DNA of 42,941 nt. Source: an uncultured Bacilli bacterium (GTDB lineage Bacteria; Bacillota_I; Bacilli_A; RFN20; CAG-449). Under the pieces are notes generated by a model. That model did not search any database and had not been told where the DNA came from. It saw only the letters and a program-made list of their open reading frames with translations. The translations under genes and the position numbers were made by a program. The stretch is from assembly GCA_944332075.1 (NCBI GenBank), contig CALVJL010000011.1:1-42941 (forward strand). Reading direction: 5' to 3'. Below, in pieces: positions 1 through 42,941 of the stretch (its first letter is position 1; each line of letters opens with the position of its first letter).

Positions 1-12
1 TGGTATCGCAAG

Positions 13-45
13 AGAGAGCGGCAAGTTGCCGGGCTCTTTTTTTTT
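13..45 (+). terminator. Intrinsic terminator of an upstream gene
   Basis: A GC-rich hairpin (outer arms AGAGC 15-19 and GCTCT 33-37, inner GGC/GCC around an AAGTT loop, with a two-base GG bulge) runs into nine T residues at 37-45. The gene it serves lies outside the window to the left. Confidence 0.75.
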
Positions 46-65
46 ATGTATATTTACCTATTTAG

Positions 66-94
66 TTGTGTAAAACATATACTTTATGTATGAT
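66..94 (+). promoter_or_regulatory. Sigma-A type promoter for the repeat lipoprotein
   Basis: TTGTGT at 66-71 and TATGAT at 89-94 are separated by exactly 17 bp. Transcription should begin near 100-101, giving a leader of about 18 nt that contains the AAGGGA ribosome binding site at 104-109. Confidence 0.6.
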
Positions 95-118
95 TTATGC
101 ATTAAGGGATTTGATATT

Positions 119-2398
119 ATGAAAAAACAATTTTTACTTATTTTAACAGCTGCTTTTTTATTTTCCTGTAACGGACCTACTAGCAGCGTGACCTCTTCAA
201 GTTCTAATCTGACTTCAGATAGTACTATTTCTGACAATTCATCATTAGATTCTACTCAAAATGTTTTGACAGATGTTCTCAATCAATTAAAAACTTCAGA
301 GCTTTGCTATGAAGGCACATTGAAATTGACTTATGAAGATGGAACAGGGGTAAGTTTAGGTATCAAAGCTTTGGCTTCATCAGAAAGGAAGTATTTAGAG
401 TATTTTGTTGATGGCCAGCCTGTTGATGGTACATTAATTGATTATTATTGCAATAAAGATGGCTTAGCGGTAATTAGAAGTTTAAATCCATTTACTAACT
501 CTATTGACGAGGAAAACGTTGTTGATTCTGAGACAGGAGAAAATGTTGTTTTTGCTGATAATTTTTCTCAGCCTTTCCTAAATTTAGAGGAATCAACGTT
601 AACTTTAGATGGTGATGAAGTATCTGTTGGACTTACTGAGGATTTAAAAAATTCTCTTTCTGGTTTATTAACCGGATATGGGTTTATTAGTAAATCATTA
701 ACTTTAACTTTAGGTGAAGATGGTACCATCAATAGTTTATCTCTCGTTAGTGAAGAGATGCTTAGCTATGACGAAAAGTTTATTGCTACTTTTGATTTTG
801 TTTTAAAAGATAAAAGTGAAATGGGTATACCTGAACTGACAGTCCGTCCTTCTACTGCAGAAAGTGCTGCTTTACAAGAAGTATTATCTTCGCTTCAAAA
901 GAATAATTATAGTCTTACATCAACTATTACTTATAATAATAATCAGCTAGTTTCAATGGATGAAAAGGTTACTGAAGATGGTTTCATCTATAATATTCCT
1001 GGAGCGGGGACTGCTGGGGTATTGAAACTTGATAATCAACAATATGTTGAGGTGATGTTAAGCAATAATAAATTAGAAGGGTTACAAAGACCGGTTACAG
1101 GCGATTATGCTGATCTTTTGCCGTCGTTTGGATATTTAGCTAACATGTTTGATTTTGCAGCCGGAAAGTATGTTTTACCGAATATTGAAGGCTTATATTA
1201 TATAGATCTCTATTCAATGCTTCCAGAAAATATAATGTCCTATTCTCTTGGGCTTTTTCCAAATCCGGGTACATTTGCTATTACTTTAACTTCATCTGGA
1301 GCAGAGTTTACTTATAATTCATATTTAATGTATGGCATTCAGACAGTTGAAGTAGAAGTAAAAACAGTGGTATCTTCAATTGGTACAACAGAATTGGGAT
1401 ATGATATTGAAGATTATCTTCCATTTAAAGAAGCAGAAGCTTGGTCTGATGTCGAAGGCGGGGAAGCTTTATTAGCTAAAGAGAAACTTTCAGCAGATAT
1501 TTTACCGTTTATCAATGTTATAAACGGCCGTTGGCAAGTTAGCGAAGACGATAACACTTTATCCTTGTTACTTCCTCTTAACCAAGATCCACGGGAAATT
1601 ATGGCTGCATATGGCGATAAGCTTAGTGAAAGAGGTTGGAAAAACGAAGGTGTTAATCCGTATGGTCAAGAAAAATGGACTTACCAAGGAAATGGATATC
1701 TCTATGAAATTGGTTTGGGGGTAGTGAATAGTAATAATAGCTTTGTTATTTATCTTTATGAACCTACAATTTCTTCCTTTACTGATTTAACTTCATTTAT
1801 CGATGCAAACTTCTCAGAGAGTCTTAATTATACTTTTAGCGGAACAATGCAGGTTAATAAGTATTTAGTCGATATGGATACGGAAGAAATTTCCGAAACT
1901 CCGATTGATGACGGAATTATTTCTTTTGAACAAAAATTTACCGAAGATGGGGCGACTTTGGCTCTTGACGGAGTTGTTGAAGACGCTTATATCAATACTG
2001 AAAACGGATCTGAGCATTATCAGAAAAATGGTGATTCATATCAATTAGTTGATTCTCGCACTGGTGAATATCAACTCTATTATCTCTATACCTTAGGTGA
2101 TTTAGTCGGCAATACGTCATTTGAAGCAACTGGTGAAAATACTTATCAAACAGTTGAATATGATGCGCTTATCTGCTTTGCTGATGCTTTTATGAAGCAG
2201 CTTGGAAGTGAATATGATGCATTTCCTGGAGAATCTCTAAAAGTAACATTAAATAGCGATAATACTTTAAAAGTTGAAGGTGTTATTTTTGAAGATTTAG
2301 TGGAAGAAGATGGAAATTGTTACCTTGTTGAATATGTTTTAGAAGGTAATATTAATAATATTGGATCAACTGAAATTGATTTAGCAGCTATAAAATAG
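119..2398 (+). CDS. Large repeat-containing lipoprotein of unknown function
   Basis: A 759-residue exported lipoprotein; I do not recognise the family. The start is ATG 119, with AAGGGA about 9 nt upstream; an in-frame ATG at 86 lies upstream of the predicted RNA start. Residues 1-17 form a Lys-Lys plus hydrophobic signal peptide ending in the lipobox LFSC, so Cys17 would be lipidated. Residues 18-47 are a Ser/Thr linker. The rest appears to contain three diverged copies of one module, starting near residues 49, 247 and 552. Each opens with an amphipathic helix (pattern L..VL..L), then Y..(E/L)GT-like strands and long beta-rich stretches, recalling LolA/LppX-type lipoprotein folds, though this is only a resemblance. 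Residues about 455-545 look like a separate small alpha/beta domain (DPREIMAAYGDKLSERGW). A hairpin terminator follows, so the gene is probably monocistronic. A role at the cell surface is inferred from the signal only. Confidence 0.75.
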   Translation: MKKQFLLILTAAFLFSCNGPTSSVTSSSSNLTSDSTISDNSSLDSTQNVLTDVLNQLKTSELCYEGTLKLTYEDGTGVSLGIKALASSERKYLEYFVDGQPVDGTLIDYYCNKDGLAVIRSLNPFTNSIDEENVVDSETGENVVFADNFSQPFLNLEESTLTLDGDEVSVGLTEDLKNSLSGLLTGYGFISKSLTLTLGEDGTINSLSLVSEEMLSYDEKFIATFDFVLKDKSEMGIPELTVRPSTAESAALQEVLSSLQKNNYSLTSTITYNNNQLVSMDEKVTEDGFIYNIPGAGTAGVLKLDNQQYVEVMLSNNKLEGLQRPVTGDYADLLPSFGYLANMFDFAAGKYVLPNIEGLYYIDLYSMLPENIMSYSLGLFPNPGTFAITLTSSGAEFTYNSYLMYGIQTVEVEVKTVVSSIGTTELGYDIEDYLPFKEAEAWSDVEGGEALLAKEKLSADILPFINVINGRWQVSEDDNTLSLLLPLNQDPREIMAAYGDKLSERGWKNEGVNPYGQEKWTYQGNGYLYEIGLGVVNSNNSFVIYLYEPTISSFTDLTSFIDANFSESLNYTFSGTMQVNKYLVDMDTEEISETPIDDGIISFEQKFTEDGATLALDGVVEDAYINTENGSEHYQKNGDSYQLVDSRTGEYQLYYLYTLGDLVGNTSFEATGENTYQTVEYDALICFADAFMKQLGSEYDAFPGESLKVTLNSDNTLKVEGVIFEDLVEEDGNCYLVEYVLEGNINNIGSTEIDLAAIK

Positions 2399-2425
2399 TT
2401 AATATTATTAAAAATAATAGATAGA

Positions 2426-2459
2426 AGAAGATAAATTGCATAGTATTTATCTTCTTTTT
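2426..2459 (+). terminator. Intrinsic terminator after the lipoprotein gene
   Basis: A perfect 10-bp stem, AGAAGATAAA (2426-2435) with TTTATCTTCT (2446-2455), has a 10-nt loop and ends in a T5 run. Confidence 0.8.
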
Positions 2460-2492
2460 GCTATAAAATGTCTATTAGTTTTGGCCCTATTA

Positions 2493-2501
2493 TGCTAAAA
2501 T
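2493..2501 (+). promoter_or_regulatory. Extended -10 promoter for asp23-fakA
   Basis: TGCTAAAAT fits an extended -10 (TG-N-TAAAAT). No convincing -35 is seen at 16-18 bp upstream. The position, about 30 nt before the asp23 start and just after a terminator, fits a promoter for the asp23-fakA pair. Confidence 0.45.
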
Positions 2502-2530
2502 TAATTAAACCTAGACAAGGAGGTTTTTTT

Positions 2531-2884
2531 ATGGCAATCGACAAACCAACTCAATATGGTGCGATTAATATTTCACTAGATGCTATTGCTGCAGTTGCAG
2601 GTAATGCCGCGGTTCAATGTTATGGAGTTATCGGTGTTACGAATAAGAAGACTTTTTCAGGAAATGTCGATTTGAATAAAACAGATTTCTCTAAAGATGT
2701 CGTCGTTAGAAAAAATAAGTCCAATACATTTGAAATAGACCTCTATATTGTTGTGGCGTATGGTGTGAGAATCACTGAAGTTGTCAGTGAAGTTCAAAAA
2801 AAGGTCAAGTATGATCTAGAAATGAAATTCCACCTGAAATTTAAGGCAATTAATGTCTATGTCCAAGGTATTAAAAATATCTAG
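2531..2884 (+). CDS. Asp23/Gls24 family protein (YloU-like)
   Basis: A 117-residue Asp23/Gls24-family protein. The start is ATG 2531, chosen because AAGGAGG at 2517-2523 sits at ideal distance; the upstream in-frame ATG at 2468 has no ribosome binding site. The family pattern is visible: an N-terminal segment INISLDAIAAVAGNAAVQCYG, the GVIGV turn, then IDLYIVVAYGVRITEVV followed by an amphipathic helix. Family members are small cytosolic or membrane-proximal proteins tied to envelope stress in Gram-positives; the biochemical role is unknown. As in Bacillus (yloU-yloV), the gene sits directly upstream of the fatty acid kinase gene, with a 16-nt gap, so the two are co-transcribed. Confidence 0.85.
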   Translation: MAIDKPTQYGAINISLDAIAAVAGNAAVQCYGVIGVTNKKTFSGNVDLNKTDFSKDVVVRKNKSNTFEIDLYIVVAYGVRITEVVSEVQKKVKYDLEMKFHLKFKAINVYVQGIKNI

Positions 2885-2900
2885 CGGAGGATTTATATAA

Positions 2901-4562
2901 ATGAAAACTATAAACGGACTTACTTTAAAAGAGATGATTATTTCCGGTGCAAATAATTTATTTAATTGCTATCCGGAAGTTGATGCATTAAACGTCTTCC
3001 CGGTTCCTGATGGCGATACCGGAACAAATATGAACTTAACTATTTCTTCCGGCGCAAAGGAAGTTGCAAATAGAAATGATAATAACATTTATAATATTGC
3101 AAAAGCTTTTTCTAAAGGCTTATTAATGGGTGCAAGAGGCAATTCCGGTGTTATCTTATCACAAATCTTTAGAGGGTTTGCTTCTGGATTAGAAGGCAAA
3201 GAAAAAGTTGATGCTGTCGGTTTAGCAGAAGCTTTCATCTCCGGAAAGAATGTAGCTTATAAAGCGGTTATGCGTCCGGTTGAAGGAACAATTTTAACGG
3301 TTATTAGAGAAGCTAGTGAAGAACTTAACGATAAAGTTGAAGAGAATATGAGCATTGAAGAATGCTTTGAAATCCTCATTAAACAAGCTAAGATTTCCTT
3401 AGCTCATACACCTGATTTATTACCGGTTTTAAAAGAAGTCGGCGTTGTCGATAGCGGAGGAACTGGTTTAGTTAAAATTCTCGAAGGTTTCTATTCAGCT
3501 TTAAAAGGCAATGTCATTGAAAAGAATATGGCAACCGTCACCGAATCCGCTCCAAATCAAATGGCAGGTGCCGAAGTTGAAGGTGACGAATTTGGATATT
3601 GCACAGAGTTCTTATTAAGAGTTCCAGAAGATCCTTCTTCACAAGGTAAGAAAGTCTTTGTTGAAAAACGGTTTGCTTCAGTTTTACAAGCGCATGGTAA
3701 TTCAATTGTTATCGTTCGCGATGAAGATATCGTCAAAGTCCATGTTCATACTTTGATTCCAGGTTATTTACTTAACTATGCTCAACAATTCGGTGAATTC
3801 GTAAAAATTAAAGTTGAAAATATGTCCGAGCAGCATACTGAATTAGTCAATCAGGGAAAGGAACCTGGCAAAGAAAAAGAAGAAGTTAAACAAGAAGCTA
3901 AGGAATACGGAATTATCGCTGTAGCATCCGGAAAAGGGCTTTCTGATTTATTTAAAGAATACCGCGCGGATTATGTTGTCACTGGCGGACAGACGATGAA
4001 TCCATCAACTGAAGATTTCGTTGAAGCTATTAAGAAGGTTAATGCTAAAAAAATCTTTATCTTACCGAATAACTCAAATATTATCATGGCAGCTACTCAA
4101 GCCTGCGATGTTGCTCCAGAAGGTGTTGAAGTTAAGGTTATTCCTTCAAAAACTATTCCTCAAGGATTGGTCGCTTGCATGATGTTTAATCCTGAAGAAA
4201 ACTTTGAACAAAATGTTGAAGATATGACTTCAGCCTTAGAAAGCGTTAAATCTGGTCAAGTTACTAATGCGATTAAGGATACATCGGTTAACGGTGTTGA
4301 GATTAAAGAAGGCGAGTACATCGGTATCGTTAATAAAGAAATCGTTTGCTCAACTCCATCAAGAAAGGAAACTTTAGAGAATATTATCGCTGAAATGGTC
4401 GATGATTATTCTTCTATTATCACTTTAATTATCGGTGAAGGTGTTGAAGAAGCAGAAGTCGACGCTATCGTTAAAGAATTAAGTGATAAATACGATGAAG
4501 TCGAAGTCGATGTTAAGCAAGGCGATCAACCGGTTTATCCGTTCATGGTCGGTGTTGAATAA
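2901..4562 (+). CDS. fakA: Fatty acid kinase catalytic subunit FakA (YloV, DhaL family)
   Basis: A 553-residue protein matching YloV/FakA in length and architecture. Residues 1-200 are the DhaL kinase domain; NVFPVPDGDTGTNM at 31-44 holds the Mg-ATP-binding aspartates (Asp37, Asp39), and a Gly-rich GARGNSGVILSQ loop follows near residue 77. The middle domain and the C-terminal DegV-like half (about 330-553) complete the family layout; the C-terminal part is where FakB lipid carriers dock. FakA phosphorylates FakB-bound fatty acids to acyl-phosphate, which PlsY uses and PlsX can interconvert with acyl-ACP; plsX lies 2.8 kb downstream. The ribosome binding site is GGAGG at 2886-2890. No fakB is in the window. 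Confidence 0.9.
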   Translation: MKTINGLTLKEMIISGANNLFNCYPEVDALNVFPVPDGDTGTNMNLTISSGAKEVANRNDNNIYNIAKAFSKGLLMGARGNSGVILSQIFRGFASGLEGKEKVDAVGLAEAFISGKNVAYKAVMRPVEGTILTVIREASEELNDKVEENMSIEECFEILIKQAKISLAHTPDLLPVLKEVGVVDSGGTGLVKILEGFYSALKGNVIEKNMATVTESAPNQMAGAEVEGDEFGYCTEFLLRVPEDPSSQGKKVFVEKRFASVLQAHGNSIVIVRDEDIVKVHVHTLIPGYLLNYAQQFGEFVKIKVENMSEQHTELVNQGKEPGKEKEEVKQEAKEYGIIAVASGKGLSDLFKEYRADYVVTGGQTMNPSTEDFVEAIKKVNAKKIFILPNNSNIIMAATQACDVAPEGVEVKVIPSKTIPQGLVACMMFNPEENFEQNVEDMTSALESVKSGQVTNAIKDTSVNGVEIKEGEYIGIVNKEIVCSTPSRKETLENIIAEMVDDYSSIITLIIGEGVEEAEVDAIVKELSDKYDEVEVDVKQGDQPVYPFMVGVE

Positions 4563-4568
4563 AAAAAT

Positions 4569-4597
4569 AAAGCTATGATTAAGTTCATAGCTTTTCT
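4569..4597. terminator. Bidirectional terminator between convergent genes
   Basis: AAAGCTATGA (4569-4578) pairs with TCATAGCTTT (4585-4594) around a 6-nt loop. T-rich tracts follow on both strands (TTTTCTTT on plus; TTTATTTTTTT on minus), so the hairpin can end both fakA and the convergent DUF1275 gene. Confidence 0.75.
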
Positions 4598-5269
4598 TTA
4601 CTCTTTTATTTCTGGTGAAGTCTGCGGTTTAATGAAAAGTGCGATATCGCAGATTAAGATGACACCTGCGCTAATTAAGATGGTATAGATACCTAAATGC
4701 TCAGATAATAATCCTCCGATAATTGCTCCGATAAAAAAGAAGATGATAATTAAGAAATAAAATCCGCTTTTATGGAGCATTTTTTTATCGTGATGGACTA
4801 AAAACTGACAAAAATATTCTGTTCCCGATCTTAAATTGCCAATGCACATCGTTGTCGCCAAACTATTTTCATGCGCTTTTTTAAATGCTGATACCTGCAT
4901 AGCGCAGACAAATGATAGAAGCGAGTTAGCTAATATATTTAATTCCGTGCTCATAAAGGCTGCTGCAACGAGCAAGACTACTTCTAAAGAAAGAACAATC
5001 TGTCTCCAATGTAGTAGGTGATTATTTTTTAAAAGTGAATGGATTAATTCAGCAATAAATACTCCGATGATGAACGATAGAATTGGAAATAGGTAGCGCA
5101 TAGCGTTAGAAAATGATCCACCGACTAAATAATAACCAAGTAAGACGATATTACCTGTTTGGGCATTAGCGAATACATGGTCTCTTACGAAGTAAGAATA
5201 GGCATCTTGTAATCCTCCAGCGAGAGTTAAAGCTAAGATTACAAACTTTGATTCCGACATTTGTTTCAT
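4598..5269 (-). CDS. DUF1275 (YoaK-like) membrane protein
   Basis: A 223-residue integral membrane protein of the DUF1275/YoaK family. The start is ATG at 5269, with GAGGAAG 8 nt upstream; the longer start at 5329 lacks a ribosome binding site. The family opening is clear: LTLAGGLQDAYSYF, then FANAQTGNIVLLGYYL, a conserved NAQTGN motif after the first helix. About six hydrophobic segments follow, with CIGNLRSGTEYF, a second family motif, around residue 145. The function of the family is not established. It is one of few minus-strand genes here, convergent with fakA and divergent from recG. Confidence 0.8.
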   Translation of the reverse strand: MKQMSESKFVILALTLAGGLQDAYSYFVRDHVFANAQTGNIVLLGYYLVGGSFSNAMRYLFPILSFIIGVFIAELIHSLLKNNHLLHWRQIVLSLEVVLLVAAAFMSTELNILANSLLSFVCAMQVSAFKKAHENSLATTMCIGNLRSGTEYFCQFLVHHDKKMLHKSGFYFLIIIFFFIGAIIGGLLSEHLGIYTILISAGVILICDIALFIKPQTSPEIKE

Positions 5270-5288
5270 AATAATTTCTTCCTCACTG

Positions 5289-5317
5289 ATAATACTACAA
5301 ATCAGTTTGTTTTTGAA
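5289..5317 (-). promoter_or_regulatory. Promoter for the DUF1275 gene
   Basis: Read on the minus strand: TTCAAA (5317-5312), a 17-bp spacer, then TATTAT (5294-5289). It lies back to back with the recG promoter, whose -10 is only about 20 bp away, so polymerase binding at the two could compete. Confidence 0.5.
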
Positions 5318-5335
5318 TGAATATATCACTTGAAA

Positions 5336-5344
5336 TGGTATAAT
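5336..5344 (+). promoter_or_regulatory. Extended -10 promoter placing the recG start at its ATG
   Basis: TGG-TATAAT is a consensus extended -10. Only six bases (GATTCT) separate its end from the recG ATG at 5351, so the expected transcription start coincides with the A of ATG. No Shine-Dalgarno sequence is present. The predicted mRNA is leaderless. Confidence 0.65.
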
Positions 5345-5350
5345 GATTCT

Positions 5351-7336
5351 ATGAAATTATTAACCACTTCTAGCAATTTGTTAACTGTTTTAAATCATTT
5401 AGGTATTAATTCTAGTGAAGATTTATTAAAATATCTCCCATATCGTTATGAAGACAAAACTTATTCTGATGAACTTGACTTACTCGATAAAGAAAAGGTG
5501 ACAATTCTGGGTAAGTTAGTGTCTAATCCAGTTTTAGTAAATAAGGGAAAATTTTCATTAATTCAATTCTTTTTTATTTCTGATCATAATGAGTTTTATC
5601 GAGTGAAAATCTTTAATCAACCATATTTGATGAAGACGCTCACGTTTGGTGAACTTTATTCTGTCAGCGGGACATATTCTCTTAAAGGTAAAGAAATCAA
5701 TTTAACGTCTTTAAAAAAAGGTGTGATTTCTTCAGAAGAAGCTTTAAGACCTCTTTATCATTTATTAGAAGGTGTTTCGCAAAGCGTATATCGTAATTTA
5801 GTTAAAAGAACATTAGAAAAATGCGAAGGCTTAATTAATGATCCAATGATTGATGAATTTAAAAAGAAATACCATCTTTTAGATTATTATCAAGCTTTAA
5901 AGATGATTCATTTTCCAAAAAATAAAGAAGAAATCCGTTTAGCTCTTAGAACATTGAAATACCATGAGTGCTTAGCCTTTTCTTTGAAAAATCAAATTTG
6001 TCGCGGAGAGAATAAACGTTTACCTTTGCAAAAGAAAACTAAAATAGAGCTCAAAAAAGTTAATGATTTTATTTTATCGTTGCCTTTTAAATTAACTAAA
6101 GATCAAATTTCGGCAATTAGAGAAATTGTCTTAGATATGAATAAAGATGAACTAATGTACCGTTTATTGCAAGGCGATGTCGGAAGCGGTAAGACTTTAG
6201 TGGCGATGGCTAGTTTATACGCGAATTATTTACGTCATAACCAAGGTGCATTTATGGTGCCAACTGATTCATTAGCTAGGCAACAATTTGAAGATATCAA
6301 AAAGTATTTTTCACCTTTTAATATTAGGGTTGATTTATTAATCGGCTCATTATCATTAAAAGAGAAAAAAGAAGTTAAGGAAAAATTAATAAATCATCAA
6401 ACAGATATCGTTGTCGGAACCCATGCTTTGTTTTCGGAAGATGTCTACTATGATAATTTAGGTTTAGCTATTATTGATGAACAGCATAAATTCGGGGTCA
6501 ATCAAAGAAATTTATTAGTTTCTAAAGGCGATAACTGCGATTTGCTTTTAATGTCTGCGACACCGATTCCTCGGACTTTAGCTATCTCAATCTATGGTGA
6601 TTTAGATGTTTCTACTTTAGCTTCCTTCCCGCATGAGGAAAGAAAGGTCATCACAGAAATAGTTAGACCGGATTCACCAGAAATTAATTTATTAATTCAT
6701 GAAATGCTTGAAACTAACCGACAGATTTTTATCGTTGCACCTAAAATAAGCGGCGATGATGAAGAAAAATCGGTTCTAGCCATTTATGAAAAATATTCTT
6801 TGTTATTTCCTAATCAAGTTTTATTACTCCACGGCAAAATGGATAGCGAAGAAAAAGAGAGAATTTTAAAAGATTTTATCGATAAGAAAAAATTAATTCT
6901 AGTCGCGACGACAGTCATTGAATTAGGAATTAACGTTTTAAGTGCCGGATTAATGATTATCTATAATGCTTCTTCGTTTGGTTTAGCTTCGCTTCATCAG
7001 CTCCGCGGCAGAGTCTCACGCGATGGACAAAGCGGATATTGCTTATTAGTTTCGGAAAATGAAGATCCGCGTTTAAGCGTTTTAGTCGATTCTAATGATG
7101 GTTTTCATATTGCTGAAGAAGATATGAAAATGCGTGGACCAGGCGATATGATTGGAGTTAGACAAAGTGGATTTCCTTCTTTTGCAACGTTAAATATTGT
7201 TGATGATTTTCGCATGTTTGAATGCGCGAGAGACGATGCGAAAAAGATTGTGGATAACTTAGCTAATCCATCTTATCAAAAATATTACGCTTTAATTAAG
7301 CAAGAACTAGCCACTTCTGCCGTTAATGACGGCTAA
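5351..7336 (+). CDS. recG: ATP-dependent DNA helicase RecG
   Basis: A 661-residue RecG, near the family's usual 670-690. RecG remodels stalled replication forks and Holliday junctions. The N-terminal half is the wedge/OB region; superfamily 2 helicase motifs follow: Walker A GDVGSGKT (about 274-281), DEQH box (IIDEQHKFGV), motif III MSATPIPRTLA, and motif VI LHQLRGRVSRDGQSG, then the RecG-typical tail (MKMRGPGDMIGVRQSG). I start it at ATG 5351 because the promoter -10 ends at 5344; a TTG at 5330 is upstream of the predicted RNA start. It is followed by plsX, as in Bacillus. Confidence 0.93.
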   Translation: MKLLTTSSNLLTVLNHLGINSSEDLLKYLPYRYEDKTYSDELDLLDKEKVTILGKLVSNPVLVNKGKFSLIQFFFISDHNEFYRVKIFNQPYLMKTLTFGELYSVSGTYSLKGKEINLTSLKKGVISSEEALRPLYHLLEGVSQSVYRNLVKRTLEKCEGLINDPMIDEFKKKYHLLDYYQALKMIHFPKNKEEIRLALRTLKYHECLAFSLKNQICRGENKRLPLQKKTKIELKKVNDFILSLPFKLTKDQISAIREIVLDMNKDELMYRLLQGDVGSGKTLVAMASLYANYLRHNQGAFMVPTDSLARQQFEDIKKYFSPFNIRVDLLIGSLSLKEKKEVKEKLINHQTDIVVGTHALFSEDVYYDNLGLAIIDEQHKFGVNQRNLLVSKGDNCDLLLMSATPIPRTLAISIYGDLDVSTLASFPHEERKVITEIVRPDSPEINLLIHEMLETNRQIFIVAPKISGDDEEKSVLAIYEKYSLLFPNQVLLLHGKMDSEEKERILKDFIDKKKLILVATTVIELGINVLSAGLMIIYNASSFGLASLHQLRGRVSRDGQSGYCLLVSENEDPRLSVLVDSNDGFHIAEEDMKMRGPGDMIGVRQSGFPSFATLNIVDDFRMFECARDDAKKIVDNLANPSYQKYYALIKQELATSAVNDG

Positions 7337-7348
7337 ATATATTTATTA
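7319..7348 (+). terminator. Possible weak terminator at the recG stop codon
   Basis: GCCGT (7319-7323) and ACGGC (7329-7333) form a short hairpin directly before the recG stop, followed by an A/T-rich run without a clean T tract. Termination here, if any, would be partial. Confidence 0.3.
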
Positions 7349-7364
7349 TTAACTTTACTTTTAC

Positions 7365-7370
7365 TATAAT
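7365..7370 (+). promoter_or_regulatory. Candidate -10 for plsX operon
   Basis: TATAAT stands 22 bp before the plsX start, with the AAGGAG ribosome binding site between them. No good -35 hexamer is found at the right distance, so this is a tentative promoter. Confidence 0.4.
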
Positions 7371-7392
7371 TTATTAAAAAGGAGCGATAAAA

Positions 7393-8379
7393 ATGGTTAA
7401 ACTCGCAGTTGATTTAATGGGTAGTGACAATGGTCCAGAAGCTATTGCCGCTGGTATCAAAGAATTTTTAAAAAAACATTCAGATGTCGAAATATATGCT
7501 TGTGGATCTGAAGAGGCTTTATCATTGCTTAAAGATGAAAAACATATTCATTCTTTTGTGACAAGTCAAGTTGTTCCTATGGAGTCGGGAGCGATGCAGG
7601 CGATGCGGATGAAAGATTCTTCAATGATGAAAGTTTTTAATTTGTTTGCTGAAGAAAATGTTCAAGCCGGAGTTTCCGCCGGGTCTACTGGAGGCTTCCT
7701 CTCATTAGCTACTTTAAAGTTAAAATTAATTCCAGGCGTGGAAAGAGCAGCTTTAACCTCTCCATTCCCTACTTTAAATGGTTCACCATTAGTCGTTCTT
7801 GATATTGGAGCTTCTAATGAGAATAATCCTCAGCAATTATATCAATTTGCTAAGATGGGTAGAATTTATTCTCAGACTGTTTTTAATGTAAAGGAACCGA
7901 ATACTTATCTTCTTTCTAATGGAGTAGAAGAAGGTAAGGGATCACCGGTTGGTAAAGAAGCCTATAAATTATTAAAAGAACATAACTTCCCAGGTTTTAA
8001 GGGGAATATTGAAGCGAGAGAAGCTTTAAAAGGTGATGCTGATGTTTTAGTCAGTGAAGGATATCCAGGCAATATTTTCTTAAAGTCTAGCGAAGGCGTA
8101 GCTAAAATGATGTCAGCTCTTATTAAAAAAGCCTTCCATAAGAATATCTTTACAATGATTGGCTATTTATTCTCCGCGGGCGGATTTAAAGATATGAAAA
8201 AATCAATGGACTATAAATCTTATGGCGGAGCGATTTTACTCGGTGTCAATGGCGTCGTTGTTAAAGCGCATGGTAATTCAGACGCTTATTCTTTCTCTTG
8301 TGCTTTAGAAGTTGCTTATAAGATGACTTCTCATGATATCGTCAATAAAATTAAAGAAGGATTCCAGAATGAACTTTAG
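7393..8379 (+). CDS. plsX: Phosphate acyltransferase PlsX
   Basis: A 328-residue PlsX, full length. It converts acyl-ACP and phosphate to acyl-phosphate, the donor for PlsY in glycerolipid synthesis, and acts as a peripheral membrane enzyme. Recognisable segments are VDLMGSDNGPEAIAAG at the N-terminus, AGVSAGSTGGFLSLA in the middle, VVLDIGASNENNPQQL, and the C-terminal SYGGAILLGVNGVVVKAHGNSDA block. The ribosome binding site AAGGAG precedes ATG 7393. Its neighbours in Bacillus (fapR, fabD, fabG, acpP) are missing here; with FakA nearby, the cell may rely on external fatty acids, which is an inference from the window alone. The 3' end overlaps rnc by 11 nt. Confidence 0.93.
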   Translation: MVKLAVDLMGSDNGPEAIAAGIKEFLKKHSDVEIYACGSEEALSLLKDEKHIHSFVTSQVVPMESGAMQAMRMKDSSMMKVFNLFAEENVQAGVSAGSTGGFLSLATLKLKLIPGVERAALTSPFPTLNGSPLVVLDIGASNENNPQQLYQFAKMGRIYSQTVFNVKEPNTYLLSNGVEEGKGSPVGKEAYKLLKEHNFPGFKGNIEAREALKGDADVLVSEGYPGNIFLKSSEGVAKMMSALIKKAFHKNIFTMIGYLFSAGGFKDMKKSMDYKSYGGAILLGVNGVVVKAHGNSDAYSFSCALEVAYKMTSHDIVNKIKEGFQNEL

Positions 8380-9055
8380 AGATATCGCTGAGCAATTTAA
8401 CATTAACATTAATGATCCTCAACTTTTTCTCGATGCTTTTACGCATTCATCGTATTCTAATGAGAAAAAGTGCAACGATTATGAAAAGATTGAATTTATT
8501 GGTGATGGCGTGCTTGATTTAATTATCGCTGATTTAACCTATCATGCCTATCCATCTTTAAGGCAAGGTGAATTAACTAAGATGCGTTCATTTTTGGTCT
8601 GTTCAGCTTCTTTAGCTAATTATGCTAGAAAATATCATTTTGAGAAAGCGATTAGAATCGGGCAAGGTGAATTACATGCCGGCGGACCAAATCAAAAAAT
8701 CCTCGAAGATGTTTTCGAAGCTTTTATCGGCGCGGTTTATCTCGATCAAGGCTTTGATTTTGTTAAACAGTTAATTATTAATGTTTTTGAAGATGATATT
8801 AAAAATTTCAATTTTGATAATTTAACTGATTATAAATCTAAATTGCAGGAAGATTTACAGTCTAATCATCGCGGCAACATCGTCTATCACGTTATTTCGG
8901 AAAAAGGAACAGCGCAAGATAAGATGTTTACTGTCGAAGTAAAGATGATTTTAGAAGATAAAAGCGAAATTCGCTTAGGACAAGGATCCGGCAAAAATAA
9001 AAAGATAGCTGAGGAAAATGCCGCGAAAGACGCTATCAGCAAGAAAGCAGGTTAA
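8369..9055 (+). CDS. rnc: Ribonuclease III
   Basis: A 228-residue RNase III, which cleaves double-stranded RNA in rRNA precursors and structured mRNAs. The catalytic domain carries the signature IEFIGDGVLD (41-50; Asp46 and Asp50 positions) and EDVFEAFIGAVYLDQG (about 112-127), with the metal-binding acidic residues in place. The C-terminal double-stranded RNA-binding domain starts at YKSKLQEDLQ and ends with GQGSGKNKKIAEENAAKDAI. The start at ATG 8369 has AAGAAGGA upstream and lies inside the end of plsX, so translation is probably coupled. In most Firmicutes smc follows; here ftsY follows after 2 nt. Confidence 0.93.
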   Translation: MNFRDIAEQFNININDPQLFLDAFTHSSYSNEKKCNDYEKIEFIGDGVLDLIIADLTYHAYPSLRQGELTKMRSFLVCSASLANYARKYHFEKAIRIGQGELHAGGPNQKILEDVFEAFIGAVYLDQGFDFVKQLIINVFEDDIKNFNFDNLTDYKSKLQEDLQSNHRGNIVYHVISEKGTAQDKMFTVEVKMILEDKSEIRLGQGSGKNKKIAEENAAKDAISKKAG

Positions 9056-9057
9056 CT

Positions 9058-10041
9058 ATGGGGTTATTTAAATTTCTTAAAGAAAAAATTTTAAAAAAGG
9101 ATAAAACCGTCCAAGATAAATATGTTACCGGATTAGATAAATCTCGGAAAAATTTTACTTCTAAATTAAAATCTTTAAGTAAAAAATATCAAAAGATTAA
9201 TGAGGAGTATTTTGAAGAATTAGAGCAGATTTTAATTGAAGCCGATGTCGGAGTTAATTTGACGATGGAAGTTATCGATCAAGTCCGCGATGAGGCAACT
9301 ACAAAAGGAATTACTAATCCAGATGAAATAAATGAGCTCTTAGTCGATAAGATGTTTGTTTCTTATGCTCAGCAAGGTGAAAATATCGTTAATGAAATTC
9401 AGTTTGCTAAAGAAGGACCAACAGTTTTATTAGTCGTTGGAGTAAACGGAGTCGGTAAGACGACAACAATTGCTAAATTAGCTTACCGCTATCAAAAACA
9501 AGGTAAGAAAGTTTTATTAATTGCCGGGGATACTTTTAGGGCTGGAGCAACTGAACAGTTAACTATTTGGGCTCAGCGCTTAGGCTGTGAAATTGTTACT
9601 GGTAAAGAAAATCAAGATCCAGCATCAGTTGCTTATGATGGCTGCGTTAAAGCTAAGAAAGATCATATTGATTTAGTTATTTGCGATACTGCTGGTAGAT
9701 TGCAAAATAAAGCTAATTTAATGAATGAATTAGCAAAAATGAAAAGAGTAATCGCTAAAGAAATACCTTCTGCTCCGCATGAAATTTTCTTAATTATCGA
9801 CGCTAATACTGGACAAAACGGAGTAATTCAAGCTAAAGCTTTTAAGGAATGCACTTCATTAACCGGCGTAGTTATTACGAAAATGGACGGAACGAGTAAA
9901 GGCGGAATTATTTTAGCAATCCGCGATGAATTAGGTGTTCCTGTCCGCTTTATCGGCTTAGGCGAAAAGATGGAAGATTTAGAAGAATTTGATTTAGATC
10001 AATATCTGTACGGCCTTTGCTTAGGGGGTGAAGAAGAGTGA
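9058..10041 (+). CDS. ftsY: Signal recognition particle receptor FtsY
   Basis: A 327-residue SRP receptor GTPase, which docks ribosome-SRP complexes at the membrane. It is the short Gram-positive form: a basic N-terminal patch ([12 protein letters not shown]) in place of the long acidic A domain, then the N helical domain and the G domain. GTPase motifs are [15 protein letters not shown] (G1), [11 protein letters not shown] (G2), [13 protein letters not shown] (G3) and [10 protein letters not shown] (G4), ending in the [13 protein letters not shown] closing loop. It starts 2 nt after rnc and overlaps the next gene by 4 nt. Ffh, its partner GTPase, is encoded three genes on. Confidence 0.94.
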
Positions 10042-10280
10042 GCTTTATCGCTTCATTAGTTTTTATCATTTTATTGCAGTTAGTATTGCAAATAGTTTTG
10101 CAGTTTATTGGAATTACCGGAATTATCGCTGAAATTATTATTAATTTAGTTTTAGCTTTTGTCTTCGCTTATTTCTTATTCTCGGGAAGAGAAAAATTAA
10201 AAAATCCCGAATTCCATAAGGCTTTTGCAATTTATTTTGTGGTTCTGATGTTGTTTACCCTATTGTTTATGTTATTTTAA
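10038..10280 (+). CDS. Small membrane protein between ftsY and ylxM
   Basis: An 80-residue protein I do not recognise. It starts with GTG overlapping the ftsY stop (GTGA), with GGGGTGAAG as ribosome binding site inside ftsY. It is almost wholly hydrophobic: helices at about 3-24, 27-48 and 61-79, separated by a short charged segment (GREKLKNPEFHK) that fits a cytoplasmic loop. The stop is 1 nt before the ylxM start. Its placement between the SRP receptor and YlxM/Ffh, with coupled translation on both sides, suggests a link to membrane protein targeting, but that is only context. The open frame is consistent with coding, not a shadow. Confidence 0.65.
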   Translation: MSFIASLVFIILLQLVLQIVLQFIGITGIIAEIIINLVLAFVFAYFLFSGREKLKNPEFHKAFAIYFVVLMLFTLLFMLF

Positions 10281-10281
10281 T

Positions 10282-10602
10282 ATGGCTGAGATTGAAAAGA
10301 ATATTTATTTTAATGAGCTCTTTGATCTCTATCAAGAACTTTTATCTCCACATCAAAGAGAAATCGTCTATCTTTATTACGGCTTAAATTTATCTTTAGG
10401 TGAAATCGCCGAAGAGAAAAATATTTCCCGTAACGGAGTTTATGATGCTTTGAAAAAAGGAGAAGAAGCCCTAGTTAATTTTGAAGAGAAACTACATCTC
10501 TTTCAAAAGAGAAATGAACGAGAAAAAAAGATTTTATCACTAAAAGATAAATTATCGCCTGAAGATTTTAATTTAGTTCAGGAAACGTTAAAGGAGGAAT
10601 AG
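10282..10602 (+). CDS. ylxM: YlxM-like SRP-associated helix-turn-helix protein
   Basis: A 106-residue YlxM/p13 family protein. Residues about 15-60 form a sigma-70 region 4-like helix-turn-helix: LSPHQREIVYLYYGLNLSLGEIA with ISRNGVYDALKKGE as the recognition helix. The family gene is almost always just upstream of ffh, and in Streptococcus the protein modulates SRP and Ffh GTPase activity. There is no clear Shine-Dalgarno sequence. The start follows the previous stop by 1 nt, so it probably depends on reinitiation. Two nt separate it from ffh. Confidence 0.88.
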   Translation: MAEIEKNIYFNELFDLYQELLSPHQREIVYLYYGLNLSLGEIAEEKNISRNGVYDALKKGEEALVNFEEKLHLFQKRNEREKKILSLKDKLSPEDFNLVQETLKEE

Positions 10603-10604
10603 TT

Positions 10605-11960
10605 ATGGCTTTTGAATCATTGACTGATAGATTAACCGCGATTATTAAAAAAGTTCGCGGACAATCCTATTTAACTGAAGAAAACATGGCTGATATGCTG
10701 AAAGAAATTCGCACAGCATTACTTGAAGCCGATGTTAATTTTAAAGTCGTTAAAGAATTTGTTAATTCCGTTAAAGAAAAAGCTATTGGTGAAAAAGTTT
10801 TAACTAAAGTCTCACCGGGACAGATGATTGTTAAAATCGTCCACGATGAAATCGTCGAACTTTTAGGCGCTGACCAATGCGGGCTCAATTTTGCTCCGCA
10901 AGGACGGCCGACAGTCATTATGCTTTGCGGATTACAAGGTACAGGTAAGACTACTACCGCGGGTAAATTAGCGCGTTTATTAAAAAGAAAAATGGCCAAA
11001 AAGGTCCTTTTGGTCGCAGGTGACGTCTATCGTCCAGCGGCGATTGATCAATTAAACACCATCTCTAAACAAGTCGGTGTCGATTTCTTTTCTTTAGGTG
11101 ATAAAGTTAATCCGGTAGAAATTTCTAAACAAGCTGTAAAAAAGGCTGCTGCAGAAAAATATGATGTCGTCATTATCGATACTGCCGGACGTTTGCAAAT
11201 CGATGAAAAATTAATGGACGAATTAGTTAACATCCAAAGCGAGGTTAAACCTGATGAAGTATTGCTTTTAGTCGATGCTATGTCTGGTCAAGAAGCCGTT
11301 AATGTCGCGAAGGCCTTTAATGATAAATTAAAGTTAACCGGCATGATTATGTCGAAACTTGATGGCGACTCTCGTGGCGGCGCGGCTTTATCAATTAAAC
11401 ATTTAACCGGTGTTCCAATTAAATATATCGGTGTTGGTGAAAAACTTGAAGATTTAGAAGTTTTCCATCCAGATCGCATGGCCGATAGAATTCTTGGCAT
11501 GGGCGATGTCGTTTCCTTAGTTGAAAAAGTTTCTGAAGAAATCGATGAAAAAGAGGCTAAGAAAACTGTTAATAAAATGATGTCGGGCAATTTCACCTTG
11601 AATGATATGCTTTCGCAACTTGAACAGGTTAAAAAGTTTGCTAATAGCAAATTCCTAAAGTTAATTCCAGGTATGTCGCAATACGCTAATCAACTCGATA
11701 CAGAAAAAATGGAAAAGCGTATTAAAGTGATGAAAGCTATTATTGATTCGATGACTCTTGAAGAAAGAGAGCATCCAGAAATCTTAAAAAATTCGCGTAA
11801 GATGAGAATTGCTTCTGGCTCGGGTACTTCTAATCAAGAAATTAACCAAGTCTTAAAACAATTTGAAATGATGAAGCAGCAGATGAAGGATTTACCAAAT
11901 ATGATGAAATCCGGAAAAATGCAAAGCATGATGAATAATTTAAATAATCTCAAAAAATAA
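10605..11960 (+). CDS. ffh: Signal recognition particle protein Ffh
   Basis: A 451-residue Ffh, the GTPase that binds signal peptides and SRP RNA. The NG domain has GLQGTGKTTTAGKLA (G1), DVYRPAAIDQL (G2), DTAGRLQIDEKLM (G3) and SKLDGDSRGGAALS (G4). The C-terminal M domain (about 300-451) holds the RNA-binding segment IASGSGTSNQEINQVLKQF and a Met-rich tail (MMKQQMKDLPNMMKSGKMQ) that lines the signal-peptide groove. The ribosome binding site AAAGGAGGA overlaps the end of ylxM. This is the last gene of the rnc-ftsY-ylxM-ffh run, closed by a bidirectional terminator. The SRP RNA gene is not in the window. Confidence 0.95.
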   Translation: MAFESLTDRLTAIIKKVRGQSYLTEENMADMLKEIRTALLEADVNFKVVKEFVNSVKEKAIGEKVLTKVSPGQMIVKIVHDEIVELLGADQCGLNFAPQGRPTVIMLCGLQGTGKTTTAGKLARLLKRKMAKKVLLVAGDVYRPAAIDQLNTISKQVGVDFFSLGDKVNPVEISKQAVKKAAAEKYDVVIIDTAGRLQIDEKLMDELVNIQSEVKPDEVLLLVDAMSGQEAVNVAKAFNDKLKLTGMIMSKLDGDSRGGAALSIKHLTGVPIKYIGVGEKLEDLEVFHPDRMADRILGMGDVVSLVEKVSEEIDEKEAKKTVNKMMSGNFTLNDMLSQLEQVKKFANSKFLKLIPGMSQYANQLDTEKMEKRIKVMKAIIDSMTLEEREHPEILKNSRKMRIASGSGTSNQEINQVLKQFEMMKQQMKDLPNMMKSGKMQSMMNNLNNLKK

Positions 11961-11985
11961 AGAGCCGCTTGGCTCTTATTTTTTT
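11961..11985. terminator. Bidirectional terminator between ffh and trmD
   Basis: AGAGCC (11961-11966), loop GCTT, GGCTCT (11971-11976), followed by TATTTTTTT on plus and by TTTATTTTTT on minus. The hairpin overlaps the last bases of the trmD stop codon at 11976-11978. Confidence 0.8.
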
Positions 11986-12749
11986 AAAAATTTTTTGCCT
12001 TTTTCTAAGGCTTTTGTTTCCCACGAAGGCTCAATATTGTTATCGTATTCCTCAAGAAGCTTTTTATCCCCTTTTGAAAGAGAATATTTTTCAAAGAGAT
12101 CTGGGCGATATTGTCTAGTTAAGACAAGCGATTGCTTTTGTCTCCATTTTTCAATAGCTTGATGATTTCCGGAAAAAAGAATATCGGGAATTGTATGACC
12201 TTGATAGTCATAAGGCAAAGTATATTGAGGATATTCAAGAAGATTAGAGGAAAACGATTCTTCCTTGATAGAATCTTCATTGATAACCCCATTAATTAAT
12301 CTAATGATGCTATCGGACATAACCATAATAGCGGTTTCTCCGCCGGTTAAGATAAAGTCGCCGAGAGAAACTAATTCATCGACATAATTATTAACGCGTT
12401 CATCGATTCCTTCATAGTGGCCAGCGATAAAAATTAAATGCTCTTCTTTAGATAATTCAAGAGCTTTTTTTTGATTAAATGTTGTTCCGCGCGGTGAAGT
12501 TAATAAAACTTTGGCTGATTCTGTTTTAACGGAATTTAAAGCATCGAGGACTGGCTGGCACATCATGATTAAACCTGCTCCTCCTCCAACTGGTGGATTA
12601 TCGACTCGATGATGTTTATCAAGAGTAAAATCGCGGATGTTGATAAGCTCAAAAGACACTAAATTTTTAGCGATAGCTCTTTTAATAATTGAGTTTTCTA
12701 AAAATGAAGTAAACATTTCAGGAAAGAGAGTTAAAATGGTTATTTTCAT
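11976..12749 (-). CDS. trmD: tRNA (guanine-37-N1)-methyltransferase TrmD
   Basis: A 257-residue SPOUT-class methyltransferase that makes m1G37 in tRNAs reading CNN and some other codons, preventing +1 frameshifts. Visible motifs are the start MKITILTLFPEMF, RVDNPPVGGGAGLIM, LLTSPRGTTFNQKKA, the knot sequences IFIAGHYEGIDERV and SLGDFILTGGETA that bind S-adenosylmethionine, and the C-terminal helical domain. The ATG overlaps the rimM stop by 4 nt (ATGA). It is the last gene of the rpsP-khpA-rimM-trmD operon. In many Bacilli rplS follows trmD in the same operon; here rplS has moved to the opposite strand. Confidence 0.95.
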   Translation of the reverse strand: MKITILTLFPEMFTSFLENSIIKRAIAKNLVSFELINIRDFTLDKHHRVDNPPVGGGAGLIMMCQPVLDALNSVKTESAKVLLTSPRGTTFNQKKALELSKEEHLIFIAGHYEGIDERVNNYVDELVSLGDFILTGGETAIMVMSDSIIRLINGVINEDSIKEESFSSNLLEYPQYTLPYDYQGHTIPDILFSGNHQAIEKWRQKQSLVLTRQYRPDLFEKYSLSKGDKKLLEEYDNNIEPSWETKALEKGKKFLKK

Positions 12750-13270
12750 CCGAGCAATCCTTCTATAACATGAATAATCATCTTTTTTTGTGATAAATCA
12801 ATTTTCTTAACAAAGAATTCCACAAACGGAATTAAAATAATTTTTTTATTATTTAGACGAACTCTAAAAGATGGTTGAGCGGTATAGTCAACTACTTCAA
12901 GGACTTCTCCAAGATGATTATCATTTTCATCAAAAACATTTAACCCTTTTAATTGGTGATAATAATACATTCCGTCAGGTAATGGCTTAATATCGCTTAA
13001 GGAAACGAGAATTTCACCTTTAAGATATTTTTCAGCAGCGGTTAGATTATCAATTTCATTGAATGTTACATAATCATATTCGCCTTCTGGATAATAATCG
13101 GCGACACTTACTTCTTTCAAAGTATCGCTTTCCGGCAGATAGATAAACATTTTTTGATTTTCTTGATAGCGTTCATCGGCAAAATATGTTGATGATTTTA
13201 CTTTAAAAGTGCCATCTAGTCCGCGGGTTTTGACAATGGTTCCTAATGTTAAATAATTTGATAAATCCAT
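12746..13270 (-). CDS. rimM: Ribosome maturation factor RimM
   Basis: A 174-residue RimM, which helps assemble the 30S head by binding S19. The N-terminal barrel domain has LGTIVKTRGLDGTFKVKS, and the C-terminal PRC-barrel has YYYHQLKGLNVFDENDNHLGEVLEVVDY and ILIPFVEFFVKKID. I start at ATG 13270, with TGAGGT upstream; a longer in-frame start at 13318 would begin inside the upstream hairpin and has no family counterpart. A terminator-like hairpin separates it from khpA (see 13295-13322). Confidence 0.92.
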   Translation of the reverse strand: MDLSNYLTLGTIVKTRGLDGTFKVKSSTYFADERYQENQKMFIYLPESDTLKEVSVADYYPEGEYDYVTFNEIDNLTAAEKYLKGEILVSLSDIKPLPDGMYYYHQLKGLNVFDENDNHLGEVLEVVDYTAQPSFRVRLNNKKIILIPFVEFFVKKIDLSQKKMIIHVIEGLLG

Positions 13271-13294
13271 AATTAGTACCTCATTTTTACTATA

Positions 13295-13322
13295 AAGAAA
13301 AAGATGTGGGATTTCCACATCT
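13295..13322 (-). terminator. Intra-operon terminator/attenuator between khpA and rimM
   Basis: On the minus strand AGATGTGG (13322-13315), a 5-nt loop and CCACATCT (13309-13302) form an 8-bp perfect stem followed by TTTTTCTTTA. It has the form of an intrinsic terminator inside the operon, so rimM-trmD may be expressed below rpsP-khpA. Confidence 0.65.
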
Positions 13323-13326
13323 AATC

Positions 13327-13581
13327 TTATTCTTCTTCGAGAGTTGCAAGTTTAATATGCACTCTTTGTTTGTGATCCTTCGCTGCGATAGAGAGAACTT
13401 CTCTAATTGCATCAGCGGTAGAACCATGTTTTCCGATTAAACGGCCGGTATCTTCTTTGGTGCAGGAAATGAGATAAATTAAATCATTTTCCTTATCACC
13501 TTTGATTTCTTCAATCTTTACTAATTCCGGATGAGTGAGAATTGGGTCAATGAATTGATGGATAATTGCAATATAATCCAT
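13327..13581 (-). CDS. khpA: KH-domain RNA-binding protein KhpA (YlqC)
   Basis: An 84-residue single KH domain protein. The RNA-binding GXXG loop is GKHG within TGRLIGKHGSTADAIREVL, followed by the helix and the final strand RVHIKLATLEE. KhpA pairs with KhpB/Jag in Firmicutes and binds many small RNAs and mRNAs, affecting cell elongation and division. The ribosome binding site is GAGGGAG 4 nt before ATG. It lies 13 nt downstream of rpsP, its usual neighbour. The length matches the family. Confidence 0.92.
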   Translation of the reverse strand: MDYIAIIHQFIDPILTHPELVKIEEIKGDKENDLIYLISCTKEDTGRLIGKHGSTADAIREVLSIAAKDHKQRVHIKLATLEEE

Positions 13582-13594
13582 TTTTCTCCCTCAC

Positions 13595-13852
13595 TTACTT
13601 CTTGCTTGCAGCGAATTTAGCAATGATGCCAGCTTTTGAAAGAATTGATTTAACTGTGTCTGAAGGTTGTGCACCTTTGTTTAACCAGGCAAAGATTTTT
13701 TCTTCATCTAATTTGACGTCATTGGTCTTTGGATCAAAGAATCCGACTTGTTCGATGATTCTGCCATCTCTTGAATAATGTGAATCAGCGACGACGATTC
13801 TATAGGTTGGGTCATAGTGGCGACCAGTTCTTGTTAATCTAATTTTTACCAT
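13595..13852 (-). CDS. rpsP: 30S ribosomal protein S16
   Basis: An 85-residue S16, a small-subunit protein needed for 30S assembly. The family opening [20 protein letters not shown] and the [13 protein letters not shown] block are intact, then the [16 protein letters not shown] helix. The ribosome binding site is AAAAGGAG before ATG 13852. It is the first gene of its operon, driven by a near-consensus promoter at 13883-13911 and divergent from rplS. Confidence 0.96.
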
Positions 13853-13882
13853 TTTGTCTAACTCCTTTTCTTGAGCATAGTA

Positions 13883-13911
13883 ATCTTATCAATGTCTTTG
13901 ACTTGTGTCAA
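13883..13911 (-). promoter_or_regulatory. Strong sigma-A promoter for rpsP operon
   Basis: On the minus strand a perfect TTGACA (13911-13906), a 17-bp spacer and TAAGAT (13888-13883). Transcription should begin near 13876, giving a leader of about 24 nt. Just upstream of the -35 lies an AAGCA/TGCTT inverted repeat that overlaps its first bases. Confidence 0.85.
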
Positions 13912-14010
13912 GCAAAAATGCTTAACACTTAATTTATTTTAAAAAAAAGAACAAAATAGCTTTTTATAAACTATTTTTATCAAAGATATTTTGTTAAAGA
14001 GTGAAAACAC
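13912..14010. other. AT-rich spacer between divergent ribosomal promoters
   Basis: No gene is seen in the non-coding interval between the rpsP and rplS promoters. It contains a perfect 9-bp inverted repeat, AACAAAATA at 13950-13958 and TATTTTGTT at 13987-13995, with a nested AAATAG/CTATTT pair. It may act as an upstream promoter element or operator, or be chance in AT-rich DNA. Confidence 0.4.
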
Positions 14011-14039
14011 TTGAAAAGAATTTAACAATCAGCTATATT
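14011..14039 (+). promoter_or_regulatory. Sigma-A promoter for rplS
   Basis: TTGAAA (14011-14016), a 17-bp spacer and TATATT (14034-14039). The expected start near 14045-14046 coincides with the first base of a hairpin in the rplS leader. Confidence 0.8.
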
Positions 14040-14045
14040 TATTTA

Positions 14046-14134
14046 GCGTTTAATAACGCGGTGATGGTCCTCTGCTTAAGTCACAAAGTTATGAACATCA
14101 TTAATCAAATGCATGCTGAAAAGGAGAAGCAAGG
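14046..14134 (+). ncRNA. Structured rplS leader, candidate L19 autoregulatory element
   Basis: The 89-nt leader begins exactly at the predicted transcription start with a 5-bp hairpin, GCGTT (14046-14050) and AACGC (14055-14059). A purine-rich GGTGATGGTCCTCTGC segment and a second pairing, TGATG (14062-14066) with CATCA (14096-14100), follow, then the ribosome binding site. An L19 leader family upstream of rplS is known in Firmicutes (Rfam L19_leader). Position and layout fit, but I have not aligned it to that model. Confidence 0.6.
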
Positions 14135-14482
14135 ATGAATACTCAATTAGTCGAACAAATCGCTAAGTCACAAGTTAGAAGTGATCTTCCTACATTCGGC
14201 ACTGGTGATACTTTAAAAGTAGCATTAAAGATTATTGAAAATGGTAAATCCAGAATTCAAGTCTTCCAAGGTGTCGTTATTTCTCGTCGCGGCTCAGGCG
14301 TCAGCGAAACTTTCACTATCAGAAAGGAAAGCAATGGTGTCGGAGTCGAAAGAACTTTACTTGTTAATTCACCATCAATCGATTCAATCGTTGTTGTGAA
14401 AAAAGGTCGGGTCAGACGTCATAAGATTTACTTCTTACGTTCAAGAAAAGGTAAATCTGCAAGACTTAAAGAAGTTCTTTAG
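14135..14482 (+). CDS. rplS: 50S ribosomal protein L19
   Basis: A 115-residue L19, which sits at the subunit interface near the 30S. The family blocks are present: LPTFGTGDTLKVALKIIENGKSRIQVFQGVVI, SRRGSGVSETFTIRKES, GVGVERTLLVNSPSIDSI, and the C-terminal VRRHKIYFLRSRKGKSARLKE. The ribosome binding site AAAAGGAG precedes ATG 14135. It is a single-gene unit with its own promoter, leader and terminator, separated by strand from the trmD operon in which it often lies. Confidence 0.96.
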   Translation: MNTQLVEQIAKSQVRSDLPTFGTGDTLKVALKIIENGKSRIQVFQGVVISRRGSGVSETFTIRKESNGVGVERTLLVNSPSIDSIVVVKKGRVRRHKIYFLRSRKGKSARLKEVL

Positions 14483-14512
14483 TCTTAAACTTGAATTAAT
14501 TGTGACAAATAT

Positions 14513-14540
14513 CGCTGTTACTTCGGTAACAGCTTTTTTT
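14513..14540 (+). terminator. Strong intrinsic terminator after rplS
   Basis: GCTGTTAC (14513-14520), a stable TTCG tetraloop, GTAACAGC (14525-14532), then seven or more T residues. Confidence 0.92.
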
Positions 14541-14594
14541 TACTTTGTAAGATTACTCTAATATACTTTTTATGTTTTTTAAAAGAAGTATAGG

Positions 14595-14603
14595 TGCTAC
14601 AAT
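14595..14603 (+). promoter_or_regulatory. Extended -10 promoter for the nuclease-lepB-rbgA-rnhB group
   Basis: TGC-TACAAT is an extended -10; the -35 region is only T-rich. The predicted start near 14610 leaves a leader of about 17 nt with AAAAGGA as ribosome binding site before ATG 14627. Confidence 0.55.
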
Positions 14604-14626
14604 ACTTACGAGAAAAGGAAAAAATT

Positions 14627-15691
14627 ATGAAAAAAATCTGCTTGCTTGCCTTAGGCACCTTATTATTAACATCATGCGATATTACGATTAGACCGCTTAC
14701 CTCTAGTGAGAGTTCATCTGCTTCTAGCGAAGGTTCATCGGTTGTTGTTTCAACCTCTTCAGCAAATGAATCATCATCAGACTCTATAACTGTGTCGACA
14801 TCTTCTACTAAACCTTCTACTTCAAGTAGCTCAAAACCGAGTACTTCTAGCTCTAGTTCAAAACCTAGCGTCTCTTCATCAGCAAGTTCTAGTTCTGTTT
14901 CTTCTAAACCTAGTAGTTCACAAAGCTCATCAGCAAGTTTAGAAATTGTTATCAATGAAGATGCGGGAAATTATTATAACAGCATCAATTTTGATCAAAG
15001 TCCAACTAGCTTAAAAACATCTTTATATAGATTAATCAAAAACCATGATTCATTATCTTATAATGAACTTTGGGATGCTTTTGAAACAACTGATAGAAGA
15101 AGCGATGGAACTGTTTGGGATATGTACTCAAACGAAAAATATAAATTTGGTAACGATCAATGCGGAAATTATTCTAAAGAAGGCGACTGCTATAACCGCG
15201 AACATTCCGTTCCGAAGTCTTGGTTTGATGATAAAGCACCTATGTATACTGATTTATTTCATTTAGTCCCAACAGATGGCTACGTTAATGGCAGAAGAAG
15301 CAATTATCCATTTGGAGAAGTTGCATCTGCAAAATATACATCAAAAAATGGTTCTAAATTAGGGACAAGTGCCTTGTCTAGTTATTCCGGCACAGTTTTT
15401 GAACCAATAGATGAATATAAAGGCGATTTCGCGCGTATTTATATGTATTTCGTAACTTGTTATCAAGATAAGAATATTACTGCTACTAGTGAAGCTAAAT
15501 CAACTTTTGTTAAAAGCGGACAATATTATACATTGACTGATTATGCGAAAGAATTATTCTTATCTTGGAATGAATTAGATCCAGTTTCTGAAAAAGAAAT
15601 TGAAAGAAATCAAAATGTATATCGCCTCCAGGGAAATAGAAATCCTTTTGTTGATATCCCTGCTTTAGCTGAGATTATTTTCAATGACTGA
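14627..15691 (+). CDS. Endonuclease I family lipoprotein (secreted nuclease)
   Basis: A 354-residue surface nuclease of the Endonuclease I family (E. coli EndA, Bacillus extracellular ribonuclease Bsn). ATG 14627 has AAAAGGA upstream. Residues 1-16 are a signal peptide with lipobox LTSC, so Cys is the predicted lipid anchor. Residues about 25-105 are a Ser-dominated low-complexity stalk (Ser, with Lys-Pro and Thr). The nuclease domain follows; its core is YNREHSVPKSWF, with the catalytic His near 193, then DLFHLVPTDGYVNGRRSNYPFG, and FARIYMYFVTCY downstream. It probably degrades external DNA or RNA for nucleotide uptake. The 3' end overlaps the signal peptidase gene by 8 nt. Confidence 0.85.
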   Translation: MKKICLLALGTLLLTSCDITIRPLTSSESSSASSEGSSVVVSTSSANESSSDSITVSTSSTKPSTSSSSKPSTSSSSSKPSVSSSASSSSVSSKPSSSQSSSASLEIVINEDAGNYYNSINFDQSPTSLKTSLYRLIKNHDSLSYNELWDAFETTDRRSDGTVWDMYSNEKYKFGNDQCGNYSKEGDCYNREHSVPKSWFDDKAPMYTDLFHLVPTDGYVNGRRSNYPFGEVASAKYTSKNGSKLGTSALSSYSGTVFEPIDEYKGDFARIYMYFVTCYQDKNITATSEAKSTFVKSGQYYTLTDYAKELFLSWNELDPVSEKEIERNQNVYRLQGNRNPFVDIPALAEIIFND

Positions 15692-16271
15692 TAATTTAAA
15701 AAAGAGTAAACAAATATTTTTTAAAGTAGGAGCAGTGCTCTTACTTTTTATTGCTGTTACAATAGCGTGTTTTTCTTTAGTAAAAGTAACATGTTATAAA
15801 GAAATTATGATTGATGGAGAATCGATGGCACCTACTTTAAATGATGGTGATTATGGCTATATGCTCAAGAAAAATTTAATCGGTGAAATCAATCGTTTTG
15901 ATATTATTATATTTGAAAAGAACAATACAACTTATGTAAAAAGAGTTATTGGAAAACCAACGGAAAATATTCGCTTTGATAGCAGAAATCAAAATTTATA
16001 TGTTAATGATGATTATATCGCGCAGAGTTTCATTTCATTTTCTGATCAAAAACAAACTTTCTCAGGTAGCACCGTTTATTCCCTAAATCAAACAATAAAT
16101 ATCCCAGAGAATTATTATTTTGTTTTAGGTGATAACCGCGATAATTCTTTTGATTCTCTCCATGGATTAGGATTTATTGCCGAAGATGACATTATCGGTG
16201 TATTAAAATGTAAAATCGGTGAAACTGATAGCAATGGCAAAATGCGTTTTACCGGGTTAAAATACTTATAG
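15684..16271 (+). CDS. lepB: Type I signal peptidase
   Basis: A 195-residue type I signal peptidase (S26), which removes signal peptides from secreted proteins. One membrane anchor lies at about 13-34, with the catalytic domain outside. The catalytic Ser47 is in IDGESMAPTLNDGDYG, the catalytic Lys86 in TYVKRVIG, and the conserved box GDNRDNSFDSLHGLGFI follows. The Arg usually found in DSR is Leu here, a modest deviation. It starts within the end of the nuclease gene (ATGACTGA), so translation is probably coupled; only a weak ribosome binding site is seen. The nuclease itself would be handled by lipoprotein signal peptidase LspA, not this enzyme. Confidence 0.92.
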   Translation: MTDNLKKSKQIFFKVGAVLLLFIAVTIACFSLVKVTCYKEIMIDGESMAPTLNDGDYGYMLKKNLIGEINRFDIIIFEKNNTTYVKRVIGKPTENIRFDSRNQNLYVNDDYIAQSFISFSDQKQTFSGSTVYSLNQTINIPENYYFVLGDNRDNSFDSLHGLGFIAEDDIIGVLKCKIGETDSNGKMRFTGLKYL

Positions 16272-16279
16272 GTGAGAAT

Positions 16280-17128
16280 ATGAATCAAAAAAATGTACAT
16301 TGGTATCCTGGCCATATGGCAAAGGCATTAAAGCAGATTGAAGAGCGTTTAAAAGTCATCGATATTGTTGTTGAGTTAGTTGATTCACGAGCTCCTATAT
16401 CGTCAAAAAATCCTTTTTTAGAGGAAATAACGAAAAATAAAATCCGTTTATTATTGATGACAAAAAAAGATTTAAGTGATGAAGTTAGATTAAAAAGTTT
16501 CATAAGAGGCTATGAACAAAAAGGCTATAATTGCTTAACAGTAGATTTAAATAATCAAAGTGATGTAAAAAAAATAGTTGATAAGATAATGGATCTTGGT
16601 AAACCTTTACAGGAAAAATATCTGCGTAAAGGGATGAAACCTCAGCCGATTAGAGCGATGATTATCGGTATTCCTAATGTTGGAAAATCAACCTTAATAA
16701 ATCGCTTGGTTAAAAAGAGAGTGGCTTCGACCGCGAATAAAGCCGGACATACTAGAGCTCAGCAGTGGATTAGAATTAATCCAAGTTTTGAATTATTAGA
16801 TACTCCGGGTATTTTATCGCCGCATTACGACGATCATCAAATCGCTTTAAATCTCGCCTTAATCGGAGCGATGAAAGAAGAAATCTTGCCTTTCCAAGAA
16901 ATCATGGATCACCTTATTGCCAAACTTGTAAAATATTATCCTGAACAATTTAGAAAACGTTATTCTTTAGAAGGCGATTTAACTTCGGAAAATATTTATA
17001 AACAAGTTGCAGAAAGACGAAAATTATATTTGCCAAAGGGTGAAATTGATGAATATAAAGTCGAACATCTCCTTTTAAAAGAATTCCAAGATGGAGTAAT
17101 TACTAAGGCGGTGATTGATGATGCTTGA
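16280..17128 (+). CDS. rbgA: Ribosome biogenesis GTPase RbgA (YlqF)
   Basis: A 282-residue circularly permuted GTPase for late 50S assembly. The order of motifs is permuted as expected: TKKDLS (G4) near residue 58, then GIPNVGKSTLINRL (G1) at about 129, then DTPGIL (G3). The N-terminal NVHWYPGHMAKALKQI and the C-terminal helical RNA-binding domain (HLIAKLVKYYPEQF onward) are typical. The ribosome binding site is GGTGAG before ATG 16280. The stop overlaps the rnhB start region by about 11 nt, the same pairing as in Bacillus (rbgA-rnhB). Confidence 0.94.
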   Translation: MNQKNVHWYPGHMAKALKQIEERLKVIDIVVELVDSRAPISSKNPFLEEITKNKIRLLLMTKKDLSDEVRLKSFIRGYEQKGYNCLTVDLNNQSDVKKIVDKIMDLGKPLQEKYLRKGMKPQPIRAMIIGIPNVGKSTLINRLVKKRVASTANKAGHTRAQQWIRINPSFELLDTPGILSPHYDDHQIALNLALIGAMKEEILPFQEIMDHLIAKLVKYYPEQFRKRYSLEGDLTSENIYKQVAERRKLYLPKGEIDEYKVEHLLLKEFQDGVITKAVIDDA

Positions 17129-17741
17129 TTATGAAGAACATTTGAGAAAGCAAGGATATGTTTTGATTGCTGGGACTGATGAAGCTGGTAGAGGTCCTCT
17201 CTGCGGGCCATTAGTTGTAGCTAGCTGCATTATGAATCCAGATTATCAAAATGATGAAATCAATGATTCTAAAAAATTGACTGAAAAAAAGAGAGAAAAA
17301 CTCTATCCGGAAATCATAGAAAATGCTTTAGCATATGATATCGAAATAGTTTCTCCTGAAGAAATTGATCAATTAAATATTTATGAAGCCTCAAGAACTG
17401 GAATGGTTAGGGCTTTAAGCAAATTAAAAATAAAACCTGATTATATTTTGACTGATGCGATGAAACTTCATCAATTAGAAGATATTCCTCAAGAAGCGTT
17501 GATTAAAGGAGATGGAAAATCGTTTAATATTGCAGCCAGTTCAATTTTAGCTAAAGTTACTAGAGACCATATTATGCTTGAATATGATAAAAAGTATCCT
17601 CAATATCAACTTGCTAAGCATAAAGGCTATCCAACCGCGTTACATCTTAAATTAATTGAACAATACGGCGTGATTCCGGGATTTTATCGCTTCTCTTATA
17701 AACCGGTTAAAAATGCAAAAATTGCAGAAATTTCAAAATAA
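17118..17741 (+). CDS. rnhB: Ribonuclease HII
   Basis: A 207-residue RNase HII, which removes ribonucleotides misincorporated in DNA and RNA primers. Catalytic motifs are GTDEAGRGPLCGPLVV (Asp-Glu pair) near residue 20, NDSKKLTEKKREKL, and the downstream acidic residues in ILTDAMKL and the segment FNIAASSILAKVTRDHIM. Two adjacent ATGs (17118 and 17121) and a TTG (17115) are possible starts. AAGGCGGTG at 17105-17113 supports either ATG and does not decide between them. It overlaps rbgA. Confidence 0.93.
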   Translation: MMLDYEEHLRKQGYVLIAGTDEAGRGPLCGPLVVASCIMNPDYQNDEINDSKKLTEKKREKLYPEIIENALAYDIEIVSPEEIDQLNIYEASRTGMVRALSKLKIKPDYILTDAMKLHQLEDIPQEALIKGDGKSFNIAASSILAKVTRDHIMLEYDKKYPQYQLAKHKGYPTALHLKLIEQYGVIPGFYRFSYKPVKNAKIAEISK

Positions 17742-17749
17742 AAATTTTT

Positions 17750-17781
17750 AACCCCCTATTTTGTTAATAGGAGGTTTTTTT
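17750..17781 (+). terminator. Terminator-like hairpin that buries the dprA ribosome binding site
   Basis: An 11-position stem, 17750-17760 (rich in C) with 17766-17776 (AATAGGAGGTT), has one A-C mismatch and a TTGTT loop, followed by seven T residues up to the dprA ATG. The 3' arm contains AGGAGG, the dprA Shine-Dalgarno. The same element can end transcription after rnhB and block dprA translation. Confidence 0.7.
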
Positions 17782-18555
17782 ATGACTTATGGCATGCATG
17801 ATATTTTAGTTTATTTTTCTTATAAATATGAAGGCGATTTTGACAAAATTTACGAGGCTATTAAAAGAAAAGAACGAATTGACGATGAGCTTTATAATAA
17901 AGTTTGTTCGTTGAATCTGCAGGCTGTCACCTGCTTAGATGAGGATTATCCAGAAGCTTTAAAACATATTTATCAATCGCCGTTTGTTTTATTTTATCGC
18001 GGTGATTTATCATTGTTAAAAAATACTGTGAGATTAGCAGTTGTCGGTTCAAGAGAACCGAGCGATTATGGTTTAAAAGCGACAAAAGTTCTTCTAGAAG
18101 AATTATTATCTGAAAGTGAAACGGTTATAGTTTCTGGCTTAGCGTTAGGAATTGATAAAATAGCTCATCAAACCGCGTTAAATATGAAAAAGAAAACAAT
18201 TGCTGTTCTCGGCAATGGATTAGATAATTGTTATCCGACGACTAATTATGATTTATTTGAAGAAATTGGAGAAAAAGGATTGTTAATTAGCGAATATCCA
18301 CCTTTTGTAAAAGCCGATGCTCAAAATTTTCCTAAGCGTAACCGGTTAATTTCCGCTTTTAGCAAGGCTATTTTAGTTACCGACGCTAAATACAAATCCG
18401 GAACGAGAATTACCGTTAGACATGGCTTAGAACAAGGAAAAGATATTTTTGCTGTTCCCCATGAAATTTTTTCTGAATCGTATTGTAATTTATTAATAAA
18501 AGAAGGAGCAGCTTTAATCTCATCAGGGAAAGACTTAATCGAATTACTTTTTTGA
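17782..18555 (+). CDS. dprA: DNA processing protein DprA
   Basis: A 257-residue DprA/Smf, which loads RecA onto incoming single-stranded DNA during transformation. It is the short form: a small N-terminal helical part and the Rossmann-like core, without the C-terminal winged helix of longer homologues. Core motifs are RLAVVGSREPSDYG, VSGLALGIDKIAHQTAL, AVLGNGLDNCYPTTN, SEYPPFVKADAQNFPKRNRLIS and GLEQGKDIFAVPHEI. ATG 17782 is chosen over an upstream start at 17761, because AGGAGG at 17769-17774 is at the right distance. The ribosome binding site lies in a hairpin arm. No other competence gene is in the window. Confidence 0.92.
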   Translation: MTYGMHDILVYFSYKYEGDFDKIYEAIKRKERIDDELYNKVCSLNLQAVTCLDEDYPEALKHIYQSPFVLFYRGDLSLLKNTVRLAVVGSREPSDYGLKATKVLLEELLSESETVIVSGLALGIDKIAHQTALNMKKKTIAVLGNGLDNCYPTTNYDLFEEIGEKGLLISEYPPFVKADAQNFPKRNRLISAFSKAILVTDAKYKSGTRITVRHGLEQGKDIFAVPHEIFSESYCNLLIKEGAALISSGKDLIELLF

Positions 18556-18563
18556 AAAAAATA

Positions 18564-18597
18564 TTATTATTATCTTATTAATAATAATAAGGTTTTT
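18564..18597 (+). terminator. Possible AT-only terminator after dprA
   Basis: TTATTATTAT (18564-18573) pairs with ATAATAATAA (18581-18590) around a 7-nt loop, followed by GGTTTTT. The stem has no GC pair, so it is a weak candidate. Confidence 0.35.
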
Positions 18598-18623
18598 CCT
18601 CAAAAAAATGGTCTTTAAAGTGA

Positions 18624-18652
18624 TTGACAATTCATAGGCTTGTAATGATAAT
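18624..18652 (+). promoter_or_regulatory. Sigma-A promoter for topA, overlapped by an inverted repeat
   Basis: A perfect TTGACA (18624-18629), a 17-bp spacer and GATAAT (18647-18652). The spacer contains ATAGGCTT (18634-18641), whose exact inverted copy AAGCCTAT (18670-18677) overlaps the start codon at 18676. Confidence 0.75.
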
Positions 18653-18675
18653 TAGTAAATGCTAGGAGGAAGCCT

Positions 18676-20751
18676 ATGAAATTAATTATTGTTGAGTCTC
18701 CGACTAAATGTGAGACGATTAAAAAGTACCTAGGACAGGATTATGAAGTAGTCGCTTCCTATGGACATATTAGAGATTTAGCTACATCTGGTAAAGGTGG
18801 TTTAGGCGTCGATGTAAACGATGATTTCAAACCGACCTATATCATTAATAAAGATAAGACCAAATTAGTCGCCCAATTAAAAAAACAAGCGGCTAAAGCT
18901 GAAGTTGTTTATCTGGCAACCGACCCTGATAGAGAAGGGGAAGCTATTTCTTGGCATTTAGCGGAAGTATTAAATCTCGATGTTGAGACAACTCCTCGTT
19001 TAGAGTTCCATGAAATAACTAAAACAGCTATCACTAGAGCGTTAGCTGCGCCTCGGCATATCGATTTAAACTTAGTAGCTTCGCAAGAGACGAGAAGAAT
19101 TATCGATAGAATAATGGGCTTCCGCTTATCGACTTTGATGAAAAGAAAAATCGGCTCGCTTTCGGCTGGCAGAGTCCAATCAGTCACTTTAAAGTTAATT
19201 ACTGACCGCGAAAAAGAAATCGCTTCTTTTGTGCCTGAAGAATATTGGACGATAGAAGCTGATTATCAAGGCTTTAATTTTAATCTAGATAGTTATTTAG
19301 GGAGAAAACTAGATGTTCATTCTGAAAGCGATGCTCAGGAGTTGCTCGATAAAATGCCTGACAGTTTTGTTGTGAATGAAGTAAATGAAAATCCGCGTTT
19401 TACCGATTCTAAAGTTCCTTTTAGAACATCGGTATTACAGCAAGTAGCCTATACTTCAAATAAATTCTCTACTAGAGTTACTCAAAGTTACGCTCAACGT
19501 CTTTTTGAAATGGGGTTAATTACCTATATCAGAACAGATGGAACAAATTTAGCAAAAGAATTTATTGATCACGGCAGAGAATATATCGTTAATCATTTCG
19601 GAAAAGAATACTTAGCTAGTGAAGCAAAACTTAAGTCATTAGAAAATAAAGAGACATCGGCGATGGCGCATGAAGCTATTAGACCGACTTCATTAGAAAA
19701 TACACCGGATAAAGTTAAAACTGAATATAATCTTGAAAGAGGATTATTGTCGCTTTATAAACTTATCTATAACCGCTCTTTAGCTGCCTTAATGGCACCT
19801 AAACAAGAAAAAGTTACAACGATTAAAGCTTCGCGCGAAGGATATACTTTTTCCTATACCGGTTCAAGTTTAGTCTTTGATGGTTACTCACGCGTTTATA
19901 AAGCTGAAGAGGAAAGCAATGATAAAAAAGTTTTATCATTAAAAGAAGGCGATGAAATCACTTTTGATAAAGTTGAAAAATCGCAGCACTTTACCAAAGG
20001 ACAAAGCCATTATAACGAAGCAAAGGTAGTTAAGAGCATGGAAGATCTCGGCATAGGTAGACCGTCCACATACGCTTCCACAATCGCAACCTTATATTCT
20101 CGTGATTATATTGAAAATCAAAAAGGTAATCTTTTACCGACAGAGCAAGGCAACTTAACTGTTGATGCTTTAGTTAAATTCTTTACTCCGTTTATGGATG
20201 TCCATTATACGGCTAATATGGAAATTCAACTCGATGAATTAGCTGAAGGTAATGAATCTCGTCATCAGATTTTGACTGATTTCTATAATTCCTTTGAACC
20301 ATTATTTGAGAGCGCTCAGACGAATATGGAAAAAGAGCAGCCAAAAATGACAGGTGAACTATGCCCTCTTTGCGGGAAACCTTTAGTTTATAGAAAATCG
20401 CGTTATGGAACATTTATCGCCTGTTCAGGTTATCCAGAATGCAAATATGTAAAAAAAGAAGAGAAGGAAGAAGTGGTATCTCCAGATAAGATTTGTCCAA
20501 AATGCGGTCGGCCTTTAGTTAAAAGAAAATCGCGTCGCGGAGAATTCTGGGCTTGCTCGGGTTATCCTTCATGCTCATATATTGAAGGTCAAGATGAGAA
20601 ACAAGATGTTTTAACTTCAATTCCTTGCCCAAAGTGCGGAAAACCTTTAATTAGAAGAGCGGGAAGACATGGTAAGAGTGATTTCTATACCTGCTCAGGA
20701 TTTCCAAAGTGCCGTTATATCGAAGCGATAAAAGAAGATAAAAGTAACTAG
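18676..20751 (+). CDS. topA: DNA topoisomerase I
   Basis: A 691-residue type IA topoisomerase, which relaxes negative supercoils. The TOPRIM domain is at the N-terminus (IIVESPTKCETIKKYL; ATDPDREGEAISWHL). The active-site Tyr284 is in LITYIRTDGTNLA, and the cleavage domain core MKRKIGSLSAGRVQSVTL precedes it. The C-terminus has three Cys4 zinc ribbons beginning CPLCGKPL, CPKCGRPL and CPKCGKPL, each ending in a Gly-(Tyr/Phe)-Pro-x-Cys block. GGAGGAAG precedes ATG 18676. It has its own promoter and a terminator 30 nt before xerC. Confidence 0.96.
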   Translation: MKLIIVESPTKCETIKKYLGQDYEVVASYGHIRDLATSGKGGLGVDVNDDFKPTYIINKDKTKLVAQLKKQAAKAEVVYLATDPDREGEAISWHLAEVLNLDVETTPRLEFHEITKTAITRALAAPRHIDLNLVASQETRRIIDRIMGFRLSTLMKRKIGSLSAGRVQSVTLKLITDREKEIASFVPEEYWTIEADYQGFNFNLDSYLGRKLDVHSESDAQELLDKMPDSFVVNEVNENPRFTDSKVPFRTSVLQQVAYTSNKFSTRVTQSYAQRLFEMGLITYIRTDGTNLAKEFIDHGREYIVNHFGKEYLASEAKLKSLENKETSAMAHEAIRPTSLENTPDKVKTEYNLERGLLSLYKLIYNRSLAALMAPKQEKVTTIKASREGYTFSYTGSSLVFDGYSRVYKAEEESNDKKVLSLKEGDEITFDKVEKSQHFTKGQSHYNEAKVVKSMEDLGIGRPSTYASTIATLYSRDYIENQKGNLLPTEQGNLTVDALVKFFTPFMDVHYTANMEIQLDELAEGNESRHQILTDFYNSFEPLFESAQTNMEKEQPKMTGELCPLCGKPLVYRKSRYGTFIACSGYPECKYVKKEEKEEVVSPDKICPKCGRPLVKRKSRRGEFWACSGYPSCSYIEGQDEKQDVLTSIPCPKCGKPLIRRAGRHGKSDFYTCSGFPKCRYIEAIKEDKSN

Positions 20752-20767
20752 TGATAGTTACTTTTTT
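20740..20767 (+). terminator. Intrinsic terminator after topA
   Basis: AAAGTAAC (20741-20748) pairs with GTTACTTT (20757-20764), with one extra A-T pair, an 8-nt loop and a T6 tract at 20762-20767. The stem includes the topA stop codon region, and the T tract abuts the xerC promoter. Confidence 0.8.
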
Positions 20768-20775
20768 GTTATACT
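20767..20775 (+). promoter_or_regulatory. Extended -10 promoter placing the xerC start at its ATG
   Basis: TGT-TATACT is an extended -10. Six bases (GATAAT) separate it from ATG 20782, the same spacing seen at recG, and there is no Shine-Dalgarno sequence. The predicted transcript is leaderless. Confidence 0.55.
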
Positions 20776-20781
20776 GATAAT

Positions 20782-21690
20782 ATGGACGAACTCAATTATT
20801 TAAACCAATATGAAAAGTTTTTAACCTTCCAAAAAGGTTATAGTAAAAATACCATTAGCAGTTATATTAGCGATATAGCTATTTTTATTGAGTTCTTAAA
20901 AAAAGAAGATTTGAAATTAAAAGATGTCACATATGATAATGTCAAACAATTTTTAACTGAAGAGACCCTTGATAATATTTCTAAGCGGAGTAATAGCCGG
21001 CGAATAGTTGCTTTGCGAGGATTTTATAATTATTTAGTTAAGTACCATAAATTTGAAAAAAATCCTTTTATCGGAGTGTCATTACCAAAATTAGATAAAA
21101 ATTTACCAGATTATTTTTATGATGAAGAGATTGAAATGATTTTTCAAAAGAACTCTAAGCGCGATGATTTATTAGCTAAACGCGACCAAGCCCTTCTTGA
21201 ACTTTTATTCTTTTCCGGCCTTCGAGTTAGTGAAGTTGTATCTTTAATATATGACGATATCGATTTTGAAAAAAGAATAATGAGAATTCGCGGGAAAGGC
21301 GATAAAGAAAGAATAGTGCCATTTACTGAGAGATGTAAAAGTTCGCTTATTGAATATACTGAAACCTTAAGAAAAGATTTATTAGCTAATAATGAAATAG
21401 AGTATTTGCCTTTCGTCTTTGTTAATTCCCGCGGCAAACAGTTAACTTCACGCGGAATAGAATATATTTTGAAATCAATTGAAATTAAACTTGGACTTAA
21501 GATGTCTTTACATCCTCATAAGTTCCGACATTCATTTGCGACGCATTTACTTAATCAAGGTATGTCTTTGCGTTCAATACAAATTTTAATGGGTCATTCA
21601 TCATTGTCTTCAACTCAAGTTTATACACATGTTAGTGATAAAAAAATTGAAGAAGAATACCATAAAACGTTTCGCAGAAACGAAAAATAA
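20782..21690 (+). CDS. xerC: Tyrosine recombinase XerC/XerD
   Basis: A 302-residue tyrosine recombinase, which resolves chromosome dimers at dif with a partner Xer protein. The N-terminal SAM-like DNA-binding domain covers 1-95. The catalytic residues are visible: Arg148 (FFSGLRVSE), Lys in RGKGDKERIVP, His246 and Arg249 (HPHKFRHSF), His272 (LMGHSS) and Tyr281 (STQVYTHVS). Length and position after topA match Bacillus codV (xerC), but trmFO, usually between them, is absent. The XerC versus XerD assignment rests on that context. Confidence 0.88.
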   Translation: MDELNYLNQYEKFLTFQKGYSKNTISSYISDIAIFIEFLKKEDLKLKDVTYDNVKQFLTEETLDNISKRSNSRRIVALRGFYNYLVKYHKFEKNPFIGVSLPKLDKNLPDYFYDEEIEMIFQKNSKRDDLLAKRDQALLELLFFSGLRVSEVVSLIYDDIDFEKRIMRIRGKGDKERIVPFTERCKSSLIEYTETLRKDLLANNEIEYLPFVFVNSRGKQLTSRGIEYILKSIEIKLGLKMSLHPHKFRHSFATHLLNQGMSLRSIQILMGHSSLSSTQVYTHVSDKKIEEEYHKTFRRNEK

Positions 21691-21707
21691 TAATATTTTA
21701 GTTTTAC

Positions 21708-21725
21708 TTTTTACTATAGTAAAAA
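21708..21725. repeat. Perfect 18-bp palindrome upstream of the atp promoter
   Basis: TTTTTACTATAGTAAAAA is self-complementary, ends 16 bp before the atp -35 box and follows the xerC stop by 17 bp. It could be a weak AT-rich terminator for xerC or an operator for the atp operon; the sequence does not decide. Confidence 0.5.
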
Positions 21726-21741
21726 ATATTTTTTGCATTAA

Positions 21742-21770
21742 TTGATAATTATTTTTTATAGTGATATGAT
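21742..21770 (+). promoter_or_regulatory. Sigma-A promoter for the atp operon
   Basis: TTGATA (21742-21747), a 17-bp spacer and TATGAT (21765-21770). The start should be near 21777, leaving about 46 nt of leader before the GTG start of atpB. Confidence 0.8.
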
Positions 21771-21822
21771 ACTAGCGTCAATTTTGCCTATTGAAAAAAT
21801 AGGTATGGAAGAGGTAAGTCTA

Positions 21823-22659
21823 GTGAGTAAGAAAAGGAAAATTATTAGCTGGAGCGTATTTCTCGGATTGATAGCCGTATTACTGGTATTGGTTTTTGTT
21901 ATCCCGGGCAACGAGAAGACAGAATCAATTCAGGAAACGATGCAAGATGCTGTTTTACATGAAAGAGGCTTGATTTCCTTGTTTGGACTAATCAATGTCA
22001 ATCCTGGTTTAATCTCGGGATTCCTCGTGACGATTATTTTACTCGTCTTTGCTGTAATTGTCAGAATCTTCTTTATTCCAAAGTTCAAATACGTACCTGG
22101 CAAATTCCAACTCTTGATTGAACAAGCTGTTGGGTTCTTCGACGATCTAGCCGTTTCGAACAGCCCTCACCATAACAAGTTCCTCAGTTGCTATATCTTT
22201 GGCGCAGGAGCTTATATCTTTGTCGGAACATTGTTTGAATTAGTCGGCATTCAGGTTGTCGCAGTTAACGGAGTCAGTATGGCATTGCCGGCCCCGCTAT
22301 CAGATATTAATGGCGCTATCGCTATTGGATGTTTCTCATACTTAGTGATTATGGCCGGAGGTATCTATGCTAATAAAGCTAAAGGTGTTTTATTAACATT
22401 AAAGGAATTCTCATTACCTATTTCTATGAGTTTCCGTCTCTTTGGTGCTTTATTAAGCGGACTTTTAGTTTCAGAACTAGTTTATTATTATTTACAACTC
22501 AGTTTCATTTTACCAGTCATCGTCGGTGTTTTATTCACCTTAATCCATGCTCTGGTACAAACATATGTCTTAACGATGTTGACAGCGTTATTCTATGGCG
22601 AAGTCAGCGAAGTCAAGCCTAAAAAGAAAAAAGAAAAGAAAGTAAAAGCTTCAATTTAA
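21823..22659 (+). CDS. atpB: F-type ATP synthase subunit a
   Basis: A 278-residue membrane subunit a, which forms the ion half-channels facing the c-ring. I choose GTG 21823 because GGAAGAGG at 21807-21814 is well placed; an in-frame ATG at 21805 lacks a ribosome binding site and one at 21769 lies in the promoter -10. The essential stator Arg205 is in the helix ISMSFRLFGALLSG. Five or six membrane segments are visible, and a Lys-rich tail (KPKKKKEKKVKA) ends the protein on the cytoplasmic side. The first gene of atpB-E-F-(HA)-G-D-C; no atpI precedes it. Confidence 0.93.
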   Translation: MSKKRKIISWSVFLGLIAVLLVLVFVIPGNEKTESIQETMQDAVLHERGLISLFGLINVNPGLISGFLVTIILLVFAVIVRIFFIPKFKYVPGKFQLLIEQAVGFFDDLAVSNSPHHNKFLSCYIFGAGAYIFVGTLFELVGIQVVAVNGVSMALPAPLSDINGAIAIGCFSYLVIMAGGIYANKAKGVLLTLKEFSLPISMSFRLFGALLSGLLVSELVYYYLQLSFILPVIVGVLFTLIHALVQTYVLTMLTALFYGEVSEVKPKKKKEKKVKASI

Positions 22660-22674
22660 ATTTGGGAGGAAATT

Positions 22675-23058
22675 ATGAATAAGCTTAAATTAATTAGAAA
22701 TACACTTTTTGTAACAATGGGCATTTTAGCTATAGCCTTTGTTTTATTCTTAGCAACTAATAACGTTATGCCAGTTAATAACGCTCGTTATGCTGCTAAT
22801 ACTTTAACTGATGAGGTTGTTATTACCGATAATACCGATGGCTGGAAAGCTATGGCATCAGGTATCGCTATTGGTTTAGCTGCTTTAGGTGGAACTATTG
22901 CTATGGGTATGGCTGTTGCAAAATCAGCTGAAAGTATCGCTCGCCAACCAGAAGCAGATGGTAAGATTAGATCAGCATTCATGCTCGGCTTAGTCTTCAT
23001 CGAAACTGTTGTTATTTACGCATTAATCGTCGGTATCTTAATTATCTTCGTTTTATAA
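22675..23058 (+). CDS. atpE: F-type ATP synthase subunit c with N-terminal extension
   Basis: A 127-residue c subunit; typical ones are 70-85. Residues 57-127 are the normal hairpin: helix 1 (GLAALGGTIAMGMAVAKSAE), polar loop ARQPEADGKI, and helix 2 with the ion-binding Glu110 (VFIETVVIYALIVG). The extra first 55 residues hold a basic start, a hydrophobic segment (about 11-28) and a polar stretch, like a signal peptide or a third membrane helix. Ion choice is ambiguous: Glu110 is followed by Thr111 and Tyr115, as in Na+ rings, but the helix 1 Gln of Ilyobacter-type rings is Met77. The ribosome binding site is GGGAGGA. Proton coupling is somewhat more likely. Confidence 0.9.
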   Translation: MNKLKLIRNTLFVTMGILAIAFVLFLATNNVMPVNNARYAANTLTDEVVITDNTDGWKAMASGIAIGLAALGGTIAMGMAVAKSAESIARQPEADGKIRSAFMLGLVFIETVVIYALIVGILIIFVL

Positions 23059-23076
23059 TAAGGAGAGGTGAGAGAA

Positions 23077-23583
23077 ATGTTTTTAGCAAATATCCCTCTG
23101 AATATTGATTGGCAACAAATTCTCCTTCACTTATTAAACTTTGTTATTTTGGTCGGTGGACTTTATTTTATCTTATTTAATCCTGTAAAAAAATTTATGG
23201 ATAAACGTAAAGCTCATTACGAAGAAATGGATAAAAAAGCTGTTGATACTTTATCATCAGTCAAAGACAAAGAAAGAGAAATAAACGAGAAATTAGCTAA
23301 TCTCAATCAGGAATTAGAAAATAAAAAGGTTGCTGCTAGCAAAGAAATCGCTTCTTTGAAGGAAGCGCAGCTAGCAGAAGCTCAAAAGCAAGCTGAAGAA
23401 ATTATTTCTAAGGCTACTATTGCAGCTGAAAAAGAAAAAGAAAAAATTATTACTAGTGCTAATAAAGAAATTAGAAATCTTGTTTCTGAAGGCATGAAGA
23501 AAGTTATGTCATCTTCTGAAGATGAAGCAATTGACGATTTCGTCAAGACATTTGAAGGAAGTAAGAAAGATGGCAGCAATTAA
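23077..23583 (+). CDS. atpF: F-type ATP synthase subunit b
   Basis: A 168-residue b subunit, the peripheral stalk. It has one membrane helix (about 15-36, QILLHLLNFVILVGGLYFIL) followed by a long charged coiled coil. The start is ATG 23077 with AGGAGAGG at 23061-23068; a GTG at 23068 overlaps the ribosome binding site and is less likely. Length and layout are ordinary, and there is no fused delta domain on b. Its 3' end overlaps the delta-alpha fusion gene by 14 nt. In the standard enzyme the b C-terminus binds the C-terminal domain of delta, which here is on the alpha chain. Confidence 0.92.
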   Translation: MFLANIPLNIDWQQILLHLLNFVILVGGLYFILFNPVKKFMDKRKAHYEEMDKKAVDTLSSVKDKEREINEKLANLNQELENKKVAASKEIASLKEAQLAEAQKQAEEIISKATIAAEKEKEKIITSANKEIRNLVSEGMKKVMSSSEDEAIDDFVKTFEGSKKDGSN

Positions 23584-25297
23584 GGCAATTATTTATTCGC
23601 CGAAGCAGCTAAGCAAGGCTCAAGAAGATAAAATTGTCAAATTTCTCGAAGGCAAATACGGAGAAGTTGTTTTAACTTGGGTCGAAGATAAAACTATTAC
23701 ATCTGGTTTTAAATTAGTAGCCGGTTCTGATATTTATGACTGGACTAATGAAGGCAGAATGAAACAGCTCACTTCATTAATCGAAAAAATCACACCGGAT
23801 AGCAATATCATTTCAATTCTTAAGGAAACTGTCGATAATTTTAGGCCAAAGATTTTAGCCGAACAAGTCGGTAAAGTCGTTTCCGTTATTGATGGTGTTG
23901 TCACTATTAAAGGCCTTGATGAAGTAAAATATAGTGAAATTGTTGTTTTCGCTTCAGGCGTTAAAGGTATGATTCAACATATCGAAAAAGATACTTGCTC
24001 TTGTATTTTATTTGGTTCAAATGAAGATGCTAGTGAAGGCATGGAAGTTTATAGAACTAATAAGACGGCAGGTATTCCAGTCGGTGAGAATTTCCTCGGC
24101 AGAGTTGTTGATGCTTTAGGTAATCCTCTCGATGATAAAGGTGAAATTGAAGCTGCAGGCTATTTACCAATTGAACAAGATGCCCCAGCAATTATTGATA
24201 GAAGACCAGTTAACAGACCTTTGGAAACCGGTATTTTAACTATCGATTCAATGTTCCCTATCGGCAAGGGACAAAGAGAATTAATCATCGGCGATAGACA
24301 AACAGGTAAAACATCAATCGCTCTTGATGCGATTCTTAATCAACGCGGAAAAGATGTTATCTGCGTTTATGTTTCAATCGGACAAAAAGCTTCCTCAATT
24401 GCTCAATTAACAGAGACTTTGAGAAAAGCTAATGCTCTTGATTACACGATTATCGTTTCATCATTTGCTAGTGATGAATCATCACTTCAATATATCGCTC
24501 CATATGCTGGCACTGCTCTTGCTGAATACTTTATGAGAAAGGGCAGAGATGTTTTGATTGTCTATGATGATCTTTCTAAACACGCTGTCGCATATCGTAC
24601 GATTTCACTTCTTTTAGGGAGATCACCAGGACGTGAAGCATATCCAGGTGACGTTTTCTACCTCCATTCCCGTCTTCTTGAGCGTTCAGCTCAATTAAGC
24701 GATGCCTTAGGCGGCGGATCATTAACCGCATTACCAATTGTTGAAACGCAAGCAAGTGATGTTTCCGCTTATATTCCAACCAATATTATTTCCATCACCG
24801 ATGGTCAAATTTTCTTGGAAAGCGATTTATTTAATGCTGGCCAACGCCCGGCTATTAATATCGGTCTTTCTGTTTCCCGTGTTGGCGGTGACGCTCAAAC
24901 TAAAGCGGTTAAGAAAGCAACCGGTACTTTAAAACTTGATTTATCACAATACCGCGAAATCGAAGTCTTTACTCAATTCGCTAGTGATCTTGATCAAGCT
25001 ACTAAAGATCAACTCGCCTATGGTGCCTGCTTAATGCAAATTCTTAAACAAGGCGTGCATCAACCTTTAAAGCAATATGAAGAAGTCATTACTTTAGTCG
25101 CAGCTCTCGCTAAGGTTTTTGTTAAATTACCTCTTAAGAGAGTTAAAGAATGCCAATTAAAACTTCTTAGTTACTTTGCAAAAAATTGTCCTTTGATTTG
25201 CTCAAAGCTCGAATCAGAACGCGTTTTGACTCCAGAAATCAAAGAAGAAATTATTAATAACGCTAAAAATTTTGTCGAAAGCTATATAGGTGAATAA
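23570..25297 (+). CDS. atpA: ATP synthase fusion: delta C-terminal domain plus subunit alpha
   Basis: A 575-residue chain; ordinary alpha is about 500. Residues 3-73 align with the C-terminal domain of delta (AtpH): YSPKQLSKAQ, then the spaced D..I..GF.L.AG..I.D...EGR...L pattern that ends every AtpH. Residues about 76-95 match the alpha N-terminal helix, and 96-575 are complete alpha: Walker A GDRQTGKT (241-248), the segment SLLLGRSPGREAYPGD, and the Arg finger near Arg437 (SVSRVGG). The six-helix N-terminal domain of delta is absent, and no separate atpH exists between atpF and here. The start is ATG 23570, preceded by GAAGGAAG; an ATG at 23522 is inside atpF and adds non-family residues. 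One continuous frame, so not a frameshift artefact of two genes. Confidence 0.92.
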   Translation: MAAIKAIIYSPKQLSKAQEDKIVKFLEGKYGEVVLTWVEDKTITSGFKLVAGSDIYDWTNEGRMKQLTSLIEKITPDSNIISILKETVDNFRPKILAEQVGKVVSVIDGVVTIKGLDEVKYSEIVVFASGVKGMIQHIEKDTCSCILFGSNEDASEGMEVYRTNKTAGIPVGENFLGRVVDALGNPLDDKGEIEAAGYLPIEQDAPAIIDRRPVNRPLETGILTIDSMFPIGKGQRELIIGDRQTGKTSIALDAILNQRGKDVICVYVSIGQKASSIAQLTETLRKANALDYTIIVSSFASDESSLQYIAPYAGTALAEYFMRKGRDVLIVYDDLSKHAVAYRTISLLLGRSPGREAYPGDVFYLHSRLLERSAQLSDALGGGSLTALPIVETQASDVSAYIPTNIISITDGQIFLESDLFNAGQRPAINIGLSVSRVGGDAQTKAVKKATGTLKLDLSQYREIEVFTQFASDLDQATKDQLAYGACLMQILKQGVHQPLKQYEEVITLVAALAKVFVKLPLKRVKECQLKLLSYFAKNCPLICSKLESERVLTPEIKEEIINNAKNFVESYIGE

Positions 25298-25299
25298 CT

Positions 25300-27592
<2,293 letters not shown>

Positions 27593-27593
<1 letters not shown>

Positions 27594-28000
27594 TGGCGCT
27601 TTTTAAGGTAAAGATTTTAGCAGCAGATAAACCTTTTTATGAGGGTGAAGCCCTGTCTTTAATCGTGCCTACTGTCAATGGTCAATATGGTATATTAGCT
27701 CATCACAGCAACACTTTAGGTGCTACAGTTCCAGGTTTACTAAAGATTACTTATCCGGATAACAGAGAAGAAGTTCTTTCTGTTTCGTCCGGAATCTTCA
27801 AAATTGAACATAACCATGTTTTAGTTTTAGTTGACTCTTTAGAAAGGCCTGAAGAAATTGATATTAATCGAGCTAAAAGAGAAGCTGATGAAGCCAAAGA
27901 GGCTTTATTACAAAAGATGTCAAGACAGGAATATTATTCAACTCAGGCGAAGTTAGCTAGAGCTCTGAATCGTCTAAAAATTAAATCAAATTATAAATAA
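27593..28000 (+). CDS. atpC: F-type ATP synthase subunit epsilon
   Basis: A 135-residue epsilon, the rotor subunit that can inhibit ATP hydrolysis. The N-terminal beta barrel has the family features YEGEALSLIVPTVNGQYGILAHHSN, and the C-terminal helical hairpin begins at RPEEIDINRAKREADEAKE. The start overlaps the atpD stop by one base (TAATG). It closes the atp operon. Confidence 0.95.
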
Positions 28001-28009
28001 GTTTGGTCT

Positions 28010-28065
28010 AAATTTACTTAGTTATGGAGAATTGCTCATTATTCTTGAGAAATTAAGTAAATTTT
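28010..28065 (+). terminator. Long inverted repeat after atpC, possible terminator
   Basis: AAATTTACTTA (28010-28020) and TAAGTAAATTT (28054-28064) are perfect 11-bp arms, and within them AGAAT (28028-28032) pairs with ATTCT (28041-28045). Only four T residues follow, so termination may be partial. The rpsB promoter -35 lies inside this repeat. Confidence 0.5.
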
Positions 28066-28073
28066 GCTAATAT
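28045..28073 (+). promoter_or_regulatory. Promoter for the rpsB operon with extended -10
   Basis: TTGAGA (28045-28050), a 17-bp spacer, and TAATAT (28068-28073) preceded by TGC. Transcription should start at the GG of 28079-28080, the first base of a hairpin. Confidence 0.75.
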
Positions 28074-28078
28074 ATTAT

Positions 28079-28195
28079 GGCTTGTGGCTCACAAGCTTTA
28101 TTACACACCCTATGGATTCACTCCTTCGGTCTGAATTAGCGTTCAGCTGGCGTGTTCGAAGTAGGGGAGGATTTTAACCAAAAGGAGGCTCATAA
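28079..28195 (+). ncRNA. Structured leader RNA of the rpsB operon
   Basis: The predicted 117-nt leader opens with a 7-bp hairpin, GCTTGTG (28080-28086) and CACAAGC (28090-28096). A second structure is closed by CCCTA (28108-28112) with TAGGG (28162-28166) and holds ATTCA (28116-28120) with TGAAT (28132-28136) around a TTCG-containing loop, leaving a GCGTTCAGCTGGCGTGTTCG arm unpaired or in a further fold. The ribosome binding site AAAAGGAGG follows. Ribosomal protein operons commonly carry such leaders for feedback by their own protein (here S2 is the natural candidate); I cannot match it to a named family. Confidence 0.6.
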
Positions 28196-29296
28196 ATGAG
28201 TGAAGAAAAATTAAACGAAGTCGTTAACGAAGAAGAGACTGTCTCTGAAGGAAACACCGCTAACGATATCATGGGATCAATTTTACATAACGATGATGAT
28301 CCAGTTGTTTCCGTTAAAAAATTATTAGAAGCTGGCGTTCACTTCGGTCACCAAACCAGAAAGTGGAACCCAAAGATGCAAGAATTCATTTTCACAAAGA
28401 AAAACGGAATTCATATCATCGACTTAACAATCACTGCTAAGAAGTTACAAGAAGCTTATTTAGCATTAAAGAAGATTGTTGCTGATGGTGGAAAAGTATT
28501 ATTTGTCGGTACAAAACCACAAATCAAAGACATCATTAAAGAAGAAGCTCTCAGAAGTGGATCTTTCTATGTTGTTAACAGATGGTTAGGTGGTACCCTC
28601 ACTAACTTCAAGACCATTCAAAAGAGAATTAGATACTTAAACGATCTCATTTCTATGGAAGAAGATGGAAGCATCGAAACCTATTCTAAGAAGGATATCG
28701 TTAAATTAAGAAAAGAAAAAGAAAAATTATTAAAGAACCTCGAAGGCATTGCTGAGATGAGAAAAGTTCCTAATGCTGTTATCGTCGTCGATCCAAAACT
28801 CGAACACAATGCAGTTGATGAAGCTAAGAAGTTAAACATCCCTGTCTTCGGTTTACTCGATACTAACGCTGATCCAGCAGAACTCACATATGGCGTTCCT
28901 GCTAACGATGATGGCGTTAAGTCAGTTCAACTCATCTGCGGCGTTTTAGCTGATGCAATCGTTGAAGCTAAAGGTGGCAGCTTAATGTATGCTTACAATG
29001 TCGCAAGCGAAGATGAATTATCAATGCAAGATGCTTTAAATTCTGTCGATAAAGTCGAAGAATTAAAACTCATCAGACAAAAAGCTAGAGAAGATGCTCA
29101 ATCAAGCAAGAAGAAATCTTCTCGTAAGAGAGTTTTCAAGAAACCAGCTCCTAAAGCTGAAGAAGTGAAGACTGAAGCTCCTGCTGAAGAAGCTAAACCA
29201 GCAGAAGAAACTAAAGCTGAAGAAGCCAAACCAGCTCCTAAAAAAGCTCCAAGAAAGGCTAAACCAGCTGCAGAAGAAACCAAAGAAACCAAGTAA
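28196..29296 (+). CDS. rpsB: 30S ribosomal protein S2 with acidic N- and Lys/Ala/Glu-rich C-extensions
   Basis: A 366-residue S2; the family norm is 230-260. The core starts near residue 38 with VSVKKLLEAGVHFGHQTRKWNPKM and includes IFTKKNGIHIIDLTIT, RWLGGTLTNFKTIQKRI, VPNAVIVVDPKLEHNAVDEA and the final LICGVLADAIVEAKGG. The first 37 residues are acidic and Asn-rich. From about 301 to 366 there is a low-complexity tail of Lys, Ala, Pro and Glu with Arg-Lys patches, like histone H1 tails. AAAAGGAGG precedes ATG 28196. First gene of rpsB-tsf-pyrH-frr. The tails are in frame with no sequence break and use the same codons. Confidence 0.95.
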   Translation: MSEEKLNEVVNEEETVSEGNTANDIMGSILHNDDDPVVSVKKLLEAGVHFGHQTRKWNPKMQEFIFTKKNGIHIIDLTITAKKLQEAYLALKKIVADGGKVLFVGTKPQIKDIIKEEALRSGSFYVVNRWLGGTLTNFKTIQKRIRYLNDLISMEEDGSIETYSKKDIVKLRKEKEKLLKNLEGIAEMRKVPNAVIVVDPKLEHNAVDEAKKLNIPVFGLLDTNADPAELTYGVPANDDGVKSVQLICGVLADAIVEAKGGSLMYAYNVASEDELSMQDALNSVDKVEELKLIRQKAREDAQSSKKKSSRKRVFKKPAPKAEEVKTEAPAEEAKPAEETKAEEAKPAPKKAPRKAKPAAEETKETK

Positions 29297-29318
29297 TTTT
29301 AAATAATGGAGGAATACT

Positions 29319-30188
29319 ATGGGATTAAACGTTGCCTTAATTAAACAGCTCAGAGAACGTACCGGTGCTGGTATGGTCGATTGCAAGAAAGCCCTTGAAG
29401 AAAACAATGGCGATATTGAATTAGCTTGCGATTGGTTAAGAGAAAAAGGTATTGCAAAAGCTGCTAAGAAAGCTTCGCGTATCGCTGCTGAAGGTATGTC
29501 ATTAGTCACTGTAAACGGTGATGATGCTGTTATCGTCGAAGTAAATTCAGAAACCGACTTCGTCGCAAAATCCGATGCTTTCAAGGCATTGGTTAAAACA
29601 GCTGCTGATATGATTTTAGCTGCTAAACCAGCAACTTTAGAAGATGCAAAAGCTCTCACAAATGAATTATTCACTGAAGCTACAGTTAAAATCGGTGAAA
29701 AACTTGATTTAAGAAGATTTGAATTAGTTCATAAAGATGCTTCTCAAAGCTTTGGTAACTATATCCATATGGGCGGCAAAATCGCTGTTCTCACTCTTTT
29801 AGATGGCGATCACAAAGAAGATGCTGACCACTTAGCTATGCACATTGCTGCTAATCGTCCTCTTTATATCTATGATAAGGATATTCCTCAAGCTGAAATC
29901 GATAAAGAAACTTCAGTTCAAATGGAAAATGCTAAGAATGATGAAAAATTAGCTTCTAAACCTGCTAACGTTTTAGCTAATATCATCAAAGGTAAAGTCA
30001 CTAAACACTTTGCTGAATTCGTTTTAGTCGAGCAAGAATACTTACTCAATCCTGAAATCAAAGTCGGTCAATTCTTGAAAGACAACAAGCTCAATATTGT
30101 TAAATTTGTACGTTTTGAAACTGGCGAAGGCTTAGCAAAAAGAGAAGAAAACTTCGCTGAAGAAGTTCAAAAACAAATGGCTCAATAA
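29319..30188 (+). CDS. tsf: Elongation factor Ts
   Basis: A 289-residue EF-Ts, the nucleotide exchange factor for EF-Tu. The N-terminal UBA-like domain has IKQLRERTGAGMVDCKKALEE, and the core has the EF-Tu-contact segment EVNSETDFVAKSDAFKALV, followed by YIHMGGKIAVL and HIAANRPLYI. Ribosome binding site TGGAGGA. It follows rpsB by 22 nt and ends just before a strong hairpin. Confidence 0.96.
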   Translation: MGLNVALIKQLRERTGAGMVDCKKALEENNGDIELACDWLREKGIAKAAKKASRIAAEGMSLVTVNGDDAVIVEVNSETDFVAKSDAFKALVKTAADMILAAKPATLEDAKALTNELFTEATVKIGEKLDLRRFELVHKDASQSFGNYIHMGGKIAVLTLLDGDHKEDADHLAMHIAANRPLYIYDKDIPQAEIDKETSVQMENAKNDEKLASKPANVLANIIKGKVTKHFAEFVLVEQEYLLNPEIKVGQFLKDNKLNIVKFVRFETGEGLAKREENFAEEVQKQMAQ

Positions 30189-30201
30189 TTAAGTTTTTTG
30201 G

Positions 30202-30226
30202 AAAGCACTCTTTGAGTGCTTTTTTC
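30202..30226 (+). terminator. Intra-operon terminator between tsf and pyrH
   Basis: AAAGCACTC (30202-30210), loop TTT, GAGTGCTTT (30214-30222), then further T residues to 30225. It ends only 19 nt before the pyrH start, with no room for a separate promoter after it, so it probably acts as a partial terminator lowering pyrH-frr relative to rpsB-tsf. Confidence 0.85.
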
Positions 30227-30244
30227 GAAATAGAAGGGAAGAAT

Positions 30245-30970
30245 ATGACCAATAAATATCATCGGGTACTACTTAAATTAAGCGGAGAAGCCTTAGCAGA
30301 TAAAAATGAACATGCAATCTTAGGCGCAGATAATCTTAATGCTGTCAGTAAAGCTATTAAAGAAATGGTTTCTCGCGGCGTTCAAGTTTGCGTTGTCGTT
30401 GGCGCCGGCAATATTTGGAGAGGCCGTCTAGCTGAAACAATTGGAATTGAAAGATCAACAGCCGATTATATGGGGATGCTCGGTACAATTATCAATTCCT
30501 TAGCTTTGCAATCATCTTTAGAAAATAACGGGGTGGATACCCGCGTTATGACTTCAATTGAAATGAAGCAATTAGCTGAACCTTATATCATGAGAAAAGC
30601 TGATTCGCATTTGAAAAAAGGCCGCGTTGTCATTTTCGGCGGAGGAACTGGTAACCCTTACTTCACAACTGATACTACCGCATCTTTAAGAGCTAATGAA
30701 CTTAAATGCGATGCGATATTGATGGCTAAAAATGGTGTTGAAGGCGTTTATTCAGCTGATCCGAAAAAAGATAAAAACGCTGTCTTTTACCCACATCTCA
30801 CCTACAAAGAAATGCTTCAAAAAGACTTATCGGTTATGGATACCACGGCAATTTCTCTTTGCATGAATACCAATATCGAAATTAGAGTCTTCAATATGGC
30901 AGATCTTTCTAACTTTAATAAAGTTATCTCCGGCGAGAATGTCGGAACGATTATCAACAAAGGAGAATAA
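30245..30970 (+). CDS. pyrH: UMP kinase
   Basis: A 241-residue bacterial UMP kinase (amino acid kinase fold), which makes UDP from UMP. Motifs are HRVLLKLSGEALA at the N-terminus, VVGAGNIWRGR, ADYMGMLGTIINSLALQ, the FGGGTGNPYFTTDTTASLRA loop and the C-terminal DTTAISLCMNTNIEIRVFNM. I start at ATG 30245 with AAGGGAAG upstream; the in-frame start at 30212 is inside the terminator hairpin. Two nt before frr. Confidence 0.95.
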   Translation: MTNKYHRVLLKLSGEALADKNEHAILGADNLNAVSKAIKEMVSRGVQVCVVVGAGNIWRGRLAETIGIERSTADYMGMLGTIINSLALQSSLENNGVDTRVMTSIEMKQLAEPYIMRKADSHLKKGRVVIFGGGTGNPYFTTDTTASLRANELKCDAILMAKNGVEGVYSADPKKDKNAVFYPHLTYKEMLQKDLSVMDTTAISLCMNTNIEIRVFNMADLSNFNKVISGENVGTIINKGE

Positions 30971-30972
30971 TA

Positions 30973-31524
30973 ATGGAAGACGATATTATTTTATTAGAAG
31001 CTGAAGAAAAGATGGAAAAAACCATCGAAAATCTTAAAAGCAATTACAATACTTTAAGAACTGGTCGCGCGGCTACTTCTATGCTCGATAGAATCGAAAT
31101 GGATTATTACGGAACAATGACACCGATTAATCAATTAGCCTCCATCACCATTCCTGAGCCACGTCAAATCTATATCAAGCCTTATGATAGAAATGATTTA
31201 AAAGGTATGGTCGGGGCAATCAATAGTAGCGATTTAGGTTTAAACCCAATTAACGATGGAAACGGCATTAGATTAATTATTCCACCTCTAACTGAGGATA
31301 GAAGAAAAGATTTAGCTAAACTCGCTAAAAAATATGGTGAAGACAGCAAGGTCGCTATTAGAAATATTCGCCGCGAGGCAATGGATCAAGTTAAAAAAGA
31401 TTCTTCCTTTACTGAAGATACTAGAAAAGTCGAAGAAGAAGAAATTCAAAAATTAACTGATAAATACGTTAAAAAAGTCGATGAAGTCTACGCTCAAAAA
31501 GAAAAAGACATCATGACTATCTAA
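30973..31524 (+). CDS. frr: Ribosome recycling factor
   Basis: A 183-residue RRF, which with EF-G splits post-termination ribosomes. The three-helix bundle and beta domain are recognisable from ENLKSNYNTLRTGRAATSMLDRI, YGTMTPINQLASITIPEPRQIYIKPYD, RLIIPPLTEDRRKDLAKLAKKYGED and the final VDEVYAQKEKDIMTI. Length matches the family. Ribosome binding site AAAGGAGA overlaps the end of pyrH. Terminator follows. Confidence 0.96.
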   Translation: MEDDIILLEAEEKMEKTIENLKSNYNTLRTGRAATSMLDRIEMDYYGTMTPINQLASITIPEPRQIYIKPYDRNDLKGMVGAINSSDLGLNPINDGNGIRLIIPPLTEDRRKDLAKLAKKYGEDSKVAIRNIRREAMDQVKKDSSFTEDTRKVEEEEIQKLTDKYVKKVDEVYAQKEKDIMTI

Positions 31525-31536
31525 CTTTACTTTTAT

Positions 31537-31564
31537 GAGGGTCTAATCAAGCCCTCTTTTTTTA
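31537..31564 (+). terminator. Intrinsic terminator after frr
   Basis: GAGGG (31537-31541) pairs with CCCTC (31552-31556) around a 10-nt loop and runs into eight or more T residues. Confidence 0.85.
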
Positions 31565-31639
31565 TGGAATAAAAACCTTTAATGAATATAAAATTGTTTA
31601 GAAAATCTTTACATTCTTTATTTAATAACTCTTAGATTA

Positions 31640-31645
31640 TATAAT
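31640..31645 (+). promoter_or_regulatory. Candidate -10 for the uppS-polC operon
   Basis: TATAAT 19 bp before the GTG start of uppS, with AGAGGTG between them. No convincing -35 is at the standard distance. The region follows the frr terminator, so a promoter is expected here. Confidence 0.4.
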
Positions 31646-31664
31646 TTATAAGAGGTGTCGGATT

Positions 31665-32399
31665 GTGGAAAAAGAAATTAAATTAGATAAAATACCTACA
31701 CATATCGCTTTTATTATGGATGGAAATGGTCGTTGGGCAAAAAAAAGATTATTGCCGCGGAGTTTCGGACATCGCGAAGGGGTTAAAAGAATTAAAGAAA
31801 CAGCTCTTTTATGCGATGAATTCAATGTAAAAGTAATGACTCTTTTTTGCTTTTCAACTGAAAATTGGAAACGGAGCAAAGAAGAAGTCGATACATTATT
31901 TTCGCTTTTTGATGAGTTTTTTGATAAAGAAATTAATGAACTACATGAAAGAAACTGTATTATTCATACGATGGGTGATTTAACTAAATTGCCTCTTTCA
32001 ACTCAGCAAAAAATTGCGGAAGCAAAAGAATTAACCAAAAATAATACCGGTATTGTTTTAAATATCTGTTTAAATTATGGCGGACATGATGATATTGTTC
32101 ACGCTTGCAAAGAAATCGTAAATGAAGTTTTAGATAAAAAATTAAGCGTTGATGAAATTAATGAAAAGGTTTTTGAAAAACATTTGATGAGCGATGATTT
32201 ACCTCCAGTTGATTTAATGATTAGAACTTCAGGTGAATTGCGCATCTCTAATTTCTGCTTATGGCAGCTCGCTTATAGCGAATTAATCTTTATCGATGAT
32301 TATTGGCCAGATTTTAAGCGTAAACAGTTTGTTGCTTGTTTAGAGAAATACGCCTCGCGTAATCGGCGCTTTGGAGGTATAAAATATGGAAATAAATAA
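31665..32399 (+). CDS. uppS: Isoprenyl transferase (undecaprenyl diphosphate synthase)
   Basis: A 244-residue cis-prenyltransferase making the C55 lipid carrier for wall and polymer synthesis. Signature blocks are IAFIMDGNGRWAKKR (catalytic Asp), GHREGVKRIKE, LFCFSTENWKRS, LNYGGHDDIVHA and DLMIRTSGELRISNFCLWQLAYSEL. The start is GTG 31665, with AGAGGTG 8-9 nt upstream; no ATG is near. Having this enzyme suggests the organism retains wall or related polymer synthesis. Overlaps cdsA by 14 nt. Confidence 0.95.
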   Translation: MEKEIKLDKIPTHIAFIMDGNGRWAKKRLLPRSFGHREGVKRIKETALLCDEFNVKVMTLFCFSTENWKRSKEEVDTLFSLFDEFFDKEINELHERNCIIHTMGDLTKLPLSTQQKIAEAKELTKNNTGIVLNICLNYGGHDDIVHACKEIVNEVLDKKLSVDEINEKVFEKHLMSDDLPPVDLMIRTSGELRISNFCLWQLAYSELIFIDDYWPDFKRKQFVACLEKYASRNRRFGGIKYGNK

Positions 32400-33375
32400 A
32401 ATATCTGATGCTACTCAGCATTCAATGAAAGTAAGGATTATTACCGGCATTTTAATGGCGGTTATCGGCATTCCATTGATCATTTTAGGCGATTGGTTTT
32501 TTATCGCTTTAGCCATTTTTATTGGAGTAATTGGCGTTTGGGAAATTTTGCATGTTACCAATAAACAATATTCTTGGTTAATTGTTTTAATCATCTATAT
32601 CTTTACTTTATCATTCATTTTCTGGGTGTTTTTTCAATCATCGGAAATCTTACCTCCGATAGCTTCTTATGATAGCGAACATTTTCTCTTTTCCATGCAA
32701 GATATCCGCATATCGACAATGGGTGTAGGATTTTTAATCGCTTTATTATTTACTTATTCAATCGCTTCGGCTAAATTTGATACTCACGATGTTTTTTATT
32801 TATTTACAATGTCTTTATTCTTAGGAATATCTATTCAATCAGTTCTTTTCTTAAGATTCTCTCCGCAGGCATTAGCGTCTTTAGAGGGATATAGTTATCC
32901 AAACCGTTATGTTACCTGCTTATTAATATTTTATGTATATGGCGGAACAGCTTTAAATGATATCTTTGCTTATTTTACCGGTGTTCTTTTCGGCAAACAT
33001 AAGATGAATGAAAGAGTATCACCGAAGAAGACTTGGGAAGGTTTCTTTGGAGGAATTATTCTTTCAGCCATTGTTACTTTTGCTTTTGCCTTAATCTGTG
33101 ATGGAGTATTTGATGTTCCAGTTTTAAAAGGCGTTATCGATATGGAGCACTGGTACTTTGCTTTATTAATTTCCGTCGCTATTCCATTCTTCGGAGTTTT
33201 AGGAGATTTGATGTTCTCATTAATTAAGAGATCATATAACATTAAAGATTTCGGTAAAATTTTCCCTGGTCACGGCGGAGTATTAGACCGTTTTGATTCA
33301 TTATTAATCACATCTTTATTGACAACAATTTTAATTACATTTATTTACTATAATCCTTTTGGCGGGGTCATTTAA
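32386..33375 (+). CDS. cdsA: Phosphatidate cytidylyltransferase
   Basis: A 329-residue membrane enzyme that makes CDP-diacylglycerol from CTP and phosphatidate. Eight or so hydrophobic helices are visible. The C-terminal CDS signature is intact: SLIKRSYNIKDFGKIFPGHGGVLDRFDSLL, including the Asp residues that hold Mg2+. MNERVSPKKTWEGFFGG is the other conserved block. It is about 50 residues longer than many homologues, mostly in a polar loop around residues 85-105. GGAGGT supports ATG 32386 inside uppS. Same order as in most Firmicutes. Confidence 0.93.
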   Translation: MEINKISDATQHSMKVRIITGILMAVIGIPLIILGDWFFIALAIFIGVIGVWEILHVTNKQYSWLIVLIIYIFTLSFIFWVFFQSSEILPPIASYDSEHFLFSMQDIRISTMGVGFLIALLFTYSIASAKFDTHDVFYLFTMSLFLGISIQSVLFLRFSPQALASLEGYSYPNRYVTCLLIFYVYGGTALNDIFAYFTGVLFGKHKMNERVSPKKTWEGFFGGIILSAIVTFAFALICDGVFDVPVLKGVIDMEHWYFALLISVAIPFFGVLGDLMFSLIKRSYNIKDFGKIFPGHGGVLDRFDSLLITSLLTTILITFIYYNPFGGVI

Positions 33376-34529
33376 TGATTAAACTATGCGTTTTAGGTAT
33401 TACCGGTTCTATCGGTAAAAATGTTGTCGATGTCGTTAATCAACATCCAGATGATTTTGTAATTCTCGGCTGCGCATTTAATAATAATGTCGCAGAATTT
33501 GAAAAGCTTTTGCCCTCTTTGCCTTCATTACAAAAAGTTTATGTTAATGATGCAGAAAAGAAAAAATATGTTGAGGAGAAATATCCTCAGTTAACTGTTT
33601 TAAACGGAAAAGCAGGCATGGATGAACTTTTAAACGGATATGATATGGTTGTCAACGCTTTAGTTGGTTTTACCGGATTATATCCAAGTTTATTAACTAT
33701 TACCCGGGATATGGATTTAGCCTTGGCTAATAAAGAATCGCTAGTTGTCGGGGGAGAATTAATTAACCGCGAATTAAAGAAAAGAAATAAAATTATCTAT
33801 CCAATCGATTCTGAGCATGCCGCGTTAAGCAAGTTATTGTCGCATCAAAAACGCGAGGATGTTGAAAATTTAATTATTACGGCTTCTGGTGGATCGTTTA
33901 GAGATTTAACTAGAGAACAATTATCCACAGTAACAGTTGCTGACGCTTTAAAACATCCTTCTTGGAAGATGGGAGCGAAGATAACAATTGATTCAGCAAC
34001 GATGTTAAATAAGGGATTTGAGATAATTGAAGCGCATTTTCTCTTTAATTTTCCTCCAGAAAAGATTAAAGTCTTATTACACGATGAATCAGTAATCCAT
34101 TCGGCTTTAGAAATGGTCGATCATTCCATCGTGGCGGATTTAGGTATTGCCGATATGCGGATACCAATCACCTATGCTCTTTATAAGTGCCAATATCACG
34201 ATGTCAAAAATCTTGAACATTTATCTTTAGAAAAGCTCTCAGCATTGCATTTCCGCGTCTTTGATGAAAAGCGTTATCCGGGAGTAAATCTCGCTAAGAG
34301 AGCATTGAAAGAAGGCCACACGATGCTATGCGTACTTAACGGGGCAAACGAAGAAGCTAATCAAGCTTTTAGGGATGGAGAATTAGCTTTTTCTTCCATA
34401 GAATACGTTATTGAAAAAGTGATGGATAAACATCAAGTAATTGATAATTATGATTATGAAACTCTTTGTAGAGTTGATAAGTGGGCGAGAAGGGAAGCCA
34501 GAAATATCATTATCTCATTGAAAGGATAA
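33375..34529 (+). CDS. dxr: 1-deoxy-D-xylulose 5-phosphate reductoisomerase
   Basis: A 384-residue DXR, the committed step of the MEP isoprenoid pathway (NADPH-dependent, Mn2+/Mg2+). The nucleotide-binding start GITGSIGKNVVDVV, the LALANKESLVVGG block, the catalytic IYPIDSEHAAL, ITASGGSFRD and HPSWKMGAKITIDSATMLNKGFEIIEAH are all present. The start shares one base with the cdsA stop (TAATG). It indicates isoprenoid supply for UppS by the MEP route rather than mevalonate. Confidence 0.95.
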   Translation: MIKLCVLGITGSIGKNVVDVVNQHPDDFVILGCAFNNNVAEFEKLLPSLPSLQKVYVNDAEKKKYVEEKYPQLTVLNGKAGMDELLNGYDMVVNALVGFTGLYPSLLTITRDMDLALANKESLVVGGELINRELKKRNKIIYPIDSEHAALSKLLSHQKREDVENLIITASGGSFRDLTREQLSTVTVADALKHPSWKMGAKITIDSATMLNKGFEIIEAHFLFNFPPEKIKVLLHDESVIHSALEMVDHSIVADLGIADMRIPITYALYKCQYHDVKNLEHLSLEKLSALHFRVFDEKRYPGVNLAKRALKEGHTMLCVLNGANEEANQAFRDGELAFSSIEYVIEKVMDKHQVIDNYDYETLCRVDKWARREARNIIISLKG

Positions 34530-34535
34530 AAACTA

Positions 34536-35714
34536 ATGCAGATCGTTATCAATTTAATCATCGCATTAATCTCATTATGCGTTTTAATTGTTATTCATGA
34601 ATTCGGACATTTTATTACCGCGAAAATTTTTCGGGTGTACGTCTATGAATTTTCTATCGGTTTTGGACCGGCTTTGTATTCTAAAAGAAGAAAAAATAAA
34701 GAAACAAAATTTTCTGTTAGATGTATTCCTTTAGGCGGATATTGCTCAATGATCGGTGAAGATTTACCGGAATTCACCGAAGAGGAATATAATTCGCTTT
34801 CAGTTAATGATAAAGAATTAGTCGATTTAACCCGTTCATTACCTCCAGAAAGAAAATTAAACGGAATTGCTAGATGGAAAAGAATAATTATCTTAATTGC
34901 TGGAGTAACTTTAAATTTCTTACTCGGCTATGTTTTATTCTTTTTCTCGGCTGTGTCAATGCCTCTTACTTATGGTTATTCTAATCAGGTAACAGTTAGT
35001 GAAAACTCTTTGGCTTATGATAGCGGATGGAGAAGCGATGATGTTATCGCCTCAGGCAGTTACGTCGTTTATATAAATAATCAAATTGCTGGAGAAAGAA
35101 AAAATGTTGTCACCGAAGGCGATGTCGATTATCAAACTAATTTATACCGGCTTATCACAGAAGCTGCTTCTTATAAACCAATTGGACAAGATGACTATAT
35201 TCATTTCACGTTGATTACTACTGAAGATAAAGAGATTGTTTTTAATCTCGGTGCGACGACTGTTAATAAAGAAACATCTTGGAATGCAATTGGTATCACT
35301 TTAAGCGCCTATACCCGTAAGACGACGGTTAAAGAATGGTTTACGTTGTCTGGCGATTTATTTGTTCAAGGATCTAGTGCGCTTCTTAAAGGTATTGGAA
35401 TGATGTTCACTCCGGAGGGATTTGCCCAAACTGGAGGATTAATTTCAATTTTCCAGATGTCGAGTCAAGCGACCTCAATTGGACTTTATTATTATTTATA
35501 TCTCTGGGGACTTATATCGGTAAACTTAGCAATCTTTAATTTACTTCCATTCCCAGGCTTAGATGGATGGCATATTTTAGTTAATATTATTGAAGGTATA
35601 ACCAGAAGAGAACTTCCGAAAAAATTTAAAACAGTCATGTCGACTATTGGCATGGTCTTATTATTTGGATTATTCATTGTTGTTACATTCAAAGACATCT
35701 TCCGTTTGTTTTAA
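34536..35714 (+). CDS. rseP: RIP metalloprotease RseP (site-2 protease)
   Basis: A 392-residue intramembrane zinc protease, which cuts membrane-bound anti-sigma factors and remnant signal peptides. The zinc motif HEFGH is at 21-25 in the first membrane helix, and the third ligand is in the C-terminal helix NLLPFPGLDGWHIL. A PDZ-like domain fills about 150-260, but its sequence is poorly conserved. The first half has FSIGFGPALYSKRRKNKETKFSVRCIPLGGYCSM, typical of the family. Six nt after dxr. The usual neighbour proS, between rseP and polC, is missing. Confidence 0.93.
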   Translation: MQIVINLIIALISLCVLIVIHEFGHFITAKIFRVYVYEFSIGFGPALYSKRRKNKETKFSVRCIPLGGYCSMIGEDLPEFTEEEYNSLSVNDKELVDLTRSLPPERKLNGIARWKRIIILIAGVTLNFLLGYVLFFFSAVSMPLTYGYSNQVTVSENSLAYDSGWRSDDVIASGSYVVYINNQIAGERKNVVTEGDVDYQTNLYRLITEAASYKPIGQDDYIHFTLITTEDKEIVFNLGATTVNKETSWNAIGITLSAYTRKTTVKEWFTLSGDLFVQGSSALLKGIGMMFTPEGFAQTGGLISIFQMSSQATSIGLYYYLYLWGLISVNLAIFNLLPFPGLDGWHILVNIIEGITRRELPKKFKTVMSTIGMVLLFGLFIVVTFKDIFRLF

Positions 35715-35734
35715 TATCTGAAAGGGGATTTATT

Positions 35735-38700
35735 ATGGATAATTTATTCCTGCGCTTTGCCAAAAAAATTAATTTGAAGGGAATCACTCGTTATGAGGGA
35801 TTCTCTTTTAAAGAAACTAAATATTCAAAAGAAACAGATATCTTAACGTTAACTGTTCTTTGCCCAAAGGTCATGAATTATTCTTTGGCAAAAGATTTTC
35901 TTGATAGCGCGGAAAACGCCCCTTTTAAAATTGATTTGCATTTTGAATATTTAAGCAAATATACAACTAGCGAAGTTGCTAATCTCTTAAAAGAGGAATT
36001 TCTTTCGCACCCTGGGGCGACAGAAGAAGAATTGCCGCGGTTTAGCATTAATAAAAACGTTATAACTTTACACTTCTTCTCCCGTTATCATAAAGTTGCC
36101 TTTGATGATGTTTTGTCGGTATGGGAAGATTTATTAAATTCACTTGATTTACTCTGCGAAATAGAAACCGATGTCGATTTCCATGACGGCGAACTTGAAC
36201 AAAGAGAAGAGAAAATTTTAGAGTATTTAAAAGCAACTCAAGAAGATTATCAAAAATACATCAAGAAAAATGCGCCTAAACAGGTTATGAAAGGCGAATA
36301 TCAAGTTGTTAAAATTAATGAAATCAATGATGATTCCGGATTAGTTGAATTCACTGGAAAAATCTTCCAAATGGAAGTTAAAGTCAGCAAAAAAGGTAAA
36401 AAGTTTGCAACGATTTTTGTTTGTGATGATACCTATGCTGTTGAAGTTATCGCTTTCTCTAATCTTTCTAAAATAAAAGAAGAATTATTAGATGATTTAG
36501 CTAAAAAGATGCCTGCGGTTAAAATTCGCGGTTATGTTCAACGTTCGACCTTTAATAATGAATTACAGGTTAGAGCTTCATCGATAGATATTGATGAAAC
36601 ATTCGTCTTAGGCGGCGAGACGGAAGATACAGCTGAAGAAAAGAGAACTGAGCTCCATCTTCATACAAAGATGTCGACGATGGACGGAGTTGCGACGATG
36701 GATGAATATTGTAAGCAAGCTTCTAAATGGGGAATGAAAGCTATTGCAGTTACCGACCACGGAGTTGTTCAAGCTTTTCCTGAAGCCCAAAAAGCCGGCA
36801 AGCAATATAATATGAAAATTCTTTATGGCTCAGAAATTAATCTTGTCGATGAGCATTTAAATTATATTTTCAATCCATCAAATATCGAATTGCTCGATGC
36901 TAGTTACGTCGTGTTCGACTTTGAAACAACCGGCTTAAGCGCGCGTTATGATAGAATTATTGAATTCGGCGCGGTTAAGTATCAAAACGGCAGAATTGTT
37001 GATTCAATCGATATTTTTGTCGACCCAGAAATTAAATTACCGAAAGTTATCGTTGAAAAAACGCATATTACCGATCAAATGCTGATGAATCAATTAAAGA
37101 TTAAGCCTGCTCTAGAAATAATGAGAAAGTTTATTGGAGATAGTATCTTGGTCGCTCATAACGCTTCCTTCGACTATGGCTTTTTAAACGAGGCTTTTAA
37201 AAACAATCAGCAACCGGAGATGAAAAACCCGGTTATCGATACTTTAGCTTTAGCTTGGTATATGTTCCCGGACGCTAAAAGCCATTCTCTCGGCGGCCTT
37301 TGCAGACAGTTCCAGGTCCGTTATGATGATGACGAAGCCCATAGAGCTAATTACGACGCGGAAGTACTTAATTCAGTTTGGCAGGCGATGCTTGGCAAAT
37401 TAACCGCGGGTAATATTCATTTAAGGCATGCCGATCTTGATAAATTAACTAATGAAAAAATTCCTTTAAATGCCCGTGTTAAACATGCGGTCGTTTTTGC
37501 TAAAAACCCTCAGGGACTGAAGGATTTATTTAAAGTAATTTCATATGGTCACATAAATTGTTTCAACGGAGTGCCTAGAGTTCCTAGAAGAGTTTTAGAT
37601 CAATACCGGGAGAATTTTTTAATCGGTTCAGCTTGCTTTAATGGGGAAATATTTGAAGCTGCGATGACTCGTTCAAAACAAGTCTTACAAGAAAAGATGA
37701 GCTATTATGATTATATTGAAGTTCAGCCGTTAGCTAACTATACCTTCTTAGTTAACGACGGACAGGTTTCGTCAATGGATAAAGTGCAAATGATTGTAAA
37801 AGATATCATTAATGCCGCGGATGAATTAGGTAAAAAAGTTGTCGCGACTAGTGACTGCCATTATGTTAGACCATATCAAAAGCAATTTAGAGATGTTTAT
37901 ATTTTTGCAAAAGCTGTCGGAGGTGTACGTCATCCTCTTAATCCGCATAGAAGAGATAATACGCATTATGAAAACCCTGATCAGCATCTGCGTTCGACTA
38001 GTGAAATGCTAGAGGAATTTGCTTTCCTAGGTGAAGAAAAGGCTAAAGAAATCGTTATTAAGAATTCTAATGCTATCGCGGATATGATTGAACCTCTCTA
38101 TCCGGTTAAAGATAAACTTTATCCACCTTATATTGAAAACGTCGATGAAAGACTTGTCTCGCGCGTCTATGAAAAAGCTCACCGCATGTACGGAGATCCG
38201 CTTCCTCAAGTGGTTGAAGACCGGTTGAAGGCTGAGCTTTCAGGTATTATTAAATACGGATATTCTGTTCAATTCTTCATCGCCTCAGAAATTGTTAGAC
38301 AAGCTAATAAGGACGGATTTATAGTCGGATCTAGAGGATCTGTCGGATCTTCTTTTGTGGCGACGATGGCAGATATTACTGAGGTTAATGCTTTACCTCC
38401 TCATTATTTATGTCCGGAATGTAAACATATTGAATTTGTGACAGACGGATTAGTAAAATCAGGCTATGATCTGCCTGATAAAAATTGTCCTTGCTGCGGG
38501 CATAAGATGAAGCAAGACGGACAAAATTTACCATTTGCAACTTTCTTAGGATTTAATGCCGAGAAAGTCCCAGATATCGATTTAAATTTCTCTGGAGAAT
38601 ATCAAGCGAGAGCGCATGAATTAACAAAAGTCTTATTAGGCGCGGATAACGTCTACCGCGCGGGAACGATTGAAACTGTCGCGGAAAAGACGGCTTTTGG

Positions 38701-40024
38701 TTATGTTTCAGGATATTATGAAGCTTTAGGAATTGACCCAAAAACTATTCCAAATGCTGAACGGACGAGAATGGCAACCTTCTGCAAAGATGTTAAACGG
38801 ACAACCGGACAACACCCTGGAGGAATTATCGTTATCCCGGCTCAATTTGAGGTATATGATTTTACGCCTATTCAATATCCTGCTGATGATTTATCCGCGG
38901 CGTGGAAGACAACCCACTTCGATTTCCACGCTATCCACGATAACGTCTTAAAATTAGACTTGCTCGGTCACGTCGATCCGACGGCTTTAAAAATGCTCGG
39001 CGATATTACAAAAATTGATCCGAGAACGGTGCCGATGAACGATCAAGATGTCATTTCTATTTTTAATTCCCGCGACGCTTTAAAATGCCAGTCGAATTAT
39101 TTAAATGAAACAACAGGTGGATTAGGAATACCGGAATTCGGTACAGCCTTGACCCGTTCAATGCTTGAAGAGATTCGGCCAAAAACTTTCGCGGATTTAG
39201 TTTTAATTTCTGGTTTATCACATGGTACAGATGTTTGGGCCGGTAACGCTCAAGAATTATTACATAATAAAGTCTGTGGAGTTGAAGGTATTATCGCTTG
39301 CCGTGATGACGTTATGCTCTTTTTGCAGGCTCACGGAGTCGAGAATTCTATTGCTTTCAAAACGATGGAGGCAGTTAGAAAAGGTAAGAAGATTCCACCT
39401 GAATATATGGAAACTTTAAAAGAACATAAAATTCCGGAATACTATATTGAATCTGCTAATAAATGTAAGTATCTTTTCCCTAAAGCTCACGCGATTGCCT
39501 ATGTTACTATGGCTGTGAGAATTGCTTGGTATAAGGTTCATAAACCATTAGCTTATTACGCTACATTCTTCTCAACGCGTTCTAAGCAATATGATATCAA
39601 AGCGATGGTTAACGGAAAACAAGCTATTATTAGAAGAATTGAAGAAATAAATGCCTTGAAAGAAAAGAGAATGCAAGCACCTAAAGACGATGAAATACAT
39701 AAAACTTTATTAATCGCATTAGAAATGTGCGAACGCGGTTATAAGATTGAAAATATTGATTTATATCGCTCACATTATAAAAACTTTGTTGTCGATGAAG
39801 AAAATAATGCGATTATACCTCCATTTATCGTTATTGATGGATTAGGTGAAGGACCTGCAGAAAGCGTTGTAAAAGCTCGTGAAGAAAGAAGGTTTTCTTC
39901 AAAAGAGGATTTATCGAGAAGAACTAAATTAAACTCTCAAAATATTGAGAAATTGAAGAATCTTGGCGTTTTAGAAGGATTGCCGGATTCTGATCAATTA
40001 TCGTTATTTGATTTATTAAATTAA
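35735..40024 (+). CDS. polC: DNA polymerase III alpha subunit, Gram-positive PolC type
   Basis: A 1429-residue PolC, the replicative polymerase of low-GC Gram-positives. Order of domains: N-terminal domains (1-190), OB fold (about 200-290), PHP domain opening with TELHLHTKMSTMDGVATMDEY (about 304), the inserted DEDD 3'-5' proofreading exonuclease (YVVFDFETTGLSARYDRIIEF, about 390; ending with HRANYDAEVL), then the rest of PHP and the polymerase core. FIVGSRGSVGSSFVATMADITE, a Cys4 zinc site (CPECKH and CPCCGHK) and VPDIDLNFSGEYQ mark the polymerase part. AAAGGGGA precedes ATG 35735. Last gene of the uppS-cdsA-dxr-rseP-polC run. Confidence 0.96.
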   Translation: MDNLFLRFAKKINLKGITRYEGFSFKETKYSKETDILTLTVLCPKVMNYSLAKDFLDSAENAPFKIDLHFEYLSKYTTSEVANLLKEEFLSHPGATEEELPRFSINKNVITLHFFSRYHKVAFDDVLSVWEDLLNSLDLLCEIETDVDFHDGELEQREEKILEYLKATQEDYQKYIKKNAPKQVMKGEYQVVKINEINDDSGLVEFTGKIFQMEVKVSKKGKKFATIFVCDDTYAVEVIAFSNLSKIKEELLDDLAKKMPAVKIRGYVQRSTFNNELQVRASSIDIDETFVLGGETEDTAEEKRTELHLHTKMSTMDGVATMDEYCKQASKWGMKAIAVTDHGVVQAFPEAQKAGKQYNMKILYGSEINLVDEHLNYIFNPSNIELLDASYVVFDFETTGLSARYDRIIEFGAVKYQNGRIVDSIDIFVDPEIKLPKVIVEKTHITDQMLMNQLKIKPALEIMRKFIGDSILVAHNASFDYGFLNEAFKNNQQPEMKNPVIDTLALAWYMFPDAKSHSLGGLCRQFQVRYDDDEAHRANYDAEVLNSVWQAMLGKLTAGNIHLRHADLDKLTNEKIPLNARVKHAVVFAKNPQGLKDLFKVISYGHINCFNGVPRVPRRVLDQYRENFLIGSACFNGEIFEAAMTRSKQVLQEKMSYYDYIEVQPLANYTFLVNDGQVSSMDKVQMIVKDIINAADELGKKVVATSDCHYVRPYQKQFRDVYIFAKAVGGVRHPLNPHRRDNTHYENPDQHLRSTSEMLEEFAFLGEEKAKEIVIKNSNAIADMIEPLYPVKDKLYPPYIENVDERLVSRVYEKAHRMYGDPLPQVVEDRLKAELSGIIKYGYSVQFFIASEIVRQANKDGFIVGSRGSVGSSFVATMADITEVNALPPHYLCPECKHIEFVTDGLVKSGYDLPDKNCPCCGHKMKQDGQNLPFATFLGFNAEKVPDIDLNFSGEYQARAHELTKVLLGADNVYRAGTIETVAEKTAFGYVSGYYEALGIDPKTIPNAERTRMATFCKDVKRTTGQHPGGIIVIPAQFEVYDFTPIQYPADDLSAAWKTTHFDFHAIHDNVLKLDLLGHVDPTALKMLGDITKIDPRTVPMNDQDVISIFNSRDALKCQSNYLNETTGGLGIPEFGTALTRSMLEEIRPKTFADLVLISGLSHGTDVWAGNAQELLHNKVCGVEGIIACRDDVMLFLQAHGVENSIAFKTMEAVRKGKKIPPEYMETLKEHKIPEYYIESANKCKYLFPKAHAIAYVTMAVRIAWYKVHKPLAYYATFFSTRSKQYDIKAMVNGKQAIIRRIEEINALKEKRMQAPKDDEIHKTLLIALEMCERGYKIENIDLYRSHYKNFVVDEENNAIIPPFIVIDGLGEGPAESVVKAREERRFSSKEDLSRRTKLNSQNIEKLKNLGVLEGLPDSDQLSLFDLLN

Positions 40025-40045
40025 TTAATCTTTATTACTTTTTTG

Positions 40046-40075
40046 TTGACTTACTAAGCAGAATGCCTATATAAT
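40046..40075 (+). promoter_or_regulatory. Sigma-A promoter for tRNA-Ala
   Basis: TTGACT (40046-40051), an 18-bp spacer and TATAAT (40070-40075); transcription should start near 40082, 11 nt before the mature tRNA. Confidence 0.8.
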
Positions 40076-40092
40076 CATTTTGCTTGGTCTTT

Positions 40093-40168
40093 GGGGCTGT
40101 AGCTCATCTGGGAGAGCGCATCCATGGCATGGATGAGGTGGCGAGTTCGAGCCTCGTCAGCTCCACCA
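40093..40168 (+). tRNA. tRNA-Ala, anticodon GGC
   Basis: A 76-nt cloverleaf: acceptor GGGGCTG with CAGCTCC (one G-U pair), D arm GCTC/GAGC, anticodon arm CATCC/GGATG with loop ATGGCAT (anticodon GGC at positions 34-36, reading GCC and GCU), T arm GCGAG/CTCGT with loop TTCGAGC. The CCA end is encoded. It stands alone with its own promoter and terminator. Confidence 0.95.
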
Positions 40169-40180
40169 TTAAGAGAATTT

Positions 40181-40206
40181 AGGTGATGGAAACATCACCT
40201 TTTTTG
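40181..40206 (+). terminator. Intrinsic terminator after tRNA-Ala
   Basis: AGGTGATG (40181-40188), GAAA tetraloop, CATCACCT (40193-40200), then T residues to 40205. Confidence 0.9.
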
Positions 40207-40207
40207 T

Positions 40208-40237
40208 TTGAAAAAGAATGATAAAAGATTTTAAAAT
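40208..40237 (+). promoter_or_regulatory. Promoter for the redox gene cluster
   Basis: TTGAAA (40208-40213), an 18-bp spacer and TAAAAT (40232-40237). The start should fall near 40244, about 20 nt before the first ATG of the cluster. Confidence 0.6.
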
Positions 40238-40263
40238 AAATATAGGCATTGGAGGTATTTATA

Positions 40264-40887
40264 ATGAAGGTATTACTTGTTAATGGCTCAACTAAAATAC
40301 ATGGTTGCACTTATAGAGCTTTATCGGAAATGGCAAAAATTTTTAATGAACAAGGAATTGAAACAGAAATTATTGAAATGGGAGCTAGCGCGATCTACGA
40401 CTGCATGGGATGCGGGTACTGCCAAAAGAATCATAAATGCGTTTTTAATGATGATTTAGTTAATGTTATCATTGAAAAAGCTAAGACCTGTGATGGCTTT
40501 GTATTTGGTTCACCAGTATTTTATGCTCATCCAAGCGGACAAATTTTATCTTTACTCGATAGATTATTTTATTCAGCAAGTTCGGTCTTTTATCAGAAAG
40601 TTGGCTGTGCGATTGTTTCAGCTAGACGCGCGGGAACAACTGCTTCTCTTGATGTATTAAACAAATATTTACTTGATGCAGCGATGATAGTTCCAGGCTC
40701 TTCTTACTGGAATATGGTGCATGGAAGGAAAAGCGAAGAAGTTGAAGAGGATAAAGAGGGTTTACAGACGATGAGGAACCTCGCTTTGAATATGGCTTGG
40801 ATTATGAAATGTATTGATTTTTGTAAGCAAAACGGCATTTTACCTCCAAAACTTGAAGAAAAAGTTTGGACAAATTTTGTTAGATAA
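40264..40887 (+). CDS. Iron-sulfur flavoprotein (Isf-like NADPH-dependent FMN reductase family)
   Basis: A 207-residue flavodoxin-fold protein. It opens with VLLVNGSTKIHGCTYRAL, the FMN phosphate loop, and has the second flavin loop GSPVFYAHPSGQI. The compact Cys motif C47-x2-C50-x2-C53-x5-C59 (CMGCGYCQKNHKC) matches the 4Fe-4S motif described in the archaeal iron-sulfur flavoprotein Isf, with the same spacing. It probably shuttles electrons from ferredoxin or NAD(P)H to an unknown acceptor in the cytosol. ATG 40264 is chosen with GGAGGT upstream; the 40249 ATG is within the leader. Probably co-transcribed with the next two genes. Confidence 0.85.
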   Translation: MKVLLVNGSTKIHGCTYRALSEMAKIFNEQGIETEIIEMGASAIYDCMGCGYCQKNHKCVFNDDLVNVIIEKAKTCDGFVFGSPVFYAHPSGQILSLLDRLFYSASSVFYQKVGCAIVSARRAGTTASLDVLNKYLLDAAMIVPGSSYWNMVHGRKSEEVEEDKEGLQTMRNLALNMAWIMKCIDFCKQNGILPPKLEEKVWTNFVR

Positions 40888-40902
40888 AAAGGAAATCACC
40901 TA

Positions 40903-41370
40903 ATGAAAGATATAATTATTTACGTATCCAAACATCATCAAAATACTAAAAAGGTAGTCGATTTTTTAACTGAAAAATTCCATATTGAAGCAGTTAACGC
41001 TGAGAATTTTTCCAAAGATATCTCTCAATACGATAATATTATTTTTATGACAGGTATTTATGCATTTCATCTTGATGAAAGCATTAATAAATTAATTGAA
41101 AACTTACCATTAGAAAATAAGCGTTGCTTTTTAATATATACTTCGGCGATGGATGTCGATAGTTTTGGCAAAGCATTTATCAAACAAATTCAAAAGAAAA
41201 ATGTTAGTAAATGCGCATTTGCACATGTTCCAGGATTTTGCACATTTGGGCCATTTAAATTATTTAAAGGTGTGAGAAAAAATCATCCTGACGCTAATGA
41301 TTTAGAAAAAGTTGCAGACTTCTATCAAGAGGAGATAGCAGATGAGAAAAGTAAAGATAACCGTGGTTAA
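40903..41370 (+). CDS. Flavodoxin-like protein
   Basis: A 155-residue protein with a flavodoxin-type fold. The N-terminal DIIIYVSKHHQNTKKVVDFL matches the FMN phosphate-binding loop, in which S-K-H-H-Q-N-T replaces the more common S-x-T-G-N-T. YDNIIFMTGIYAFHLDESINKLIENL gives the second loop, and CFLIYTSAMD the third. The tail PGFCTFGPFKLFKGVRKNHPDANDLEKVADF resembles the flavodoxin domain group that includes protoporphyrinogen oxidase HemG-like and Clostridial flavodoxins. The redox partner is unknown. Ribosome binding site AAAAGGAAA. It overlaps the next gene by 29 nt. Confidence 0.75.
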   Translation: MKDIIIYVSKHHQNTKKVVDFLTEKFHIEAVNAENFSKDISQYDNIIFMTGIYAFHLDESINKLIENLPLENKRCFLIYTSAMDVDSFGKAFIKQIQKKNVSKCAFAHVPGFCTFGPFKLFKGVRKNHPDANDLEKVADFYQEEIADEKSKDNRG

Positions 41371-41650
41371 AAAAGTTTTTCATGCTGATTTAAGCGATAA
41401 ATATGAAAATTTAATTAGTAATGCCTGTTCAATTAATGAAGGTGATATTTTCTATATGAGCGATTTAAATAAACCTGATGGACTTTGTGAAAGTGCATAT
41501 GTAACTTTATATCCTTTTGTGATGACCCTTCTTCATGGCGGAGAAGATATTTACAAAGGTTGGATGAAGAATAAAAAGTCAGCAATGGTATCGTGCAATG
41601 ACGGATTTCGGCCTGTTTCATTTTATTTAGAAGTCATTGATGAAGATTAA
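41342..41650 (+). CDS. TIGR04076 family protein
   Basis: A 102-residue small protein that I recognise as TIGR04076-like: KITVVKKVFHADLSDKY at the start, a Cys in NACSINEGD, PDGLCESAYVTLYPFVMTLLHGG, and the closing MVSCNDGFRPVSFYLE with the conserved D-G-x-R-P-V. The three Cys are placed as in the family. The function is not known. AGAGGAGA at about 41329-41336 gives a strong ribosome binding site for ATG 41342 inside the previous gene. Its association with flavoproteins hints at a redox role. Confidence 0.75.
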   Translation: MRKVKITVVKKVFHADLSDKYENLISNACSINEGDIFYMSDLNKPDGLCESAYVTLYPFVMTLLHGGEDIYKGWMKNKKSAMVSCNDGFRPVSFYLEVIDED

Positions 41651-41674
41651 TTATAGTATTTATTGAATTTTGTT

Positions 41675-41680
41675 TATAAT
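41675..41680 (+). promoter_or_regulatory. Candidate -10 near the pnuC start
   Basis: A consensus TATAAT ends 8 nt before ATG 41689. There is no Shine-Dalgarno sequence and no clear -35 hexamer; the upstream spacing and sequence resemble the leaderless promoters of recG and xerC but are less exact. Confidence 0.4.
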
Positions 41681-41688
41681 ATAAAAGT

Positions 41689-42390
41689 ATGAGTAAAGTT
41701 TGGCGGATTTTTAAAGTTTATGAATGGATATTCCTTCTTCTTTGCGTTGCAGCATTCATTTCGCTTGGAGTTATTTACCATTCACCAATTTTAGAACTTA
41801 TATCTGTCTTTTTAGGCTTAGCGGCAGTTTCTTTGAATTTAAAAAGAAAAAAATATGCCTTCTTTGTCTATAGCTTTTATGTATTATTTTACGGCATAGT
41901 ATCTTTTATTGAAAAACAATACGGCGAAGCTATTTTAAATATTTTTTATAATCTTCCAGTTTATTTGTTTACTCTATATAAGTATTACATACGCGATCGC
42001 AAGCAAGGAGAAGAAAAAAGCGATTTTAGCATAAAGCAGTTAAGTAAGAAAAATTTAATAATTAGTATTTGCTTAATCCCAGTTATAACAATTGCCTATG
42101 GCTTTATTTTAAAATCGATAAATTCTGCTTTACCATTTTTAAATGCTTTATCAACATCATTTGCCTTAGTTGCTTGCTATTTAGCTAGTAAAGCTAGTTT
42201 ATCGCAATGGGTATTTTGGATTTTGTACTCGGCTTGCCTAGTTGCAATTTGGACAATTAATTATTTTTCACAAGACGGAACTGGATTGCTATATTTAGTC
42301 TTAAATGCGGTGTATATTATTATCAATCTTTATGGTTTGATAACCTGGATTATTACAAAGGAGAGAAAAAATGAGAATAGTCATAATTAG
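41689..42390 (+). CDS. pnuC: PnuC family vitamin/nucleoside transporter
   Basis: A 233-residue membrane protein of the PnuC family, which imports nicotinamide riboside (PnuC proper), thiamine (PnuT) or riboflavin (PnuX) by facilitated diffusion. About seven hydrophobic helices are visible, with the family's QWVFWILYSACLVAIW region and a C-terminal NAVYIIINLYGLITWI helix. Length is within the 200-240 of the family. The ligand cannot be assigned from sequence alone, and no riboswitch is visible in the short 38-nt gap. No ribosome binding site precedes ATG; its start overlaps a likely leaderless promoter. The end overlaps the next gene by 20 nt. Confidence 0.8.
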   Translation: MSKVWRIFKVYEWIFLLLCVAAFISLGVIYHSPILELISVFLGLAAVSLNLKRKKYAFFVYSFYVLFYGIVSFIEKQYGEAILNIFYNLPVYLFTLYKYYIRDRKQGEEKSDFSIKQLSKKNLIISICLIPVITIAYGFILKSINSALPFLNALSTSFALVACYLASKASLSQWVFWILYSACLVAIWTINYFSQDGTGLLYLVLNAVYIIINLYGLITWIITKERKNENSHN

Positions 42391-42941
42391 ACATGGTGAA
42401 CCGGATAATCCAAATCAGACGTTGACAAAAAAAGGATTTGAAGAAGTCGCAGCTTTACATGATTTTTATAAAGATTATCCATTTGATGAAATTTATGTTT
42501 CTCCGTTAGCAAGGGCTCAATTAACTGCTAAGGGGTTATTGCCTAATCGCGTAAAAGAATTTCATACGATGGATTGGTTAAAAGAATTTACGCATTTCGT
42601 TAAAGTACCATATTCCGATGAACGCGTTCAAAATTGGGATTTTTTACCAAAATATTTCACTGATCAAAAAGATTTCTATTCTTATGATAAATATCTTGAT
42701 CATGAGGTAATGAAATCCGGGGATATAAAAGATGATTATAAACATGTCGTTAGTGAATTTGATAAAATTCTTGCTGCGCATGGTTATGTTAGAGAAGGCA
42801 AATATTATAGGGTTATAAAAGAAAACCGAGATACATTATTATTTGTTTGCCACTTTGGAATGATGAGTGTTTTGATGGCTCATTTAATGAGTTTACCATA
42901 TGTGGTTTTAACTCAATATTTCTGCTGTCCACCTACTGGAG
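42371..42941 (+). CDS. Histidine phosphatase family protein (partial at window end)
   Basis: The 5' 190 codons of a histidine phosphatase (phosphoglycerate mutase-like) gene; the reading frame is open to the last base, so the 3' end is outside. The catalytic loop IRHGEPDNPN holds the phospho-accepting His, and the second core motif is PLARAQLTAKG, with a later His in VCHFGMMSVLMAHL. AAAGGAGAG precedes ATG 42371, within the end of pnuC, so translation is coupled. The substrate is unknown; family members dephosphorylate sugars, nucleotides or other metabolites, and a nucleotide link with pnuC is possible. Confidence 0.8.
   Translation, partial: MRIVIIRHGEPDNPNQTLTKKGFEEVAALHDFYKDYPFDEIYVSPLARAQLTAKGLLPNRVKEFHTMDWLKEFTHFVKVPYSDERVQNWDFLPKYFTDQKDFYSYDKYLDHEVMKSGDIKDDYKHVVSEFDKILAAHGYVREGKYYRVIKENRDTLLFVCHFGMMSVLMAHLMSLPYVVLTQYFCCPPTG

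Follow-up and report, generated by a model that had tools for sequence, protein, structure and literature searches.

A probable lineage-specific grouping of an Isf-type flavoprotein, a short flavodoxin and a TIGR04076 protein at a variable tRNA-Ala site in an uncultured Bacilli bacterium

We examined three adjacent genes, encoding an Isf-type iron-sulfur flavoprotein (ORF1), a short flavodoxin (ORF2) and a TIGR04076 protein (ORF3), in a window of 42,941 nucleotides that makes up an entire contig (C11) of the 1.47 Mb genome of an uncultured Bacilli bacterium. The reading that we favor, with a probability of about 0.55, is that the trio belongs to an operon specific to its lineage, located next to a tRNA gene at a site of variable content and consisting of two separable pieces, Isf plus flavodoxin and TIGR04076-pnuC-phosphatase, with TIGR04076 independent of the first piece. 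Rather than a conserved electron-transfer machine, the three genes appear to be a local assemblage of recent date within a single bacterial lineage.

The five genes from ORF1 to the histidine phosphatase probably form a single operon and transcript (Table 1). ORF1 and ORF2 are separated by a gap of 15 nt, ORF2 and ORF3 overlap by 29 nt (41342-41370), ORF3 and pnuC are separated by 38 nt, and pnuC and the phosphatase gene overlap by 20 nt. Spacing this tight (29 nt shared by ORF2 and ORF3, gaps of 15 and 38 nt) speaks for joint expression, which is frequently a sign of shared purpose. The only terminator-like match among the genes from ORF1 to the phosphatase lies within ORF2; the region as a whole contains three terminator-like hairpins, compared with a mean of 1.4 in shuffled sequence. 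The candidate promoter is proposed from its position, promoter-like matches being no commoner in the region than in shuffles (9 versus 15.2). A sequence-only reading had described a three-gene cluster with coordinates and an ORF2/ORF3 overlap that proved exact; the close coupling stands, but the probable operon runs past 41650 into pnuC and the phosphatase gene.

Table 1. Features of the polC to phosphatase region of the window; genes are longest-ORF picks and not annotation.
Feature	Position	Strand	Remarks
polC	up to 40024		identified by visual inspection of the sequence
tRNA-Ala (GGC)	40093..40168	+	after polC, in the third genome of the genus (G002) too
terminator-like hairpin with T run	40181..40200	+	closes the tRNA unit
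promoter-like TTGAAA-18-TAAAAT	40208..40237	+	5' of ORF1
ORF1, Isf-type FMN_red protein, 207 aa	40264..40887	+	PF03358; Cys motif
ORF2, short flavodoxin (Flavodoxin_5), 155 aa	40903..41370	+	PF12724
ORF3, TIGR04076 protein, 102 aa	41342..41650	+	TIGR04076 model; near-invariant C29, C49, C85
pnuC, nicotinamide riboside/NMN transporter	41689..42390	+	next after TIGR04076 in each of the three examined genomes of the genus
histidine phosphatase	42371..42941	+	incomplete; contig end reached inside the gene

Among the genomes examined, the trio was found only in the window's genome (G000) and in a sister genome (G001). The sister carries all five genes and is ~96% identical in DNA to the window over the stretch, and is therefore hardly independent of it; its flavodoxin was identified through 94% identity to ORF2. 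The third genome of the genus (G002) contains TIGR04076, pnuC and phosphatase genes overlapping by 1 nt and 20 nt, with the flavoprotein genes absent upstream and other genes in that position. The Isf gene of G002, 51% identical, lies on a separate contig, where it adjoins a GntR-type gene. The polC-tRNA-Ala site of G002 carries genes for an HTH protein and an AAA ATPase instead of the trio, and the TIGR04076 unit is on another contig. Because G002 has different genes there, the content beside tRNA-Ala is variable, suggesting that the tRNA-side location is a site for swapped genes. The best PADLOC matches of the HTH/ATPase pair (L195 312-2604, the site equivalent to window positions 40170-40264) were AriA and Old.

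To place this arrangement in a wider context, the neighborhoods of TIGR04076 genes were surveyed at 120 loci (from an initial 129, 7 that yielded no usable TIGR04076 ORF and 2 duplicates, L071 and L048, were removed; near-identical pairs were kept). Loci L050-L129 were the 80 top-ranking matches out of at least 589, and the survey is therefore biased toward proteins closely related to that of the window. With Pfam tallies covering the 25 commonest of 103, 47 and 166 families, so that single flavoproteins elsewhere may be unseen, a flavodoxin occupied the -1 position on the same strand in 3 of 63 cases (the window, its sister and L051, of Methanobacteriaceae), and FMN_red was found two or three genes away in 3 of 95 (the window, its sister and L124, the last assigned from clustering). 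General FAD/NAD oxidoreductase models occurred at the latter positions in up to 5 of 95. Neither flavodoxin nor FMN_red was among the 25 commonest of the 47 families of the 49 downstream (+1) neighbors scanned. When recurrent neighbors were sought, no family exceeded 13 loci, and the members of the largest clusters (13 and 10 loci) kept neither to one position nor to one strand; elsewhere, the neighbors of TIGR04076 are mostly unrelated. Given this scarcity of flavoproteins, TIGR04076 genes are for the most part not found beside them, an outcome that the sequence-only reading had itself named as counting against its proposal, with L051 and L124 as two further loci on the other side. A standing partnership of TIGR04076 with Isf and flavodoxin was thus not borne out, the trio being confined to the window's genome and its 96%-identical sister. 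Directly upstream of TIGR04076 in a genome from another genus of the window's family (G008; L006:246-1196), a 316-aa ORF resembles DUF1848 by eye; in the neighbors scanned, DUF1848 was seen a single time at -1 and a single time at +1.

Some observations do link Isf and TIGR04076. In L124, an unrelated Bacteroidales contig, genes for a C_GCAxxG_C_C redox protein (a weak match), Isf, SpoU and TIGR04076 lie in a row (6174-8309), the Isf gene being 47% identical and two genes before TIGR04076; this was the sole outside Isf case in the survey. Isf and TIGR04076 are both present in 9 of 58 relatives and adjacent in 2. Across these 58 relatives, a strong Isf relative was found in 9 of 13 TIGR04076 genomes versus 12 of 45 others (Fisher p 0.008, in a test that ignores kinship, includes G000-G002 and uses an E-value line set after viewing the table). 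This co-presence and L124, together with the ORF2/ORF3 overlap and the short gaps, are points against the view that the pieces are separable.

The first piece consists of ORF1 and ORF2. The ATG of ORF1 is served by a GGAGGT-like ribosome site, with an in-frame TTG 15 nt upstream. A profile scan assigned the protein to FMN_red at E 2e-25, and the cysteines, counted from the ATG, follow exactly the pattern that the sequence-only reading had given, Cys47-x2-Cys50-x2-Cys53-x5-Cys59. Matches to ORF1 at E 1e-10 were present in 27 genomes among the 58 relatives. None of the four cysteines varies across the 17 aligned proteins, namely the window's and 16 relatives chosen from 27 candidates (one near-identical, one truncated, one near-duplicate and eight distant paralogues were left out), and RRxG and YWN stretches are also common to the relatives. 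At homologous loci, C-x2-C-x2-C-x4-7-C is present in 29 of 30, L150 being without it. The available part of one publication gives the Isf motif as CX2CX2CX5-7C (PMC3164229), and the x5 spacing of ORF1 is inside this range; ORF1 thus shares with the Isf family both the FMN_red domain and the compact cysteine motif. The best solved sequences for the ORF1 profile were Cd1 7d38 (E 1.3e-9), azoreductases, SsuE and WrbA, and no chain named Isf was among the 49 solved sequences listed at E 10; the proposed link to the archaeal Isf prototype draws on the motif and the domain. The probable cofactors are FMN and a [4Fe-4S] cluster on C47, C50, C53 and C59.

ORF2 matched Flavodoxin_5 at E 1.5e-8 with 35.5 bits, above the gathering score of 27, in agreement with its earlier description as flavodoxin-like, and it has the same fold as the short-chain flavodoxins. 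A single-sequence model of modest confidence (pLDDT 63.6) retrieved flavodoxins first in Foldseek (best 6ohl, E 4.7e-5). Close relatives are rare, occurring in 3 of 58 genomes, one of them weak. The N-terminal domain of EFR1 flavodoxin-ferredoxins is like that of ORF2, but membership in EFR1 was rejected, since ORF2 scores 28.4 against a cut-off of 75 and lacks the ferredoxin half. A known defense role for ORF2 or ORF3 was likewise rejected, as PADLOC gave no match for either protein. Isf and flavodoxin as a small electron relay are plausible: the Isf-type protein, with FMN and a putative [4Fe-4S] cluster, would be paired with the short flavodoxin, its likely job would be one-/two-electron exchange, and electrons might pass from ferredoxin or NAD(P)H to the Isf protein and on to the flavodoxin or a small acceptor.

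The proposal that all three proteins form one electron-transfer system acting on oxygen or peroxide appears improbable, and a three-part system is unlikely even where the two-part relay is plausible. The close coupling and the redox-type neighbors favor it, and TIGR04076 genes elsewhere precede AhpC/TSA (3 of 49) or Hsp33 (2 of 49) genes, counts that include the near-identical pairs L096/L102 and L054/L068. In Entamoeba, Isf-type proteins rise under oxidative stress, according to the available part of PMC3164229, but overexpression conferred no peroxide resistance, according to that of PMC4419850, and the trio is not conserved.

The second piece, TIGR04076-pnuC-phosphatase, is a unit in 3 of 3 examined genomes of the genus. 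In a search of 26 genomes, pnuC matches within the window's family (f1) are limited to these three genomes. One could suppose that TIGR04076, PnuC and the phosphatase act together in nicotinamide riboside/NMN salvage, with Isf and flavodoxin drawing on the NAD(P) pool as additional consumers, and the constancy of the unit and its 1-nt overlap in G002 would fit. We find this very doubtful: pnuC adjoins TIGR04076 in only these three of the 49 downstream neighbors scanned, and in another genome, G025, TIGR04076 and pnuC are on different contigs. TIGR04076 is probably a passenger travelling with pnuC, and probably independent of Isf and flavodoxin. Under the separable-pieces reading, it would be a compact three-thiol domain acting alone rather than as a subunit dedicated to the Isf protein.

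The assignment of ORF3 to TIGR04076 (NCBIfam) was confirmed with a score of 89.3 bits (cut-off 33), with no match to a Pfam family. Among 114 aligned domains, C29 is conserved in 112 of 112, C49 in 114 of 114 and C85 in 113 of 113 ungapped rows, the C85 count not being independent for L050-L129, which were collected with a pattern containing this residue; all three are invariant also in a 22-member alignment collected by the family model rather than by motif. No difference between ORF3 and the family was seen, the three conserved cysteines being common to both. The distribution is patchy: 27 of 147 relatives carry TIGR04076, as do 25 of 295 genomes of the phylum, and named records come from Firmicutes, Bacteroidota, spirochaetes and Methanobacteriaceae, with the culturable Holdemania filiformis and Sedimentibacter saalensis among the carriers. 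Several copies contain stops or are split (L047/L049 in G002:C7, L025/L048 in G032, L004, L034 and L041), and the family therefore seems to be often lost and gained. An apparent fusion at L015 (a 1228-aa frame) was rejected since the frame crosses a masked stretch of N, and a role as phage or plasmid cargo was rejected with no phage match and three plasmid records. Foldseek against viral models returned nothing (best E 0.2), and a profile search of solved sequences nothing credible. One published table, in the part of that source available, suspects a redox or iron-cluster role; no further paper carrying the name TIGR04076 was found among 5.39 million open papers.

A structural lead came from the AF2 model of TIGR04076, which is confident (pLDDT 93.2, pTM 0.85). 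The top VIA-align hits were 3on5_A (Z 7.8, rmsd 2.2, 77 aligned) and 2we8_A (Z 7.7, rmsd 2.4, 76 aligned), followed by a third XdhC-family chain, 2we7_A (Z 7.4), and then by 1bdy_A (Z 4.6). The 3on5 and 2we8 sequences are XdhC by a profile of 15 XdhC proteins (E 4.2e-57 and 4.2e-90). XdhC is a molybdenum-cofactor sulfuration chaperone with one conserved cysteine inside a CGG/CNG motif. 3on5 carries SGGCLE and SGCNGTISVLLEP, for which the ORF3 counterparts are LCESA and SCNDGFRPVSFYLE. In the ORF3 model, C49 lies right before a long helix (50-64), and C85 ends a strand (80-86) ahead of the final strand (91-99). By our reading of the sequences and the aligned range, rather than of residue pairs, the cysteines appear to be placed alike, with C85-N-D-G like the CGG/CNG motif, C49 like SGGC-L-E, and C29 additional in TIGR04076. 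XdhC proteins have a single cysteine in common that is highly conserved (Cys82 in R. capsulatus) and that may, according to the available part of the review PMC2997495, be a persulfide carrier or a ligand.

These results, together with the lack of variation in the three cysteines, suggest as a tentative minority possibility that TIGR04076 is related to the N-terminal domain of XdhC and stands alone, holding persulfide sulfur or metal on its three cysteines and working with no molybdenum cofactor. The N-terminal domain of XdhC/CoxI (PF02625) is the best match to the predicted fold, but TIGR04076 lacks the Rossmann half, and Z scores below 8 may reflect a common arrangement. Foldseek with the same model against solved structures found nothing (best E 2.6), hhalign against XdhC gave E 0.46 to 0.87, with 0.79 and 0.61 in two of the comparisons, and in our own profile alignment the score of the real columns was equalled or exceeded by 122 and 179 of 200 column shuffles, a cruder scoring failing as well; PF02625 had no match in 22 TIGR04076 members at E 10. 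Homology of TIGR04076 and XdhC is not supported by these sequence-profile tests. MoaA (PF06463) was not found in G000-G002 nor in 57 of 58 relatives, in a search whose control was positive in 11 of 14 genomes, and a shared XdhC-type job would therefore not involve the molybdenum cofactor, as far as MoaA tells.

For the family, which is widespread in anaerobes, these findings take away an operon-based case for TIGR04076 function that was tempting but weak, and offer instead a structural lead that can be tested on the specific residues C29, C49 and C85. In its furthest form, unlikely as matters stand, this lead would make TIGR04076, which occurs in anaerobes from gut and rumen belonging to several phyla, a free-standing, molybdenum-free, XdhC-type three-thiol carrier of persulfide or metal that strict anaerobes may use for general cofactor repair or Fe-S repair.
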